From: an uncultured Pelagibacteraceae bacterium
GTDB taxonomy: Bacteria; Pseudomonadota; Alphaproteobacteria; Pelagibacterales; Pelagibacteraceae
DNA: 64,000 nucleotides
Assembly (NCBI GenBank): GCA_902551455.1
Contig: CACDDC010000005.1
Location: 1-64,000 of the forward strand
Reading direction: 5' to 3'
The notes under the pieces are model-generated. The model was not told where the DNA came from, made no database searches, and saw only the letters and a program-made list of their open reading frames with translations. Positions 1 through 64,000 of this stretch are shown here, in pieces; within the stretch, counting starts at the first letter, position 1; each line of letters opens with the position of its first letter. Position numbers and translations under genes: made by a program.

Positions 1-710
1 AAGATACAACTTTGATAATTAATTCAAAAAGTTTAGAAAAAAAATCAAAACTTAGAAATTTCTTTGAAAAAGATAAAAGAACAATATGCATTCCATTCTA
101 TGCAGATGAAATTAATACTTTAAACACGATTGCAACTAGTTTTTTTAAAAAATTAAAAATTCCTATCTCAAGAGAAACAATAAATATTATTACTGAAAGA
201 TGTAATGGTGATAGAAACAATTTAAATAATGAGTTAGAAAAAATAAGAGCTTTCTTAAATGATAAATCAAATATTTCGTTGGATGAAATAAAAACAATAA
301 CTAATCTAGCAGAAAACTATAGTATTTCTGATCTTGCAGATACATGTTTGTCAAAAAATGTAAAGAGAACAATAAAAATTCTTAATGAAAATAATTTTTC
401 TGATCAAGATTGTATACAAATAATTAGAACGATACTTTACAAATCGAAAAGAGTATTAAAAATTAAAAATATTTGTGATAAAGGGAAAAATTTAGATGAA
501 GCAATATCTGAATATAGACCTACAATATTTTGGAAAGATAAACAAATGGTAAAAAACCAAATTTTAGCTTGGAAAAAAAATGAGGCTGAAAAACTTATAA
601 TAGATATTAGTAATATAGAATTATTAGTAAAAAAAAATTCATTCAATTCTGTAAATATAATTTCCGATTTTATTTTAAATACTTCAAATAATTTTAGTAA
701 TTCGCCTTAA
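1..710 (+). CDS. holA: DNA polymerase III subunit delta (5' truncated by window edge)
   Basis: Frame is open from base 3 (DTTLIINSKSLEKKSKLRNFFEK...), so the TTG 'start' at 12 is only the track's first start; HolA-like sequence. Confidence 0.8.
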   Translation, partial: DTTLIINSKSLEKKSKLRNFFEKDKRTICIPFYADEINTLNTIATSFFKKLKIPISRETINIITERCNGDRNNLNNELEKIRAFLNDKSNISLDEIKTITNLAENYSISDLADTCLSKNVKRTIKILNENNFSDQDCIQIIRTILYKSKRVLKIKNICDKGKNLDEAISEYRPTIFWKDKQMVKNQILAWKKNEAEKLIIDISNIELLVKKNSFNSVNIISDFILNTSNNFSNSP

Positions 711-1539
711 TAACCATTATTAATCTATTAAGTTGATCTAAATCTTTGTATTCAAATGTTAGATAACCTGAATTATTTTTTTTATTTTTAATAAAAGTTT
801 TTATACCAATTTTATTTTGGAGGTTTTCTTCTAAATCCTTTAAATTAGGATCTTTGTTTCTAAAGCTATATTTACTTTTCCCTTTTAAGGATCTCACTAA
901 AGTTTCTGTTTGCCTAACTGATAAATTTTTATCTATTATTTTTTTTGCAAGGATAGTGCAATTGTCCAGTCCTACTAAAATTTTTGCATGTCCCTGAGAT
1001 AATTTTTCTTGTTCAATAAATGAAGTAACTTCGATCGGTAAAGTCAAAAGTCTTAAGCAATTAGTAATATGTGCTCTACTTTTGCCAATAAATTTTGCAA
1101 CTTTTTCATGATCATAAGCAAATTCATCAATTAATCTTTTATAGCCATTAGCTTCTTCAATAGGATTTAAATCACTCCTTTGAACATTTTCAACTATTGC
1201 AAATTCCAAAGATTTTAAATCATCAGCTTCGATGACAACAGCTGGCACTTCGTGAAGTCCAGCATTTTGAGCTGCGAGCCACCTTCTTTCTCCAGCAATT
1301 ATTTCGTACTTGCTATCGTGGATTTTAGACCTTCTTACAACAATAGGCTGGATTATTCCTCTTTCTTTAATAGAATTTGTTAATTCCTCTAAACTTATTT
1401 TATCAAATTTTTTTCTTGGTTGGTATTTATTTCTAATTATAGAGCCTATAGGTAACTTATTATTTTTTAAACTTGGACCAGAATCTCCAATAAGCGACGA
1501 CAGTCCTCTACCCAAACCTCTTTTTAAAGGATTATTCAT
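694..1539 (-). CDS. parB: Chromosome partitioning protein ParB
   Basis: GLGRGLSSLIGD N-terminus, IIAGERRWLAAQNAGLHEVPAVV and ENVQRSDLNPIEEA motifs. Confidence 0.97.
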   Translation of the reverse strand: MNNPLKRGLGRGLSSLIGDSGPSLKNNKLPIGSIIRNKYQPRKKFDKISLEELTNSIKERGIIQPIVVRRSKIHDSKYEIIAGERRWLAAQNAGLHEVPAVVIEADDLKSLEFAIVENVQRSDLNPIEEANGYKRLIDEFAYDHEKVAKFIGKSRAHITNCLRLLTLPIEVTSFIEQEKLSQGHAKILVGLDNCTILAKKIIDKNLSVRQTETLVRSLKGKSKYSFRNKDPNLKDLEENLQNKIGIKTFIKNKKNNSGYLTFEYKDLDQLNRLIMVIKANY

Positions 1540-2339
1540 TATGCTGCACTCTCCATAATTTTTTCTTGATTTAAAAATTCATCTGTAAAGTTAAAGTATG
1601 ATTTGCTACCTGGGCAATTTTTATCATATAATAATACTGGTACACCATGAGATGGAGCTTCGGAAAGTCTTACATTTCTGGGTACTACAGTTTGATATAC
1701 TTTATCCTTAAAAAATTCTCTTGCCTCTTTTTCAACCTGGCTGGAAAGCTTATTACGCTTATCATACATAGTAAGAAGAATACCTTTTATCATAAGCTCT
1801 GGATTAAGGTTATTTTTAATTCTATCTATAGTTTTCATGAGCTGGGTTATACCTTCTAAAGCAAAAAATTCAGTTTGCAGAGGCACAACGAGAGAATTAG
1901 AAGATACTAATGCCATGATTGTTAATAAACTGAGCGATGGAGGACAGTCAATTAATACATAATCATATGATGCGTTAGAATCCTTTAAATATGCCATTAT
2001 TTGATCTTTCAAAATAAAGGCTCTTCGGTTATCACCTGCCGTTTCTACCTCTAGTCCAGATAAATCTACATTTGATGTAACCAAATCTAAATTTTCAATT
2101 TTAGTTTTACATATTACATCGTAAATATTTCTTGTGCCATTAAGAACACTATAAATTGTTTTATCTGAGCTTTCGGTATTTGATAGCCCAAGCCCTGTTG
2201 TAGCATTTCCTTGTGGGTCTAAATCAATTACTAAAATTTTTTTTCCTTTTATTGCTAGACCAGCTGCAAGATTTATCACGGTAGTAGTTTTACCAACACC
2301 CCCTTTTTGATTTATTATTGATAAAATTTTTTCATTCAT
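1539..2339 (-). CDS. parA: Chromosome partitioning ATPase ParA
   Basis: NQKGGVGKTTTVINLAAGLA deviant Walker A; adjacent to parB. Confidence 0.97.
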   Translation of the reverse strand: MNEKILSIINQKGGVGKTTTVINLAAGLAIKGKKILVIDLDPQGNATTGLGLSNTESSDKTIYSVLNGTRNIYDVICKTKIENLDLVTSNVDLSGLEVETAGDNRRAFILKDQIMAYLKDSNASYDYVLIDCPPSLSLLTIMALVSSNSLVVPLQTEFFALEGITQLMKTIDRIKNNLNPELMIKGILLTMYDKRNKLSSQVEKEAREFFKDKVYQTVVPRNVRLSEAPSHGVPVLLYDKNCPGSKSYFNFTDEFLNQEKIMESAA

Positions 2340-2971
2340 ATTTTTTTTAAATTACTTATTTTTATTAAAATAGAATCCTCACTAGTTAAACTCTTCTTTT
2401 CTTCATACTTAAATTGCCATTTCATAATAGACTCTTTTAGAATTTCTTTTCTATTTCTCCCCAAGTATAAAATTATATTTTTAAATTTTTTAAAATTTTT
2501 ATCAGCCAGTTGCAATATTATTGGAAGTGGTTTAAAAGCCCTCGCTACAATTAAATCTGTTTTTAAATTTTTTTCTTCAAAAATGTCTTTTTGAAAAATT
2601 TTAGTTTTAAGACTGAATTTTTTTGATACTTCTTTTAAAAAATTACTTTTGTGATAACTTTTTTCGTATAAATGAAACTCCATATCTGATTTTCTATGCT
2701 TCATTATAATTGCAAGCACAATTCCAGGAAGTCCTGACCCTGAGCCTATATCAATGCATAGTTTATCATTTATATCAATAAAATCAATTATTTGTGCACT
2801 ATCTATAATGTGCCTTTCTCTAGAAATTAGTTCTGATTTACTACTAATCAAGTTAATATCTTTATTTCTTTCTAGAATTAACGATCTGAACTCCTCTAAC
2901 TCTGGAAATGTTTCACGTGAAACGTTTAGAGGTTCCAATTTTGAATATTCTATTATGTTCGAATCAATCAA
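2336..2971 (-). CDS. rsmG: 16S rRNA (guanine527-N7)-methyltransferase RsmG
   Basis: NVSRETF N-terminus, [16 protein letters not shown] motif; gidA-gidB-parA-parB order. Confidence 0.95.
2909..2924. promoter_or_regulatory. parS: parS centromere-like site
   Basis: TGTTTCACGTGAAACG, 15/16 match to the consensus TGTTTCACGTGAAACA, next to parAB and within rsmG. Confidence 0.92.
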
Positions 2972-4839
2972 GCTATATGCTTAATAGACTTTCTTTTGAC
3001 ATGTGACAACAAAATATATGCAGCTGCAGGGGTTATACCGTCTATTCTTAAAGCTTGACCCATAGTTCTTGGTTTAATTTGCTTAAATTTTGATTTTACC
3101 TCATTTGAAAGACCACTTAAATCGTCATAATTAACGTTATCAGGAATTTTAAGATTTTCATCTCTTTTAAATGCTAAAATATCTGCATTTTGCTTGGTCA
3201 AATAACCTCTATAGTGAGCGTTAATTTCTATCTGATCATCAATTTCTTTTGAAATATTAGGTATTTGAGGCCATATTACGCGTATTTTAGGCATATTTAC
3301 ATCTTTTTGACCCAGTATTTGATAAGCATTTCTTGATATTCCATCTTTTGCAATATTAATTCCATATTTTGCAACTTTAGATGGGGTTATAGAAAGTTTT
3401 TCCATTTTATTTGATATAAAAGATAGATTTTTTGATTTTTCAAAGAATATTTGTGCCCTTTTTTGAGAAACAACCCCAATATCAATACCTTTTTGAGTTA
3501 GCCTAAGGTCAGCATTATCAGCTCTTAGAGTAAGTCTATATTCGGCTCTAGAGGTAAACATCCTATATGGTTCAGCCACACCTTTTGTAACAAGATCGTC
3601 AATCATAACGCCAATATATGCTTCTGATCGGTCTAATATAAATGGCTCTTGACCTTTAAATGATAAGGCCGCATTGATACCTGCTACCAGTCCTTGTGCG
3701 GCAGCTTCCTCATACCCTGTGGTACCGTTAATTTGACCTGCTAGGTACAAATTCTGTATTTTTTTGGTTTCCAATGTTAAAAACAATTCTCTAGGATCTA
3801 CATAATCGTATTCTATTGCATATCCAGGCCTTATAATAGTAACATTCTCTAAACCTTTGATTTTACTACATATTTCTTGTTGCACATCAGCTGGTAGAGA
3901 TGTAGATATTCCATTTGGGTAGACAGTATTATCATTTAAGCCTTCTGGTTCTAGAAATATTTGATGCCTTTGTTTTTCAGAGAATTTTACTACTTTATCT
4001 TCGATTGATGGACAATATCTTGGTCCTACTCCTTTAATACTTCCAGAGTACATAGCACTACGCTTTATGTTTTTACAAATGATCTTGTGTACTTCGTTGT
4101 TGGTGTATGTCATTCGACATGACACTTGTTTATTTAAATTTATATTAGTTAGAAAAGAAAAAAAATAAGGATCATCATCAGCATACTGTTCTTCTAGATT
4201 ATCAAAATTAATAGTTTTAGAATCTAATCTTGGCGGCGTACCAGTTTTTAATCTTCCAATCTTAAAATTATTTTTATTAAGTTGATCGCTCAAACCAGTC
4301 GTAGGTTTTTCATTATATCTACCTGCAGGAATTTTTTTATCACCTATATGTATCAAACCATTCAAAAAAGTGCCAGTTGTCAATATTATCTTTGTAGATG
4401 TAAATTTTTTTCCAGACTTAGTAATAAATCCATATATCTTGTTCTTAGCAAATATGAATTGAATTACAGACTCTGAAAAAATCGTTAAATTACAGTAGTT
4501 TAGCAGTTTTTCCTGCATATATTTCTTATATAACGACCTATCACTTTGTGTTCTTGGTCCTCTTACGGCAGGGCCTCTGCTTCTATTCAACAGCCTAAAT
4601 TGTATACCAGATTTATCAGCAACATCAGCCATAACGCCATCTAATGCATCTATTTCTCTTACCAGATGTCCTTTCCCTAATCCTCCTATTGCAGGATTAC
4701 ATGACATTTCTCCGATAGTTTCAACACTGTGAGTAAATAGCGCTGTTCTAACTCCTAGACGTGCGGAAGCTGCAGCTGCTTCACAACCAGCATGACCTCC
4801 GCCTATTACTACTACATCAAATGTTTTATCATTTTGCAT
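2968..4839 (-). CDS. mnmG: tRNA uridine-5-carboxymethylaminomethyl modification enzyme MnmG (GidA)
   Basis: [17 protein letters not shown] motif, full-length GidA-like sequence. Confidence 0.98.
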
Positions 4840-4923
4840 GATATAAACTTATATTTCATATAAATATTTACAAGTAATCTATATTGAGTTCAAATAAGCT
4901 ACATTTACCAACAAAAAGTACAT

Positions 4924-4970
4924 AAAAAAGTCGAAAAATGCAGGTAAATCTTTAATTATTTACCAATGCA
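4924..4970 (-). terminator. Candidate rho-independent terminator downstream of mnmE
   Basis: Inverted repeat TGCA-GGTAAAT / ATTTACC-aa-TGCA overlapping the mnmE stop, followed on the minus strand by TTTTTCGACTTTTTT. Confidence 0.5.
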
Positions 4971-6287
4971 AAAATCGTTGAAAATACTACCTAATATCTC
5001 CTCAACATCTACATTACCTACTATCATGCCTAAATGTCTTGTTGCTAACCTAATGTCTTCTGCAGCTTTATCAAAATCATCTGAATTTCTTTTGGTTTCA
5101 AAATTTTCTAGATGATAAACACATTGTTCTAAATGTTGTCTGTGTCTTTCTCTAGTAATTAAAATTTGTTCTGAATTAATAAATTTATTTTTTAATTTAT
5201 TTTTAATCTCAATAATTAATTGGTTAATATTTTTTTCTTCTTTAATTGAAATAAAAATTGGATTGTACTTTTTAAAATCTTTTTTATTTATATTAATTCT
5301 TAAATCACATTTATTTACTACTATTATTGATTTTTCTGATATTATATTGTCTAAAAACCTAGTAAAATCAGTACTTTTTACATCTACAATCACTATATTT
5401 AAGTCTGCATCTGCTGCTTTTTTAAGGGCTAATCTTATACCCTTTTTTTCTATTTCATCTTTCGATTTTCTAATACCGGCAGTATCAGAAACAACTACAG
5501 GAAAGCCATCAATATTCAAATGAGTTTCTATAACATCTCGAGTGGTCCCAGCGATTTCTGAAACTATTGCAACTTCTCTTCTTGATAAATAATTTAGCAG
5601 GCTAGATTTACCTGCATTAGTTGGTCCTACTATTGCAATTTTAAAACCTTCTCTAACTCTTTCACCTACTTTTTGATCTTCTAAAGTTTTTTTAATTTCT
5701 GATTTAATTTTAAGGCAATCATTCTTTATATTTTTTAAAATATCTTTTGGTAAATTATCTTCTGGAAAATCAATTTTAGCTTCTACATTGGATAAAATTT
5801 TTATTAATCCACTTCTCCATTTTTCAAATTTCTTGTTACTTTCACCAGACATTATTTTTATAGCTTGTTTTCTTTGAATTTCAGTTTCAGATGCAATTAG
5901 ATCACCTATACTTTCAGCTTTAAGTAAATTTATTTTATTATTTTGAAATGCTAGCTTAGTAAACTCACCTGGCTCGGCTAATCTGCAATTTTCAATCTTG
6001 GAAATTGATTTTTGGATTTCTAATACTACTGCTCTGCTTCCATGGACATGAAATTCTACCATATCCTCACCTGTGTAGCTCTCTGGCCCAGGAAACCACA
6101 ATATTATCCCTTCATCAATAAGCTCATTAGTATTGATATTGTTGATTTTTTTGAGTGTTGCTATTCTAGGTCTTGGAAAACTACCTTTTATTAATTTTTT
6201 TATTATATTTTTTGATTGAGGGCCTGAAACTCTTATTACAGCCACACCAGCCAAGCCAGAACCTGATGAAAGTGCATAAATTGTCAT
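4956..6287 (-). CDS. mnmE: tRNA modification GTPase MnmE (TrmE)
   Basis: GPTNAGKSSLLN, DTAGIR and C-terminal FCIGK motifs. Confidence 0.98.
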   Translation of the reverse strand: MTIYALSSGSGLAGVAVIRVSGPQSKNIIKKLIKGSFPRPRIATLKKINNINTNELIDEGIILWFPGPESYTGEDMVEFHVHGSRAVVLEIQKSISKIENCRLAEPGEFTKLAFQNNKINLLKAESIGDLIASETEIQRKQAIKIMSGESNKKFEKWRSGLIKILSNVEAKIDFPEDNLPKDILKNIKNDCLKIKSEIKKTLEDQKVGERVREGFKIAIVGPTNAGKSSLLNYLSRREVAIVSEIAGTTRDVIETHLNIDGFPVVVSDTAGIRKSKDEIEKKGIRLALKKAADADLNIVIVDVKSTDFTRFLDNIISEKSIIVVNKCDLRININKKDFKKYNPIFISIKEEKNINQLIIEIKNKLKNKFINSEQILITRERHRQHLEQCVYHLENFETKRNSDDFDKAAEDIRLATRHLGMIVGNVDVEEILGSIFNDFCIGK

Positions 6288-6374
6288 ATTATATTATATT
6301 CTCTTTAATTAATTTTTATATGATATACATAGTTATTAAAAATCATTCAGTTATTTTGTCAATACTATTAAAAA

Positions 6375-7190
6375 ATGATACTATGGCTAGCATCATATCC
6401 TAAAAGTGGAAATACTTGGGTCCGGGCTTTTTTAACTAACTATTTTTCTAATAAATCAGAAAATATTTTTAATGACTTAAAAGAAATTGAAAATTTTCCA
6501 AATAAAAAATTATTTGATGGTATAGTTAATTTAGAATTGATAAAAAACAACAAACTTGAAATTTTTAAACATTATATTTCTGCCCAAGAGAAATTAAACC
6601 TAAATAATAAATTAAATATTGTTAAAACACATAATTTTGCTGGATCAATAAATGGCTTTCCATTTTCTAACTTAAGTAACACTTGTGGATTTATTTATAT
6701 AGTAAGAGATCCTAGATCTGTATTGGTTTCTTACTCACACTATAGTCAATTACCTTTTCAAAAAACACTAAAATCTATGTTAAACCAAAATTTAATAAGC
6801 ATGAGTAATGAAATTCCGGAAGCACGTTTAGATTGGAAAACGCATGTTAGGTCTTGGCTAAATAATAGTTGGCCTAGAATTTTAATTAAATATGAGGATC
6901 TTCATAAAGATCCATTTAAATATTTTACACAAATATTAACCTTTATAAGTAAATTCAAAAAAGTTGAGATTGAGGAAAGTAAAATTAAAAAATCTATAGA
7001 AAATTGTAGTTTTGATAAATTAAGTAGACTTGAAAAGACAAAAGGTTTTAAAGAAAAAAAAAACATAAATATAAAGTTTTTTAGAAAAGGCCAAATCGAT
7101 GAATGGAAAAAGGTTCTGCCTAATGATTTAATTATACAAATAGAATCTAGCTTCTATGATGAAATGAAAAAATTGGGGTATTTACAATAA
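6375..7190 (+). CDS. Sulfotransferase domain protein
   Basis: WLASYPKSGNTWVRAFLTNYF (5'-PSB loop) and IVRDPRSVLVSYSHY (3'-PB) motifs. Confidence 0.88.
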   Translation: MILWLASYPKSGNTWVRAFLTNYFSNKSENIFNDLKEIENFPNKKLFDGIVNLELIKNNKLEIFKHYISAQEKLNLNNKLNIVKTHNFAGSINGFPFSNLSNTCGFIYIVRDPRSVLVSYSHYSQLPFQKTLKSMLNQNLISMSNEIPEARLDWKTHVRSWLNNSWPRILIKYEDLHKDPFKYFTQILTFISKFKKVEIEESKIKKSIENCSFDKLSRLEKTKGFKEKKNINIKFFRKGQIDEWKKVLPNDLIIQIESSFYDEMKKLGYLQ

Positions 7191-7221
7191 TTAAATGTAG
7201 TTTTTTTAGAATTTAAAGAAA

Positions 7222-8493
7222 TTAAGAGGGTTTATTCATTGAATTAAAAAATTCAGAATTACTTTTTGTATTTTTTAGTTTTGAATTTATGAACTCAATT
7301 GCATCCATTGTTCCCATTGGACCTATAATTCTTCTTAACACATTCATTTTTTGAAGATCATTTTTATCAAATAATAACTCCTCTCTTCTTGTGCCTGATT
7401 TTGTTATATCTATTGCTGGGAAAATTCTTTTTTCTGATATTTTTCTATCTAATATAAGTTCGCTGTTACCTGTTCCTTTAAATTCTTCAAAAATTACTTC
7501 ATCCATTCTACTTCCAGTATCAATTAATGCTGTTGAAATTATTGTAAGAGAACCTCCTTCTTCAATATTTCTAGCAGCACCAAAAAATCTTTTTGGTCTT
7601 TGAAGAGCATTTGCATCAACACCACCAGTCAATACTTTTCCAGAACTAGGAACAACAGCATTATAAGCTCTTCCAAGTCTAGTTATTGAGTCTAGCAATA
7701 TTACTACATCTTTTTTATGCTCAGTTAATCTTTTTGCCTTTTCAATTACCATTTCAGCAACTGCTACATGACGTTGGGCAGGTTCATCAAACGTAGAGCT
7801 TATAACTTCTCCTTTTACAGTTCTTTGCATATCTGTTACTTCTTCTGGCCTTTCATCAATCAAAAGAACCATCAGATAACATTCGGGATGATTTGCTGAT
7901 ATTGAATTAGCTATACTTTGTAATATCATTGTTTTTCCAGCTTTGGGTGGTGATATAATTAATGATCTTTGTCCTTTACCTATTGGACTAACTAGATCAA
8001 TTAATCTTGGTGTTAAATCAGGTTTTTTTTCAATTTTTACAGTTTCCACCTCCATTGCCAACTGCTTGTTAGGATAAAGTGGAGTTAAATTATCGAATGC
8101 TATTTTATGTTTAAATTTATTTGGATCTTCAAAATTAATTTTACTAACTTGTAACAAAGCAAAATATCTTTCTCCATCTTTTGGAGCTCTAACAGGTCCC
8201 TCGACTGTATCTCCAGTTCTTAAACCAAATCGTCTGATTTGACTTGGGCTAATATATATATCATCAGCTCCAGGTAAGTAATTTGATTCAATTGCTCTAA
8301 GAAAACCAAAACCATCTTGTAACAACTGTAGAACTCCTCCTCCAGTAATTTCCTCGCCTTTCTCTGCTAATTTTTTTAAAATGGCAAAATAAATTTCTTG
8401 CCTTCGTAATGTGCTAGCATTTTCTATTCCTAATTTTTCTGCCTCGGTAATAAGATGTTCTGAACTTTTTTCTTTTAATTCTTGTATATTCAT
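7222..8493 (-). CDS. rho: Transcription termination factor Rho
   Basis: [16 protein letters not shown]-loop, [35 protein letters not shown]. Confidence 0.98.
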
Positions 8494-8549
8494 GAAGGGA
8501 TTTTAAATTAGATGAGGTTAATATATATCTTAAATTAAATTTTTCAAGC

Positions 8550-8984
8550 CTAGTTGGGCTTAATAATTACAATAAATACTATTAAAATTAACAGTATTGT
8601 TGGAACTTCATTAAAAAATCTGTAAAATCTTGAAGAAAGCGTATTACTATTAAGGTAAAATTTATTAAGACATCTTCCTAGAAAAAAATGATATAAAGTT
8701 AAAACTACCACTAAAAATATTTTAATTTTTAGCCATTTTGTTGAAAGTTGATCAAAGCCTATATTGTGAATGAGTAAAAGCCCAAATAACCACGCAATAA
8801 GCATTGCCGGGGTCATAATATATAAATAAAGTTTTCTTTCCATTATTTTAAAAACATCGGAAATATCTTTATTTTTTTCATTTTCTACATGATATACAAA
8901 AATTCTTGGTAAATATAATAATCCAGCCATCCAAGAAACTACTGCTATTATATGCAGCGATTTAAATATTAAATATGTATTCAT
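8550..8984 (-). CDS. hemJ: Protoporphyrinogen oxidase HemJ (UPF0093 membrane protein)
   Basis: LHIIAVVSWMAGLLYLPRIFVYH; next to hemH and hemE. Confidence 0.88.
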   Translation of the reverse strand: MNTYLIFKSLHIIAVVSWMAGLLYLPRIFVYHVENEKNKDISDVFKIMERKLYLYIMTPAMLIAWLFGLLLIHNIGFDQLSTKWLKIKIFLVVVLTLYHFFLGRCLNKFYLNSNTLSSRFYRFFNEVPTILLILIVFIVIIKPN

Positions 8985-8987
8985 AGA

Positions 8988-9980
8988 TTAATAATATTTT
9001 GTTACTAAATGTTTAAGTAAATTAATATGATCATAACTATCATTAAGACAAGGAACCATATCAAAATTTTGTCCTCCAAATTTTATAAAAGTTTCTTTTC
9101 CTTGGATTAAAATTTCTTCCAATGTTTCTACACAATCAGCCGAAAAACCAGGACATATAACTAAAATGTTTTTTTTACCTTCCTTTGGCAAAGTTTCTAG
9201 GGTTTTGTCGGTATAAGGCCGTAACCATTCTTCAGGGCCAAATCTAGATTGAAATGTTGTTTTGATTGGGATTTTTTTGAATTTCTCAGAAACTAATCTT
9301 GAAGTTTTATGACAATAACAATGGTACGGATCACCTTTATCAAAATACTTTTGTGGTATCCCATGATAAGAAGCTATTATTAGATCAGGTTTCCAGGTTA
9401 TTTCATTTAATTTTTTATTTAAACTATTAACTAAAGCATCAATATAGAATGGCTCAGACTCATAATGAGGAATAATTTTTACATTTGGTTGCCATCTCAT
9501 CTTCATAATTGTTCTATAAACTTCATCACATACTGTTGCTGTTGTTGCTGAAGCATATTGTGGATATAGAGGAAGAATAATAATATTTTTACATCCTTTA
9601 ATACTTAATTCTTCAATTTTTTTTTTTATACTAGGTTCCCCATACCTCATTGCATAATCTACTATTAATTTTTCAGATCCAATTTCTTTTGAAAGTTTTT
9701 GTGATTGCATTAAAGTATAATATCTGAGAGGGGACATATTTTTATCTTTCATCCATATTTTTTTATAAGCTTTTGCAGTTTTTGATGGTCTAAAGTTTAA
9801 TATGAAAATGTTTAATATGATTTTCCATATAATAGGATTTATCTCAATAACTCTATTGTCAGATAAAAACTCATGTAAATACTTTCTTATATCCCACCAA
9901 CCTGTAGAATTAGGTGTACCAAGATTAATTAACAGCACACCTGTCTTATCAAATTTTACCTCCGGGTGTTTATCTAACAT
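8988..9980 (-). CDS. hemH: Ferrochelatase
   Basis: GVLLINLGTP, SYHGIPQKYFDKGDPYHCYC motifs. Confidence 0.97.
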   Translation of the reverse strand: MLDKHPEVKFDKTGVLLINLGTPNSTGWWDIRKYLHEFLSDNRVIEINPIIWKIILNIFILNFRPSKTAKAYKKIWMKDKNMSPLRYYTLMQSQKLSKEIGSEKLIVDYAMRYGEPSIKKKIEELSIKGCKNIIILPLYPQYASATTATVCDEVYRTIMKMRWQPNVKIIPHYESEPFYIDALVNSLNKKLNEITWKPDLIIASYHGIPQKYFDKGDPYHCYCHKTSRLVSEKFKKIPIKTTFQSRFGPEEWLRPYTDKTLETLPKEGKKNILVICPGFSADCVETLEEILIQGKETFIKFGGQNFDMVPCLNDSYDHINLLKHLVTKYY

Positions 9981-10969
9981 TTAAATTCCTTAACTAATCT
10001 AACCAAGTAATCTACGTTATCTGGATTTGTTTCTGGCAATACTCCGTGTCCCAAATTGAAAATGTATGGTTTGTCTTTAAATAAATTTAAATATTTTGTT
10101 GCTTCTTTTTTTAAATCTTCTCTATTTCCTAATAAAACCTTAGGATTTAATCCCCCTTGTATAGCAATATTAATATCTTGCTTAATTATTTTAGGATCTA
10201 CATTATAATCAATATTGATTGCATCTGGTTTTATTACTTCTACATATTTTTTGTAGTTTTTGATGTTTCTTGGAAAACATATTACTGGAACACCTAAAGA
10301 TTTTATATATTCAACTAAACTAAAAGTTGGTTTGTAAATAAACTTTTCTAAATCTTTTTCATCTACAAGTCCGGCCCAACTATCAAATATTTGAATTATA
10401 TTTGCTCCGTGTTTAATTTGATTGTTTATATGTATTTTTAAATATTTATCTATGAGTTTTAAAATATTAAAAGTTAAATGATTATTAAATAATTCTTTAT
10501 TAATATTTTTTTTAGGTGATTGTTTATTAAGCATATAAACAAGGAGTGTCCATGGAGCTCCTACAAAACCAATTAGATCCTTAGTATTTTTATTTGAATA
10601 TTCTGATACTTTTTTTATAGAATTATAAATAGGTTGAAGTTTTTTTACAAAATTATCTTCATTAATTTTATTAATATCTAATTCTTGCAGAATGGGTCCG
10701 AAATTTTTCTTAAATTCTACCTTTTGTCCAATACCATATGGTAACATTAATATATCTGAAAATATTATTGCTGCATCAAGGTTAAATCGTTTTAAAGGTT
10801 GTAAAGTAATCTCATAAGATAATTTTTCATTTAAACATAAATTTATAAAATTTGGGTTTTCTTTTCTTATTTCTCTGAACTCAGGTAAATATCTCCCAGC
10901 TTGCCTCATTAACCAGATTGGCTTAATTTTAGTATTGTTATTTAGAATACATTCTCTTAAAGGACTCAT
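9974..10969 (-). CDS. hemE: Uroporphyrinogen decarboxylase
   Basis: PIWLMRQAGRYLPEFREIR, FNLGHGVLPETNPDNV motifs. Confidence 0.98.
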   Translation of the reverse strand: MSPLRECILNNNTKIKPIWLMRQAGRYLPEFREIRKENPNFINLCLNEKLSYEITLQPLKRFNLDAAIIFSDILMLPYGIGQKVEFKKNFGPILQELDINKINEDNFVKKLQPIYNSIKKVSEYSNKNTKDLIGFVGAPWTLLVYMLNKQSPKKNINKELFNNHLTFNILKLIDKYLKIHINNQIKHGANIIQIFDSWAGLVDEKDLEKFIYKPTFSLVEYIKSLGVPVICFPRNIKNYKKYVEVIKPDAINIDYNVDPKIIKQDINIAIQGGLNPKVLLGNREDLKKEATKYLNLFKDKPYIFNLGHGVLPETNPDNVDYLVRLVKEFKC

Positions 10970-11254
10970 AATTAAATAATAAATATATAATAATTTAGTT
11001 GTTTATTGTTTTGTGAATTATGTATATTAAATTATTGTCACAATTTGTTAACTCTTTATCAACACTATAAAGATATGATTTTACAGCAAATTATTACTTT
11101 TTCTCTAATTTTATAGTTTTATTAAATAATTGTATAACTTTTTTAGACATGTTTATTTTTGTTAATTAAATTGGGGTTTTTATATAGGTATATAAATTAA
11201 GGATCTTTAAATTCTATTTAGTTAATTTATTAATAAGTTATAAACGACATATAC
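10970..11254. other. Putative chromosomal replication origin (oriC)
   Basis: 285-bp very AT-rich gap between hemE and a RP001/CC_0001-like regulatory protein gene, the position of the Caulobacter/Rickettsia-type origin. DnaA-box-like 9-mers TTATCAACA (11056-11064) and TGTGAATTA (11012-11020), each one mismatch from TTATNCACA/TGTGNATAA; parS about 8 kb away. Confidence 0.6.
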
Positions 11255-12079
11255 ATGAGTATTAAACATCATATCTACCTAATTTCTGACTCCACAGGGG
11301 AAACAATCGATAGGATTTTCATGGCTTTAAAAGCTCAGTTTGAAGGTTTTAAATATGAGGTTCATCAATTTTCTTTTACAAGAACAGAAAACCAAATTTC
11401 CCAGATTTTAGAAGAAGCAGCAAAAAACAAAGAGTCAATAATATTATATACTATAGTTGATAGTAGATTATCTAATTACTTAACAGAAGAAACTTTAAAA
11501 AAAAAAATACCTTGTTTTAGTGTATTAGGTGATCTTATATTAAAATTTTCTAAATTGTTAAATCAAAAAGCAACGAATGTACCTAGTGGTCAACATGTAT
11601 TAGATGAAGAGTATTATGAAAGAGTAGAAGCAATACAATTTACAATGAATCATGATGATGGAAATATGATTGAAGATATAAATAAATCAGATGTTATTTT
11701 ACTAGGAGTAAGTAGAACAAGCAAAACTCCAACTTCTATTTATTTAGCAAATAGAGGATATAAAATTTCAAACATACCTTTAGTAAATGAAAATTCTATA
11801 CCAGAATATTTAAAAAAAAATTCTTCATCAACATGCGTAGTTGGTTTGACAACAGAGCCTCAAAGATTAATTGATCTGAGAAAAAATAGAATGAATTCTA
11901 TAAAAGAGCAAGAAAGCATAAGTTATACAAATATTGAGAAAATAATTGAAGAAGTAGAAACTGCTAAAAAAACATTTAGAAAATATAACTGGCCAGTAAT
12001 TGATGTAACAAGAAAATCAGTTGAAGAAACTGCCGCATCAATAATTAAAATTCATGAAATAACTAAGAAAAATGGTTAA
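11255..12079 (+). CDS. Pyruvate,phosphate dikinase / PEP synthase regulatory protein (DUF299)
   Basis: HIYLISDSTGETI and DVILLGVSRTSKTPTSIYLANRGYK motifs. Confidence 0.95.
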   Translation: MSIKHHIYLISDSTGETIDRIFMALKAQFEGFKYEVHQFSFTRTENQISQILEEAAKNKESIILYTIVDSRLSNYLTEETLKKKIPCFSVLGDLILKFSKLLNQKATNVPSGQHVLDEEYYERVEAIQFTMNHDDGNMIEDINKSDVILLGVSRTSKTPTSIYLANRGYKISNIPLVNENSIPEYLKKNSSSTCVVGLTTEPQRLIDLRKNRMNSIKEQESISYTNIEKIIEEVETAKKTFRKYNWPVIDVTRKSVEETAASIIKIHEITKKNG

Positions 12080-12653
12080 AATTATCCTTGCTTCTAAAAG
12101 CAAAGTAAGAAAAAAAATTTTATTAAAAAATGGTATTAATTGTAAAGTTGAACCATCAAATATAGATGAACAGCCAATAAAGGAAAATCTTGAAGCCGAA
12201 GGTGTTAGTCCAGAAATAGTATCTAAAAATTTAGCTGAATTAAAAGCAAATAAGATTAGTCAGAAAATAAAAGATGAACTAGTTCTAGGAGCAGATAGTG
12301 TTATAGATTTGAATAATAAAATAATTTCAAAACCAATCAATAGAAAAGAAGCATTGCAAATTCTAAAAGATTTAAATGGAAAAAAACATTATTTAATCAG
12401 TTCGGTGTGTATTTCAAAAAATGGCTCAATGGTTTGGAATCACACTGATAAGGCGTGTTTAATAATGAAAAAAATGTCAATTGAAAGTCTAAATGAGTAT
12501 TTAAAAAAAATAAAAGATGAAGATTTATATGCTTACAATGTTTACCAGATAGAAGGAGAAGGAAAAAAATTATTTTCCAGCATAGATGGAAATGTAGACA
12601 CAATTATGGGTTTACCAATTAAGCAAATTAAGGAATATCTTAGCAATATATAA
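12072..12653 (+). CDS. maf: Maf-like nucleotide pyrophosphatase
   Basis: IILASKSKVRKKIL, LVLGADSVIDLN; conserved context. Confidence 0.93.
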   Translation: MVKIILASKSKVRKKILLKNGINCKVEPSNIDEQPIKENLEAEGVSPEIVSKNLAELKANKISQKIKDELVLGADSVIDLNNKIISKPINRKEALQILKDLNGKKHYLISSVCISKNGSMVWNHTDKACLIMKKMSIESLNEYLKKIKDEDLYAYNVYQIEGEGKKLFSSIDGNVDTIMGLPIKQIKEYLSNI

Positions 12654-13450
12654 TGAAAAAATATTTAGTTATAGGCAATCCAATAGAACACTCATTATCA
12701 CCCAGACTTCATAATCACTGGTTTAAAAAAAATAATATTGAAGCAATTTATCAAAAAAAACAAATAAATGAAAATGATTTAAAAGGAATAATTGATGAAA
12801 TAAGAAATGATAAAATTCATGGGGTAAACGTTACAATTCCATTTAAACAATTAGTTATACCATTAGTTGATGATTTAAGTTTTGAAGCAAAAGAATCTCA
12901 GTCAGTAAATACGATTTGTAAAGAAAAAAATAAAATTGTAGGTCATAATACCGATATCAATGGATTTGAATTAGCACTTAGAAGTAGAGGTTTTAATATT
13001 AAAAATAAAAAAATATTTATTTTAGGAGCCGGTGGTGTTGTTCCATCTATAATTTTATCTCTAAAAAAATTGGATGTAAGAAAAATAATTATAACTAATA
13101 GGACTAAAACAAAAGCAGAAAATCTTAAAAAGTTTTTTACTAACTTGGAAATAGTTGAATGGGGTACCACTCCAGATTTTGATATGATTATTAATGCTAC
13201 TAGTTTAGGGCTTAATAAGAATGATGTAATAGATTTAAATTATGAAAAAATAGGCTCAAATAAAATTTTTTATGATGTAATTTACAACCCTATAGAAACG
13301 AATTTTTTATTAAAAGCAAAAAAATTTGGAAATAAAACTGAAAATGGAAAAATGATGTTTATTTATCAAGCCCATCAATCTTTTACCATATGGAATAAGC
13401 TAATGCCAAAAATAGACGATGAAACAATAAAGCTGTTAGAAAATGATTAG
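12653..13450 (+). CDS. aroE: Shikimate dehydrogenase
   Basis: VIGNPIEHSLSPRLHNHWF, GVNVTIPFK, ILGAGGVVPSI. Confidence 0.97.
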   Translation: MKKYLVIGNPIEHSLSPRLHNHWFKKNNIEAIYQKKQINENDLKGIIDEIRNDKIHGVNVTIPFKQLVIPLVDDLSFEAKESQSVNTICKEKNKIVGHNTDINGFELALRSRGFNIKNKKIFILGAGGVVPSIILSLKKLDVRKIIITNRTKTKAENLKKFFTNLEIVEWGTTPDFDMIINATSLGLNKNDVIDLNYEKIGSNKIFYDVIYNPIETNFLLKAKKFGNKTENGKMMFIYQAHQSFTIWNKLMPKIDDETIKLLEND

Positions 13451-14033
13451 AATAGGTTTTGTGGGGGATATTGGTTCTGGAAAGAGTTATATAGCTAAAA
13501 AATTAGGTTTTCCTATTTTTAATGCAGATTTTGAGGTTAATAAAATTTATAAAAAAAATAAAAAAATTTTTAAAAAATTAAAAAAAAAATTTCCAAATCA
13601 TATTTATACTTTTCCTATTAATAAAAAAGAAATTTTTAAAATATTATTAGAAAATAAAAATAATATTAAAAAAATTAATAAGATTATTCATCCAGAAGTA
13701 CGCTCAAAAATGAATAAATTTATTCATAAAAATAAAAAAAAAAAAGCAATTGTTTTAGATATTCCTCTTTTGTTGGAAGGAAAAATTAATAAAAAGAATG
13801 ATATCTTAATATTTGTTGAAGCAAAAAAGAAAGAAATTAATAAAAGAATTAAAAAAAGACCTGGATATAATAAAAAAAAATTTCAACTATTAAAAAAATT
13901 TCAACTTCCTTTAGAATTTAAGAGGAAAAAATCGAATTTAATAATTAAAAATGATTTTAAAAGTTTAACTATAAAAAATAATGTTAAAGTATTAAAAAAT
14001 AGAATTTTAAATTATGAAAGAAGTAATTCTTGA
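13443..14033 (+). CDS. coaE: Dephospho-CoA kinase
   Basis: IGFVGDIGSGKSYIAKKLG P-loop, IPLLLEGK; extremely Lys-rich sequence. Confidence 0.93.
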   Translation: MIRIGFVGDIGSGKSYIAKKLGFPIFNADFEVNKIYKKNKKIFKKLKKKFPNHIYTFPINKKEIFKILLENKNNIKKINKIIHPEVRSKMNKFIHKNKKKKAIVLDIPLLLEGKINKKNDILIFVEAKKKEINKRIKKRPGYNKKKFQLLKKFQLPLEFKRKKSNLIIKNDFKSLTIKNNVKVLKNRILNYERSNS

Positions 14034-14679
14034 TACAGAAACAACAGGACTTTCGGTTAAAGATGGACATAGAATTGTTGAAATCGGATGCATTGAACTT
14101 GAAAATTATATACCTACCACACAAAAATTTCATTGCTATTTAAATCCTGAAAGAAAAGTTTCAAAGGAAGCTTTAGAGGTTCATGGATATTCAGATAATT
14201 TTTTGGCAAATAAAAAAAAATTTAAAGAAATTGTTGATGAATTTTTAGATTTTATCAAAGATAAGAAATTAATTATTCATAATGCAGATTTTGATTTGTC
14301 ACATTTAAACAATGAACTTATTTTAATAGGAAAAAATAAAATAAATAAAGAAAATGTCATAGATACATTAGATTTAGCTCGAGATAAATTTCCTGGATCA
14401 AGTATTAGTTTAGATGCTCTTTGCAAGAGATATAGAATTGATAATTCTAGAAGAACAAAACATTCAGCATTAATTGACTGTGAATTACTTTACAAAGTTT
14501 ATATTAATTTAATTGATCAAAAAGAACCTACACTTAATTTTAATATTAAAAATGAAGATTCTGATAAAATAAATAAGAATATTAAAGGATATTTTAAAAA
14601 GGTTGTATACCCTTCGTCAGATGAATTAAATTTACACAAAATTTTTCTAAAACATAATCTAAAAAAAAATTATTTTTAA
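14014..14679 (+). CDS. dnaQ: DNA polymerase III subunit epsilon (3'-5' exonuclease)
   Basis: EVILDTETTGLSVKDGHRIVEIG exonuclease motif. Confidence 0.97.
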   Translation: MKEVILDTETTGLSVKDGHRIVEIGCIELENYIPTTQKFHCYLNPERKVSKEALEVHGYSDNFLANKKKFKEIVDEFLDFIKDKKLIIHNADFDLSHLNNELILIGKNKINKENVIDTLDLARDKFPGSSISLDALCKRYRIDNSRRTKHSALIDCELLYKVYINLIDQKEPTLNFNIKNEDSDKINKNIKGYFKKVVYPSSDELNLHKIFLKHNLKKNYF

Positions 14680-15101
14680 TCCTGTCTTTCTTTATACAAT
14701 TTTTCAAAATCAGGTTTTTTATCCCATTTTACTGTTGTATATCCAGAATTGTGTATTAAATCTAAAAATGCCTTTTCGATATTTTTAAAAATTTTTTTTT
14801 GCAATTCTACTAAAATTATATTTTCTATTACCTTTTTATCTCTAAGTTCCTTATCAATCTTTATTACTGTGGCATAATTAATTTCAAAATAAGCTTTTTT
14901 TTCTGAATTTTGATCAGGATCTTTGTAAGTTAATTTTGTATCTACTTCTATTAAATTATTTTTAACAGCTTGGGAACTGATAAAAATATTTAAATTATAT
15001 TGAGTGATTATATCTTTAACATACAGATAAGTATCAACACTTGGAGTTTCACTCGAAATATCTTTTATATACTCTGCTAATATTGTAAATTTTTCTGACA
15101 T
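14676..15101 (-). CDS. secB: Protein-export chaperone SecB
   Basis: SecB-like sequence (FTILAEYIKDISSETP) in conserved dnaQ-secB-fxsA order. Confidence 0.88.
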   Translation of the reverse strand: MSEKFTILAEYIKDISSETPSVDTYLYVKDIITQYNLNIFISSQAVKNNLIEVDTKLTYKDPDQNSEKKAYFEINYATVIKIDKELRDKKVIENIILVELQKKIFKNIEKAFLDLIHNSGYTTVKWDKKPDFEKLYKERQD

Positions 15102-15106
15102 TTAAT

Positions 15107-15502
15107 TTATTTGTCTTTATCTATATCTTCGTATTCTCCTTCTATAAAGTTTTTTGATTGTTTTTTAGTATATTTTTTAAATATTATTTTTCTTGTAATA
15201 GGAAAAATTATTAATAAACCTAAAACATCAGTTGCAAATCCAGGTAAAATTAATAGTAAAGCAGCAAAAGCTAAAGCCGCACCAGAAATTATTTCATAAA
15301 TTGGCATTTCATTTTTCATTAACTGCGTTATTCCAGATCTTAAAGTATTGAAGCCCTCATATCTTGCATACCAAACGCCAATAATTGCAGTAATAAAAAT
15401 AAGTGAAATTGTATTAAAAGCACCTATATAGTTTCCAATTTTAATAAACAAATATATTTCTACAATTGGAATGGATATAAATAGTAATAATAATGTGTTC
15501 AT
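15107..15502 (-). CDS. fxsA: FxsA family membrane protein
   Basis: PIVEIYLFIKIGNYIGAFNTI, LLLILPGFATDVLGLLIIFP. Confidence 0.9.
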   Translation of the reverse strand: MNTLLLLFISIPIVEIYLFIKIGNYIGAFNTISLIFITAIIGVWYARYEGFNTLRSGITQLMKNEMPIYEIISGAALAFAALLLILPGFATDVLGLLIIFPITRKIIFKKYTKKQSKNFIEGEYEDIDKDK

Positions 15503-15560
15503 TTGTCCTTACTCTAATTTGTCAGTTGAAATTAGGCAACATAGTAAATAATATAAAGAT

Positions 15561-16145
15561 ATGAATTATAGCTTTGAATATATTGATATAATACTTTTGG
15601 CAATGATTGCAGGGTTTATTTTCCTTAGATTAAGAGGAATTTTAGGAAAAAGAACCGGCCATGAAGAAGATATATCTACCAGTTTCCCCCACGATTTTCC
15701 TCCTGAGGAAATAAAAAAAAAATTAGATGAAAATAATTTTGACGAAAAAGCTAAAAATGATTTTTTAAAAGGTGCGAAAATTGCCTATGAAAACATAATT
15801 ACTAGTTTTTCATCAGGCAATTTAAAGGAAGTCAAATCTTTGCTAGATAAAAAAGTATTAGGCCAATTTGAAGAAGCACTACAAAATAGAAAAGAAAAAG
15901 GTATAATTTCAGAAACGACATTTATTGGAATAAATTCAGCTAATATAAAAAAATATGAAAAATTAAACAACATGTTTGAAGTCACTGTAGATTTTGTTAG
16001 TGAAATAATATCATGTGCTAAAGATAAAAATAAAAAAATAATTTCTGGAAGTCCAGATAAAATAAAAAAAGTTTATGATACTTGGAAATTTTCTAAAGAC
16101 ATTAGATCTTCCAACCCAAACTGGTTATTAGTAGAAACCAATTGA
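15561..16145 (+). CDS. Tim44-like domain protein
   Basis: DIILLAMIAGFIFLRLRGILGKRTG N-terminus and Tim44-like C-terminus; conserved context. Confidence 0.88.
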   Translation: MNYSFEYIDIILLAMIAGFIFLRLRGILGKRTGHEEDISTSFPHDFPPEEIKKKLDENNFDEKAKNDFLKGAKIAYENIITSFSSGNLKEVKSLLDKKVLGQFEEALQNRKEKGIISETTFIGINSANIKKYEKLNNMFEVTVDFVSEIISCAKDKNKKIISGSPDKIKKVYDTWKFSKDIRSSNPNWLLVETN

Positions 16146-16148
16146 TAA

Positions 16149-16565
16149 TTGATTAAGAAACTCACAGACAAAGATAAAAAAGACTGGCTAACGTTTATTA
16201 AAAAAAAAGAAAAATTGTTAGACAAAGAAATTAAAGAGAATAATAAAAATTACAATTTAGAAAAAACAATAGATCTTCATGGATATTCTTTAAATTTGGC
16301 AAATAATACGATTGAAAATTTTATACACAAATGTTTTAAAGAAAACATAAGTAAAATTACTGTTATTACCGGAAAAGGCAACAGATCTCAAAATAAAAAT
16401 GATCCTTACAAATCAGAAAAATTAAGTATTCTTAAATATTCGATACCAGAATTTATTAAATCAAATTCAGAACTATTAAAAATTATTAAAAAAATTAATT
16501 ATAGTAGTATTGATAATAGTTCTAGTGGAAGCTTTGATATTTACTTAAAAAAAATTAAAGAATAA
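16149..16565 (+). CDS. Smr/MutS2 C-terminal domain protein (TTG start)
   Basis: [11 protein letters not shown] and [11 protein letters not shown] Smr motifs. Confidence 0.85.
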
Positions 16566-17919
16566 ACTTAGATAAATCCATATCTTTTACGAGTTCACCT
16601 AAATTTTTATTAACATAATCTGCATCGATCACGATTTTTTCACCACTTCTATCTGTGGCAGTAAAACTTATATCATCAAGTACTCTTTCAATAATAGTGT
16701 GTAATCTTCTGGCACCAATATTCTCAACTTTAGAATTAACATCTGAAGCTAAATTAGCAATCATGTCTATTCCATCTTCACTGAATTCTAAATCTACACT
16801 CTCAGTTTTTAATAAAGCTTTATATTGTTTGATTAAACTATTATCAGGCTCTTTTAAAATTCTTTTAAAATCAGAACTATTTAAAGCGTCTAATTCTACT
16901 CTAATTGGTAATCTTCCTTGAAGCTCTGGCAATAAATCGGAGGGTTTTGCAAGTTGAAAAGCTCCTGATGCTATAAATAATATATGGTCTGTTTTAATTG
17001 GACCATATTTTGTGCTCACAGTTGTTCCTTCAATCAAAGGTAAAAGATCTCTTTGTACACCTTCTCTAGAAACATCGCCACCCACCCTGTCTGTTCTGGC
17101 TGAAATTTTATCGATCTCATCTAAAAAAACAATTCCATTGTTTTCTGTAGAATTTTTTGCTGCTTTTATAATTTTATCTTGTTCAATTAGTTTATCTGAT
17201 TCTTCATTAATTAAAATTTCATGAGATTCTTTAACAGACATTTTTTTCTTTTTTGGTTTGCTGCCCATCGATTTTCCAAGCATATCAGAAATATTTATCA
17301 TACCAATATTTGCACCAGGCATCCCAGGTATTTCAAAAGATGGCATTTGGCCTGTTTCACTTATTGCTATTTCAATTTCATTATCATCTAAATCACCATT
17401 TCTAAGTCTTTTTCTAAAACTTTCTCTTGTAGCGACACTTGCTTTTTCTCCAACTATAGCGTTTAAGACTCTATCCTCAGCAAGTTTTTGTGCCCTTGTA
17501 AAAACTTCTTTTCTTTTTTTTACTTTCTCCATTGCTATTGCAATTTCAAGAAGATCTCTAACTATTTGTTCAACGTCTCTTCCAACATAACCAACCTCAG
17601 TAAATCTTGTTGCTTCAACTTTAACAAATGGTGCTTCAGCTAATTTTGATAGTCTTCGAGATATTTCAGTTTTTCCAACACCTGTTGGACCCATCATTAA
17701 GATATTTTTTGGTAAAACTTCATCTTTCATTTCACCTTTTAAAGCTTGTCTTCTCCATCTATTTCTTAGAGCTATCGCAACAGCACGCTTTGCTTTATTT
17801 TGTCCTACAACATATCTATCTAATTCAGAAACTATTTCTCTTGGAGATAGTGAATTTATTATTGAATCTCGCTCGCTTTTTTCTTTTGGTTTAAGGGTTG
17901 TTACGTTTGATTTTTCCAT
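16555..17919 (-). CDS. hslU: ATP-dependent protease ATPase subunit HslU
   Basis: [48 protein letters not shown]. Confidence 0.98.
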
Positions 17920-18434
17920 TATATTTTTTCTGTCACAATATTGTTATTAGTAAATACACATATTTCAGATGCAACTGTGATTGCTTTTTTAGCCACTTCT
18001 TCAGCACTTAAATCCGTATCCATTAAAACTTTTGCAGAAGCTAGCGCATAATTTCCACCAGAGCCAATACCTATAACATTTCCTTCAGGTTCTAATACGT
18101 CACCAGTACCAGAAATGATAAAACTTTTTTCTTTATCAGCCACAGCCATTAATGCTTCTAATCTTCTTAAGTACTTATCAGTTCTCCAGTCTTTAGCTAA
18201 TTCAACTGCAGCTCTTGCTAAATTTCCAGCATGTTTTTCAAGTTTGCCCTCTAATCTTTCAAATAAGGTTAAAGCATCAGCAGTTGATCCCGCAAACCCA
18301 GCGATCACATTTTTTTTCTCAATCTTTCTTACTTTATTTGCAGTGCTTTTGATTATGGTATTTCCCATACTAACCTGTCCATCGCTAGCAACTACAACGT
18401 TTTTATTTTTTCTTACCAGAACTATTGTTGTCAT
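17919..18434 (-). CDS. hslV: ATP-dependent protease peptidase subunit HslV
   Basis: [24 protein letters not shown]-terminal Thr protease. Confidence 0.98.
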
Positions 18435-18526
18435 ACAGTATAGATGGATATTATTTTTAATAGTTCAAGCCCCTTATTACTTTTATTGATATAATGAAAT
18501 AATGAATATATACCTATGAAAAATTT

Positions 18527-19117
18527 ATGAAGCGAAAAGCTAAAATTACAAGAAAAACAAAAGAAACCAAAATTGATGTTGAAATAAATATTGATGGAAA
18601 AGGTAAATATAAAATAGAATCAGGAATTGGATTTTTAGATCATATGTTAGAACAACTTTCCAAACATTCTTCCATAGATATAAAATTAAAAGCCAAAGGT
18701 GATACTCATATTGATTTACATCACACTACAGAAGATACTGGAATTGCTATTGGAGAATGTTTAAAAAAAGCATCAAAAAATTTTGTAGGTATTAAAAGAT
18801 ATGCTCATGCTTTATTACCAATGGATGAAACGTTAACTAGAGTTGCGATTGATGTATCTAATAGACCTTATCTTATTTGGAATGTAAACTTAAAAGTAGA
18901 AAGACTGGGTGAAATGGATACTGAATTATTTAAGGAGTGGTTCCAAGCTTTTGCACAATCAGCAGGAATAACTCTTCACGTAGAAAATATTTATGGTGAC
19001 AATAGTCATCATATAATTGAATCTTGTTATAAAGGATTAGCCAGATCACTCAGAGCAGCACTTGAATTGGATCCAAAAAATAAGAATACTGTGCCCTCTA
19101 CAAAAGGTTCTTTATAA
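18527..19117 (+). CDS. hisB: Imidazoleglycerol-phosphate dehydratase
   Basis: [31 protein letters not shown]. Confidence 0.98.
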
Positions 19118-19125
19118 AAAAAGAA

Positions 19126-19755
19126 TTGATGAAACTCACAATCGTTGATTATAATTCAGGCAATATAAGCTCTGTCATAACCTCCTTCAAGGAAGTTGCA
19201 AAAGACAAAGTAAATATTGAAGTTACTTCAAATTTAAATTCTATTAGATCTTCGGACAAAATTGTTTTACCTGGTCAGGGATCTTTTAAAAGTTGTGTTG
19301 ATGCACTAAATAAAATCAATGGTTTAGTTGATACATTAAATGAATTTACAATAAACAAAAAAAAGCCTCTGCTTGGAATTTGTGTTGGATTACAAATGTT
19401 TGCAGATATAGGTTATGAAGAAACTGAAACAAAAGGTTTAAGCTGGATATCAGGCAAAGTATCAAAAATAGATAATCAAAACGGAAAATACAAACTTCCT
19501 CATGTTGGCTGGAACCAAATAAAGATTATTAAGGATAGTAAGATTTTTAAAGATATAGGAAATAATTCACATATGTATTTTGTCCATAGTTACGAATTTA
19601 TTCCAAATGATAAAAATGTAATTTCAGCTATAACAGATTATTCATCAAATATTGTATGCTCTGTTGAAAAAGAAAATATTTTTGGGACTCAATTTCACCC
19701 AGAAAAAAGTGATAAAATTGGTCTTAAAATAATTGATAATTTTATTAAATTGTAA
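19126..19755 (+). CDS. hisH: Imidazole glycerol phosphate synthase subunit HisH
   Basis: IVDYNSGNISSV, PLLGICVGLQMFAD, GTQFHPEKS. Confidence 0.97.
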   Translation: MMKLTIVDYNSGNISSVITSFKEVAKDKVNIEVTSNLNSIRSSDKIVLPGQGSFKSCVDALNKINGLVDTLNEFTINKKKPLLGICVGLQMFADIGYEETETKGLSWISGKVSKIDNQNGKYKLPHVGWNQIKIIKDSKIFKDIGNNSHMYFVHSYEFIPNDKNVISAITDYSSNIVCSVEKENIFGTQFHPEKSDKIGLKIIDNFIKL

Positions 19756-19795
19756 GATGGTATTTATAAAACTTTATCAAAAAAAATGAAAAAAA

Positions 19796-20512
19796 ATGAA
19801 AATATTTCCTGCTATAGATATTAAAGACAAAAAGTGCGTGAGGTTAGTTAAAGGAGACTTTGATAACAAAACTGAATATGAAATATCCCCAGTCGAACAA
19901 GCTGGTAAATATAAAGATCATGGCTTTAAAAATTTACACATAGTTGATTTAGATGGAGCTTTAACAGGAGAAACAGTTAATTTGAGTATCATTCAAGAAA
20001 TAGTTAGTAAATTTGATTTTAAAATCGAGATTGGTGGTGGAATAAGAAATTTTGAAAGTATTAAAAAATATACTGATATTGGTGTTGAAAAAATAATTTT
20101 AGGAAGTGCAGCAATAAAAAATAAAATTTTTTTAAAAGAAGCATGTCAGAAATTTCCAGATAAAATTGCTTTAGGGCTAGACTCTAAAGACGGATATTTA
20201 TCAGTATCAGCATGGAAAGAAAGTTCAAATAAACCAACATTAGAATTTTTAAAAGAAGTTAATGATTATGGTGTTAGTAGGTTAATTTTTACCGATATTA
20301 ATCGAGATGGCACAAAAGAGAGTCCAAACTTTAAAGAAACTTTAAAGGTTGCTAATACTTCAAATTGTCCAGTAATAATTTCCGGAGGTGTTTCATCAAT
20401 TGAAGATATTAAAAAAGCCAAGGATATAAAAAATGTCGAGGGTATAATTGTTGGTAAAGCCATATATGATGGTGATGTTGATCTAAGAGAATTGATAAAA
20501 GAAGATGCTTAA
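19796..20512 (+). CDS. hisA: Phosphoribosylformimino-5-aminoimidazole carboxamide ribotide isomerase
   Basis: [20 protein letters not shown]. Confidence 0.98.
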
Positions 20513-21260
20513 AAATAGAATAATACCTTGTTTAGATGTTAAAAATGGTAGAGTGGTAAAAGGTATTAACTTTGTAGATTTAAAAGATGCTGGAGATCCC
20601 GTAGAGCAAGCTCAAATTTATAGTGATGGTGGAGCAGATGAAATTTGCTTTTTAGATATAACAGCTTCTAATGAAAATAGAAACACTATTTACGAAGTTG
20701 TTGAAAAAACATCAAAAAAATGTTTTGTACCTTTAACTGTTGGAGGTGGAGTTAGAAGTGTTGATGATATTACCAAGTTACTTAATTGTGGGGCTGATAA
20801 AGTTTCAATTAATACAGCAGCTGTAAAAGATCCAAAAGTAGTCATCGAAAGTTCAAAAAAGTTTGGATCTCAATGTATTGTTGTTGCAATAGATGCAAAA
20901 AAAAATGGAGACAAATGGGAAGTCTTTACCCACGGTGGAAGAAACAATACAGAAATCGAAGTAATAGAATTTGCAAAAAAAATGCAAGATTGCGGGGCAG
21001 GTGAGTTGTTAGTAACTTCAATGGATAGAGATGGTACCCAAATAGGTTATGATATTGATTTAATTAAAAAAATATCATCTAACGTTAATATACCTTTAAT
21101 CGCTTCCGGTGGAGTTGGAAATCTTGATCACTTGGTTGAAGGAATAAAGCTTGGTAATGCAAGTGCCGTATTAGCAGCATCAATTTTTCACTATGGAAAT
21201 TATTCTATATTAGAAGCCAAGCAGTATTTGGAATCAAAAGGAATTCCTGTTAGGATTTAA
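20505..21260 (+). CDS. hisF: Imidazole glycerol phosphate synthase subunit HisF
   Basis: [30 protein letters not shown]. Confidence 0.98.
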
Positions 21261-21262
21261 AG

Positions 21263-21535
21263 ATGTTAAAGGTTTTAGAAGAATTAGTTACATTAGTACG
21301 CGAAAGAAAAAAAAGTCCAATTAATGACTCATATACTAATAAATTATTAAATGATAAAAATTTAAGTACTGAAAAAGTTAAGGAAGAAATTCAAGAACTG
21401 ATCGAGTCTGTTGAAAGTAATACTAATAAAATTCATGAAGCAGCTGATGTATTTTATCATTTATTAGTATATTTAGAGTCAAATGGAGTTAAAATAGAGG
21501 AAGTAATGATGGAATTAGAAAAAAGGAAAAAATGA
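21263..21535 (+). CDS. hisE: Phosphoribosyl-ATP diphosphatase
   Basis: HisE-like pyrophosphohydrolase sequence EEADVFYHLLV-type (HEAADVFYHLLVYLESNG) downstream of hisF. Confidence 0.92.
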   Translation: MLKVLEELVTLVRERKKSPINDSYTNKLLNDKNLSTEKVKEEIQELIESVESNTNKIHEAADVFYHLLVYLESNGVKIEEVMMELEKRKK

Positions 21536-21897
21536 GTTACGATAATAATAATGTATTTGCGAAAATATTAAGAGGTGAAATTCCATGTGAAAAAATATAT
21601 GAAGACGAATTTGTTCTGTCTTTTTATGATATAGATCCAAAAAAAAAAATTCATGCTTTAGTTATACCAAAAGGTAAATATGTTGACCTAGATGATTTTA
21701 ATTCTAAAGCAACATCAGAAGAAATTGTTGGCTTTTTAAAAGGCATTACAACAGTAGCTAAAAAATTAGGAATCTCTTCCATCAGTGGAAAAGGTTATAG
21801 AGCTTTAGCAAATATAAGTGATGATGGAGGTCAAGAAGTTCCACATTTACATTTTCACTTATTTGGTGGAGAAAAAGTTGGTAAGATGGTTGAGTGA
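21532..21897 (+). CDS. HIT family (Hint-like) protein
   Basis: VFAKILRGEIPCEKIYED and VPHLHFHLFGG HIT motif. Confidence 0.95.
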   Translation: MSYDNNNVFAKILRGEIPCEKIYEDEFVLSFYDIDPKKKIHALVIPKGKYVDLDDFNSKATSEEIVGFLKGITTVAKKLGISSISGKGYRALANISDDGGQEVPHLHFHLFGGEKVGKMVE

Positions 21898-22403
21898 AAA
21901 CGATAAAGAGACATTATTTAGAAATCAAATCAATAAAAGATCTTTCTGAATTACCCAAACCTTCAAAAAATCTCAACTTGGAATTAATTAACAAACCAGA
22001 TCTTCAATTAAATAAATTTTTTTATAAACAAATTGGTAAAAAATTTAACTGGATAGATAGACTAACTTGGAGCGATGATAAATGGATAGATTACCTTAAT
22101 GATAAAAACGTAAGTACTTATGTTCTTAAAGAACAAAATAATCTTATAGGATATTATGAACAGATAATTGATGAAGTAAAATTAGATTATGAAATAGCTT
22201 ATTTTGGAATATTTGAAGAATATATAGGTAAAAAATTTGGAGGTTATTTGCTAAGTGAGGCAATTAAAAATGCTTTTAATTTAAATGCTAATAGAATTTG
22301 GGTTCATACGTGCTCTTTAGACCATAAACATGCACTTAAAAATTATTTGTCAAGAGGAATGAAAATTTTCAAATCTGAAAATATAAAAATTAACATAAGT
22401 TAA
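21894..22403 (+). CDS. GNAT family N-acetyltransferase
   Basis: YFGIFEEYIGKKFGGYLLSEAIKNAF acetyl-CoA binding region (GTG start). Confidence 0.8.
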   Translation: MKTIKRHYLEIKSIKDLSELPKPSKNLNLELINKPDLQLNKFFYKQIGKKFNWIDRLTWSDDKWIDYLNDKNVSTYVLKEQNNLIGYYEQIIDEVKLDYEIAYFGIFEEYIGKKFGGYLLSEAIKNAFNLNANRIWVHTCSLDHKHALKNYLSRGMKIFKSENIKINIS

Positions 22404-22957
22404 TTTAGAGGAGGAAGTTGAAAATATTTTTTTTTAATAACATTATTTTTTTCAATATTATAAATATATGTTACAACTAAATTTTGATAAATATCTTCCG
22501 TCTGCCATCCTATTAGATCATAAGAGTTTATATCAAAAAATATGTTAATTTCATTTTCAGATTGTTTTAGTAAAAAATTGTAATATTTTTCATTTACTAC
22601 CTTTCCATCAATTTTTTCCATTTCTTTAATTATATAATCTTTATTCAATAAAATATTTAGAGGAGTTTTATTTAGAGGATATCTAAAATATTGATTAATT
22701 GCTCTATTTTTTATTACTAAAGATTTGCCATTTGAAACAATAATTTTTTTTTTAAAATTATCATATTTACAATAAATTTTTTTTGGATATTCAATTATAC
22801 AATTTCCTATTTCGGTTTTTTCACCGATTGTTTGTTTAAAGTTGAAACTTATGTTTTTAATTTTTTTAAAATTATTTATAATTTCTTTTTTTATTGAAGC
22901 TTGAGCAGCAAATGAAATGTTAAATATTAAAATAAAAAATAAAAAAAAAAATTTCAC
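22400..22957 (-). CDS. lolA: Outer membrane lipoprotein carrier LolA-like protein
   Basis: Signal peptide, FKQTIGEKTEIGNCIIEYPKKIYCKY LolA-like core; next to ftsK as in many proteobacteria. Confidence 0.82.
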   Translation of the reverse strand: MKFFFLFFILIFNISFAAQASIKKEIINNFKKIKNISFNFKQTIGEKTEIGNCIIEYPKKIYCKYDNFKKKIIVSNGKSLVIKNRAINQYFRYPLNKTPLNILLNKDYIIKEMEKIDGKVVNEKYYNFLLKQSENEINIFFDINSYDLIGWQTEDIYQNLVVTYIYNIEKNNVIKKKYFQLPPLN

Positions 22958-25047
22958 TTCAGAACTTCTCTTTTTCCTACATGATTTGCTTTACTTACTT
23001 CTCCATTAGCTTCCATCATATCAATAATTCTTGCCGCTCTGTTATAGCCTATTTGAAGTTTTCTTTGTAAAAATGATGTTGATGCTTTTCCTTCAATCTT
23101 TACAATTTCAAGCGCTTTATGGTATAATTCATCTTTATTTGTTTCTTCGCCTGAATTTGATTTTGTTTCTATTTCATCTGCAAAACTTAAAATTTCATCT
23201 ACATATTCTGGTTCACCTTGTGATCTTAAATAATTATTTATTTTTTCTATTTCTGACTCAGAAACGTACGGTGCATGAATTCTAATCATCTTGTTTGCCG
23301 AAGACATAAATAACATATCACCTTTACCAAGTAACTGCTCTGCACCTTGCTCTCCTAAAATTGTTCTACTATCTATTTTTGATGTTACCTGAAATGAAAT
23401 TCTTGTAGGAAAGTTTGCTTTAATTGTACCTGTAATTACATCTACACTTGGTCTTTGAGTTGCCATTATAATATGAATTCCAGCAGCTCTAGCCATTTGT
23501 GAAAGTTTTTGAATATAGCCCTCTATCTCTTTACCAGCGACAAGCATTAAATCTGACATTTCGTCTACAATAACAACTATGTATGGCATTGAGTGTTTAT
23601 GTTTTGAGTTATATCCATCAATATTTCTAACACCCACTTTTGTCATTAGTCTATATCTATTTTCCATCTCTTTAACTACCCAACCTAATACTGAAGCAGC
23701 TCTTTTTGCTTCAGTTATAACTGGACACAATAAATGAGGTATGCCCTCATAAGTGGATAGTTCTAACATTTTTGGATCGATCAAAATAAATTTACACTTA
23801 TCTGGCGAGTGTTTGTATAATAATGAAAGTATAATCGTATTTATACAAACTGATTTTCCTGACCCTGTTGTTCCGGCAATTAATAAATGTGGCATTGATG
23901 TTAAGTCACTAATTATAGGAACGCCAGAAATATTTTTACCTAGAGCTATAGGGAGTTTAATATCTTTATTTAAGAAATTTTTACTAGAAATAATTTCACT
24001 TAAATAAACATTTTCTCTTGATAAATTTGGTATCTCAATACCAATGGTGTTACTCCCAGGTATTGTAGAAATTCTAGCTGATTCAGAACTTGTGTTTCTA
24101 GCAATATCATCTGATAAATTAATTATTTTAGAAACTTTTACACCTGCAGCTGGCTCAAATTCATTAAGTGTAACAACAGGACCTCTATTAATTTTTTTAA
24201 TTTTACCTTCTACACCAAAATCTAATAAAATTTTTTCTAAAACACCTTCATCAATTTTTTCCTCAGATATACTTACCCTTTCTTTTTTTGTTGGAAACTT
24301 TAAAAAATTAATTGATGGTAAACTAAATTTTTTTTCAATTTTTGTTGAAGTCGAAAGACCACTAGAAAATGGTAAGTCTTCTTGAATTAAAGCTTTATTA
24401 TCATCATAATCAATTTCTTGATTATCCAAACTATCATTATTTGAAATGCTGTTATTATTTTTTTGTTTACTTAAAATTGTAAATATTTTTTTTAAAAAAT
24501 CTATGAAATTACTTATTTTAAAATTTATACTGATTAAAAAAATTATAAAAGAAATTAAAATTAATATGTAGTAAAAAATTTCTTTATTTAATTCTATTAA
24601 ATTAGAGATAATACTATCCTGTAAAAATTTTCCAACAAAACCCCCATTTCCATTAATTGTAAGTGTAAAAGAATTAGAATGATATGTGGAAAAAAAAAGT
24701 GAAATTAGAATAGTATATATAACTGCATAGAATATATTTTCTACAATAATTATAAATTTTTTTGATCTAAAAAGATTTAAACCAGTAAAAAAAATAGTTA
24801 CAGTTACAAATAAAGATGTAATCCCAATTGCTTGATAAAAAATATCTGAAATAAAACTACCCTGAAAACCAAAAATATTTTTTATTTCTGCATCTTTAGA
24901 GAATATAAAATTTGGATCATCCGGTGAATAGCTAAGCAATGATACAATTAAAAAAATTGATACTAAAACCAATAAAATACCAATTAATTCTGCTATTCTT
25001 TTTATAAGAAAATCAAATGTTTTATTAAATATTTCGTTTATATTCAT
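22954..25047 (-). CDS. ftsK: DNA translocase FtsK
   Basis: LLIAGTTGSGKSVCINTIILSLLY, TM N-terminus, gamma domain at C-terminus (ASTSFLQRKLQIGYNRAARIIDMME). Confidence 0.97.
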   Translation of the reverse strand: MNINEIFNKTFDFLIKRIAELIGILLVLVSIFLIVSLLSYSPDDPNFIFSKDAEIKNIFGFQGSFISDIFYQAIGITSLFVTVTIFFTGLNLFRSKKFIIIVENIFYAVIYTILISLFFSTYHSNSFTLTINGNGGFVGKFLQDSIISNLIELNKEIFYYILILISFIIFLISINFKISNFIDFLKKIFTILSKQKNNNSISNNDSLDNQEIDYDDNKALIQEDLPFSSGLSTSTKIEKKFSLPSINFLKFPTKKERVSISEEKIDEGVLEKILLDFGVEGKIKKINRGPVVTLNEFEPAAGVKVSKIINLSDDIARNTSSESARISTIPGSNTIGIEIPNLSRENVYLSEIISSKNFLNKDIKLPIALGKNISGVPIISDLTSMPHLLIAGTTGSGKSVCINTIILSLLYKHSPDKCKFILIDPKMLELSTYEGIPHLLCPVITEAKRAASVLGWVVKEMENRYRLMTKVGVRNIDGYNSKHKHSMPYIVVIVDEMSDLMLVAGKEIEGYIQKLSQMARAAGIHIIMATQRPSVDVITGTIKANFPTRISFQVTSKIDSRTILGEQGAEQLLGKGDMLFMSSANKMIRIHAPYVSESEIEKINNYLRSQGEPEYVDEILSFADEIETKSNSGEETNKDELYHKALEIVKIEGKASTSFLQRKLQIGYNRAARIIDMMEANGEVSKANHVGKREVLK

Positions 25048-25226
25048 TTTATTATGAATCTAATTTGTAACTTTGTATCATTTAATATTTATTGTTAAAA
25101 TTAAAATTTAATTATGAAAATATGTTTAATTGGTGATGGTTTAACTAATTTGGCTTTGGCTAAAAGCCTAACCGAAAAAAATATTAATGTAATTCTATAC
25201 TATTCAAATAAAAGTAATTTAAAGAG

Positions 25227-25281
25227 TCACAGAACATTAGGAATTTCTAGTTATAATTACAATTTTATTCAGAAAAAAATA
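25227..25281 (+). repeat. 55-bp direct repeat, copy 1 (in-frame copy)
   Basis: TCACAGAACATTAGGAATTTCTAGTTATAATTACAATTTTATTCAGAAAAAAATA. Confidence 0.95.
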
Positions 25282-25462
25282 CTTAAAATTGATAAATTAA
25301 TCTGGCCAATTAACAAGATTAAAATTTATAACGAAAAAAATCATAGAAAAGAACTGTTAGATTTTGGCCAAGATAATAAACAATTGTTTTATATTATACA
25401 AAATTATAAATTATATCGAAAACTTGAAACAAGTCTTAAATATAAAAAAAATTTTAAAAAAA

Positions 25463-25517
25463 TCACAGAACATTAGGAATTTCTAGTTATAATTACAATT
25501 TTATTCTGAAAAAAATA
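25463..25517 (+). repeat. 55-bp direct repeat, copy 2 (out-of-frame copy)
   Basis: Matches copy 1 at 54/55 positions (A to T in ...TTATTC[A/T]GAAA...), offset 236 bp. Confidence 0.95.
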
Positions 25518-26166
25518 ATATAATTGAAGAAAATTTTTTTTATAACAAAATATCTAAAGATTATAAGAGCGTAGCAAAAACAGGAATTATTAATCATCAA
25601 AAATGTATAAATCATGAAGCTATACAAATCTTTACTAATTGTGGACCTTTGGCTTTTCTTCCAATCTCAAATAAAGAAACATCAATTGTTTATTCAATAT
25701 ATGATTATAAAAATATTAGTGAAAAAAAAATTAAATCCTTAATTTTAAAATATAATAAAAAATATAAAATTAAATCTTTTTCTAAATTTGAGGAATTTAA
25801 ATTAAAGTTAACTTTAAATAGAAATTATTTTTATAAAAATATATTAAATTTTGGAGACAATCTTCATTCAATACATCCATTAGCAGGACAAGGATTTAAT
25901 ATGACATTGAGAGATATTAAAATACTTTTAGAAATAGTTGATAATAAAATAAAATTAGGTTTACCTTTAGATCATTCATTACTTCAAGATTTTGAAAAAA
26001 AAACCAAACATCTCAATTACATTTTTTCAAATGGAATTGACTTTATTCATGAATTTTTTAAATATGACACTGAAAAAAATTTATCCACAAAAATTTTAAA
26101 CAACTTTTTAAATAATAATTTTTTTAAGAATTATGCTACTAAGTTTGCTGATAAAGGTTTTTATTT

Positions 26167-26793
26167 TTACTGAATTGTAGTATTGCTAAAATTATCTAAA
26201 ACATATGTTTTCAAAATATTCTGTAATTTTTCTTTTCTATCAGTAATATTTTTTGATTCTAATAATATTTGTTTTTCCTCAGAAGAAAAAGGTGCTGCCA
26301 TTGATAGTTCATTTATTGTTCGTTCCAAACTTTCTTTCTCAAGTTCTTTCCAATCAATTAAGTAGCCCATTTTATCTAATAAATACTTAAAATTTTTAAA
26401 AATAATTTTAAGATCTGAGAAATTAATTGATTTTTTTTCCTCAGTTAAGTCTTTTGAATAATCATTAAAATTTATATTAAATTCTCTATATAGTTTTGCT
26501 GTTACTAGTTCTTTTTCAATTTTAAACCTACTAATTCCTTTTATAACAATTAAATATCTTCCATCTTCAGTTTCTTGAAAACTTGAAATCTTACCGGCAC
26601 AGCCAATGTTATATAAAGAATGAATTTCATCTTTATTTTTTGGCTGTATCATCCCAATTATTCTATTTCCTTTCATTACATCATTTACCATTTCTATGTA
26701 TCTTGGTTCAAAAATATTTAAAGGTACACTTGTATTAGGAAAAATTATGAAATTATTAAGAGGAAAAACTGGAATTTTATTTGGTAAATTCAT
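26167..26793 (-). CDS. LON substrate-binding domain protein
   Basis: KIPVFPLNNFIIFPNTSVPLNIFEPRYIEMV. Confidence 0.92.
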   Translation of the reverse strand: MNLPNKIPVFPLNNFIIFPNTSVPLNIFEPRYIEMVNDVMKGNRIIGMIQPKNKDEIHSLYNIGCAGKISSFQETEDGRYLIVIKGISRFKIEKELVTAKLYREFNINFNDYSKDLTEEKKSINFSDLKIIFKNFKYLLDKMGYLIDWKELEKESLERTINELSMAAPFSSEEKQILLESKNITDRKEKLQNILKTYVLDNFSNTTIQ

Positions 26794-26928
26794 ATTTTTT
26801 TTATTTATTATTATAATTAAAATATTCTAAATCTTCTTTAAATATTTTTTCGAATCTTCTCATTCCTAATGCTCTTTGCCTATTGCTTAATTTTCAAAAA
26901 GCTAATACTTTCAATAATAATAGAACAA

Positions 26929-27003
26929 GCGGGCATAGCTCAGTGGTAGAGCGTCTCGTTGCCAACGAGAAGGTCGTGGGTTCAAGTCCCATTGCCCGCT
27001 CCA
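26929..27003 (+). tRNA. tRNA-Gly (anticodon GCC)
   Basis: Cloverleaf: GCGGGCA/TGCCCGC acceptor, TCTCG-TTGCCAA-CGAGA anticodon arm, GGTTCAAGTCC T-arm, encoded CCA. Confidence 0.98.
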
Positions 27004-27012
27004 ATATAATTT

Positions 27013-27795
27013 ATGGATTATCTTGAACCTCACATAATTGAAAAACAGGATATTAAAGATCCTTTGATAACAATAATAACAGCGACAACTGGCGCCAAAA
27101 CCTTAAAAAAAACTATTGAGAGTGTTCAAAATCAAACATATCAAAATATTCAACATTTAATAGTAGTAGACGGTGAAGGTGAAAGAGAAGAAAACTCTTA
27201 TAAAATAATTAATGAATTTAATAAAGAAAAAATTTCAATTTTAGTATTACCTTATCCCACAGGACTTGAAGGTTACTTCTGTCATAGAATTTACGGTTTA
27301 GGTGCTTTCGTAGCAAAAGGAGAATTTATTTGTTACCTTAATGATAATGATTTTTTCGATGCAGATCACATAGAATCTAATATTAAAAATATTATAAATA
27401 AAGATCTAGATTGGTCTTATTCACTTAGAAAAATTGTTGATAAAAATGGTAATTTACTTTGCAATGATGATTGTGAAAGTTTAGGTAGATGGTGTTCTTA
27501 TGTTCATCCAGAAGATTACTTAATAGATGTAAATTGTTATATGTTAAAAAAAAAATTGGCTATCCATATAGCACCAATTTGGTATAGAAAATTTGGGAAA
27601 GGACATCCAGATGCTGATAGAACAATATGTAAATTTCTTATGGAAAAATATAAAAAATTTGAAACTACATTTAAATATAGTGTTAATTATAGAGTTGGCA
27701 GTGGTGAGCATTCTGTGAAAATAGATTTTTTTGAAAAGGGAAATGAATTAATGAAATTAAAATATTCAGAAAAATTACCCTGGAAAATAAAATGA
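27013..27795 (+). CDS. Family 2 glycosyltransferase
   Basis: PLITIITATTGAKTLKKTIESVQNQTYQNIQHLIVVDG, YLNDNDFFDADH. Confidence 0.88.
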   Translation: MDYLEPHIIEKQDIKDPLITIITATTGAKTLKKTIESVQNQTYQNIQHLIVVDGEGEREENSYKIINEFNKEKISILVLPYPTGLEGYFCHRIYGLGAFVAKGEFICYLNDNDFFDADHIESNIKNIINKDLDWSYSLRKIVDKNGNLLCNDDCESLGRWCSYVHPEDYLIDVNCYMLKKKLAIHIAPIWYRKFGKGHPDADRTICKFLMEKYKKFETTFKYSVNYRVGSGEHSVKIDFFEKGNELMKLKYSEKLPWKIK

Positions 27796-28604
27796 TTATA
27801 GATGCTTTTTCGTATTTTAATGAGGAAGAATTACTTGAATTAAGACTAAATTATTTGGGTGGTTTAGTTGATAAATTTTTAATAGTTGAAGCAAACATCA
27901 CGCATCAAGGAAAAAAAAAGGGTTGGAATTTGGAAAAATTACTTAAGGATAAATTTTCAAAATTTAATGAAAAAATAATTTATTATAAAAAAGAAATTAA
28001 TTTAGCCGAGGTAGATAAAGAAATAGGTTGGGGAGGAGAAAGAAACGGTATGTTGTCTTGGAAAATTGAAAATTTTCAAAGAAATTCTATAACTGATAAA
28101 ACAAATGAATTTGATGAAAATTCTATAATATTAATAAGTGACTTAGATGAAATACCTTCAAGAGAATCGATAAAATTTATTAAAGGGTGTGATTTTCAAT
28201 TTATTCAACCTTTAGTTTTTGATCAGAAATTATTTAGGTTAAATTGTAATTATTTAATAAAGGAAAAATGGCTAGGAACAGTTGCAGTTTTAAATAAAGT
28301 ATTTAAAAAATATTCTCCTCAATTTTTTAGAACAAATATAAAAGGATTTTCTATGATTGCAAACTCTGGATGGCATTTTTCATCATTTGGTGGGGTAGAT
28401 AGAGTTATTAAAAAATTTGACGCTTTTGCTCATACTGAATTTAATACGGAACAATTTAAAGACAAGAATCACATTAAAAATTGTATCAATTCAGGTGAAG
28501 ATATATTTAAAAGAAATTCTAAAATACAGAAAGTAGACAAAGATATTTTCCCAAAAGAATTACTTGATTTATTAAATAAAGATTCTAAGTTTTATTTTAA
28601 TTAA
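27792..28604 (+). CDS. Family 17 glycosyltransferase-like protein
   Basis: MIIDAFSYFNEEELLELRLNYLGGLVDKFLIVEANITHQGK and ILISDLDEIPS motifs typical of GT17. Confidence 0.85.
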   Translation: MIIDAFSYFNEEELLELRLNYLGGLVDKFLIVEANITHQGKKKGWNLEKLLKDKFSKFNEKIIYYKKEINLAEVDKEIGWGGERNGMLSWKIENFQRNSITDKTNEFDENSIILISDLDEIPSRESIKFIKGCDFQFIQPLVFDQKLFRLNCNYLIKEKWLGTVAVLNKVFKKYSPQFFRTNIKGFSMIANSGWHFSSFGGVDRVIKKFDAFAHTEFNTEQFKDKNHIKNCINSGEDIFKRNSKIQKVDKDIFPKELLDLLNKDSKFYFN

Positions 28605-28609
28605 AATCT

Positions 28610-28948
28610 ATGACTGAACTTAAAGATAAAAAATGCATACCATGTGAAGGTGGAATACCAGGATTTAATATTTCTGAAATACATAAATATTTAAAAATGG
28701 TTGATGGTTGGGAAGTTAAAGCTGATAGTGATAATGTATATTATTTAATTAAAGATTTTAAATTTAAAAATTTTATAGAAAGTCAAAATTTTATTAATAA
28801 AGTTGGTGAAATTGCCGAGAAAGAAGGTCATCATCCAGATATCTGGTTTGGATGGGGTTATGCAAAGATAAAAATTTTTACTCATGCAATCAAAGGCCTA
28901 CATGAAAGTGACTTTGTGTTGGCAGCAAAAGTTGATGCAATAACTTAA
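28610..28948 (+). CDS. Pterin-4a-carbinolamine dehydratase
   Basis: FINKVGEIAEKEGHHPDIWFGWGYAKIKIFTHAIKGLHESDF. Confidence 0.92.
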   Translation: MTELKDKKCIPCEGGIPGFNISEIHKYLKMVDGWEVKADSDNVYYLIKDFKFKNFIESQNFINKVGEIAEKEGHHPDIWFGWGYAKIKIFTHAIKGLHESDFVLAAKVDAIT

Positions 28949-30507
28949 TGTTTAAAGTGTCTTGTTTTGGAAAATATTAAAATTGTACCAGTATCATTTG
29001 CAAACTTAATAATTTCTTTATCTCTAATTGATCCCGAAGGTTGAATAATTGCTTTTACTCCTGATTGTACTAGAGTCTCAACACCATCTACAAATGGAAA
29101 AAAAGCATCAGAAGCTGCAACAATTTCATCTTCATAATTTATTTTTTGAAATTTTCTCATCTTATCTATAGCAATTTTACAACTATCCAATCTACTTGGC
29201 TGTCCAGATCCTATCCCAATAATTGAATTATCTTTTGCTAAAACAATCGCATTTGATTTTGCAAATCGACAAACATTAAATGCAAATATTAAATTATTAA
29301 ACAATTTTTTTGTTGGCTGCTTTTTAGAAACTACTTTAAAATTACTTTTTGTAAATTTTTTTATATCTGCTTCTTGTAGCAATATTGAGTTAAAAATTTG
29401 ACTAGTATTTATTTCATTATTAAAGTTCATATGTTTTGAATCTATAATTCTAAGATTTTTTTTTTTTTTTAATATTCTAATTGCATCTTTTTCAAAACCT
29501 TTTGAAATTATAACTTCAATAAATATTTTATTTAATTCTAAAGCAATTTTTTTGTTAATTTTAAAGTTAAAAGAAATTATCCCCCCATAAGCACTAACTG
29601 GATCACATGAAATTGCATTTTTTAAACTTAAAAGCTTATTTTTATCAATAGATACACCACATGGGTTTGAATGTTTTATAATAACTGTACCTAAATTATT
29701 TGGTAAAGATTTAGAAATTAAAATAGCTGAATAAATATCATTTAAGTTATTATAACTTAATTTTTTACCTCCAATTTGATTAATATTTTCTTCATTTTTT
29801 GAAGAATATATTGCTCCTTTTTGATGTGGATTTTCTCCATATCTCAAATTTTCAATTAAATTTCCATGAAATATTTTTTTTTTGGTAAAATAATTATTTG
29901 AATTTCTACAAAAATAATTTGAAACTGAAGAGTCATAACACCCTGTTTCTAGGAAGGCTTCTAAAGATAATTGTTTTCTAAAATTTTCAGATGTTTTACC
30001 ATTATTCTTTTTTAATTCATGAATTAATTTATTATATTGATTCGGATTTGAAATAACTGTCACAAATTTATAATTTTTTGCAGCTGCGCGCGCCATAGCA
30101 GGACCACCTATATCAATATTTTCTATAATTTTTGTATGATTTTTTGTTTTCTTTAAAGTTTCTTCGAATGGATAAAAATTTACTACGACTAAATCAATTT
30201 CTTTATACTTATTTTTTTTGAGTTGTTTGCTGTGTAATTTGTTATTTCTTTTACTTAAAATACCCGCATGAATTTTTGGATGAAGTGTTTTAACTCTTCC
30301 CTCTAAAATTTCTGATGAACCAGTAAAATTAGAAATTTCCTGGCATTTAAATCCTAATTTCCTTATTTTTTTATAGGTACCTCCTGAGCTGATTAAATTT
30401 ACTTTTAGTCCATTAAGTAATTTTAAAAGTTGTTTTAAATTTTTTTTATCATAAACCGAAATAAGAGCTGTATTAATTTTCATATCTATATTTTTGATAT
30501 TTCCCAA
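28945..30507 (-). CDS. purH: Bifunctional AICAR formyltransferase / IMP cyclohydrolase
   Basis: ALISVYDKKNLKQLLK, GRVKTLHPKIHAGIL, ENLRYGENPHQKGAIY. Confidence 0.98.
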   Translation of the reverse strand: MGNIKNIDMKINTALISVYDKKNLKQLLKLLNGLKVNLISSGGTYKKIRKLGFKCQEISNFTGSSEILEGRVKTLHPKIHAGILSKRNNKLHSKQLKKNKYKEIDLVVVNFYPFEETLKKTKNHTKIIENIDIGGPAMARAAAKNYKFVTVISNPNQYNKLIHELKKNNGKTSENFRKQLSLEAFLETGCYDSSVSNYFCRNSNNYFTKKKIFHGNLIENLRYGENPHQKGAIYSSKNEENINQIGGKKLSYNNLNDIYSAILISKSLPNNLGTVIIKHSNPCGVSIDKNKLLSLKNAISCDPVSAYGGIISFNFKINKKIALELNKIFIEVIISKGFEKDAIRILKKKKNLRIIDSKHMNFNNEINTSQIFNSILLQEADIKKFTKSNFKVVSKKQPTKKLFNNLIFAFNVCRFAKSNAIVLAKDNSIIGIGSGQPSRLDSCKIAIDKMRKFQKINYEDEIVAASDAFFPFVDGVETLVQSGVKAIIQPSGSIRDKEIIKFANDTGTILIFSKTRHFKH

Positions 30508-32114
30508 TTAATAGTTTGATTTTCATTTCTTGTGATTCCTGAGATATAAATATTCTGATTTTCGATATACGAATTTTTTTTACCAAAGAATAAACCTGTC
30601 TCAATATCAATAATACTGTCTTTACAAAAAAATCTCCAACCTGAGTTTTCCAATTCAATTAATACAGAGTCTCCATCCTGTGTTTTTGTTACCTTAGCCT
30701 CTGGGTCTAAATGAAATCTTATTTCAAAATTACTAGGTTTGAAATTTGTTTTTTTTATTAATTTATCTTTACCAATTAATTTATAATTATCTGCAAAAAA
30801 TTCGACTTGGCGTTCATGAACAACACCAAATCTTTTTTGGTAGCCATCATGAGCAGCTCTTAAAATCCAATGATTTTTCTCATTTAATATTTTTTTATTT
30901 AAAATTTTAAATCCTCTATAAATTACATTATTTCCGTTTGTATCTTTTTTAAAACTACAAACCGAAGTATTATCTAAAATCAATGTAGAATGAGTAACTG
31001 AAGATTTTGAAATTTTATTTAATTGATGACTTAAGTCTTGAAAATAGCCACAATTAGAAATTAATTTTTTTCCTGAATAAAATATTTCAAAAGACAAAAT
31101 ACCAGACTGATAATTTTTTGAAAACTTTCTTTCAGGAGGAATACCAATATCCATTGCAAGAGATAAATTTTTGTTCTTTAGAATTGTATAGCCTCCAATT
31201 TCGTTACTGGAATTTTTAAATTTATATCCACGAGATTTCAAATAATTATCCAACTCATAATATTTTTCTTCATTATTGCCATTAAATAAAAAGCTAGTCC
31301 CTGTTGATTGCCAAAAAAAATTGTATGCTTGTCCAAAATGAAATATTACTTCATCAAGGTAATCAGGTAATTCACTTTGAGCTTCTATTAAAAATTCTCT
31401 TATCAATATAAAATACTTTAAATAAAATATGAGCTGTCTAATGCTTCTAGATTTTGGAAAATATTCACCATCAAAAGAGTATTTGATAATTTTTTTTAAA
31501 AGAGTTAATCCATAGTTTAAAAATTTAGTATCATTATATGAAAGGCCAGTTAAAATTATTGCTGTACATCCAATCATTTTATCATCTATAGAATCTGATC
31601 TATTTATCTCATTGATTAAATGATTTATTTGTTTTTTAATAACAAAGTTAAATTTTAATCTATATTCTTTATTACCTCCTTCATAAGTTAACCTTGAATT
31701 TGAAATCCAAGAAATCACTCTTTTTGATAGAATATCTATTTCCCAATTTTTAAGATTATAATTTTCATTATTTTCTATCCAATTTAAAATTATTGATTGA
31801 ATAATTTTATTTGAGGACTTTAAATCAACAGTGAACAACCAGAAAAAACTATGTAATTTTATATAATCCTTTTTTTTTAAATTTTCATTTTTCCAAATCG
31901 AATTTAAATAATAATTCTCAATCTTCTCTTTTCTTTTATTATAATTCAATATACAGGCTAACAAACTTTGACTTGGTTTATACTCAAGAATATTAGTATC
32001 TGTTTTAGAAATTTTTTTATTATAAAAAGATGAATTTAAATAAATTTTCCTAATTTGACTAAAAACATAGTTTAAAAATTCATTAATAAAATTAAAAGAA
32101 TTTTTTAATACCAT
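30486..32114 (-). CDS. Heparinase II/III-like protein
   Basis: Alpha-helical N-terminus and heparinase II/III-like C-terminus (SSVTHSTLILDNTSVC..., AAHDGYQKRFGVVHERQVEFFADNYKLIGKD). Confidence 0.82.
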   Translation of the reverse strand: MVLKNSFNFINEFLNYVFSQIRKIYLNSSFYNKKISKTDTNILEYKPSQSLLACILNYNKRKEKIENYYLNSIWKNENLKKKDYIKLHSFFWLFTVDLKSSNKIIQSIILNWIENNENYNLKNWEIDILSKRVISWISNSRLTYEGGNKEYRLKFNFVIKKQINHLINEINRSDSIDDKMIGCTAIILTGLSYNDTKFLNYGLTLLKKIIKYSFDGEYFPKSRSIRQLIFYLKYFILIREFLIEAQSELPDYLDEVIFHFGQAYNFFWQSTGTSFLFNGNNEEKYYELDNYLKSRGYKFKNSSNEIGGYTILKNKNLSLAMDIGIPPERKFSKNYQSGILSFEIFYSGKKLISNCGYFQDLSHQLNKISKSSVTHSTLILDNTSVCSFKKDTNGNNVIYRGFKILNKKILNEKNHWILRAAHDGYQKRFGVVHERQVEFFADNYKLIGKDKLIKKTNFKPSNFEIRFHLDPEAKVTKTQDGDSVLIELENSGWRFFCKDSIIDIETGLFFGKKNSYIENQNIYISGITRNENQTINWEISKI

Positions 32115-32115
32115 T

Positions 32116-32775
32116 TTAAATTGTCTTTAAAATTTTTATATTTTTTTTTACGTCTCCCTGATTTTCTTTAAAAATCGTAGTACCTGAAACAAGAATATTT
32201 GCTCCAGCTTCAATAACTGATTTGTAATTTGAAAAATTAATTCCACCATCAACTTCAATATCAAATTTGTAATTATTATCTTTTTTTATACTTGTTAATT
32301 CTTTAATTTTATTTAAGACATCGGGTATAAATTTTTGACCACCGAAACCTGGATATACACTCATAATTAATACAAGGTCAATTTGCTTTAAATGATCGTT
32401 TATTATATTTATGTTTGTATCTGGATTTAGAGATACTCCTACTTTTTTATTAAATTCTCTAATATGCTTTATTGAATTATTTAAATCTTTCGTAGCTTCC
32501 GGATGTATTGTAATAATATCAGCTCCAGCTTCAGCAAAATCTTTTATATATTTGTGAACAGGTGAAATCATAAGATGAACATCGAAAGGTAATTTAGTAT
32601 GATTTCTGAGTTTTTTAATTATGGGAGGGCCGATAGTTAAATTAGGAACAAAGTGGCCATCCATAACATCTATATGAATGAGATCTGCTCCTCCTTTTTC
32701 AAGCCTTTGTATCTCATTCCCCAACTGACTAAAATCAGCTGAAAGTATAGAAGGAGAAATTTTTATTTTTTTCAT
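32116..32775 (-). CDS. rpe: Ribulose-phosphate 3-epimerase
   Basis: ISPSILSADFSQLGNEI, HIDVMDGHFVPNLTIGP, VYPGFGGQKFIP. Confidence 0.98.
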   Translation of the reverse strand: MKKIKISPSILSADFSQLGNEIQRLEKGGADLIHIDVMDGHFVPNLTIGPPIIKKLRNHTKLPFDVHLMISPVHKYIKDFAEAGADIITIHPEATKDLNNSIKHIREFNKKVGVSLNPDTNINIINDHLKQIDLVLIMSVYPGFGGQKFIPDVLNKIKELTSIKKDNNYKFDIEVDGGINFSNYKSVIEAGANILVSGTTIFKENQGDVKKNIKILKTI

Positions 32776-32817
32776 TGATAAATAATTACTAGTATCAATT
32801 TTTGTTTTTTATTTGAA

Positions 32818-33156
32818 TTAATTTTTACCAAAAATTCTGTATATTTCAGCTGCAATTTCACTTTCCAATGGAAAAGATAGCATTCCCATCACTGAATAGC
32901 CTAGTAAATAGGGCATTAAATAAAATCTGATCATGTAAAAAAACCAGGCAACATATAGAGGGATTAATGGACCAATTATGAAACTTGGGGTAATAAACTT
33001 AAACAATTTAATGATTGGGTTTGTATATTTTACAAAAACTCTCATAAAAAAAAACTGAGAGTCTTCCCTTTGAAAAATATTCATAGCTGATCGACCTATT
33101 AATGTCCACATGATAACACCCAAGATATAATCAATTATTAAAACGTATAAAGACAT
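32818..33156 (-). CDS. Small conserved integral membrane protein (YggT-like)
   Basis: 112 aa hydrophobic ORF with regular spacing; YggT-like pattern, family uncertain. Confidence 0.65.
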   Translation of the reverse strand: MSLYVLIIDYILGVIMWTLIGRSAMNIFQREDSQFFFMRVFVKYTNPIIKLFKFITPSFIIGPLIPLYVAWFFYMIRFYLMPYLLGYSVMGMLSFPLESEIAAEIYRIFGKN

Positions 33157-33170
33157 CTTATTTTTGAAGA

Positions 33171-33194
33171 ATGGGGGCGAATTATCGCCCCCAT
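33171..33194 (-). terminator. GC-rich hairpin downstream of the symporter gene
   Basis: ATGGGGGCGA-atta-TCGCCCCCAT 10-bp perfect stem in an AT-rich intergenic gap; no long U-tract. Confidence 0.55.
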
Positions 33195-33206
33195 ATAAAT
33201 TATTAT

Positions 33207-35045
33207 TTAGTGTTGTTTACCAAGAATAGTTTTACCACTAGGTATACGAACTTCGTCTACCATTTTTTGAGTAGCACTATCTGGCTCTTTAGTCATTAAA
33301 CTTACTACAACCATAACAACCAAACATACAGAAGCTCCGATAATACCAAATCTTAAGTGGTCAATACCTAACCATGCCGGATTACCCATAAATTTAGGAT
33401 AGACATAAATTAGATATGCTGTTCCTGACCCAAGACCTGCGATCATACCTGCTATTGCACCTTCTCTAGTAGCTCTCTTCCACCATACTCCAAGTATTAA
33501 TGGGAAGAACAATCCAGACATAGCAAAATCGAAAGCCCAAGCAACCGCACCTAGGATACTAGTGATCCTCATTGATGCAATATATGCTCCAGCAGCACCG
33601 ATTACTATTAAAAGTGCTCTTGCAACTAAAAGTCTTTTTCTTACATCTGCTTTTGGATCAATGATTTTGTAGTAAACATCATGTGATAAAGCATTAGCGA
33701 TTGCAAGAATAAGGCCATCAGCTGTACTCATAGCAGCAGCCATACCTCCAGCAGCAACTAGTCCAGAAATAACGTAAGGTAGTCCTGCAACTTCAGGAGT
33801 TGATAAAACAACCACATCACCTCTCATGAACCATTCATTTAATTGAAGAACGCCGTCTCCATTAAAGTCTGCTATAAAGGCTTGCTTAACATTTACCCAT
33901 TGGCTAACCCACTCAATCTGCATTACATCAGCAATTGGTTTTCCAATAATACCTGTCGATAAAGTCGGATCCATCAATGATAGTTTAGACAATGTAGCTA
34001 ACATAGGTGCTGAAGTATAAAGTATTGCAATAAAGAACAGTGACCAAGCAACTGATTTTCTAGCAGCTTTTACGCTAGGAGTAGTAAAGTATCTCATTAA
34101 AATGTGAGGTAAAGAAGCAGTTCCTACCATCATACATAGAGCCAATGAAATAAATTTCCAAGCAGCCATTCCACCACTAGGCACTTCTGAGTGTGCTACA
34201 GCTATAGATTTTAAACCACCTGGTACTCCAGCAGCTTTAATATCAGCAGCTGAGTTTTTAATTAAACCAAATTGCGCCTCAAGTTCACTTAGTCTTGCAA
34301 CTTCTTCTCCCAACATTAAATGTGGAAAAACTCCGAAGCCACCTTTATTACTAATCCAGAAAATTGGAATTAAGTAAGCTATAATCAATACGATGTACTG
34401 AGCAACTTGAGTCCAAGTAACCGCTCTCATTCCACCTAACATTGAACATAATAAAATACTTATTAAACCTACCCAAACTCCTAATTCAAATGGTATAGCA
34501 AGTGCTCTAGAAGCAATTGTTCCTGTTGCGTTAATTTGAGCTGTCACGTATGTGAAAGAAGCCAAAGATAATACTACTACAGCACAGAATCTTGCAAGGT
34601 TTCCGCCGTATCTAGTTCCAATGAAATCTGGCACAGTGTAACAACCAAACTTTCTTAAATATGGTGCTAGCAATGATGATACTAATACATATCCACCAGT
34701 CCAACCAACTAAGAAAGCCATATAAGTATAGCCACCAAAATAAATACCACCTGCCATTGCAACGAATGATGCACCTGACATCCAGTCAGCTGCAGTAGCC
34801 ATTCCGTTAAATACTGTTGGTACTTGTCTTCCGGCGACGTAATACGCATCTACTTGTACAGTTCTAGATAAATATCCAATGAATGCATATATACAAACTG
34901 TAAAAGCTACAAATAAAATACCTATTGTTTTTGCGGTCATTCCTGCTTGTTCAGCAATAGCCATCAAAATGATAAATACTATGAACCCGCCAGTATATGT
35001 TCCGTAAATTTTAGGTAAGTTTTGTACAAAGTTTCCTTTAAACAT
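33207..35045 (-). CDS. Sodium:solute symporter (ActP-like, VC_2705-type)
   Basis: SSF motifs: YYVAGRQVPTVFNGMATAADWMSGASFVAMAG; paired with DUF4212 protein. Confidence 0.92.
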   Translation of the reverse strand: MFKGNFVQNLPKIYGTYTGGFIVFIILMAIAEQAGMTAKTIGILFVAFTVCIYAFIGYLSRTVQVDAYYVAGRQVPTVFNGMATAADWMSGASFVAMAGGIYFGGYTYMAFLVGWTGGYVLVSSLLAPYLRKFGCYTVPDFIGTRYGGNLARFCAVVVLSLASFTYVTAQINATGTIASRALAIPFELGVWVGLISILLCSMLGGMRAVTWTQVAQYIVLIIAYLIPIFWISNKGGFGVFPHLMLGEEVARLSELEAQFGLIKNSAADIKAAGVPGGLKSIAVAHSEVPSGGMAAWKFISLALCMMVGTASLPHILMRYFTTPSVKAARKSVAWSLFFIAILYTSAPMLATLSKLSLMDPTLSTGIIGKPIADVMQIEWVSQWVNVKQAFIADFNGDGVLQLNEWFMRGDVVVLSTPEVAGLPYVISGLVAAGGMAAAMSTADGLILAIANALSHDVYYKIIDPKADVRKRLLVARALLIVIGAAGAYIASMRITSILGAVAWAFDFAMSGLFFPLILGVWWKRATREGAIAGMIAGLGSGTAYLIYVYPKFMGNPAWLGIDHLRFGIIGASVCLVVMVVVSLMTKEPDSATQKMVDEVRIPSGKTILGKQH

Positions 35046-35305
35046 TAGTCATCCTCCCCTCGTTCTTGGAAGCCAAACTCTTCATCAATTTTCTCTTGCT
35101 TATTAGCAAACCAGAAAATCAATACAACAAAGGCTATAATAGATCCTTGCGCACACATGTAATACGCTAAAGGGTATCCTAAAAAACTACCTTCGTTTAA
35201 GCTTGAACCAAACATGAAGATTAGATAACCGAAAACAAACCAAATAACTAAGGTTAACACCATTAGTCCTCTAGTCTTTTCCCAGTGTTTTTCTTTGTTT
35301 GACAT
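35045..35305 (-). CDS. DUF4212 small membrane subunit of symporter
   Basis: KHWEKTRGLMVLTLVIWFVFGYLI...GYPLAYYMCAQGSIIAFVVLIFWF. Confidence 0.88.
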   Translation of the reverse strand: MSNKEKHWEKTRGLMVLTLVIWFVFGYLIFMFGSSLNEGSFLGYPLAYYMCAQGSIIAFVVLIFWFANKQEKIDEEFGFQERGEDD

Positions 35306-35406
35306 TTTTTTCCCTCCCTATAGGTTAAAAGAGGAAACCATACATGTTTGAAAATATATTGGAAGAGTTAAAAAACGCCTATTTATTTAGGAAATATTAA
35401 ATTTAT

Positions 35407-36039
35407 TTGAATATGGGTATAAAATACAAGCTAAAATTGAAGGATTTAAAACTAGAGTATTTAATCGATTATTTCTCGCCAGTTCTTAAATATTTTAGAC
35501 CAAAAAAAAAAATAAGTAATTTTCAGGATTTAAAAAATTTTGTTAAGGAAAAATCGGCTTGGGTTAGTCAAGTGACTTTGTATGGATATTTAAAAACAAG
35601 GATGGGAGCAAAGTATGTGCTTATGTTTGAGGACGAAATTTTTTTAGGATCAATAAATAAAGCAAAATGGAATATCTATGTTGTTTCAATTCAAGATTTA
35701 ATATTTTATTCAATCTCATATCTAAAAGAAAATAATAATATGCATGATATAGCAAAAGCTAAAGAAATTTTTTACGAAATTTTAAATGAAGAAAAAAAAA
35801 ATCAAATACCTAATGAGGTATTTGATAAAGCGTCAAAAGAATTTGACCAAAGATTTCAAGATATTGATTGGATAAATTATTATAAAGATTTACCATTTAA
35901 TTCTAGTGCTCTTGCCCTTTACGAATGGTCTCCTATCGCTGAAGAATTAAAAACTTTAGATAGAGAGATTGTTTTAAATTCTATGATATTAAAATGGGAT
36001 AATGTTAAAAAAGATTTTAAAGAATTAATTAACTTTTAA
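35407..36039 (+). CDS. Uncharacterised protein
   Basis: Intact 210-aa ORF, no recognised motif. Confidence 0.75.
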
Positions 36040-38091
36040 GTTTTTTCTATTTTCAACTAAACTGCTAACTACACTTGGATCTGCTAGAGTAGTTGTATCA
36101 CCCAATTGATCATGTTGATTTGCTGCTATCTTTCTCAAAATTCTTCTCATAATTTTTCCTGATCTAGTTTTTGGAAGTCCAGGAGCAAATTGAATATAAT
36201 CGGGTGTTGCAATTGGACCTATTTGCCTTCTCACCCAATGTTTTAAATCTCTTTCAAGTTCTCCATTTGGTTCCTCTCCAGCAACAAGTGTAACATAACA
36301 ATATAAACCATTTCCTTTTATGTCGTGAGGGTAACCTACAACCGCTGCCTCTGCTACTTTTGGATGAGCAACAAAAGCACTTTCGATTTCTGCAGTTCCC
36401 AAGTTATGGCCAGATACTATTATTACATCATCAACTCTTCCGGTGATCCAATAGTACCCATCTTTATCTCTTCTACATCCATCCCCAGTAAAATACTTTC
36501 CATCGAATTGAGAAAAATAAGTTTCTATAAACCTTTTATGATCACCATAAACAGTCCTCATTTGTCCAGGCCAAGATTGTGATATACACAAATTTCCTTG
36601 AGACTCCCCCTTTAATACTTTACCTTCTTTATCTACTATAACTGGTTTTATTCCATAAAATGGTTTTGTTGCTGATCCTGGTTTAAGGTCTATCGCCCCT
36701 GTTTGAGGACTTATTAATATTCCACCAGTTTCCGTTTGCCACCAAGTATCAACTATGGGACATCTACTATCCCCTACAGTCTTATAATACCATTGCCAAG
36801 CTTCAGGATTAATAGGCTCTCCAACTGTACCAAGTAACTTCAATGTTTTTCTTGATGTTTTCTTAACAGGACCGTCTCCTTCTCTCATTAAAGATCTTAT
36901 AGCGGTAGGTGCTGTATAAAATATATTTACTTTATATTTATCAACAATCTGCCACCATCTTGAACTATCAGGATAATTTGGAACACCTTCAAACATAATT
37001 GTGGTAGCTGCGTTGGATAGAGGACCATAAATAATATAACTGTGACCCGTAATCCAACCAATGTCAGCTGTACAGAAGTAAATATCTTTTGGTTTGTAAT
37101 TAAAAATATATTGATGTGTCATTGAAGCATATACCATATAACCACCCGTAGTATGTAAAACCCCTTTGGGTTTTCCTGTAGATCCAGATGTATACAAAAT
37201 GAATAGAGGATCTTCTGCTCCCATTTCTTCTGGTTCGCAATTAACTGAAATATTTTTTATCATTTTATGGTACCAAATATCTCTGCTTTCATCCCAATTA
37301 ATTCTATTTCCGGTTCTTTTCACAACTATACATTTTTTAACATTAGGACAATGTACCAATGCTTCATCTACAAGAGATTTTAATGGTAGTATTTTATCTC
37401 CTCTTAAACCCTCATCCTGAGTAATTACAAAATCTGACTTGCAATCATTTATTCTTCCAGAAATACTGTCAGGCGAGAATCCTCCAAAAATAATTGAATG
37501 AATCGCTCCAATTCTTGCACAAGCTAACATTGTGTAAGCTAACTCAGGTATCATAGTTAAATAGATAGTTACTCTATCTCCTTTTTTAACTCCAATTTCT
37601 TTTAATCCATTTGCTGCTTTTGAAACTTCTTTATGAAGTTCTTTAAAAGATATTTTTTTTTGAGTTTTTGGATCATTTCCAACCCATATTATTGCAGTTT
37701 TATCTTTATATTTTTTTAAATGTCTGTCGATACAATTAGCTGAAGCATTTAGTGTACCATCATAATACCATTTAATATGAACATCATCTTTACTGTATTT
37801 ATAATCTTTGACTTTAGTGTAAGGTTTTATCCAAGTAATTCTTTTTCCTTCTTTTTTCCAAAAACTTTCATTATCTTTTATAGATAAATTATATTTTTTT
37901 TCATATTGTGACTTATTTACTTGAGCTCTGTTAATCCAATCGTTCTTAGTTCTATAAATTAATTCATTTTCTCCAACCTTGGATTTTTTTTTTACGACTC
38001 TTGATTTAGATTTAGTTTTAAATTTACCTTTTTTTCTTTTAGTTTTTTTAAATTTAACTTTAGATTTATTTTTTTTAGTTCTTTTTGACAT
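36025..38091 (-). CDS. acsA: Acetyl-CoA synthetase with Lys-rich N-terminal extension
   Basis: [53 protein letters not shown]. Confidence 0.95.
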
Positions 38092-38095
38092 AAAT

Positions 38096-38515
38096 TTATA
38101 TTGTAATACTACCCATCTTCAAAATAATTTTCCAGCTTTTAGTGTCGACTGGCATAACTGATAATCTTGACTGTTTTATTAATTGCAGCTTTTTAAGATT
38201 ATTATTTTTCTTAATATCGGCTAAAGAAACTGGTTTTTTGAATAGTTTTTTAAATTTAACTCTGACAGCTAAAAATTTTTTTTTTCTATCAGTAGGGTCA
38301 ACAAAAGCTTCTTTGATTACCTGCACTATTCCGACAATCTCTTTTCCTATATTTGAATGGTAGAAAAAACAAAGATCGCCTTTTTTCATTTTACCTAAAT
38401 TATTTTTAGCTTGATAATTTCTTACTCCATCCCATACTACGCCTTTTAGCCCTTCATTTTTCTGTTGTTCAATTGACCAAACATTTGGTTCTGATTTTAA
38501 TAGCCAATATTGCAT
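38096..38515 (-). CDS. EVE domain-containing protein
   Basis: [20 protein letters not shown]...[13 protein letters not shown]. Confidence 0.93.
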
Positions 38516-38558
38516 TTAGTTTAATATAATTTATTATAAAAATTATCAAAATAAATAT

Positions 38559-39104
38559 ATGAGAGAAACAACCTATTCATATGCTAAAAATCTTTTTAAT
38601 CCAAATCAAATTAAAGAAATTAATACACAAGTACAAAAAAGTTTTATTACAGGTAGTGATTTTTTAGCAACTGGTGCCAAAAAAAGTTCAAATGTTAAAT
38701 TTTTATATCTCGGATCAATTCAAAGATTAATTTTACCATTTTTGGATTATTGTTTTACTATAAATAATTCAAAATTTGGTTTTGATTTATTTCAGTTAAG
38801 TTCACGAACTATAATAAATTATAATTTATACAGTATTGGTACAGAATACAGTTGGCATGTTGATGCTGAGTCTAAATCTCCAATAAGAGATATAAAATTA
38901 ACTTGTTTATTAAATTTATCAGAGGAAAAATTTGAAGGTGGTGATTTATATTTATTTAAAGGCGAAGAAGTAAAATGCTCAGAGTTTAGAGATCCTGGTA
39001 GTGCAATTGTGTTTCCATCCTTTACAAATCATAGAGTTGATAAGTTAATTTCTGGTTCAAGATCAACTTTAGCTGTTTGGATGACAGGACCAAAATTTAG
39101 ATAA
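38559..39104 (+). CDS. 2OG-Fe(II) oxygenase family protein
   Basis: WHVDAES ... GSAIVFPSFTNHRVDKLISGSRSTLAVWMTGP (HxD...H...R). Confidence 0.87.
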   Translation: MRETTYSYAKNLFNPNQIKEINTQVQKSFITGSDFLATGAKKSSNVKFLYLGSIQRLILPFLDYCFTINNSKFGFDLFQLSSRTIINYNLYSIGTEYSWHVDAESKSPIRDIKLTCLLNLSEEKFEGGDLYLFKGEEVKCSEFRDPGSAIVFPSFTNHRVDKLISGSRSTLAVWMTGPKFR

Positions 39105-39106
39105 TA

Positions 39107-40180
39107 CTAAAGTTTTACACCAGAACCTTTTAAAAATTTGGCATTTTCATCCAATGCCCATCTAGGATTAACTTGAAAATTTAAGTTATCGAATTTATTT
39201 AATTTAAATTTTTCCAATCCAGCCATAGCTATCATGGCAGCATTATCACTACATAATTTAAGTTCAGGAAAAATTGTTTTGAAATTATTTTTTTTACTAA
39301 TAACTTCCAATTTACCTCGTATACCTTTATTTGCCGCAACTCCTCCAGCTATTACAAAAGTATTATCTTTAATTTTAGTTTTTTTAACAAATTCTTTAAA
39401 AGCAATTTTGGTTTTTTTACAAAGTATATCCTCGATGGTTTTTTGGAAGGATGCTGCTAAATTATATTTGTCCTTTTCATTATTAATATTTTTTGCAATT
39501 TTTAATACTGCAGTTTTAAGGCCTGCAAATGATAGATTACACCCACCTTTATTTAGAATAGGTTTTGGAAGTTGAAATTTATTACAATCGCCTTTTTTCG
39601 CAAATTCTTCTATTTTTGGACCTCCAGGAAATTCTATACCAAGAAGTTTAGCGGTCTTGTCAAATGCTTCTCCTAATGCATCATCTATTGTAGTTCCTAT
39701 TCTCTCATAATTACTTAGTCCATTTACACTTAAATATTGAGTATGTCCTCCTGAAATTAATAAAAGCAAATAAGGATAGTCAATTTTAAAATTAAGCTTA
39801 GGACTTAGTGCGTGCCCCTCCAAATGATTAACTGCTATAAATGGTTTATTTATTGAAAGAGACAATGCCTTTGCAAAATTTAACCCAACACTTAAACATA
39901 CAACTAAACCTGGACCACCAGTTACAGCTACTGCGTCTATGTCTGTAATTTTTATTTTACTTTCTTTAATTGCTTTATTTGTAATAAGATCAATTTTTTC
40001 AATATGAGATCTTGCAGCCAACTCAGGAACTACTCCCCCAAACTCTTTATGAACATCAAATTGACTAGATACTATATTTGATAGTATTTTTGGAATTCCA
40101 CTATTGTCATCCTGAATAATTGCTGCTGCAGTCTCATCACAACTGGTTTCTATACCTAGTATTATTGGTTTTTTGTTCAT
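39107..40180 (-). CDS. tsaD: tRNA N6-adenosine threonylcarbamoyltransferase TsaD
   Basis: LGIETSCDETAAAII, NHLEGHALSP, SGGHTQYL. Confidence 0.98.
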   Translation of the reverse strand: MNKKPIILGIETSCDETAAAIIQDDNSGIPKILSNIVSSQFDVHKEFGGVVPELAARSHIEKIDLITNKAIKESKIKITDIDAVAVTGGPGLVVCLSVGLNFAKALSLSINKPFIAVNHLEGHALSPKLNFKIDYPYLLLLISGGHTQYLSVNGLSNYERIGTTIDDALGEAFDKTAKLLGIEFPGGPKIEEFAKKGDCNKFQLPKPILNKGGCNLSFAGLKTAVLKIAKNINNEKDKYNLAASFQKTIEDILCKKTKIAFKEFVKKTKIKDNTFVIAGGVAANKGIRGKLEVISKKNNFKTIFPELKLCSDNAAMIAMAGLEKFKLNKFDNLNFQVNPRWALDENAKFLKGSGVKL

Positions 40181-40238
40181 AAAAAAATTTTTTTAATTTA
40201 TACAATTAAATTATAAGTATGGAATATAAATAAATTTT

Positions 40239-41150
40239 ATGAGAAAAAAAAAAATAATTATTGGCTCTAGAGGTAGCAAATTAGCTTTGATTTACGCAAA
40301 TAAGGTTAAAAATCAATTAAATAAAATATTTCAAAATATTATAGATATTAAAGCAATTAAAACATCTGGGGATGAAAATCAGAAAGATCGACTTTCTGAA
40401 ATTGGTGGAAAAGGCTTATTTTCGAAAAAAATTGAGATCGAACTTCTCGAAAAAAGAATTGATTTGGCTGTTCATGCATTAAAAGATATGCCCTCAATTG
40501 AAACTGATGGATTAATTACAAACTGTTACTTAAAAAGGAATTTTCCTAATGAGGTATTGATTAGTAAAAATAATCTAACTTTAGATAAACTGAAATCTAA
40601 TTCAATAATTGGTACTTCATCCTTTAGAAGAGAATATCAACTCAAACATAGAAGAAATGATTTAATATACAAATTAATTAGGGGAAATGTAGATACAAGA
40701 ATAAATAAAATGAAAGAAGGTTTATATGATGCAATTATTTTATCTAAGGCAGGAATTGATAATTTAAATTTATCAAAATACATATCACAAGAGTTTTCAG
40801 TAGATGAAATTATTCCAAGCGTCGGCCAAGGCATAATCGCAATTCAATGCAGGTATGATGATGAAGAAATGATTAATTATTTAAATAAAATTAATCATGA
40901 ACAAACTAATATTTGTGCCACAACTGAGAGAGAAGTTCTTAAAATATTAGAAGGTGACTGTGATACAGCAATTGGAGCTTTTTCTTTTATTAAAGGAAAT
41001 AAAATTAATTTAATTGCAGAATTATTTTCAGTTGATGGTAAAAATAAATATAATTTTAAAGCTGAAAATAAACTACATCTTGCTAAGGAATTAGGACAAA
41101 AAGTTGGTAATTTTTTAAAAAAAAAATCTGAAGGAAATTATAAAAGATAG
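40239..41150 (+). CDS. hemC: Hydroxymethylbilane synthase
   Basis: IIGSRGSKLALIYAN, AVHALKDMPS, LEGDCDTAIGA. Confidence 0.97.
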   Translation: MRKKKIIIGSRGSKLALIYANKVKNQLNKIFQNIIDIKAIKTSGDENQKDRLSEIGGKGLFSKKIEIELLEKRIDLAVHALKDMPSIETDGLITNCYLKRNFPNEVLISKNNLTLDKLKSNSIIGTSSFRREYQLKHRRNDLIYKLIRGNVDTRINKMKEGLYDAIILSKAGIDNLNLSKYISQEFSVDEIIPSVGQGIIAIQCRYDDEEMINYLNKINHEQTNICATTEREVLKILEGDCDTAIGAFSFIKGNKINLIAELFSVDGKNKYNFKAENKLHLAKELGQKVGNFLKKKSEGNYKR

Positions 41151-41152
41151 AT

Positions 41153-41851
41153 ATGCATATATTACTTACAAGACCTTTTGAAGATTGCAAAGATCTGATT
41201 ATTAAATTCAAATCTTTAGGTCATAATATTTCTCATTTACCTGTAATTAAAATTGAAAGTAAAAAATATGAAAAACATAATTTAAATGAATACCAAGGAA
41301 TAATTTTTACGAGTTCCAATGCAATAAAAAATTTAAATATGCAAAAATTAAATAAAAAAATATTATGTTATTGCGTTGGATTAGCAACCGAGCAAACAGC
41401 AAAATATAATGGTTTTCAAAATATTTATTCTGCCGAAGGTAATGTGGATAATTTAAAAGAAATTATTTTGCAAACATTTACTCCTAAGAAAGGAAAACTT
41501 TTATATGTAAGTGGTGAGACAATATCTTATAATTTAGACAAAGAATTAAATAGAGAAGGATATACAATCAAAAGATTAATTAATTATTCAGTTTTGCCTA
41601 TTGAAGATCTAGATCTTAAGTTTATTAATACTCTTAAATCTTCAATGCCTGAGATAGTATTTATATATTCACAATATAGTGCAAAAAATTTCTTGAATTT
41701 AATCAAAAAATATCAGTTAGTTGACTACTGGATGAATACAAACTTAATGTGTATAAGTGAAAAATCGTCTTCAGTATTAAATGTAATTAAATGGAAAAAA
41801 ATCTTTCTTTTTAATCCTGGAGAAGAAGAATATTTGTTATATAAAATTTAA
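41153..41851 (+). CDS. hemD: Uroporphyrinogen-III synthase
   Basis: ILLTRPFEDCKDL..., GIIFTSSNAIKNL; adjacent to hemC. Confidence 0.88.
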   Translation: MHILLTRPFEDCKDLIIKFKSLGHNISHLPVIKIESKKYEKHNLNEYQGIIFTSSNAIKNLNMQKLNKKILCYCVGLATEQTAKYNGFQNIYSAEGNVDNLKEIILQTFTPKKGKLLYVSGETISYNLDKELNREGYTIKRLINYSVLPIEDLDLKFINTLKSSMPEIVFIYSQYSAKNFLNLIKKYQLVDYWMNTNLMCISEKSSSVLNVIKWKKIFLFNPGEEEYLLYKI

Positions 41852-41853
41852 TT

Positions 41854-42939
41854 ATGGAACTTTTAAATAATTTTAAAAACTTATTTATATCAGTATGGGA
41901 AAAAGGAATTCTAGGAGTAAATATATTTGAGATATTAATTGGTATTGGAATTTTTTTTATATTTTTGATTTTTCGAGGAATTATAAGCAAAGTAATTATT
42001 AAAAGATTAGAAGGTATAGCAAAAAAAACAACAAACAAACTTGATGATACTTTTGTCTATGCGATGGAAGGACCTGCAAGGTTCTTACCTATAGTAATTG
42101 GATTTTTTATTGCAAGTTATTACATATCATTTTCAGAAGATAGTAGAGAGATAGTAGATACTATCAATAGAACTTTAATTACAATTTTTATATTTTGGGT
42201 TATTCATCAAGTTATAGAGCCAATTTCATATATACTTAGTGGTCTTAATAAAATTTTAACTAGAGAGCTTATAGGCTGGATAATTAAATCTCTAAAAATT
42301 TTAATTTTTATTTTAGGATTAGCAGCAGTGCTTGAACTTTGGGGCATAAAGATAGGACCAATAATCGCAGGATTAGGTTTATTTGGTGTAGCAGTAGCAT
42401 TAGGTGCTCAGGATTTATTTAAAAATTTAATTTCTGGAATATTAGTTTTAGTCGAAAAAAGATTTAAAATTGGTGATTGGATACTTGTTGAAGGAATTAT
42501 TGAAGGAATAGTTGAAAAAATTGGATTTAGATCAACTGTTATAAGAAAATTTGACAAATCAATAGCTATAATTCCAAATTTTCAATTTGCAGAAAATGCA
42601 GTCATTAATATAAGTCAGACAACTAATTGGATTATTAGTTGGACAATTAATCTACAGTATGATTCGACGATTGATCAACTTAAAACAATTAGAAATGAAA
42701 TAGAAAATTACATAAAAAAACACGCAGACTATAAACCTGAACTTGGATATGCAGTAAGAGTGGATAGTTTTGCTGAAAGTTCTATTGATATGTATATTAG
42801 ATGTTTTACAAAAACAGATGATTGGGATGAATGGTTAGCTGTAAAAGAAAGACTTGCAATTGAAATAAAACAAATTGTAGAAAAAAATGCAGCCTCATTC
42901 GCTTTTCCTAGTCAGTCAATTTATGTTGAGAAGAAATGA
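41854..42939 (+). CDS. Mechanosensitive ion channel MscS family protein
   Basis: AGLGLFGVAVALGAQDLFKNLISGILVLVEKRFKIGDWI. Confidence 0.95.
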   Translation: MELLNNFKNLFISVWEKGILGVNIFEILIGIGIFFIFLIFRGIISKVIIKRLEGIAKKTTNKLDDTFVYAMEGPARFLPIVIGFFIASYYISFSEDSREIVDTINRTLITIFIFWVIHQVIEPISYILSGLNKILTRELIGWIIKSLKILIFILGLAAVLELWGIKIGPIIAGLGLFGVAVALGAQDLFKNLISGILVLVEKRFKIGDWILVEGIIEGIVEKIGFRSTVIRKFDKSIAIIPNFQFAENAVINISQTTNWIISWTINLQYDSTIDQLKTIRNEIENYIKKHADYKPELGYAVRVDSFAESSIDMYIRCFTKTDDWDEWLAVKERLAIEIKQIVEKNAASFAFPSQSIYVEKK

Positions 42940-43229
42940 TTGCAATTTTCTATTTAGTTCTTCAATTATTAAAACTTTATTCGTATGTAGTAATTGCAAA
43001 TGTTGTTATAAGTTGGTTGATTGCATTTAATGTAATTAATACTTCAAACAGGTTTGTCTATATGATCTTAGATTTTACTTATAGGCTTACAGAACCTTTT
43101 TTAAGTAAAATTAGAACTTTTTTACCCAATCTGGGTGCATTTGATATTTCACCAATCATTCTTCTTTTGTTGATATGGTTTATAGAAATGTGTATGAAGC
43201 TTTATTTGGCGCCAATAATTTTTAATTAA
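42936..43229 (+). CDS. YggT family protein
   Basis: YSYVVIANVVISWLIAFNVIN...LTEPFLSKIRTFLPNLGAFDISPIILLLLI. Confidence 0.92.
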   Translation: MIAIFYLVLQLLKLYSYVVIANVVISWLIAFNVINTSNRFVYMILDFTYRLTEPFLSKIRTFLPNLGAFDISPIILLLLIWFIEMCMKLYLAPIIFN

Positions 43230-43232
43230 TTC

Positions 43233-44081
43233 ATGATATTAATAGACGGAAAACAAACAGCTGCAGAAATCAGAGAAGAATTAAAAAAAGAAGTTTCTTC
43301 AATTAAAAAAGAAAAAAATCAAGTTCCAGGATTAACAGTAATATTAATAGGTGATTTAGCACCAAGTCAAATTTATGTAAGAATGAAGGAAAAAGCAGCA
43401 GATGAAGTAGGTTTAAAATCTGAGATTATAAAATATCCTAATAGTATAGATGAAAAGACAATATTAGATAAAATTAATGAACTTAATAAAGATAATTCTG
43501 TATCAGGGATTTTGGTTCAGTTACCTTTGCCTAAACATATAGATAAACAAAAAGTAATAGAGACTATATCTCCATTCAAAGATGTAGATGGATTTCATCC
43601 ACATAATGTAGGCAACCTTTCTTCTGGGTATGAAAGTATAGTTCCTTGCACACCTTTGGGATGTTATTTGCTAATTAAAAAATATGAAAAAAATTTAAGT
43701 GGTAAAAAAGCAGTTATTGTTGGCAGGTCAAATTTAAATGGAAAACCAATGACACAACTCCTTTTAAAAGAAAATTGTACTGTTACAATTACACATTCAA
43801 AAACTGAAGATTTAAAATCTGAATGTTTAAAAGCAGATATACTTGTGGCTGCAGTTGGAATACCGGAACTAGTTAAGGGAGATTGGGTTAAAAAAGATTG
43901 TATAGTAATTGATGTTGGAATTAATAAAACTGATAAAGGCATTGTTGGAGATGTAGCTTTTGATGATGTTTCAAAAGTTGCAAAAGCTTTAACGCCTGTA
44001 CCTGGAGGTGTTGGACCAATGACTATTGCATGTTTATTAAAAAATACTATTGAATGTTTTAAAAAATCTCAAAAAAATTAA
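43233..44081 (+). CDS. folD: Bifunctional methylene-THF dehydrogenase/cyclohydrolase
   Basis: SGILVQLPLPKHI, GRSNLNGKPMTQLLL, VPGGVGPMTIACLL. Confidence 0.98.
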   Translation: MILIDGKQTAAEIREELKKEVSSIKKEKNQVPGLTVILIGDLAPSQIYVRMKEKAADEVGLKSEIIKYPNSIDEKTILDKINELNKDNSVSGILVQLPLPKHIDKQKVIETISPFKDVDGFHPHNVGNLSSGYESIVPCTPLGCYLLIKKYEKNLSGKKAVIVGRSNLNGKPMTQLLLKENCTVTITHSKTEDLKSECLKADILVAAVGIPELVKGDWVKKDCIVIDVGINKTDKGIVGDVAFDDVSKVAKALTPVPGGVGPMTIACLLKNTIECFKKSQKN

Positions 44082-44082
44082 T

Positions 44083-44502
44083 ATGTCAAATTCAATTAGG
44101 TGGATCATATTTGTTACTGGATGGATGACATTTAGAGCAATCGGTTCTAGTTTATTTTTATTTTGGAACATAACTGGAAATGAAAGAGGAGCACCCCCGG
44201 AATGGGTTTTAGCATTAATTGGAGATTTTATAATCGGCACAACAGCATTTTTTTTAGTTTATGGTATATTAAAAAAACCCTCTTATTTAATTTGGGTATT
44301 ATTACTTTCTTGGAATATTTTAGGACTTATAGATTTACTTGGCGCTATAAGAACCAGTTTATTAGTACCTTTCGGACCAATACCAGAAATAGGTTTAACA
44401 AGCTTAGGAGTTAGATCTATTTTGATTTTAAATACTTTTTTACAAATATCTTGCATATATTTACTATTTAAGAATAGCGTTAGAAACTATTTTAAAAATT
44501 AG
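44083..44502 (+). CDS. Uncharacterised membrane protein
   Basis: ATG at 44083 (MSNSIRWIIFVTGWMTFRAIG) starts just after the folD stop; multiple TM segments. Confidence 0.75.
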   Translation: MSNSIRWIIFVTGWMTFRAIGSSLFLFWNITGNERGAPPEWVLALIGDFIIGTTAFFLVYGILKKPSYLIWVLLLSWNILGLIDLLGAIRTSLLVPFGPIPEIGLTSLGVRSILILNTFLQISCIYLLFKNSVRNYFKN

Positions 44503-44509
44503 ATATAAA

Positions 44510-46192
44510 TTACTTCTTGAATAAACTAATTAAAAATTTTTCAAGTTCGTCAATATATTTTCTATTTTCGAAAAGTTTATTATATGCTGCATTTTTATAA
44601 CTTGTTTTTATTTCTAATAATTTTTTTGGAGGTAAGTTTGCTATTTCTATTGCTTTATCAACATATTCTTCAGGTGAATTAACTATAGGTGCATCTTCAA
44701 TTTCTGTTTGATTATAAGCACCAAGAGTTAAACGATTTTTTAAATATGAAGAAGGAAGTGTTACTGTTGGAGTACCATAAACCATTGACTCATAAAAACT
44801 ATTGCCCCCACCATAAATAATTGGATCTAAAAGTACCGAAGAAGATCCACAATGATTTATATATTTTTCTACTGACATTTTTTCATTAAATACTATTCTA
44901 TCAATGTCAGAACCAATTGTTTTTTCAAATCTTGAAATTAATTTTTTAAATAAGCTTTTGTTAGCATCTTTTATAAAATAAATTTTTGCTTTTTTATCTT
45001 TAATGAGAATTTTTTTTAATATCCAATCATAATTTGGATGTATTTTAAATAATGTTTGAGGACACGAATAAATGTTTTGTTTATTCATTTCATCTAAATT
45101 TAATTTTAAAGATATTTCAGGTTTATAATAATAAAGCATATGATCTAACAATACTAATTTTTCAGAATAATGTTTTTGTGCACTTTTTATCTCTGCCTTG
45201 CTTGAAGAAATAAAGAAATCGATATTATTGTTGCCAGTACTTATAGGATGACCCCATGAAACAATTTGATATTTTGCAAATCTTAAAAAAGTAAGAAAAT
45301 ATAAGTCTGATGACATTCCAATATCAGGGTAGAAAATTATATCTAATTTTTTATTTTTTATTATATTAATTTTTTCGTTGAATGAATTAGGTAAAATCAC
45401 ATTTGTTAAATCGGAACTTATTTCTTTGGCTAAAAAATCTGAAAAAATTTTACCTTTTGTGGTTTTGTTAGTATGAAATACATATACTTCAAATTTATTT
45501 CTATCTAATTCGAATATAGTTCCTCTGAACAGTTTACCAATTGTATGATTAGTAAAATATTCAGATATAAAGCCTATTTTAATTTTATCAGTTTTTTTTT
45601 CTGTAAATTCTATTTCTGAATTTAATTCAGGATAAAGTTTTTTAAAAAGATTTACAAATTTTTTGTTTAACTCAAGGTTTTCAAATTCATCATAAGAATA
45701 ATTAAATATAGGTGGGTCTATAGATTGTTTATCAATATCTAATTTAATATTTTTATTAGAATTTAAAAAATCATCTAAAAATAAATTTGTTTTATTTCTA
45801 TAATTTTTTATTTCTTCAGTGTCTTTATTTATAAAGGGAAAAATAATATTATAGATGATTGAAAATTTTTCATCAATTAAATTATTTTTTAGGCCATCTT
45901 TAATATATTCTTTTAATTCGTCGACTTTATCTTCTTCTCTTAAAATTTTTAATAAAAATCTATAAATTTTTTTTGAATTTTTTTCTAAACCAATTATTTT
46001 TTTTAAATGTATTTCACAATTATTCAAATCTTTCAAATTATAAAATGTTAAAGCTAAGTTTTCCAAAATTGATATATTTTCTGGATGAATTAATAAAGCT
46101 TTTTCAAAATGATCTTTAGCTTTTATGAAATCCCCTTTTTTGAAATTTTCTACGCCTAGAGAAAAAATACTTTTATCTAATTTACTTTCCAT
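44510..46192 (-). CDS. TPR-repeat protein with SPINDLY/O-GlcNAc-transferase-like domain
   Basis: N-terminal TPRs (GDFIKAKDHFEKALLIHPENISILENLALTFYNL) and IKIGFISEYFTNHTIGKLFRG...LDPIIYGGGNSFYESMVYGTPTVTLPSSYLKNRLTLGAYNQ. Confidence 0.87.
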   Translation of the reverse strand: MESKLDKSIFSLGVENFKKGDFIKAKDHFEKALLIHPENISILENLALTFYNLKDLNNCEIHLKKIIGLEKNSKKIYRFLLKILREEDKVDELKEYIKDGLKNNLIDEKFSIIYNIIFPFINKDTEEIKNYRNKTNLFLDDFLNSNKNIKLDIDKQSIDPPIFNYSYDEFENLELNKKFVNLFKKLYPELNSEIEFTEKKTDKIKIGFISEYFTNHTIGKLFRGTIFELDRNKFEVYVFHTNKTTKGKIFSDFLAKEISSDLTNVILPNSFNEKINIIKNKKLDIIFYPDIGMSSDLYFLTFLRFAKYQIVSWGHPISTGNNNIDFFISSSKAEIKSAQKHYSEKLVLLDHMLYYYKPEISLKLNLDEMNKQNIYSCPQTLFKIHPNYDWILKKILIKDKKAKIYFIKDANKSLFKKLISRFEKTIGSDIDRIVFNEKMSVEKYINHCGSSSVLLDPIIYGGGNSFYESMVYGTPTVTLPSSYLKNRLTLGAYNQTEIEDAPIVNSPEEYVDKAIEIANLPPKKLLEIKTSYKNAAYNKLFENRKYIDELEKFLISLFKK

Positions 46193-46207
46193 AGTGAAAT
46201 TTTATTA

Positions 46208-47392
46208 TTATTTTAATTTTTTTTTATGAAAATTAATAAATCTTTCTACATTTTGTCTATTAAAAGTTTTATTTTCCTCAAATGAAACTTTCTTAATTGA
46301 GTATGCCGAGCTATTTGTTTTTCTCGACAAAATAGTAATATTTCCTTTGTATAGTTTTATTTTGATTAATCCATTGACTTTGTTTCTTTTTAAATCAACT
46401 ATTTTTTGTAGTTTGTATCTTTCTTTTGAATACCAATATCCGTTGTAAATAAGTTCAGCATATCTTGACATTATGTTATCTTTTTTGTGCATTGTCTCTT
46501 TATCTAAAGTTACTGATTCAATTGCTCTATGTGCATTTAATAATAAAGTTCCACCAGGTGTTTCATAAACTCCTCTAGATTTTATACCTATAAATCTATT
46601 TTCTACTAAGTCTACTCTTCCTATCCCATGACTACCAGCAAGCATATTTAATTTGTTTAGTAATTTTGATGGAGATAATCTCTTTCCATTTATTGACACT
46701 GGATTACTATTTTTAAAACCTATAGTTAAATATATTCCTTTATTTGGTGACTTTTCTGGAGATTTAGTTCTTTGAAAAATATATTCTGGAGCAGAATTTT
46801 TTGGGTTTTCTAATATTTTTCCTTCTGTTGAAGTATGAAACAAATTGTCGTCAATAGAGAATGGTGTAGTTCCTTTTTTATCTTTAGGAATATTTATATT
46901 ATTTTTTTTTGCATATTTTATTAAATCTGATCTAGAATTTAATTTCCAAATTCTCCAAGGTGCAATAATTTTTATTTTAGGTCCAAAATAATGATATCCG
47001 AGTTCAAATCTAACTTGATCATTACCTTTTCCAGTAGCACCATGAGATACTGCGTAGGCTTTATATTTTTTTGCAACCCTTATTTGATCTTTTGCAATTA
47101 AAGGTCTCGCTATAGATGTTCCAAGTAAATAGTTACCTTCATAAACAGCATGCGCTCTTAGCATTGGATAAATATAATCTTTTACAAAAATATCTTTTAA
47201 ATCTTTTATAATAATTTTTTTGACACCCATTTTTTTAGCATTTTGAATTATTTTTTTTTTATTTATATATTGGCCTATATCTGCAGTGTAAGCAATTACT
47301 TCAGCTTTATAGTTCTCTTGTAACCATTTGAGTATTATAGAAGTATCTAGCCCACCAGAATAGGCTAATACAATTTTTTTTTTTATTTTCAT
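46208..47392 (-). CDS. argG: Argininosuccinate synthase
   Basis: KIVLAYSGGLDTSIILKWL, SHGATGKGNDQVRFEL. Confidence 0.97.
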   Translation of the reverse strand: MKIKKKIVLAYSGGLDTSIILKWLQENYKAEVIAYTADIGQYINKKKIIQNAKKMGVKKIIIKDLKDIFVKDYIYPMLRAHAVYEGNYLLGTSIARPLIAKDQIRVAKKYKAYAVSHGATGKGNDQVRFELGYHYFGPKIKIIAPWRIWKLNSRSDLIKYAKKNNINIPKDKKGTTPFSIDDNLFHTSTEGKILENPKNSAPEYIFQRTKSPEKSPNKGIYLTIGFKNSNPVSINGKRLSPSKLLNKLNMLAGSHGIGRVDLVENRFIGIKSRGVYETPGGTLLLNAHRAIESVTLDKETMHKKDNIMSRYAELIYNGYWYSKERYKLQKIVDLKRNKVNGLIKIKLYKGNITILSRKTNSSAYSIKKVSFEENKTFNRQNVERFINFHKKKLK

Positions 47393-47405
47393 CTAAAATA
47401 AAATA

Positions 47406-47918
47406 TTAGATACAATTTTTTTTTGCTGAATTATAAGCTTTTGTAAATCCCATTAGTGAATAATGATCTATGGTTTGAGACCCAGATTTATTATAACCTG
47501 TAACCATTATCCTTGTACCCCTTTTCATGGCCTTTATCATCTTTTTTTCAATTTTATTGCTAGCAATCCATGCAAAGTTTTCTTGAAGGATATCAAATTT
47601 AAATTTTGATTTCCCTGATTTAGCATAAATTGTATTTTGTTTATTATACTCATAACCAGATGTAGTACTAATTTCATCACTAATTTTAGTATAAGGTCTA
47701 AAGCTTATAAATAGTCTAGCATCTCTCGAATTCTTTTTTGGTGATTGTAAAACCGGTGTTGATTGAGCAAAACAAATTTTTTCATTGTCATTAGTAAAAA
47801 TTATAACTTCCCAATCTTTAAATTTACCTATTTTCTTTATTTCTTCTGAATGAACTAAGGTTGTACTAAGAAAAAAAAATAATATTGATTTTAATATTAA
47901 TCTATTTTTTAAGGACAT
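47406..47918 (-). CDS. Secreted protein, invasion-associated locus B (IalB)-like
   Basis: Signal peptide, FKDWEVIIFTNDNEKICFAQSTPV, FAWIASNKIEKKMIKAMKRGTRIMVTG. Confidence 0.7.
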   Translation of the reverse strand: MSLKNRLILKSILFFFLSTTLVHSEEIKKIGKFKDWEVIIFTNDNEKICFAQSTPVLQSPKKNSRDARLFISFRPYTKISDEISTTSGYEYNKQNTIYAKSGKSKFKFDILQENFAWIASNKIEKKMIKAMKRGTRIMVTGYNKSGSQTIDHYSLMGFTKAYNSAKKNCI

Positions 47919-48946
47919 GGGTTTGGATATATTTTTTGCACATTATTTATTTCTTTTATTACTTCATTTGATAAATTTACATTTACACTTTCTATATCAG
48001 TTTTCAACTGTTCCATAGTTGTTGCCCCAATTATTACGCTAGTCATAAATTCTTGCATCTCACAAAATTTTATAGACATCTGACTCATATCAAGATTATA
48101 TTTATTACTTATTTTATAATATTCATCCACAGCATTTTTCAAATTTGGCGTATTATATCTATATTTCCAAAAATCAAAATCTCTCTGCATTCTAGAGCCT
48201 TTAGGAAAGTTATTATTTCTATATTTTCCACTTAAATACCCACTAGCCAATGGAGAATAAGCTAAGCATCCTATATTTTCTCTAATAGAAATCTCGGATA
48301 ATCCAATTTCGTATGTTCTATTCAATAAACTATATGGGTTTTGTATAGACATCATCCTAGGAAGTTTTTTATCATTCGCTATTTTAATATAGTTCATTAC
48401 TCCCCAAGGGGTTTCATTTGATAAACCTACATATCTTATTTTACCTTGATCTATAAATTTTTTCAAATTTATCAAAACGTCCTCAAATCCATTCCAATTT
48501 TTTTCTTTATGCTCATAACCCAATGTACCAAAATTATTTACATTTCTCTCAGGCCAATGCAATTGATATAGATCAATATAATCTGTTTTTAGTCTTTTTA
48601 GGCTGTCATTTAATGCAGTCTCTAAATTCAATCCTACAAAGCTATTTTGCCCTTTTCTTAAGTAATTTCTCGCAGGCCCTGCAACTTTTGTAGCTAAAAT
48701 TATTTTGTCTCTCTTTTTTCTTTTTTGCAACCAGTTACCTATTATTATTTCTGTATAACCAAAAGTTTCTTCTTTGGGAGGTACTGCATAAAGTTCAGCT
48801 GTGTCCCAAAAATTAACACCATTAGCCAAAGAATAATCCATTTGTTCAAACGCCTGATCTTGGGTATTTTGCTCCCCCCAAGTCATAGTACCCAAACAAA
48901 TAGTGCTTACATCAATGTCAGTATTGCCAAGTTTTCTATAATTCAT
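47909..48946 (-). CDS. Aldo/keto reductase (Tas-like)
   Basis: MNYRKLGNTDIDVSTICLGTMTWGEQNTQDQAFEQMDYSLANGVNFWDTAELY. Confidence 0.95.
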   Translation of the reverse strand: MNYRKLGNTDIDVSTICLGTMTWGEQNTQDQAFEQMDYSLANGVNFWDTAELYAVPPKEETFGYTEIIIGNWLQKRKKRDKIILATKVAGPARNYLRKGQNSFVGLNLETALNDSLKRLKTDYIDLYQLHWPERNVNNFGTLGYEHKEKNWNGFEDVLINLKKFIDQGKIRYVGLSNETPWGVMNYIKIANDKKLPRMMSIQNPYSLLNRTYEIGLSEISIRENIGCLAYSPLASGYLSGKYRNNNFPKGSRMQRDFDFWKYRYNTPNLKNAVDEYYKISNKYNLDMSQMSIKFCEMQEFMTSVIIGATTMEQLKTDIESVNVNLSNEVIKEINNVQKIYPNPCP

Positions 48947-49018
48947 TGAATATTAATTATTTTTTTAAGGTTTTTATGATATCTTGAATAAATAGTAAAA
49001 GGCTATTATATAAATATT

Positions 49019-49780
49019 ATGGAATTCAATAAACAAAATATATTAAACAAATCCAAAACTGCACAACAAACCTCCGTTGTAATGGATGAAGGCTTAAGAG
49101 CCTACATGCTTAAAGTATATAATTATATGGCAACAGGAGTTCTGTTAACTGGAATTATTGCTCTTCTATCGTTTAAAATGTCTGTTGTAACAGACGCAAA
49201 TGGGGCCATAGCTGGATTTACAAGTTTAGGGAATGCTTTGTTCTTTTCTGGTCTTAAGTGGATAGTAATGTTAGCACCTTTAGGAATAGTTTTTTATATG
49301 AGTTTTGGCATAAATAAAATGAGTGCCGCCAAAGCGCAAACTGTATTTTGGGTGTTCGCAGCTTTAATGGGATTATCTTTGTCTTGGATATTATTAGTTT
49401 ATACAGGCGTAAGTGTAGCTAGAGTATTTTTTATAACTTCTGCAACTTTTGGCGCTATGAGCATCTATGGATATACTACAAAAAGGGATCTTACTAAGAT
49501 GGGGTCTTTTTTAATGATGGGCCTAATTGGTATTATAATTGCATCAATAGTTAATATATTTATGAAATCATCAATGATGTATTTTGTGATTTCAATTTTG
49601 GGAGTTTTAATTTTTGTAGGGTTAACAGCATACGATACTCAAAAAATCAAGAACATGTATGTTGCATCAGACACTGGTGAGTTAATGGGTAAAAAAGCTG
49701 TAATGGGTGCTTTAACATTATATCTAGACTTCATTAATTTGTTTATTATGCTACTTAGACTTTTTGGTCAAAGAAGATAA
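49019..49780 (+). CDS. Bax inhibitor-1/YccA family protein
   Basis: Seven-TM ORF; GLTAYDTQKIKNMY motif. Confidence 0.95.
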   Translation: MEFNKQNILNKSKTAQQTSVVMDEGLRAYMLKVYNYMATGVLLTGIIALLSFKMSVVTDANGAIAGFTSLGNALFFSGLKWIVMLAPLGIVFYMSFGINKMSAAKAQTVFWVFAALMGLSLSWILLVYTGVSVARVFFITSATFGAMSIYGYTTKRDLTKMGSFLMMGLIGIIIASIVNIFMKSSMMYFVISILGVLIFVGLTAYDTQKIKNMYVASDTGELMGKKAVMGALTLYLDFINLFIMLLRLFGQRR

Positions 49781-49782
49781 GT

Positions 49783-50121
49783 CTAAAATTTTTTCCAATT
49801 AATAAATTTAAGTAAATTTTTTAAATCATCAGAATTTTTTAATATTTTTCCTTTGGAGTCTATTATTAAATACTTTAAGTTTTTATTTGTTGGTTTAAAG
49901 TTTTTACATATTTTATAGTTTGCATTCTCAGTAGCATTTTTAAAAACACTAAAACCCACTTGTTTGCTCGATATATTTAACCCATAATCTTTCCAAGATC
50001 CTTCCGAAACCATTTTAGCATATAAATCTAAAATAATTTTTAATTCATGTTTTTCAAAAAAAAATTTGTTCTCATTTTCTGATAAAACATTATTTATAAC
50101 TAATCTTAAGTTTTTATTCAT
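49783..50121 (-). CDS. DUF2794 family protein
   Basis: FEKHELKIILDLYAKMVSEGSWKDYGLNISSKQVGFSVFKNATENANYKICK pattern. Confidence 0.8.
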   Translation of the reverse strand: MNKNLRLVINNVLSENENKFFFEKHELKIILDLYAKMVSEGSWKDYGLNISSKQVGFSVFKNATENANYKICKNFKPTNKNLKYLIIDSKGKILKNSDDLKNLLKFINWKKF

Positions 50122-50665
50122 TTAATTTATGTTTGTTTATAACTGTAATTTGGGATGCTGTAAAAATTATCGTTAAAGGCAAAATACCCCATACTTTGAA
50201 GTTTACCCAAAATTCCTCAGATTGTGTTCGCCAGATAATTTCATTTAATATTGCTAAACTAAAAAAGAAATACATCCATCTAGTATTTAAAATTTCCCAA
50301 CCTTGATCATTTAGTTGCAAAGATTTACCAAGCATTTTTTTTAAAATTGGTTCATTTGTAAAAAATTTTCCAAAAAATAAAGCTAAACCAAATAAAATAT
50401 TAATAATAGTTGGTTTAATATATATAAAAACTGGGTTATCAAAATATATTGTTAGACCTCCGAATAAGGTAATTAGTATTCCTCCAAGCAAAGGAACCAT
50501 AGGAATTTTTTTTTCCAAAAACCAAACTACAGCTAAAGCAATCAAAGTTGCAACTATAAATGGAGGAATAGCTACTTCTAAATTTTTATCACCGTTGTAA
50601 TAAAAACTAAAAAAAACTAAAAGTGGCCCAAAATCAGTGATAAATTTAATTAATGATTTGTTCAC
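50114..50665 (-). CDS. Intracellular septation protein YciB/IspZ-like
   Basis: ITDFGPLLVFFSFYYNGDKNLEVAIPPFIVATLIALAVVWFLEKKIPMVPLLGGILITLFGGLTIYFDNPVFIYIKPTIIN. Confidence 0.92.
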   Translation of the reverse strand: MNKSLIKFITDFGPLLVFFSFYYNGDKNLEVAIPPFIVATLIALAVVWFLEKKIPMVPLLGGILITLFGGLTIYFDNPVFIYIKPTIINILFGLALFFGKFFTNEPILKKMLGKSLQLNDQGWEILNTRWMYFFFSLAILNEIIWRTQSEEFWVNFKVWGILPLTIIFTASQITVINKHKLNE

Positions 50666-50742
50666 ATAAATATATTAACAGAATTATAAAACATTGAAAT
50701 TTTTTTATTGATTTTTTATTTTAAATATCCATATTTAGGCCA

Positions 50743-51063
50743 GTGAGTATTCAAAAAGCAAAATTTTCAATAGGTGATATAGTTAAGCATAAGCACTTTG
50801 ACTTTAGAGGTGTAATTTATGATGTTGATTTTGAGTTTAATAATTCTGAAGAATGGTACGAGTCAATTCCTAAAAATGTTAGACCTAGAAAAGATCAGCC
50901 TTTTTATCATTTGTTAGCTGAAAACGATGATGTTACTTACGAGGCTTACGTTTCAGAACAAAATCTTTTAACGGATGACTCTGATGAACCAATCAAACAC
51001 CCATTAATTAACGAAATTTTTTCAGGCAAAAAAGGCTCTGGTTATTTCAAACCATCAAATTAA
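50743..51063 (+). CDS. hspQ: Heat shock protein HspQ-like (GTG start)
   Basis: FSIGDIVKHKHFDFRGVIYDVDFEFNNSEEWYESIP...QPFYHLLAENDDVTYEAYVSEQNL. Confidence 0.9.
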   Translation: MSIQKAKFSIGDIVKHKHFDFRGVIYDVDFEFNNSEEWYESIPKNVRPRKDQPFYHLLAENDDVTYEAYVSEQNLLTDDSDEPIKHPLINEIFSGKKGSGYFKPSN

Positions 51064-51137
51064 TTTTGATATAAAAGCCTTGATTTAAACACAATTTTCT
51101 CAAAACTTAGACATATCTTAGTTCTAATATTAAAATA

Positions 51138-51199
51138 TTCTGATCAAGGATACCAATGTTTCCCTAATATATCTCCCTCAAAAGTATTCTTGATCGGAA
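51138..51199 (+). ncRNA. Candidate structured RNA / 5' leader element upstream of ccmC
   Basis: TTCTGATCAAGGATAC / GTATTCTTGATCGGAA form 16 contiguous pairs (two G-U, valid only as + strand RNA) closing a 30-nt loop CAATGTTTCCCTAATATATCTCCCTCAAAA. Confidence 0.5.
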
Positions 51200-51248
51200 A
51201 TCAAAAAAAAAATCCAAAAAATATTTAAATTTTATATATAATTAAATA

Positions 51249-51956
51249 ATGTTAAAAAATATTGAGCCAAGTAAAATTTATTCAATAACATCAAAAGCGC
51301 CAAAATATGTTTTTTATATTTTTTTAATTATATTAAGCATAGGTTTATTAGAAGCTTTAATATTATCACCAAAAGATTATATCCAAAGTCATTCTGTAAG
51401 AATTATGTATGTTCACGTACCATCTGCATGGTTATCACTTGGAATATTTTCTGTAATTGGAATATTATCAATTATTATTCTGATATTTAAAAATAAAAAT
51501 TTATCATTAATAACAAAAAGTTTGGCTCCTTCCGGTTTTGTATTTAGTATTATAGCTTTAGTAACAGGTTCAATTTGGGGAAAGCCAACTTGGGGTAGTT
51601 GGTGGGCATGGGACCCTAGAATTGTTTCAATGTTAATTTTAGGATTATTTTACTTAATGTATTTAATCTCATGGAGAATTTTTGAAAACAAATCTTATGC
51701 AAGCAATGTAACTTCTATAATTGCAATTTTTGGAATGATTAATTTGCCAATAATTAAATACTCAGTTGTTTGGTGGAACACACTTCATCAGCCAGCTTCT
51801 GTAAATTTGCTGTCTGGCTCATCAATTCACCATTCAATGCTTGTACCTTTAGCCATTATGACTGCGGCATTTGCTCTATTCTCAATTTTAATATTTTTGA
51901 TGAAATATAATACAGAACTGATAAAGATAAAAAATAAAGGTCTTAATAGATTATGA
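51249..51956 (+). CDS. ccmC: Heme exporter protein CcmC
   Basis: MYVHVPSAWLSLG, WGKPTWGSWWAWDPRIVSMLIL, WWNTLHQPAS. Confidence 0.98.
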   Translation: MLKNIEPSKIYSITSKAPKYVFYIFLIILSIGLLEALILSPKDYIQSHSVRIMYVHVPSAWLSLGIFSVIGILSIIILIFKNKNLSLITKSLAPSGFVFSIIALVTGSIWGKPTWGSWWAWDPRIVSMLILGLFYLMYLISWRIFENKSYASNVTSIIAIFGMINLPIIKYSVVWWNTLHQPASVNLLSGSSIHHSMLVPLAIMTAAFALFSILIFLMKYNTELIKIKNKGLNRL

Positions 51957-52186
51957 TAGATAACATTATATATATGAATGGTTATGGAGTTTTTGTATGG
52001 TCAGCCTTCTCTTTCACATTAACAAGTTTTGTAGTTTTATACAAAATTATAAAAATACAATTAGTAAAAGAAGAATTAAAATTTAAATTAAAGTTTAAAA
52101 AATTAAATTATAATGAAGCTAATTCTGCTAAAGCTCAAAAAATATATAGAGAAATATTAACTACTAGATCTATTTCAAAAATTTAA
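51953..52186 (+). CDS. ccmD: Heme exporter protein CcmD
   Basis: Small single-TM ORF between ccmC and ccmE ([21 protein letters not shown]). Confidence 0.85.
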
Positions 52187-52197
52187 ATTCGGTACAC

Positions 52198-52617
52198 ATG
52201 GTTGGTAAGAAAGTTAAATTAAGAATAATTTTTTTATCTACTTTTCTAATTTTGTTAATTCTATCTTTATTTTTAATACTAAAGTCACTAGAAGATGAAA
52301 TTGTATATTTTATTACACCAACAGAAATAAAAGATTTAACCGAACTAGATAAAAAAAAAATAAGAGTTGGTGGAATGGTTAAGGAGGGATCTATTAAAGC
52401 AAATTCAGAAAATATAAATTTTATAATAACAGATTTTAAAAATGAAATTACAGTTAGTTTTACTGGAGCTATTCCAAATCTTTTTGCTGAAGGAAAAGGT
52501 GTAGTTGCTGAAGGAGTACTAAGAGATCGAAATTATTTAATTTCAAAAAAAATATTAGCCAAACATGATGAAAATTATATTCCTCCTGAAGTTAAAGAAG
52601 CATTGGAGAATAAGTAA
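52198..52617 (+). CDS. ccmE: Cytochrome c biogenesis heme chaperone CcmE
   Basis: [36 protein letters not shown]. Confidence 0.97.
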
Positions 52618-54492
52618 GTGATTATAAGCCAAATAGGAAATTATTCTTTAATTTTTGGGTTAATTTTGTCTTTTTTTTTAATAATTTATTTATTTTTAAA
52701 CTTTTATGGATTTATAAAAATAAATTTAAATAATATTTATTCCATTTTATTTTTACAATTATTTTTTGTTTTTGTAAGTTTTTTTGGTTTAGTTTATTCT
52801 TTTGTGATATCTGATTTTTCTAATTCAACAGTTTATAATAATTCTCATACAACTAAACCACTTTTTTATAAGATCTCTGGTACATGGGGCAATCATGAAG
52901 GTAGTATGTTATTATGGTTGTTAGTTCTAACATTATTTATTTTTTTATTTTTTATATATTCAAAAAAACAACCAAAAAATTACAGATTAACTACTTTAGT
53001 ATTTCAAGAAATTATTATTACAGGTTTTTTTCTTTTTGTTTTATTAACATCAAATCCTTTTAATCATATATTTCCAATACCAATCGAAGGTTTAGGTTTA
53101 AATCCCATATTGCAGGATCCTGCGTTAGCTATACACCCTCCAATTTTATATTTAGGCTATGTTGGATCGTCAATTATTTTTTCTGCATCACTGGCAGCTT
53201 TGGTTTCAAAAAATATTAACATTTATTGGGCACAGCATATTAAAAAATGGATATTTTTAACTTGGATACTTTTAACTTTTGGAATTTTGCTTGGTTCTAT
53301 TTGGGCATACTATGAATTGGGCTGGGGTGGATTTTGGTTTTGGGATCCCGTTGAAAATGTTTCCTTAATGCCATGGTTCACTCTTACGGCTTTGCTTCAT
53401 TCAATCTCAGTTCTTGAAAAAAGATCAATTTTAAAATCTTGGACAATAATTTTATCTATAGCAACATTTTCTTTAAGCATGAGCGGTACATTTTTGGTAA
53501 GATCAGGAATATTAAATTCAGTTCATACATTTGCAAATGATCCTGGGCGTGGTGTATTTATTTTAATATTTTTATTTTTCCTTATATTAATATCAATAAT
53601 AATATTTTTCTTTTTTCAAACAGATGAAAGAACTTCAACCAATAAAATTTATTGGATGAGTAAAGAAACTTCAATTTTAATTAATAATTGGTTTATGACT
53701 TTTTTTCTGTCTGTAGTACTAATTGGAACAACATATCCAATTCTTTTGGAAGTTTTAACAAATGAAAAAATTTCTGTAGGACCACCTTTTTATCAAAATT
53801 TATTGATACCATTTTTAATACCTTTTTTATTTTTTATGGCAGTAGGACCAAATTTAAAATGGTTTAAAAGTGATTATAAGAAAATTAATTTTAACAAGAT
53901 TTTTTTACTATTCTTTATTTGTTTTGTAATGTTTTTTTTAGTTAAAAAATTAGATGTAAAAAATTTATTTGTTATAATTCTTATAATTTCATCATTATAT
54001 TTATTTACAAGTTCTTTTATTGATCTAATTTTTAAAAGAAAAAATTTTTCTCAAAATATAGCCCATTTTGGTTTTAGTGTTTTAATTTTAAGTATTATAT
54101 TTAACGGAATTTTATCGAAAGAAATTTCTGCAAACATTAAAATTGGAGATGAAATTAATTTTGATGGTAATTTAATTAAGTTTAAAAAAATCGATGTAGC
54201 AGATAAAGAGAATTATAAGTCAATTATCGCAAATTTTGAAATTAAAGATCAAAAAAATAAAATTATATTATTAAAACCAGAAATTAGAATTTATAACCAA
54301 CCTAATATTTTAACTAGTGAGGCAGACATAAAATCAAATTTATATGAAGATAAATTCATAGTATTTAGTATCTTAAATAGAGAAGAAATTTTTAATGTTA
54401 GATATCAAGTTAAGCGTTTTATGATATGGATATGGATTTCTACATTTTTAATAATATTTGGTGGTTTAATTAGATTAATAAAAATTAAATGA
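52618..54492 (+). CDS. ccmF: Cytochrome c heme lyase CcmF (GTG start)
   Basis: GTWGNHEGSMLLWLL, WAYYELGWGGFWFWDPVENVSLMPW. Confidence 0.98.
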   Translation: MIISQIGNYSLIFGLILSFFLIIYLFLNFYGFIKINLNNIYSILFLQLFFVFVSFFGLVYSFVISDFSNSTVYNNSHTTKPLFYKISGTWGNHEGSMLLWLLVLTLFIFLFFIYSKKQPKNYRLTTLVFQEIIITGFFLFVLLTSNPFNHIFPIPIEGLGLNPILQDPALAIHPPILYLGYVGSSIIFSASLAALVSKNINIYWAQHIKKWIFLTWILLTFGILLGSIWAYYELGWGGFWFWDPVENVSLMPWFTLTALLHSISVLEKRSILKSWTIILSIATFSLSMSGTFLVRSGILNSVHTFANDPGRGVFILIFLFFLILISIIIFFFFQTDERTSTNKIYWMSKETSILINNWFMTFFLSVVLIGTTYPILLEVLTNEKISVGPPFYQNLLIPFLIPFLFFMAVGPNLKWFKSDYKKINFNKIFLLFFICFVMFFLVKKLDVKNLFVIILIISSLYLFTSSFIDLIFKRKNFSQNIAHFGFSVLILSIIFNGILSKEISANIKIGDEINFDGNLIKFKKIDVADKENYKSIIANFEIKDQKNKIILLKPEIRIYNQPNILTSEADIKSNLYEDKFIVFSILNREEIFNVRYQVKRFMIWIWISTFLIIFGGLIRLIKIK

Positions 54493-55013
54493 AAAAAAAT
54501 ATTTATTATTTTATATTAATTTTAGTTACTTTAATTGTTTTTACTTTATTATACAAAGCTATATTTAAATCTAACTCTTATATACCATCACTAGCAATAA
54601 ATAAAAAAATAAACAATTTTTCAGCTTACAGTTTATTTTCAAACAAGGAGATTAACATTGAAGTTTTGAGTAAAGAAAAAAAAATTACAATAATAAATAT
54701 TTGGTCATCTTGGTGTTTACCCTGTAGAAATGAACATAAATATTTAATGAAATTGAAACAGCATAAAAATATTTATTTAATTGGTTTGAATTACAAAGAT
54801 AATCCATCCAAAGCTAGGGAATTTATAGATGATTTTGGTAATCCTTTTTTTGAAATATTAAGCGATCCTAAAGGTATAATTGCAATAGATATTGGAGCAT
54901 ATGGAGTTCCTGAAACATATATAATAGATAATGAACTTAATATAATTAAAAAATTTATTGGGGAATTAAATTCCAATGATTATGATAAAATTGTTGATAT
55001 AGCAAACAGATGA
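54489..55013 (+). CDS. ccmG: Thiol:disulfide interchange protein CcmG/DsbE
   Basis: IINIWSSWCLPCRNEHKYL thioredoxin motif, GVPETYIID. Confidence 0.95.
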   Translation: MKKNIYYFILILVTLIVFTLLYKAIFKSNSYIPSLAINKKINNFSAYSLFSNKEINIEVLSKEKKITIINIWSSWCLPCRNEHKYLMKLKQHKNIYLIGLNYKDNPSKAREFIDDFGNPFFEILSDPKGIIAIDIGAYGVPETYIIDNELNIIKKFIGELNSNDYDKIVDIANR

Positions 55014-55372
55014 AATTAATTAAACTTTTAATTATATTTTTAATTTTAATTTATCAAAACATTTCATATGCAAATAATAATTCATTATTAATTAACAAAA
55101 TTACAAAAAATCTCAGATGTCTTATTTGTCAAGGACAGTCAGTCTATGATTCCCAATCAGACTTTGCAAATAGTGTAAAGATTTTAGTTGATAAAAAAAT
55201 ACAGGAAGGAAATTCAGAAGAAGAAATATATGAATATTTAATAAATAAATATGGTCAGTGGGTTGTTTATGATCCTGAAATCAACAAAAAAACACTTTTT
55301 TTATGGTTATTTCCCGTAATTTTATTTGTTTTTGGAGGCCTACTAATAATGAGAAAAGTGTTTATAAAATAG
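55010..55372 (+). CDS. ccmH: Cytochrome c biogenesis protein CcmH
   Basis: LRCLICQGQSVYDSQSDFANSVKILVDKKIQEGNSEEEIYEYLINKYGQWVVYDP. Confidence 0.97.
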   Translation: MKLIKLLIIFLILIYQNISYANNNSLLINKITKNLRCLICQGQSVYDSQSDFANSVKILVDKKIQEGNSEEEIYEYLINKYGQWVVYDPEINKKTLFLWLFPVILFVFGGLLIMRKVFIK

Positions 55373-55407
55373 TTTATATTAAATAAATTAGGTTAAAAAA
55401 TTTAATC

Positions 55408-55926
55408 ATGAGAAAAATAAATATTTTTTTATTTTTGACTTTTTTAATTCTTGCATTGCCAGCTCAAAGTAATGAAGAAGTAAAAAGTAATAATTTCAAT
55501 GAGCATGAATTCAGCATGTACTCAGGCATGTTTGATTTTAGTGATGATGGCCAAAGAGCTGCATTAGTGGGATTTCAACATCATAATGAATTGCTACAAA
55601 GAGATAGTTTTTTAGGAACATTATCTCCAATTACTGGATTTATATTAACTGAAAATAATGCTACTTATTTTTATACAGGAATTCAAACTCAATATAAATT
55701 AGGCAATATAAATGTTATACCAAGTTTTACTCCTGGTATTTATGACCAAGGAGATGGCAAAGATTTGGGACATGCTTTAGAATTTAAAAGCGAAGTTCAA
55801 TTATCATTTGATATTTTTGCTAATAGTGAATTAGGTTTTTCATATAACCATATTTCTAATGCGAGCTTAGGAGACAAAAATCCGGGTGCAAATAGTTATA
55901 TGTTTAATTTTATAAAATCATTTTAA
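55408..55926 (+). CDS. PagL-like lipid A deacylase / acyloxyacyl hydrolase family protein
   Basis: Signal peptide; small beta-rich protein; C-terminal FSYNHISNASLGDKNPGANSYMF (HxSNA...NPG). Confidence 0.78.
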   Translation: MRKINIFLFLTFLILALPAQSNEEVKSNNFNEHEFSMYSGMFDFSDDGQRAALVGFQHHNELLQRDSFLGTLSPITGFILTENNATYFYTGIQTQYKLGNINVIPSFTPGIYDQGDGKDLGHALEFKSEVQLSFDIFANSELGFSYNHISNASLGDKNPGANSYMFNFIKSF

Positions 55927-55932
55927 TTAATA

Positions 55933-57087
55933 ATGAAATTATCAGATTGTTACAATTTTAGTGATTTTAGAAAACTCGCTAAAAAAAAATTACCTTCTCC
56001 AATTTTTCACTACATAGATGGTGCAGCTGATGATGAAATTACTTACAGAAGAAATACAAGCGCTTTTGACGATGTTGATTTAGTACCAAATGTTTTAAGA
56101 GGAGTTGAGAATGTTGATTTATCAACTACAATATTTGGTAAAAAACTAGATTTACCTTTTTACTTAGCACCTACGGCTCTACAAAGACTTTTTCATTATG
56201 ATGGTGAAAGAGCAGTTGGTAAAGCTGCTCAAAAATTTAATACCATGTTTGGTGTTTCAGCACTTGCGACTGTGAGTGTAGAAGAAATATCTTCTATGAT
56301 TGATACTCCAAAGATGTTTCAATTTTATTTTCATAAAGATAGAGGTTTAAATGACTCTTGTTTAGAACGAGCAAAAGCAGCTAAATTTGATGTTATGGCT
56401 TTAACAGTAGACACTATAACTGGAGGGAATCGTGAAAGGGATTTAAGGACTGGCTTTACATCACCACCTAAATTAACTTTATCAAGTTTATTTAGTTTTG
56501 CAACAAAACCTATGTGGGGAATAAATTATTTAACAAGAGGTAAGTTTGAATTACCTCATCTTCAAGATTATGTAAAAGAAGGTACCAGCACTAATACATC
56601 TATTGGTAATTACTTTTCTACAATGTTAGACCAATCTATGAATTGGAATGATGCTGAAAAACTTTGTTCTCAATGGGGTGGTCATTTTGCACTTAAAGGA
56701 GTGATGAGTGTTGAAGATGCTAAAAGAGCAGTCGATATAGGATGTACAGGTATAATGGTTTCAAATCATGGTGGTAGACAACTTGATGGTTCAAGATCCC
56801 CATTCGATCAACTTGCTGAAATTGTTGATGCTGTCGGTGATAAACTTGATGTGATTTGTGAGGGTGGAATTCACAGAGGAACTCATATTCTTAAAGCATT
56901 ATCAATAGGAGCTAAAGCATGTTCTGGTGGTAGACTTTACCTTTACGCATTGGCAGCTGCTGGACAAGCGGGTGTTGAAAGAGCTTTAGATCAATATCGT
57001 AAAGAACTTGAGAGAGATATGAAACTTATGGGGTGTACAAAGATAAGTGATTTAAATAGAGATAATTTAAAATTTAGAAACAAATGA
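55933..57087 (+). CDS. FMN-dependent alpha-hydroxy-acid dehydrogenase (LldD family), paralog 1
   Basis: LPSPIFHYIDGAADDEIT, VSNHGGRQLDGSRSPFDQL. Confidence 0.93.
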   Translation: MKLSDCYNFSDFRKLAKKKLPSPIFHYIDGAADDEITYRRNTSAFDDVDLVPNVLRGVENVDLSTTIFGKKLDLPFYLAPTALQRLFHYDGERAVGKAAQKFNTMFGVSALATVSVEEISSMIDTPKMFQFYFHKDRGLNDSCLERAKAAKFDVMALTVDTITGGNRERDLRTGFTSPPKLTLSSLFSFATKPMWGINYLTRGKFELPHLQDYVKEGTSTNTSIGNYFSTMLDQSMNWNDAEKLCSQWGGHFALKGVMSVEDAKRAVDIGCTGIMVSNHGGRQLDGSRSPFDQLAEIVDAVGDKLDVICEGGIHRGTHILKALSIGAKACSGGRLYLYALAAAGQAGVERALDQYRKELERDMKLMGCTKISDLNRDNLKFRNK

Positions 57088-58235
57088 ATTTAAAAGATTG
57101 TCATAATTTTAATGATTTTAGAAAGTTAGCAAAAAAAAAATTACCATCTCCAATATTTCACTACATAGATGGTGGTGCAGATGATGAAATTACTTTAAAA
57201 AGAAACACCAGCTCTTTTGATAAATGTGATTTAATTCCGAATGTTCTAGCTGGTGTAAATAAGCCAGATTTATCAACAACAATATTTGGAAGAAAAATTG
57301 ATATGCCAATTTTTTTATCACCAACAGCAATGCAAAGATTATATGACCCTGAGGGAGATAAGGCCTCAGCACGTGCAGCTGAAAAATTTGGAACTATGTA
57401 TGGTATGTCTACAATGGCAACAACTTCAATTGAGGAAATTGCCAATGTATCAAGTGGGCCAAAACTCTTTCAGCTATACATACATAAAGACAAATCATTA
57501 ACTGATGATCTAATTGAAAGATGTAAAAGAGCTAATTTTGATGGATTATGTTTAACAGTAGATACCATAGTTGCTGGTAATAGAGAAAGAGATTACAAAA
57601 CAGGATTTACAACACCTCCAAAACTAACATTAAAAAGTTTAATAGAGTTTGGAATTAAACCAAAATGGGTTTTAAACTACTTCATAAATAGAAAATTTGA
57701 ATTAGCAAATGTTAAACATATAACCGACAAAGGTACCAATATTACAAAATCTGTTATTGATTATGTTAATGAACAATATGATCCCCAAATGAATTGGAAT
57801 GATGCAGAGTACTGCATTAAAAAATGGAATGGTCCTTTTGCTTTAAAGGGAGTTATGTCTGTTGAAGATGCAAAAAAAGCAATTGATATTGGTTGCACTG
57901 CAATAATTATTTCAAATCATGGAGGAAGGCAGCTGGACGGATCAATATCACCATTTGATCAACTTAAAAATATTTCAGATGCTGTAGGAGATAAATTAGA
58001 AATCATACTAGATGGAGGAGTTAGAAGAGGCACACATATTTTAAAAGCAATTGCGGCAGGTGCAAAAGCATGTAGTTTTGGTAAAATGTTTTTGTTTTCT
58101 CTTGCAGCAGGAGGACAAGCAGGTGTGGAACGTGCTTTGCAAAATATACATGACGAACTTAAAAGAAATATGTTATTAATGGGATGTAAGAACTTAAAAG
58201 AACTAAATCAATCTAAAATTATATATAGAAAATAA
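57084..58235 (+). CDS. FMN-dependent alpha-hydroxy-acid dehydrogenase (LldD family), paralog 2
   Basis: LPSPIFHYIDGGADDEIT, ISNHGGRQLDGSISPFDQL; close paralog of the preceding gene. Confidence 0.93.
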   Translation: MNLKDCHNFNDFRKLAKKKLPSPIFHYIDGGADDEITLKRNTSSFDKCDLIPNVLAGVNKPDLSTTIFGRKIDMPIFLSPTAMQRLYDPEGDKASARAAEKFGTMYGMSTMATTSIEEIANVSSGPKLFQLYIHKDKSLTDDLIERCKRANFDGLCLTVDTIVAGNRERDYKTGFTTPPKLTLKSLIEFGIKPKWVLNYFINRKFELANVKHITDKGTNITKSVIDYVNEQYDPQMNWNDAEYCIKKWNGPFALKGVMSVEDAKKAIDIGCTAIIISNHGGRQLDGSISPFDQLKNISDAVGDKLEIILDGGVRRGTHILKAIAAGAKACSFGKMFLFSLAAGGQAGVERALQNIHDELKRNMLLMGCKNLKELNQSKIIYRK

Positions 58236-58236
58236 A

Positions 58237-59406
58237 ATGGAAATAAAATTATCAAAAGCATTAGATAGACTTGGAACAGAAAGTGCTTTTACAATATTAG
58301 CTGAGGCAAAAAAATTAGAGGCGCAAGGAAAACCAATGATTCATTTAGGATTAGGTCAACCAGATTTTAAAACTCCAAAACATGTTGTAGAGGCTGCAAA
58401 AAAAGCGTTGGACGACGGTCATCATGGATATGTTTTATCGAATGGAATTCTAGAATGTAGAGAGGCAGTTACAAGAAAAGTTAAAAAACTTTACAACACA
58501 GATATTGATGCTGATAGAGTAATAATTATGCCCGGTGGTAAACCAACAATGTATTATGCAATATCTTGTTATGGTGAACCAGGTGTTGAAATAATCCACC
58601 CAACTCCTGCATTTCCAATATACGAATCTATGATAAATTATTCTGGTGCTAAAGCTGTTCCATACGATTTAACTGAAGATAAAGATCTGAAATTTAATGC
58701 ACAAAAAATTTTATCTTTGATAACTGATAAAACAAGACTTCTAATTTTAATAAATCCAAATAATCCTACAGGAAGTTTTGTAGAAAAATCAGAAATAGAT
58801 ATTTTAGCAGATGGTTTAAAAAAACATCCTCATGTTACAATACTAAGTGATGAAATTTATAGTAGACAAATATTTGATGGAAAAGAAATGCCTACTTTTT
58901 TTAATTACCCAGATTTAAGAGAGAGATTAATTGTTTTAGAGGGATGGAGTAAAGCTTATGCAATGACTGGATGGAGATTAGGATGGAGTTTTTGGCCAAA
59001 ACATTTAGTAGAGTATGTAAATAAACTTTTAATTAATAGTGTTTCATGTGTAAATGCGGCCGCACAGTTTGCTGGAATTGCTGCACTAGATGGTCCTGAC
59101 GACTCAATTCATCAAATGATGGAAAAATTTACTCAAAGAAGAAACTTAATTCACAAAGGATTGAATGAGCTACCAGGTGTAGAATGTAGTTTACCTGGAG
59201 GAGCTTTTTATGCATTTCCTAAAGTAATTGGCACAGGAATGAATGGTGCAGAGTTTTGTAAGAAAGCAATGCATGAAGCTGGTGTTGCAATTGTTCCTGG
59301 AAACGCTTTTGGTAAAACTTGTAAAGACTATGTAAGGTTTAGTTTTGCAGCTTCTCAAGATAATATCTCTCAAGCATTAGAAAATATCAAAAAAATGTTA
59401 GGCTAA
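58237..59406 (+). CDS. Pyridoxal phosphate-dependent aminotransferase class I/II
   Basis: INPNNPTGSFVEKSEI, WSKAYAMTGWRLGW. Confidence 0.95.
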   Translation: MEIKLSKALDRLGTESAFTILAEAKKLEAQGKPMIHLGLGQPDFKTPKHVVEAAKKALDDGHHGYVLSNGILECREAVTRKVKKLYNTDIDADRVIIMPGGKPTMYYAISCYGEPGVEIIHPTPAFPIYESMINYSGAKAVPYDLTEDKDLKFNAQKILSLITDKTRLLILINPNNPTGSFVEKSEIDILADGLKKHPHVTILSDEIYSRQIFDGKEMPTFFNYPDLRERLIVLEGWSKAYAMTGWRLGWSFWPKHLVEYVNKLLINSVSCVNAAAQFAGIAALDGPDDSIHQMMEKFTQRRNLIHKGLNELPGVECSLPGGAFYAFPKVIGTGMNGAEFCKKAMHEAGVAIVPGNAFGKTCKDYVRFSFAASQDNISQALENIKKMLG

Positions 59407-59452
59407 TAGTAGTGTATTTTTTAATATAACTTATATATTATAAAAATATAAA

Positions 59453-60826
59453 ATGAATGAGCAAATACAGTCAGAACTAAAGAAAATTTTTAATGGAAGA
59501 TTTTCTTTATCAGAGTCTACTAGAGCAAATTACGCACGGGGAGAAGATACATATGATCCAGTTCTATCTCAAGCAGTAGTGTTTCCAGAAACAAATGAGG
59601 AAGTGTCTAAAATATTAAAACTATGTAATCAATATAAAGTTCCAGTAGTTCCATTTGGTACAGGAACATCTCTAGAGGGACATGTAGTAGGAAATGAAAA
59701 TGGTATAACAATATCTTTAGAAAAAATGAATAAAGTTTTAAACGTTAATGCAAGTGATTTTGATTGTAGAGTTCAAGCAAATGTAACTCGAAAACAATTA
59801 AATGAGTATCTCAGAGAGGATGGAGTTTTTTTCCCAATTGATCCTGGAGCAGATGCGGCTCTAGGTGGCATGGCATCAACTTCTGCATCTGGGACTATGG
59901 CTGTAAAGTATGGAACTATGCGTACTGTAGTTTCAGGTTTGACAGTTGTATTAGCAAATGGTGATATAATTAAAACTGGAACGCGATCAAAAAAATCTTC
60001 TGCAGGATATAATTTAACAAATTTATTTATAGGATCTGAAGGAACTTTAGGAATTATAACTGAGGTTCAATTAAGACTTTCTCCAATTCCTGAAAGTATA
60101 ATGAGTGCAGTTTGTTATTTTCCAGATCTAGACTCTGCAGTCTTAACTTCACAAGAAATTATACAATATGGAGTTCCTATTGCGAGAATTGAGATGTTAA
60201 ACAAAGAGCAAATGGAAATAAGCATTAAGTACTCTAAATTAAAAAATATTAAAGCATCACCAACTCTTTTTTTTGAGTTTCATGGTAGTGAAAATTCAAA
60301 TAAAGAGTCAATAAAAATTGTTGAAGAACTGTCTAAAAATAATGGTGGAAGTGAGTTTAAATGGGCAGAGTCAATTGAAGAAAGAAATTTATTGTGGAAA
60401 GCAAGACACGATGTTTATTATTCTGTAAAAGCACTTGGTAAAAATATGAAAGTATATTCTACTGATATATGTGTTCCAATTTCAAAACTTGTAGAGTGTA
60501 TATCTTGGGCAGAAAAAGAAGTTAAAAATAAAGATCTTATAGCTCCAATGGTTGGACATGTTGGAGATGGTAATTTTCATTCAATTATTTTGTATGATCC
60601 AAATGATAAAGAAAAACAAAAACTTATTAAAGAATATAGCGATAAATTAATAGAAAAAGCATTAGAGCTCGAAGGTACTATTACTGGGGAACATGGTATT
60701 GGCCTTCAAAAAAAAAGTTATTTATTAAAAGAACACCCAGATAATTTACCTGTTATGAAATCCATAAAGAGAAGCCTTGATCCAAATAACATAATGAATC
60801 CAGGTAAAGTTTTTGATCTTAATTAA
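59453..60826 (+). CDS. FAD-binding oxidase, D-lactate dehydrogenase/GlcD-like
   Basis: PVVPFGTGTSLEGHVVG, FIGSEGTLGIITEVQLRL, GTITGEHGIGLQKKSYL. Confidence 0.94.
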   Translation: MNEQIQSELKKIFNGRFSLSESTRANYARGEDTYDPVLSQAVVFPETNEEVSKILKLCNQYKVPVVPFGTGTSLEGHVVGNENGITISLEKMNKVLNVNASDFDCRVQANVTRKQLNEYLREDGVFFPIDPGADAALGGMASTSASGTMAVKYGTMRTVVSGLTVVLANGDIIKTGTRSKKSSAGYNLTNLFIGSEGTLGIITEVQLRLSPIPESIMSAVCYFPDLDSAVLTSQEIIQYGVPIARIEMLNKEQMEISIKYSKLKNIKASPTLFFEFHGSENSNKESIKIVEELSKNNGGSEFKWAESIEERNLLWKARHDVYYSVKALGKNMKVYSTDICVPISKLVECISWAEKEVKNKDLIAPMVGHVGDGNFHSIILYDPNDKEKQKLIKEYSDKLIEKALELEGTITGEHGIGLQKKSYLLKEHPDNLPVMKSIKRSLDPNNIMNPGKVFDLN

Positions 60827-60841
60827 TCAATAGATCTAAAA

Positions 60842-61795
60842 ATGAAAAAAATATTAATTACAAGACGTTTACTAAGAGAAAATGAAGATAAAGCTTCTAA
60901 AAAGTTCAAAGTCGAATTAAATTTAAATGATGAGCTTTATACTCAGAGCAAATTAATAGAGTTAAGCAATGGATGTGATGGTATTTTAGCCTCTTTGACA
61001 GATAAAATGGATGCACAAACAATCAATAAACTTCCTAATACAATTAAAATTATTTCAAATTTTGCTGTTGGTTTTGGAAATATTGATTTAGAGGCTGCCA
61101 AAAAAAAAGGTATAGCAGTTACAAATACTCCAGATGTATTAACAGATGCTACAGCAGAAATTGGAGTTTTACTAATATTAGGAGCTTGTAGAAGAGCTTC
61201 AGAAGGAATTGAAAATGCTAGATCCGCAAATTGGAAATGGTCTGCAGATTATTTAATAGGCAAACAGTTAACTGGTACAAGACTTGGAATTCTTGGTATG
61301 GGAAGAATTGGGCAAAAAATTGCAGAAATCACAAAATCATTAGGAATGATAATTCATTACCATAACAGAAGTAAATTAAGCGAAGATAAAGAAAAAGGAG
61401 CAATCTATCATGATTCAATTAAAAGCTTGTTTTCAGTTTCCGATGTTTTATCAATTTGTTGTCCAGCTACAAAAGAAACTCAAAATTTAATAAATAAAAA
61501 AAGCTTAGAATATTTTCCAAAAGGTGCAGTAATAACTAATGTTGCTAGAGGAGATATAGTCGATGATGATGCATTAATTGATGCATTAGATAGAAGAAAA
61601 ATTTATGCAATTGGATTAGATGTATATAAAGGTGAGCCAAATTTAAATCCAGGTTATTTAAAATTTAAACAGGCATTTATTCTCCCTCACCTTGGAAGCG
61701 CAACAAAAGATACAAGACTTGCAATGGCAAACCTCGCAATAGATAATATTGTGGAATTTTTTGATACTGGTTCATGTAAAAACAAAATTAATTAA
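60842..61795 (+). CDS. D-isomer-specific 2-hydroxyacid dehydrogenase (glyoxylate reductase-like)
   Basis: LGILGMGRIGQKIAEI, GAVITNVARGDIVDDDALIDAL, LPHLGSATKDTR. Confidence 0.94.
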   Translation: MKKILITRRLLRENEDKASKKFKVELNLNDELYTQSKLIELSNGCDGILASLTDKMDAQTINKLPNTIKIISNFAVGFGNIDLEAAKKKGIAVTNTPDVLTDATAEIGVLLILGACRRASEGIENARSANWKWSADYLIGKQLTGTRLGILGMGRIGQKIAEITKSLGMIIHYHNRSKLSEDKEKGAIYHDSIKSLFSVSDVLSICCPATKETQNLINKKSLEYFPKGAVITNVARGDIVDDDALIDALDRRKIYAIGLDVYKGEPNLNPGYLKFKQAFILPHLGSATKDTRLAMANLAIDNIVEFFDTGSCKNKIN

Positions 61796-61896
61796 AATAA
61801 ATACTACTTTGGGTTGAATATATTTGTTTTTTAATAAGACTCATCAATTTTTTTGTGATTAAATATTGTTAAGTTAATTAACTAAGAGGAGAGAAT

Positions 61897-63027
61897 ATGA
61901 TTAAAGACAAAAAAGTTTTGAAGACAAAGACTCCTTCAAGACGTAAATTCTTTAAGGCTGCCGCTGCAACAGGTGTTGCTGCTGTAGCTGCATCATCTTT
62001 AGCTGCTCCTGCTGTTGCCGCAGAAAGAGTTGAAGCTGCAATGGTAGCTACTTGGCCAAGAGATTTTCCTGGTTTAGGTACAGGCGCACAAAGATTTGCA
62101 AAAAGACTAGCTGATATGAGTGACGGACGTATACAAGTTACTTATTATGCTTCTGGAGAAAGAGTAAAAGCGTTTGACTCATTTGATGAAGTTGCTTCAG
62201 GTAACTCTCAAATGTATCATGCTGCTGATTACTATTGGGTTAAAAAACACCCAGCTTTTGGATATTTTACAGCATGTCCATTTGGTTTCACTTACTCAGA
62301 AATAAATGCTTGGATTCACCACGGTGGAGGACAAGAGCTTTGGGATGAACTAACTGATGATTATGGTACTCAAAGTTTTATTGCTGGTAACACAGGAGTT
62401 CAAATGGGTGGTTGGTTTAATAAAAAAATTAGATCAGCTAATGACTTTAAAGGTTTAAAAATGCGTATGCCTGGATTAGGTGGACAAGTTTTAGGAAAAC
62501 TTGGAGGTTCTCCAATCTCACTTCCTGGTGGACAAATTTATGAAAACCTTGTGTCAGGTGCGATTGATGCAACTGAATGGGTAGGTCCTTGGAATGATGA
62601 GGCTATGAAGTTCCATGAAGCTGCTAAATACTATTACTATCCTGGTATGCATGAACCTGGTTCAATGTTGGCATGTGGTGTTAACAAATCATGGTTTACA
62701 AGCTTAACAAAATCAGATCAAACGACTATTAAAACTGCCTGTGCTTGGGCAGATGAAATTACTATGGCTGAGTACAATGCTAAAAATGGTGCAGCATTAG
62801 CTCGTCTAGTAAATGATCATGGTGTTAAACTTGAGAAATTTAATGATAAAGTTTATGACGCTTTTGCAAAAGGTGCTAAAGAAGTTTACGACGAAGTTCA
62901 ACAACATAGTGCACTTGCTGCTAAAACGCACAAAGCTTTTGTTAAAGCGCGTAAAGAAATTGGTGCTTGGACTAACTTGTCAGACTCACCATATATTCAG
63001 CAAAGAAATAGAGCTTTAGGAATTTAA
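61897..63027 (+). CDS. TRAP transporter solute-binding protein, TakP/DctP family (Tat signal)
   Basis: SRRKFFKAAAATGVAAVAA twin-arginine signal; DctP-like core (MRMPGLGGQVLGKLGGSPISLPGGQIYENLVSGAIDATEWVGPWND). Confidence 0.95.
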   Translation: MIKDKKVLKTKTPSRRKFFKAAAATGVAAVAASSLAAPAVAAERVEAAMVATWPRDFPGLGTGAQRFAKRLADMSDGRIQVTYYASGERVKAFDSFDEVASGNSQMYHAADYYWVKKHPAFGYFTACPFGFTYSEINAWIHHGGGQELWDELTDDYGTQSFIAGNTGVQMGGWFNKKIRSANDFKGLKMRMPGLGGQVLGKLGGSPISLPGGQIYENLVSGAIDATEWVGPWNDEAMKFHEAAKYYYYPGMHEPGSMLACGVNKSWFTSLTKSDQTTIKTACAWADEITMAEYNAKNGAALARLVNDHGVKLEKFNDKVYDAFAKGAKEVYDEVQQHSALAAKTHKAFVKARKEIGAWTNLSDSPYIQQRNRALGI

Positions 63028-63060
63028 TATAAGACTTAAAGTTTTAGTAAAATTTGATAT

Positions 63061-63090
63061 AAGGGCCCTTTATTAAGGGCCCTTTATTTT
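63061..63090 (+). terminator. Strong intrinsic terminator/attenuator hairpin after the TRAP binding-protein gene
   Basis: AAGGGCCCTT-tatt-AAGGGCCCTT-TATTTT; 10-bp perfect stem with short U-rich tail. Confidence 0.8.
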
Positions 63091-63122
63091 ATTGGGTTTT
63101 GTTAAATATAGTATTTCGATTT

Positions 63123-64000
63123 ATGATTAAAAAAAATAATTTACCTATATTGATTAGAATATTTAGTTATTCGATATTAGCTATTACTTTTGTTTTTTTA
63201 GTAAACAATGTTTTAACAGTTTGGTTTGACTGGCCAGGCATTAAACAATTATTTTCACAATATGAACTATTTGGATTTAAAAAATTAAGCAAACCTTTAG
63301 AAGGATCAGCATTAACTTTTTCTTTTATACAATTATTTTTTTATTTTATTTCAGTATTTTTAGTAATTTTTTATGTTTTCAAATCTATTAAACAAACTCT
63401 ACAAACTGACTCAGAAATTCTTACTAAATTTACTGCTTATATTATTCGATCATCCTTTTGGGCAGTTTTGATCGTTGGAATTGCAGATGCAATAGTTTCA
63501 TTTATGGTTGTTGAAAAGTTAGTTGGGCCAGTCCTAGGTGAATATTTGAGAGTAAAATTAGTTGTTCCAAACTTTAGAATTACTTATGTTCATTTTCCTT
63601 TAATATTAATTTCATTTGTGATTGGATATTTTACAAGAACAGTAGGCTTTATTTGGCTAGCAATTTTAGTAGTTGCTAGTGAATTTGCAATTGTTCTATC
63701 TAGATTTATATTTGAGTATGAGCAAGCTTTTCAAGGAGATCTAGTTCGTTTTTGGTATTCAGCCCTTTATCTTTTTGCTAGCGCATATGCTTTAATGCAT
63801 GAAGGTCATGTTCGAGTTGATGTTTTATACACTGGTTTTAGTGAAAGAAAAAAAGCTTGGACAAACTCCATGGGATCACTTGTATTAGGAATTCCACTTT
63901 GTCTTATAGTTATATTTTTAGGAATGGGCGGCAAAGCAAGTATTATAAATGGACCAGTTATTTCATTTGAAATTACTCAGCAAGGATCAAATGGGTTATA
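63123..64000 (+). CDS. TRAP transporter small permease subunit (DctQ-like), 3' truncated by window edge
   Basis: Open frame from ATG at 63123 to the window end (MIKKNNLPILIRIFSY...YALMHEGHVRVDVLYTGFSERKKAW); absent from the ORF track because no stop is reached. Confidence 0.88.
   Translation, partial: MIKKNNLPILIRIFSYSILAITFVFLVNNVLTVWFDWPGIKQLFSQYELFGFKKLSKPLEGSALTFSFIQLFFYFISVFLVIFYVFKSIKQTLQTDSEILTKFTAYIIRSSFWAVLIVGIADAIVSFMVVEKLVGPVLGEYLRVKLVVPNFRITYVHFPLILISFVIGYFTRTVGFIWLAILVVASEFAIVLSRFIFEYEQAFQGDLVRFWYSALYLFASAYALMHEGHVRVDVLYTGFSERKKAWTNSMGSLVLGIPLCLIVIFLGMGGKASIINGPVISFEITQQGSNGL

Follow-up and report, generated by a model that had tools for sequence, protein, structure and literature searches.

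A conserved hairpin RNA behind hspQ in Pelagibacterales, a possible family of trans-acting small RNAs with an anti-Shine-Dalgarno-like loop

The spacer between hspQ and ccmC in the window examined here (the whole stretch analysed, 64,000 nucleotides of contig CACDDC010000005.1 from an uncultured Pelagibacteraceae bacterium) contains a hairpin RNA that is selected on the + strand, has a conserved loop and a conserved upstream box, is found in single copy, and is independent of ccmC. The sequence-only reading had proposed either a trans-acting small RNA or a leader regulating the ccm operon. The leader is weakened by the gene order in a further genus, g12, and a new family of trans-acting small RNAs with an anti-Shine-Dalgarno (SD)-like loop is now the best explanation, though we consider it about equally likely to be right or wrong. 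It is favoured because alphaproteobacterial anti-SD RNAs are built in this way, with a fixed C-rich loop carried on a stem that varies. The relevant features of the window are listed below.

50743-51063, + strand: hspQ, with its stop at 51063; the direct 5' neighbour of the RNA in every copy with the hspQ side present
51084-51114, + strand: conserved box TTTAAACACAATTTTCTCAAAACTTAGACAT (consensus AAATTTAACA-n9-CAAAnCTnnGACA), about 30 nt, conserved in genera g1, g8 and g12
51108-51113 and 51131-51136, + strand: alternative sigma-70 match, TAGACA and TAAAAT (sequence match)
51125-51130, + strand: -10-like hexamer TAATAT, starting with a TA that is invariant 12 nt past GACA in g1 and g8
51138-51153, + strand: 5' arm of the helix, UUCUGAUCAAGGAUAC; transcription is predicted to start at the arm or slightly 5' of it
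51154-51183, + strand: loop, 30 nt (21-34 nt in relatives)
51159-51165, + strand: pyrimidine block 1, UUUCCCU, moderately conserved and gone in some relatives (e.g. L007 and L012)
51173-51179, + strand: loop core CUCCCUC, near-invariant in g1, g8 and g12, preceded by UAU in g1; the exact complement of GAGGGAG
51184-51199, + strand: 3' arm of the helix, GUAUUCUUGAUCGGAA, with no U-tract after it
51237-51242, + strand: possible -10 element of ccmC, TATAAT (sequence match)
51249-51956, + strand: ccmC, the 3' neighbour of the RNA in g1 and g8 (a different gene in g12)

The gene boundaries at 51063 (hspQ stop) and 51249 (ccmC start) confirm the gap of 185 bp, and the uninterrupted 16-bp helix (51138-51153 with 51184-51199), including two G-U pairs and a 30-nt loop, is exactly as originally described. 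On the + strand, the spacer folds with a z-score of -4.4 and none of 200 shuffles was equally stable; the reverse strand gives a different fold (z = -2.2). The longest helix in dinucleotide shuffles of the gap (n=500) averaged 8.5 bp, and 16 bp was reached in one of the 500. Two further details of the original description hold only in part. The loop, said to be pyrimidine-rich with two CCCU blocks, is pyrimidine-rich and its second block (AUCUCCCUC) is ultraconserved, but the first block is lost in several relatives. The weaker hairpin just upstream (51105-51124) is present in the window, but it overlaps the conserved linear box and is lost in most relatives.

The initial DNA search recovered the region in genomes of the same genus. 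Two islands are conserved in 16 aligned spacers, namely a box right behind hspQ and the hairpin, and UAUCUCCCUC is identical in all 16. In the 15 hairpins aligned over the 16-pair helix, 98.3 % of cells are standard pairs. Two-sided changes were seen at eight of the 16 pairs (24 compensatory cells), and the covariation score was reached by none of 500 shuffles. Compensatory change in relatives, for which a covariance check had been suggested, is therefore found in these hairpins, and it is also found in a second genus, g8. A covariance model built from the 15 hairpins, and not fitted to the stems of genera g5-g7, g9-g11 and g14, matched 251 of 397 Pelagibacterales genomes (E<=0.001), apparently at one place per genome. 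Strong extra matches in six genomes, initially candidates for second copies, represent the same place read on the opposite strand, and a mobile or repeated element is ruled out by the single copy per genome. Four well-assembled Pelagibacter genomes have no match to the model. As a ccmC match is absent there too, a stretch missing from the assembly is the likeliest reason.

Of 169 pattern matches among the loci, 163 lie between hspQ and ccmC; five of the others arose by chance and have no helix, and the remaining one falls at the edge of a contig. In all 167 distinct spacers, the core [AU]CUCCCUC is enclosed by a helix, 14-27 pairs long. Pattern matches in three viral contigs have no flanking helix and look like chance occurrences in other sequence, and a phage origin was rejected. 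Those in Rhodopseudomonas and L144 are likewise chance matches with no helix.

The helices of 134 distinct sequences from Pelagibacter, the genus of the window, include 1802 Watson-Crick, 278 G-U and 7 A-C cells. Because a G-U pair on the + strand corresponds to A-C on the - strand, this imbalance indicates selection on the + strand RNA, and bears out the claim, made from the two G-U pairs in the window, that the helix is intact only as + strand RNA. It also excludes a DNA palindrome or selection on the - strand. A long inverted repeat sitting between two genes could be an intrinsic terminator, a chance helix or a DNA-level repeat, but this is very improbable here. The covariation in both the g1 and g8 alignments refutes a chance helix or DNA repeat, and the loop is asymmetric and conserved in an element that is neither multicopy nor a mobile repeat. 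No intrinsic terminator was found either after the hairpin or between hspQ and the hairpin; a U-tract is absent after the stem, and the conserved post-stem profile contains no T run in g8 and g12.

In g8, the stem is GCCUAAUUGGGAAU/AUUCUCAAUUAGGC, compared with CUGAUCAAGGAUGC/GCAUUCUUGAUCAG in the window genus, and pairing is kept (99.1 % paired, with two-sided changes in five of 14 pairs). The g8 loop terminates in ACUCCCUC. A third, different stem is found in g12. Hence, stems are wholly different between genera, while the loop core is fixed in g1, g8 and g12; in one g12 locus (L206) CTCCCTT replaces CTCCCTC. We note that a tandem duplication covers the 3' half of the RNA in another g12 locus (L202), the sole partial duplication seen, and that a second conserved element, CTTCACA-n12-TATAGTAGT, lies just 5' of ccmC in g8 (L210-L239) and is possibly a promoter or operator of its own.

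The RNA and the upstream box are kept behind hspQ in all five g12 genomes, where the gene 3' of the RNA is pagL-like (5/5), a gene that follows the ccm operon in the window. The ccm operon is absent from the hspQ-pagL interval in g12 (L202-L206), giving the order hspQ-RNA-pagL-lldD, and ccmC of one g12 genome (G415) is on another contig. As g12 keeps the RNA at hspQ without ccmC, the RNA is tied to hspQ or stands alone and does not belong to ccmC, and a role as ccmC leader alone does not account for this gene order. In the sister family f2, no such RNA was found in the 11 hspQ loci read, and another gene follows hspQ.

Three further explanations were weighed against a trans-acting small RNA. 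The ccmC mRNA could begin with the hairpin, which would set the stability or translation of the message, with a protein or RNA perhaps binding the loop. The hairpin is on the same strand as ccmC and 16-60 nt 5' of its start in g1 and g8, with no terminator in between. Furthermore, published arrays recorded a 5-10-fold rise of ccmC mRNA in HTCC1062 when sulfur-limited cells were in stationary phase (PMC5069961), consistent with a regulated promoter 5' of ccmC; a regulated promoter at the hairpin that reads into ccmC would explain this response, provided HTCC1062 carries the RNA. However, a leader should move with ccmC when the gene order changes, and in the five g12 genomes the RNA and box remain at hspQ while ccmC is elsewhere. 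The sequence from the hairpin to ccmC is also not conserved in g1, ccmC has no purine-rich SD that could partner the loop, and TATA-like sequences are found directly before ccmC in g1 and g8. A leader is thus unlikely, though it retains appreciable weight.

We regard as rather unlikely a 3'-UTR element of hspQ, either a co-transcribed hairpin involved in stabilization or processing or a 3'-UTR-derived small RNA like CcsR, as the box and fixed-spaced TA 5' of the hairpin resemble a separate promoter and an invariant loop core is needless in a pure stability element. The linkage to hspQ in all sequenced copies with the hspQ side, g12 included, and the lack of a terminator between hspQ and the hairpin are nonetheless in its favour, and a small RNA derived from the 3'-UTR would retain the trans mechanism. 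Finally, the loop core might be the site for an RNA-binding protein (a translational repressor or sponge) and not an antisense seed. In its favour, a fixed 7-10-nt single-stranded motif sits on a variable stem, and the core is kept in g12 despite loss of its complement at proteorhodopsin. Yet no candidate protein was identified and the core resembles the display of alphaproteobacterial anti-SD RNAs too, making a protein site improbable.

Upstream of the hairpin, the box and the TA at a fixed spacing are conserved, whereas the stretch from this TA to the hairpin and the sequence 3' of the hairpin are not conserved in g1. Based on this pattern, we infer that the box and TA form a promoter-like element with a start near the hairpin base. 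As a stand-alone prediction the promoter is weak, with 2 matches found and 4.0 expected by chance. No second strong box site was found in G012, in part of G069 or in the window, where only the hspQ locus scores high. A regulon sharing the box was therefore rejected for the sequence scanned, and the box, being unique, lends the promoter reading no regulon support.

If the trans-acting small-RNA reading is correct, the promoter-like element behind hspQ would direct synthesis of a short + strand hairpin RNA beginning at approximately the 5' base of its helix. The stem, some 14-18 bp long, would display a pyrimidine-rich loop of 21-34 nt with the fixed core CUCCCUC, and the exposed core would pair in trans with SD sequences of the GAGGGAG/AGGGAG type in a few mRNAs, blocking their translation. 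A chaperone such as Hfq possibly assists pairing. Because there is no terminator after the hairpin, some transcripts probably continue into ccmC; however, the missing intrinsic terminator is unusual for a stand-alone small RNA.

Candidate targets were sought in two Pelagibacter genomes, of which one is complete and the other nearly so (895 ortholog pairs with a mean identity of 67 %), and the names proteorhodopsin and AmtB were assigned by reading translations. The best start-proximal site paired in both genomes is that of proteorhodopsin (AAGAGGGAGUUUUUUAUG, seven G-C-rich pairs). GAGGGAG is rare near starts and, among the 895 ortholog pairs, common only to the proteorhodopsin pair, while AGGGAG near starts is common only to proteorhodopsin and AmtB. 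Target prediction against SD regions, one of the checks suggested at the outset, hence identified proteorhodopsin as the best conserved site, but the statistics are weak. Two of 40 shuffled loops equal or beat the best conserved duplex, so on its own the target signal lacks significance, and three of 21 base permutations of GAGGGAG also have a conserved start-proximal ortholog.

The pattern GAGGGAGNNTTN{0,4}ATGA, tallied by hand from a table of 297 genomes, is present in 194 of 218 g1 genomes, 31 of 37 from g8, two of 24 from other genera of the family and none of 18 from f2, and is located at the proteorhodopsin start wherever both were mapped. Though the pattern was absent from f2, proteorhodopsin was found in 22 of the 24 f2 genomes searched. 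The SD and spacer of proteorhodopsin are nearly letter-invariant in Pelagibacter (GAGGGAGTTTTTTATGA; L263:10086-10102, G012:C1:210086) and nearly invariant in g8 as well (GAGGGAGGTTTTCATGA), where the site is GAGGGAGG in 20 of 21 loci. The corresponding site in g12 is GAGAGG, AAAAGG or absent. Thus g12 keeps the RNA yet its proteorhodopsin lacks GAGGGAG, which argues against the link, and GAGGGAG may merely be the strong SD of a highly expressed gene. Targeting of proteorhodopsin, the best candidate, is suggestive and should be seen as a lead, not a result. That the CUCCCUC loop might be a dedicated trans regulator of the GAGGGAG SD of proteorhodopsin, and possibly of AmtB, tying light-driven energy capture to the nutrient or stress state, is speculative and in our view doubtful.

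Other occurrences of related sequence were recorded. In G012, a terminator-like hairpin (C1, ~401501, on the - strand, close to where L303 begins) carries GAGGGAG, the complement of the loop core, in its loop and is possibly a sponge RNA; no similar sequence was found in the part of G069 examined. A search for pairing with rRNA matched the 16S 3'-end motif at two places in G012, both of which continue unlike a 16S 3' end, and rRNA was thus not located. The window includes two tandem lldD-like (FMN-dependent alpha-hydroxy acid dehydrogenase) paralogs, at 55933-57087 and from ~57083, and an 11-nt complement of the g1 consensus loop core (GAGGGAGATAA, 57350-57361) within the second is probably due to chance.

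Among ocean heterotrophs, SAR11 bacteria are the most numerous. They have few transcriptional regulators, and post-transcriptional control is thought to be more important. No characterised base-pairing small RNA of SAR11 was found in the literature searched. The RNA reported here is conserved in most Pelagibacter genomes with strong covariation, and it provides a single seed that can be tested, together with a few candidate targets; if the proposed targeting is true, a small RNA would control proteorhodopsin in an organism whose genome has very few transcription factors. The hairpin RNA and its putative promoter also provide an alternative reading of the published response of ccmC to sulfur limitation.

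The proposed novelty of the RNA was upheld against Rfam 15 and the literature searched. At gathering thresholds, the only Rfam match in the whole window is a tRNA-Gly, and at E<=10 the spacer gives only weak, unrelated matches, none credible. Candidate structured RNAs previously reported in Pelagibacter ubique (the rpsB, rpsL, ffh, SAM-V, rhtB, pntA, babIM and SAR11_0636 motifs; PMC2704228) are, like this one, conserved in long SAR11 intergenic regions. However, they are at other loci, and the hspQ-ccmC spacer is absent from the printed table of that search of GC-enriched spacers (PMC2704228).

The cuckoo/ar14 RNAs (SmelA075/SmelA099 and NfeR1) are variable-stem hairpins with an ultraconserved C-rich anti-SD loop, CCUCCUCCC (PMC10746234, PMC3927594), and the CcsR RNAs of Rhodobacter are found behind a small protein gene, DUF1127 (PMC3927594, PMC10746234, PMC10253847). 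Variable stems around a fixed loop are seen here too. However, the SAR11 core is [AU]CUCCCUC and CCUCCUCCC is absent in g1, g8 and g12; there is a single hairpin instead of three or four, hspQ rather than DUF1127 is upstream, and the SAR11 RNA has neither a terminator nor an Rfam match. The aR8 RNAs SisA-D of Caulobacter bind mRNAs and have a CU-rich core, UUUCCUCCCU; the sponge CrfA opposes them in feast/famine (PMC12559287). CUCCCU is common to UUUCCUCCCU and the SAR11 core, but the aR8 core is linear and single-stranded after a weak hairpin, whereas UAUCUCCCUC is inside an apical loop closed by a helix of 14 or more pairs, and aR8 has four siblings whereas the SAR11 RNA is single copy. The SAR11 RNA is thus analogous to the cuckoo/ar14 and aR8 RNAs but falls outside both families.
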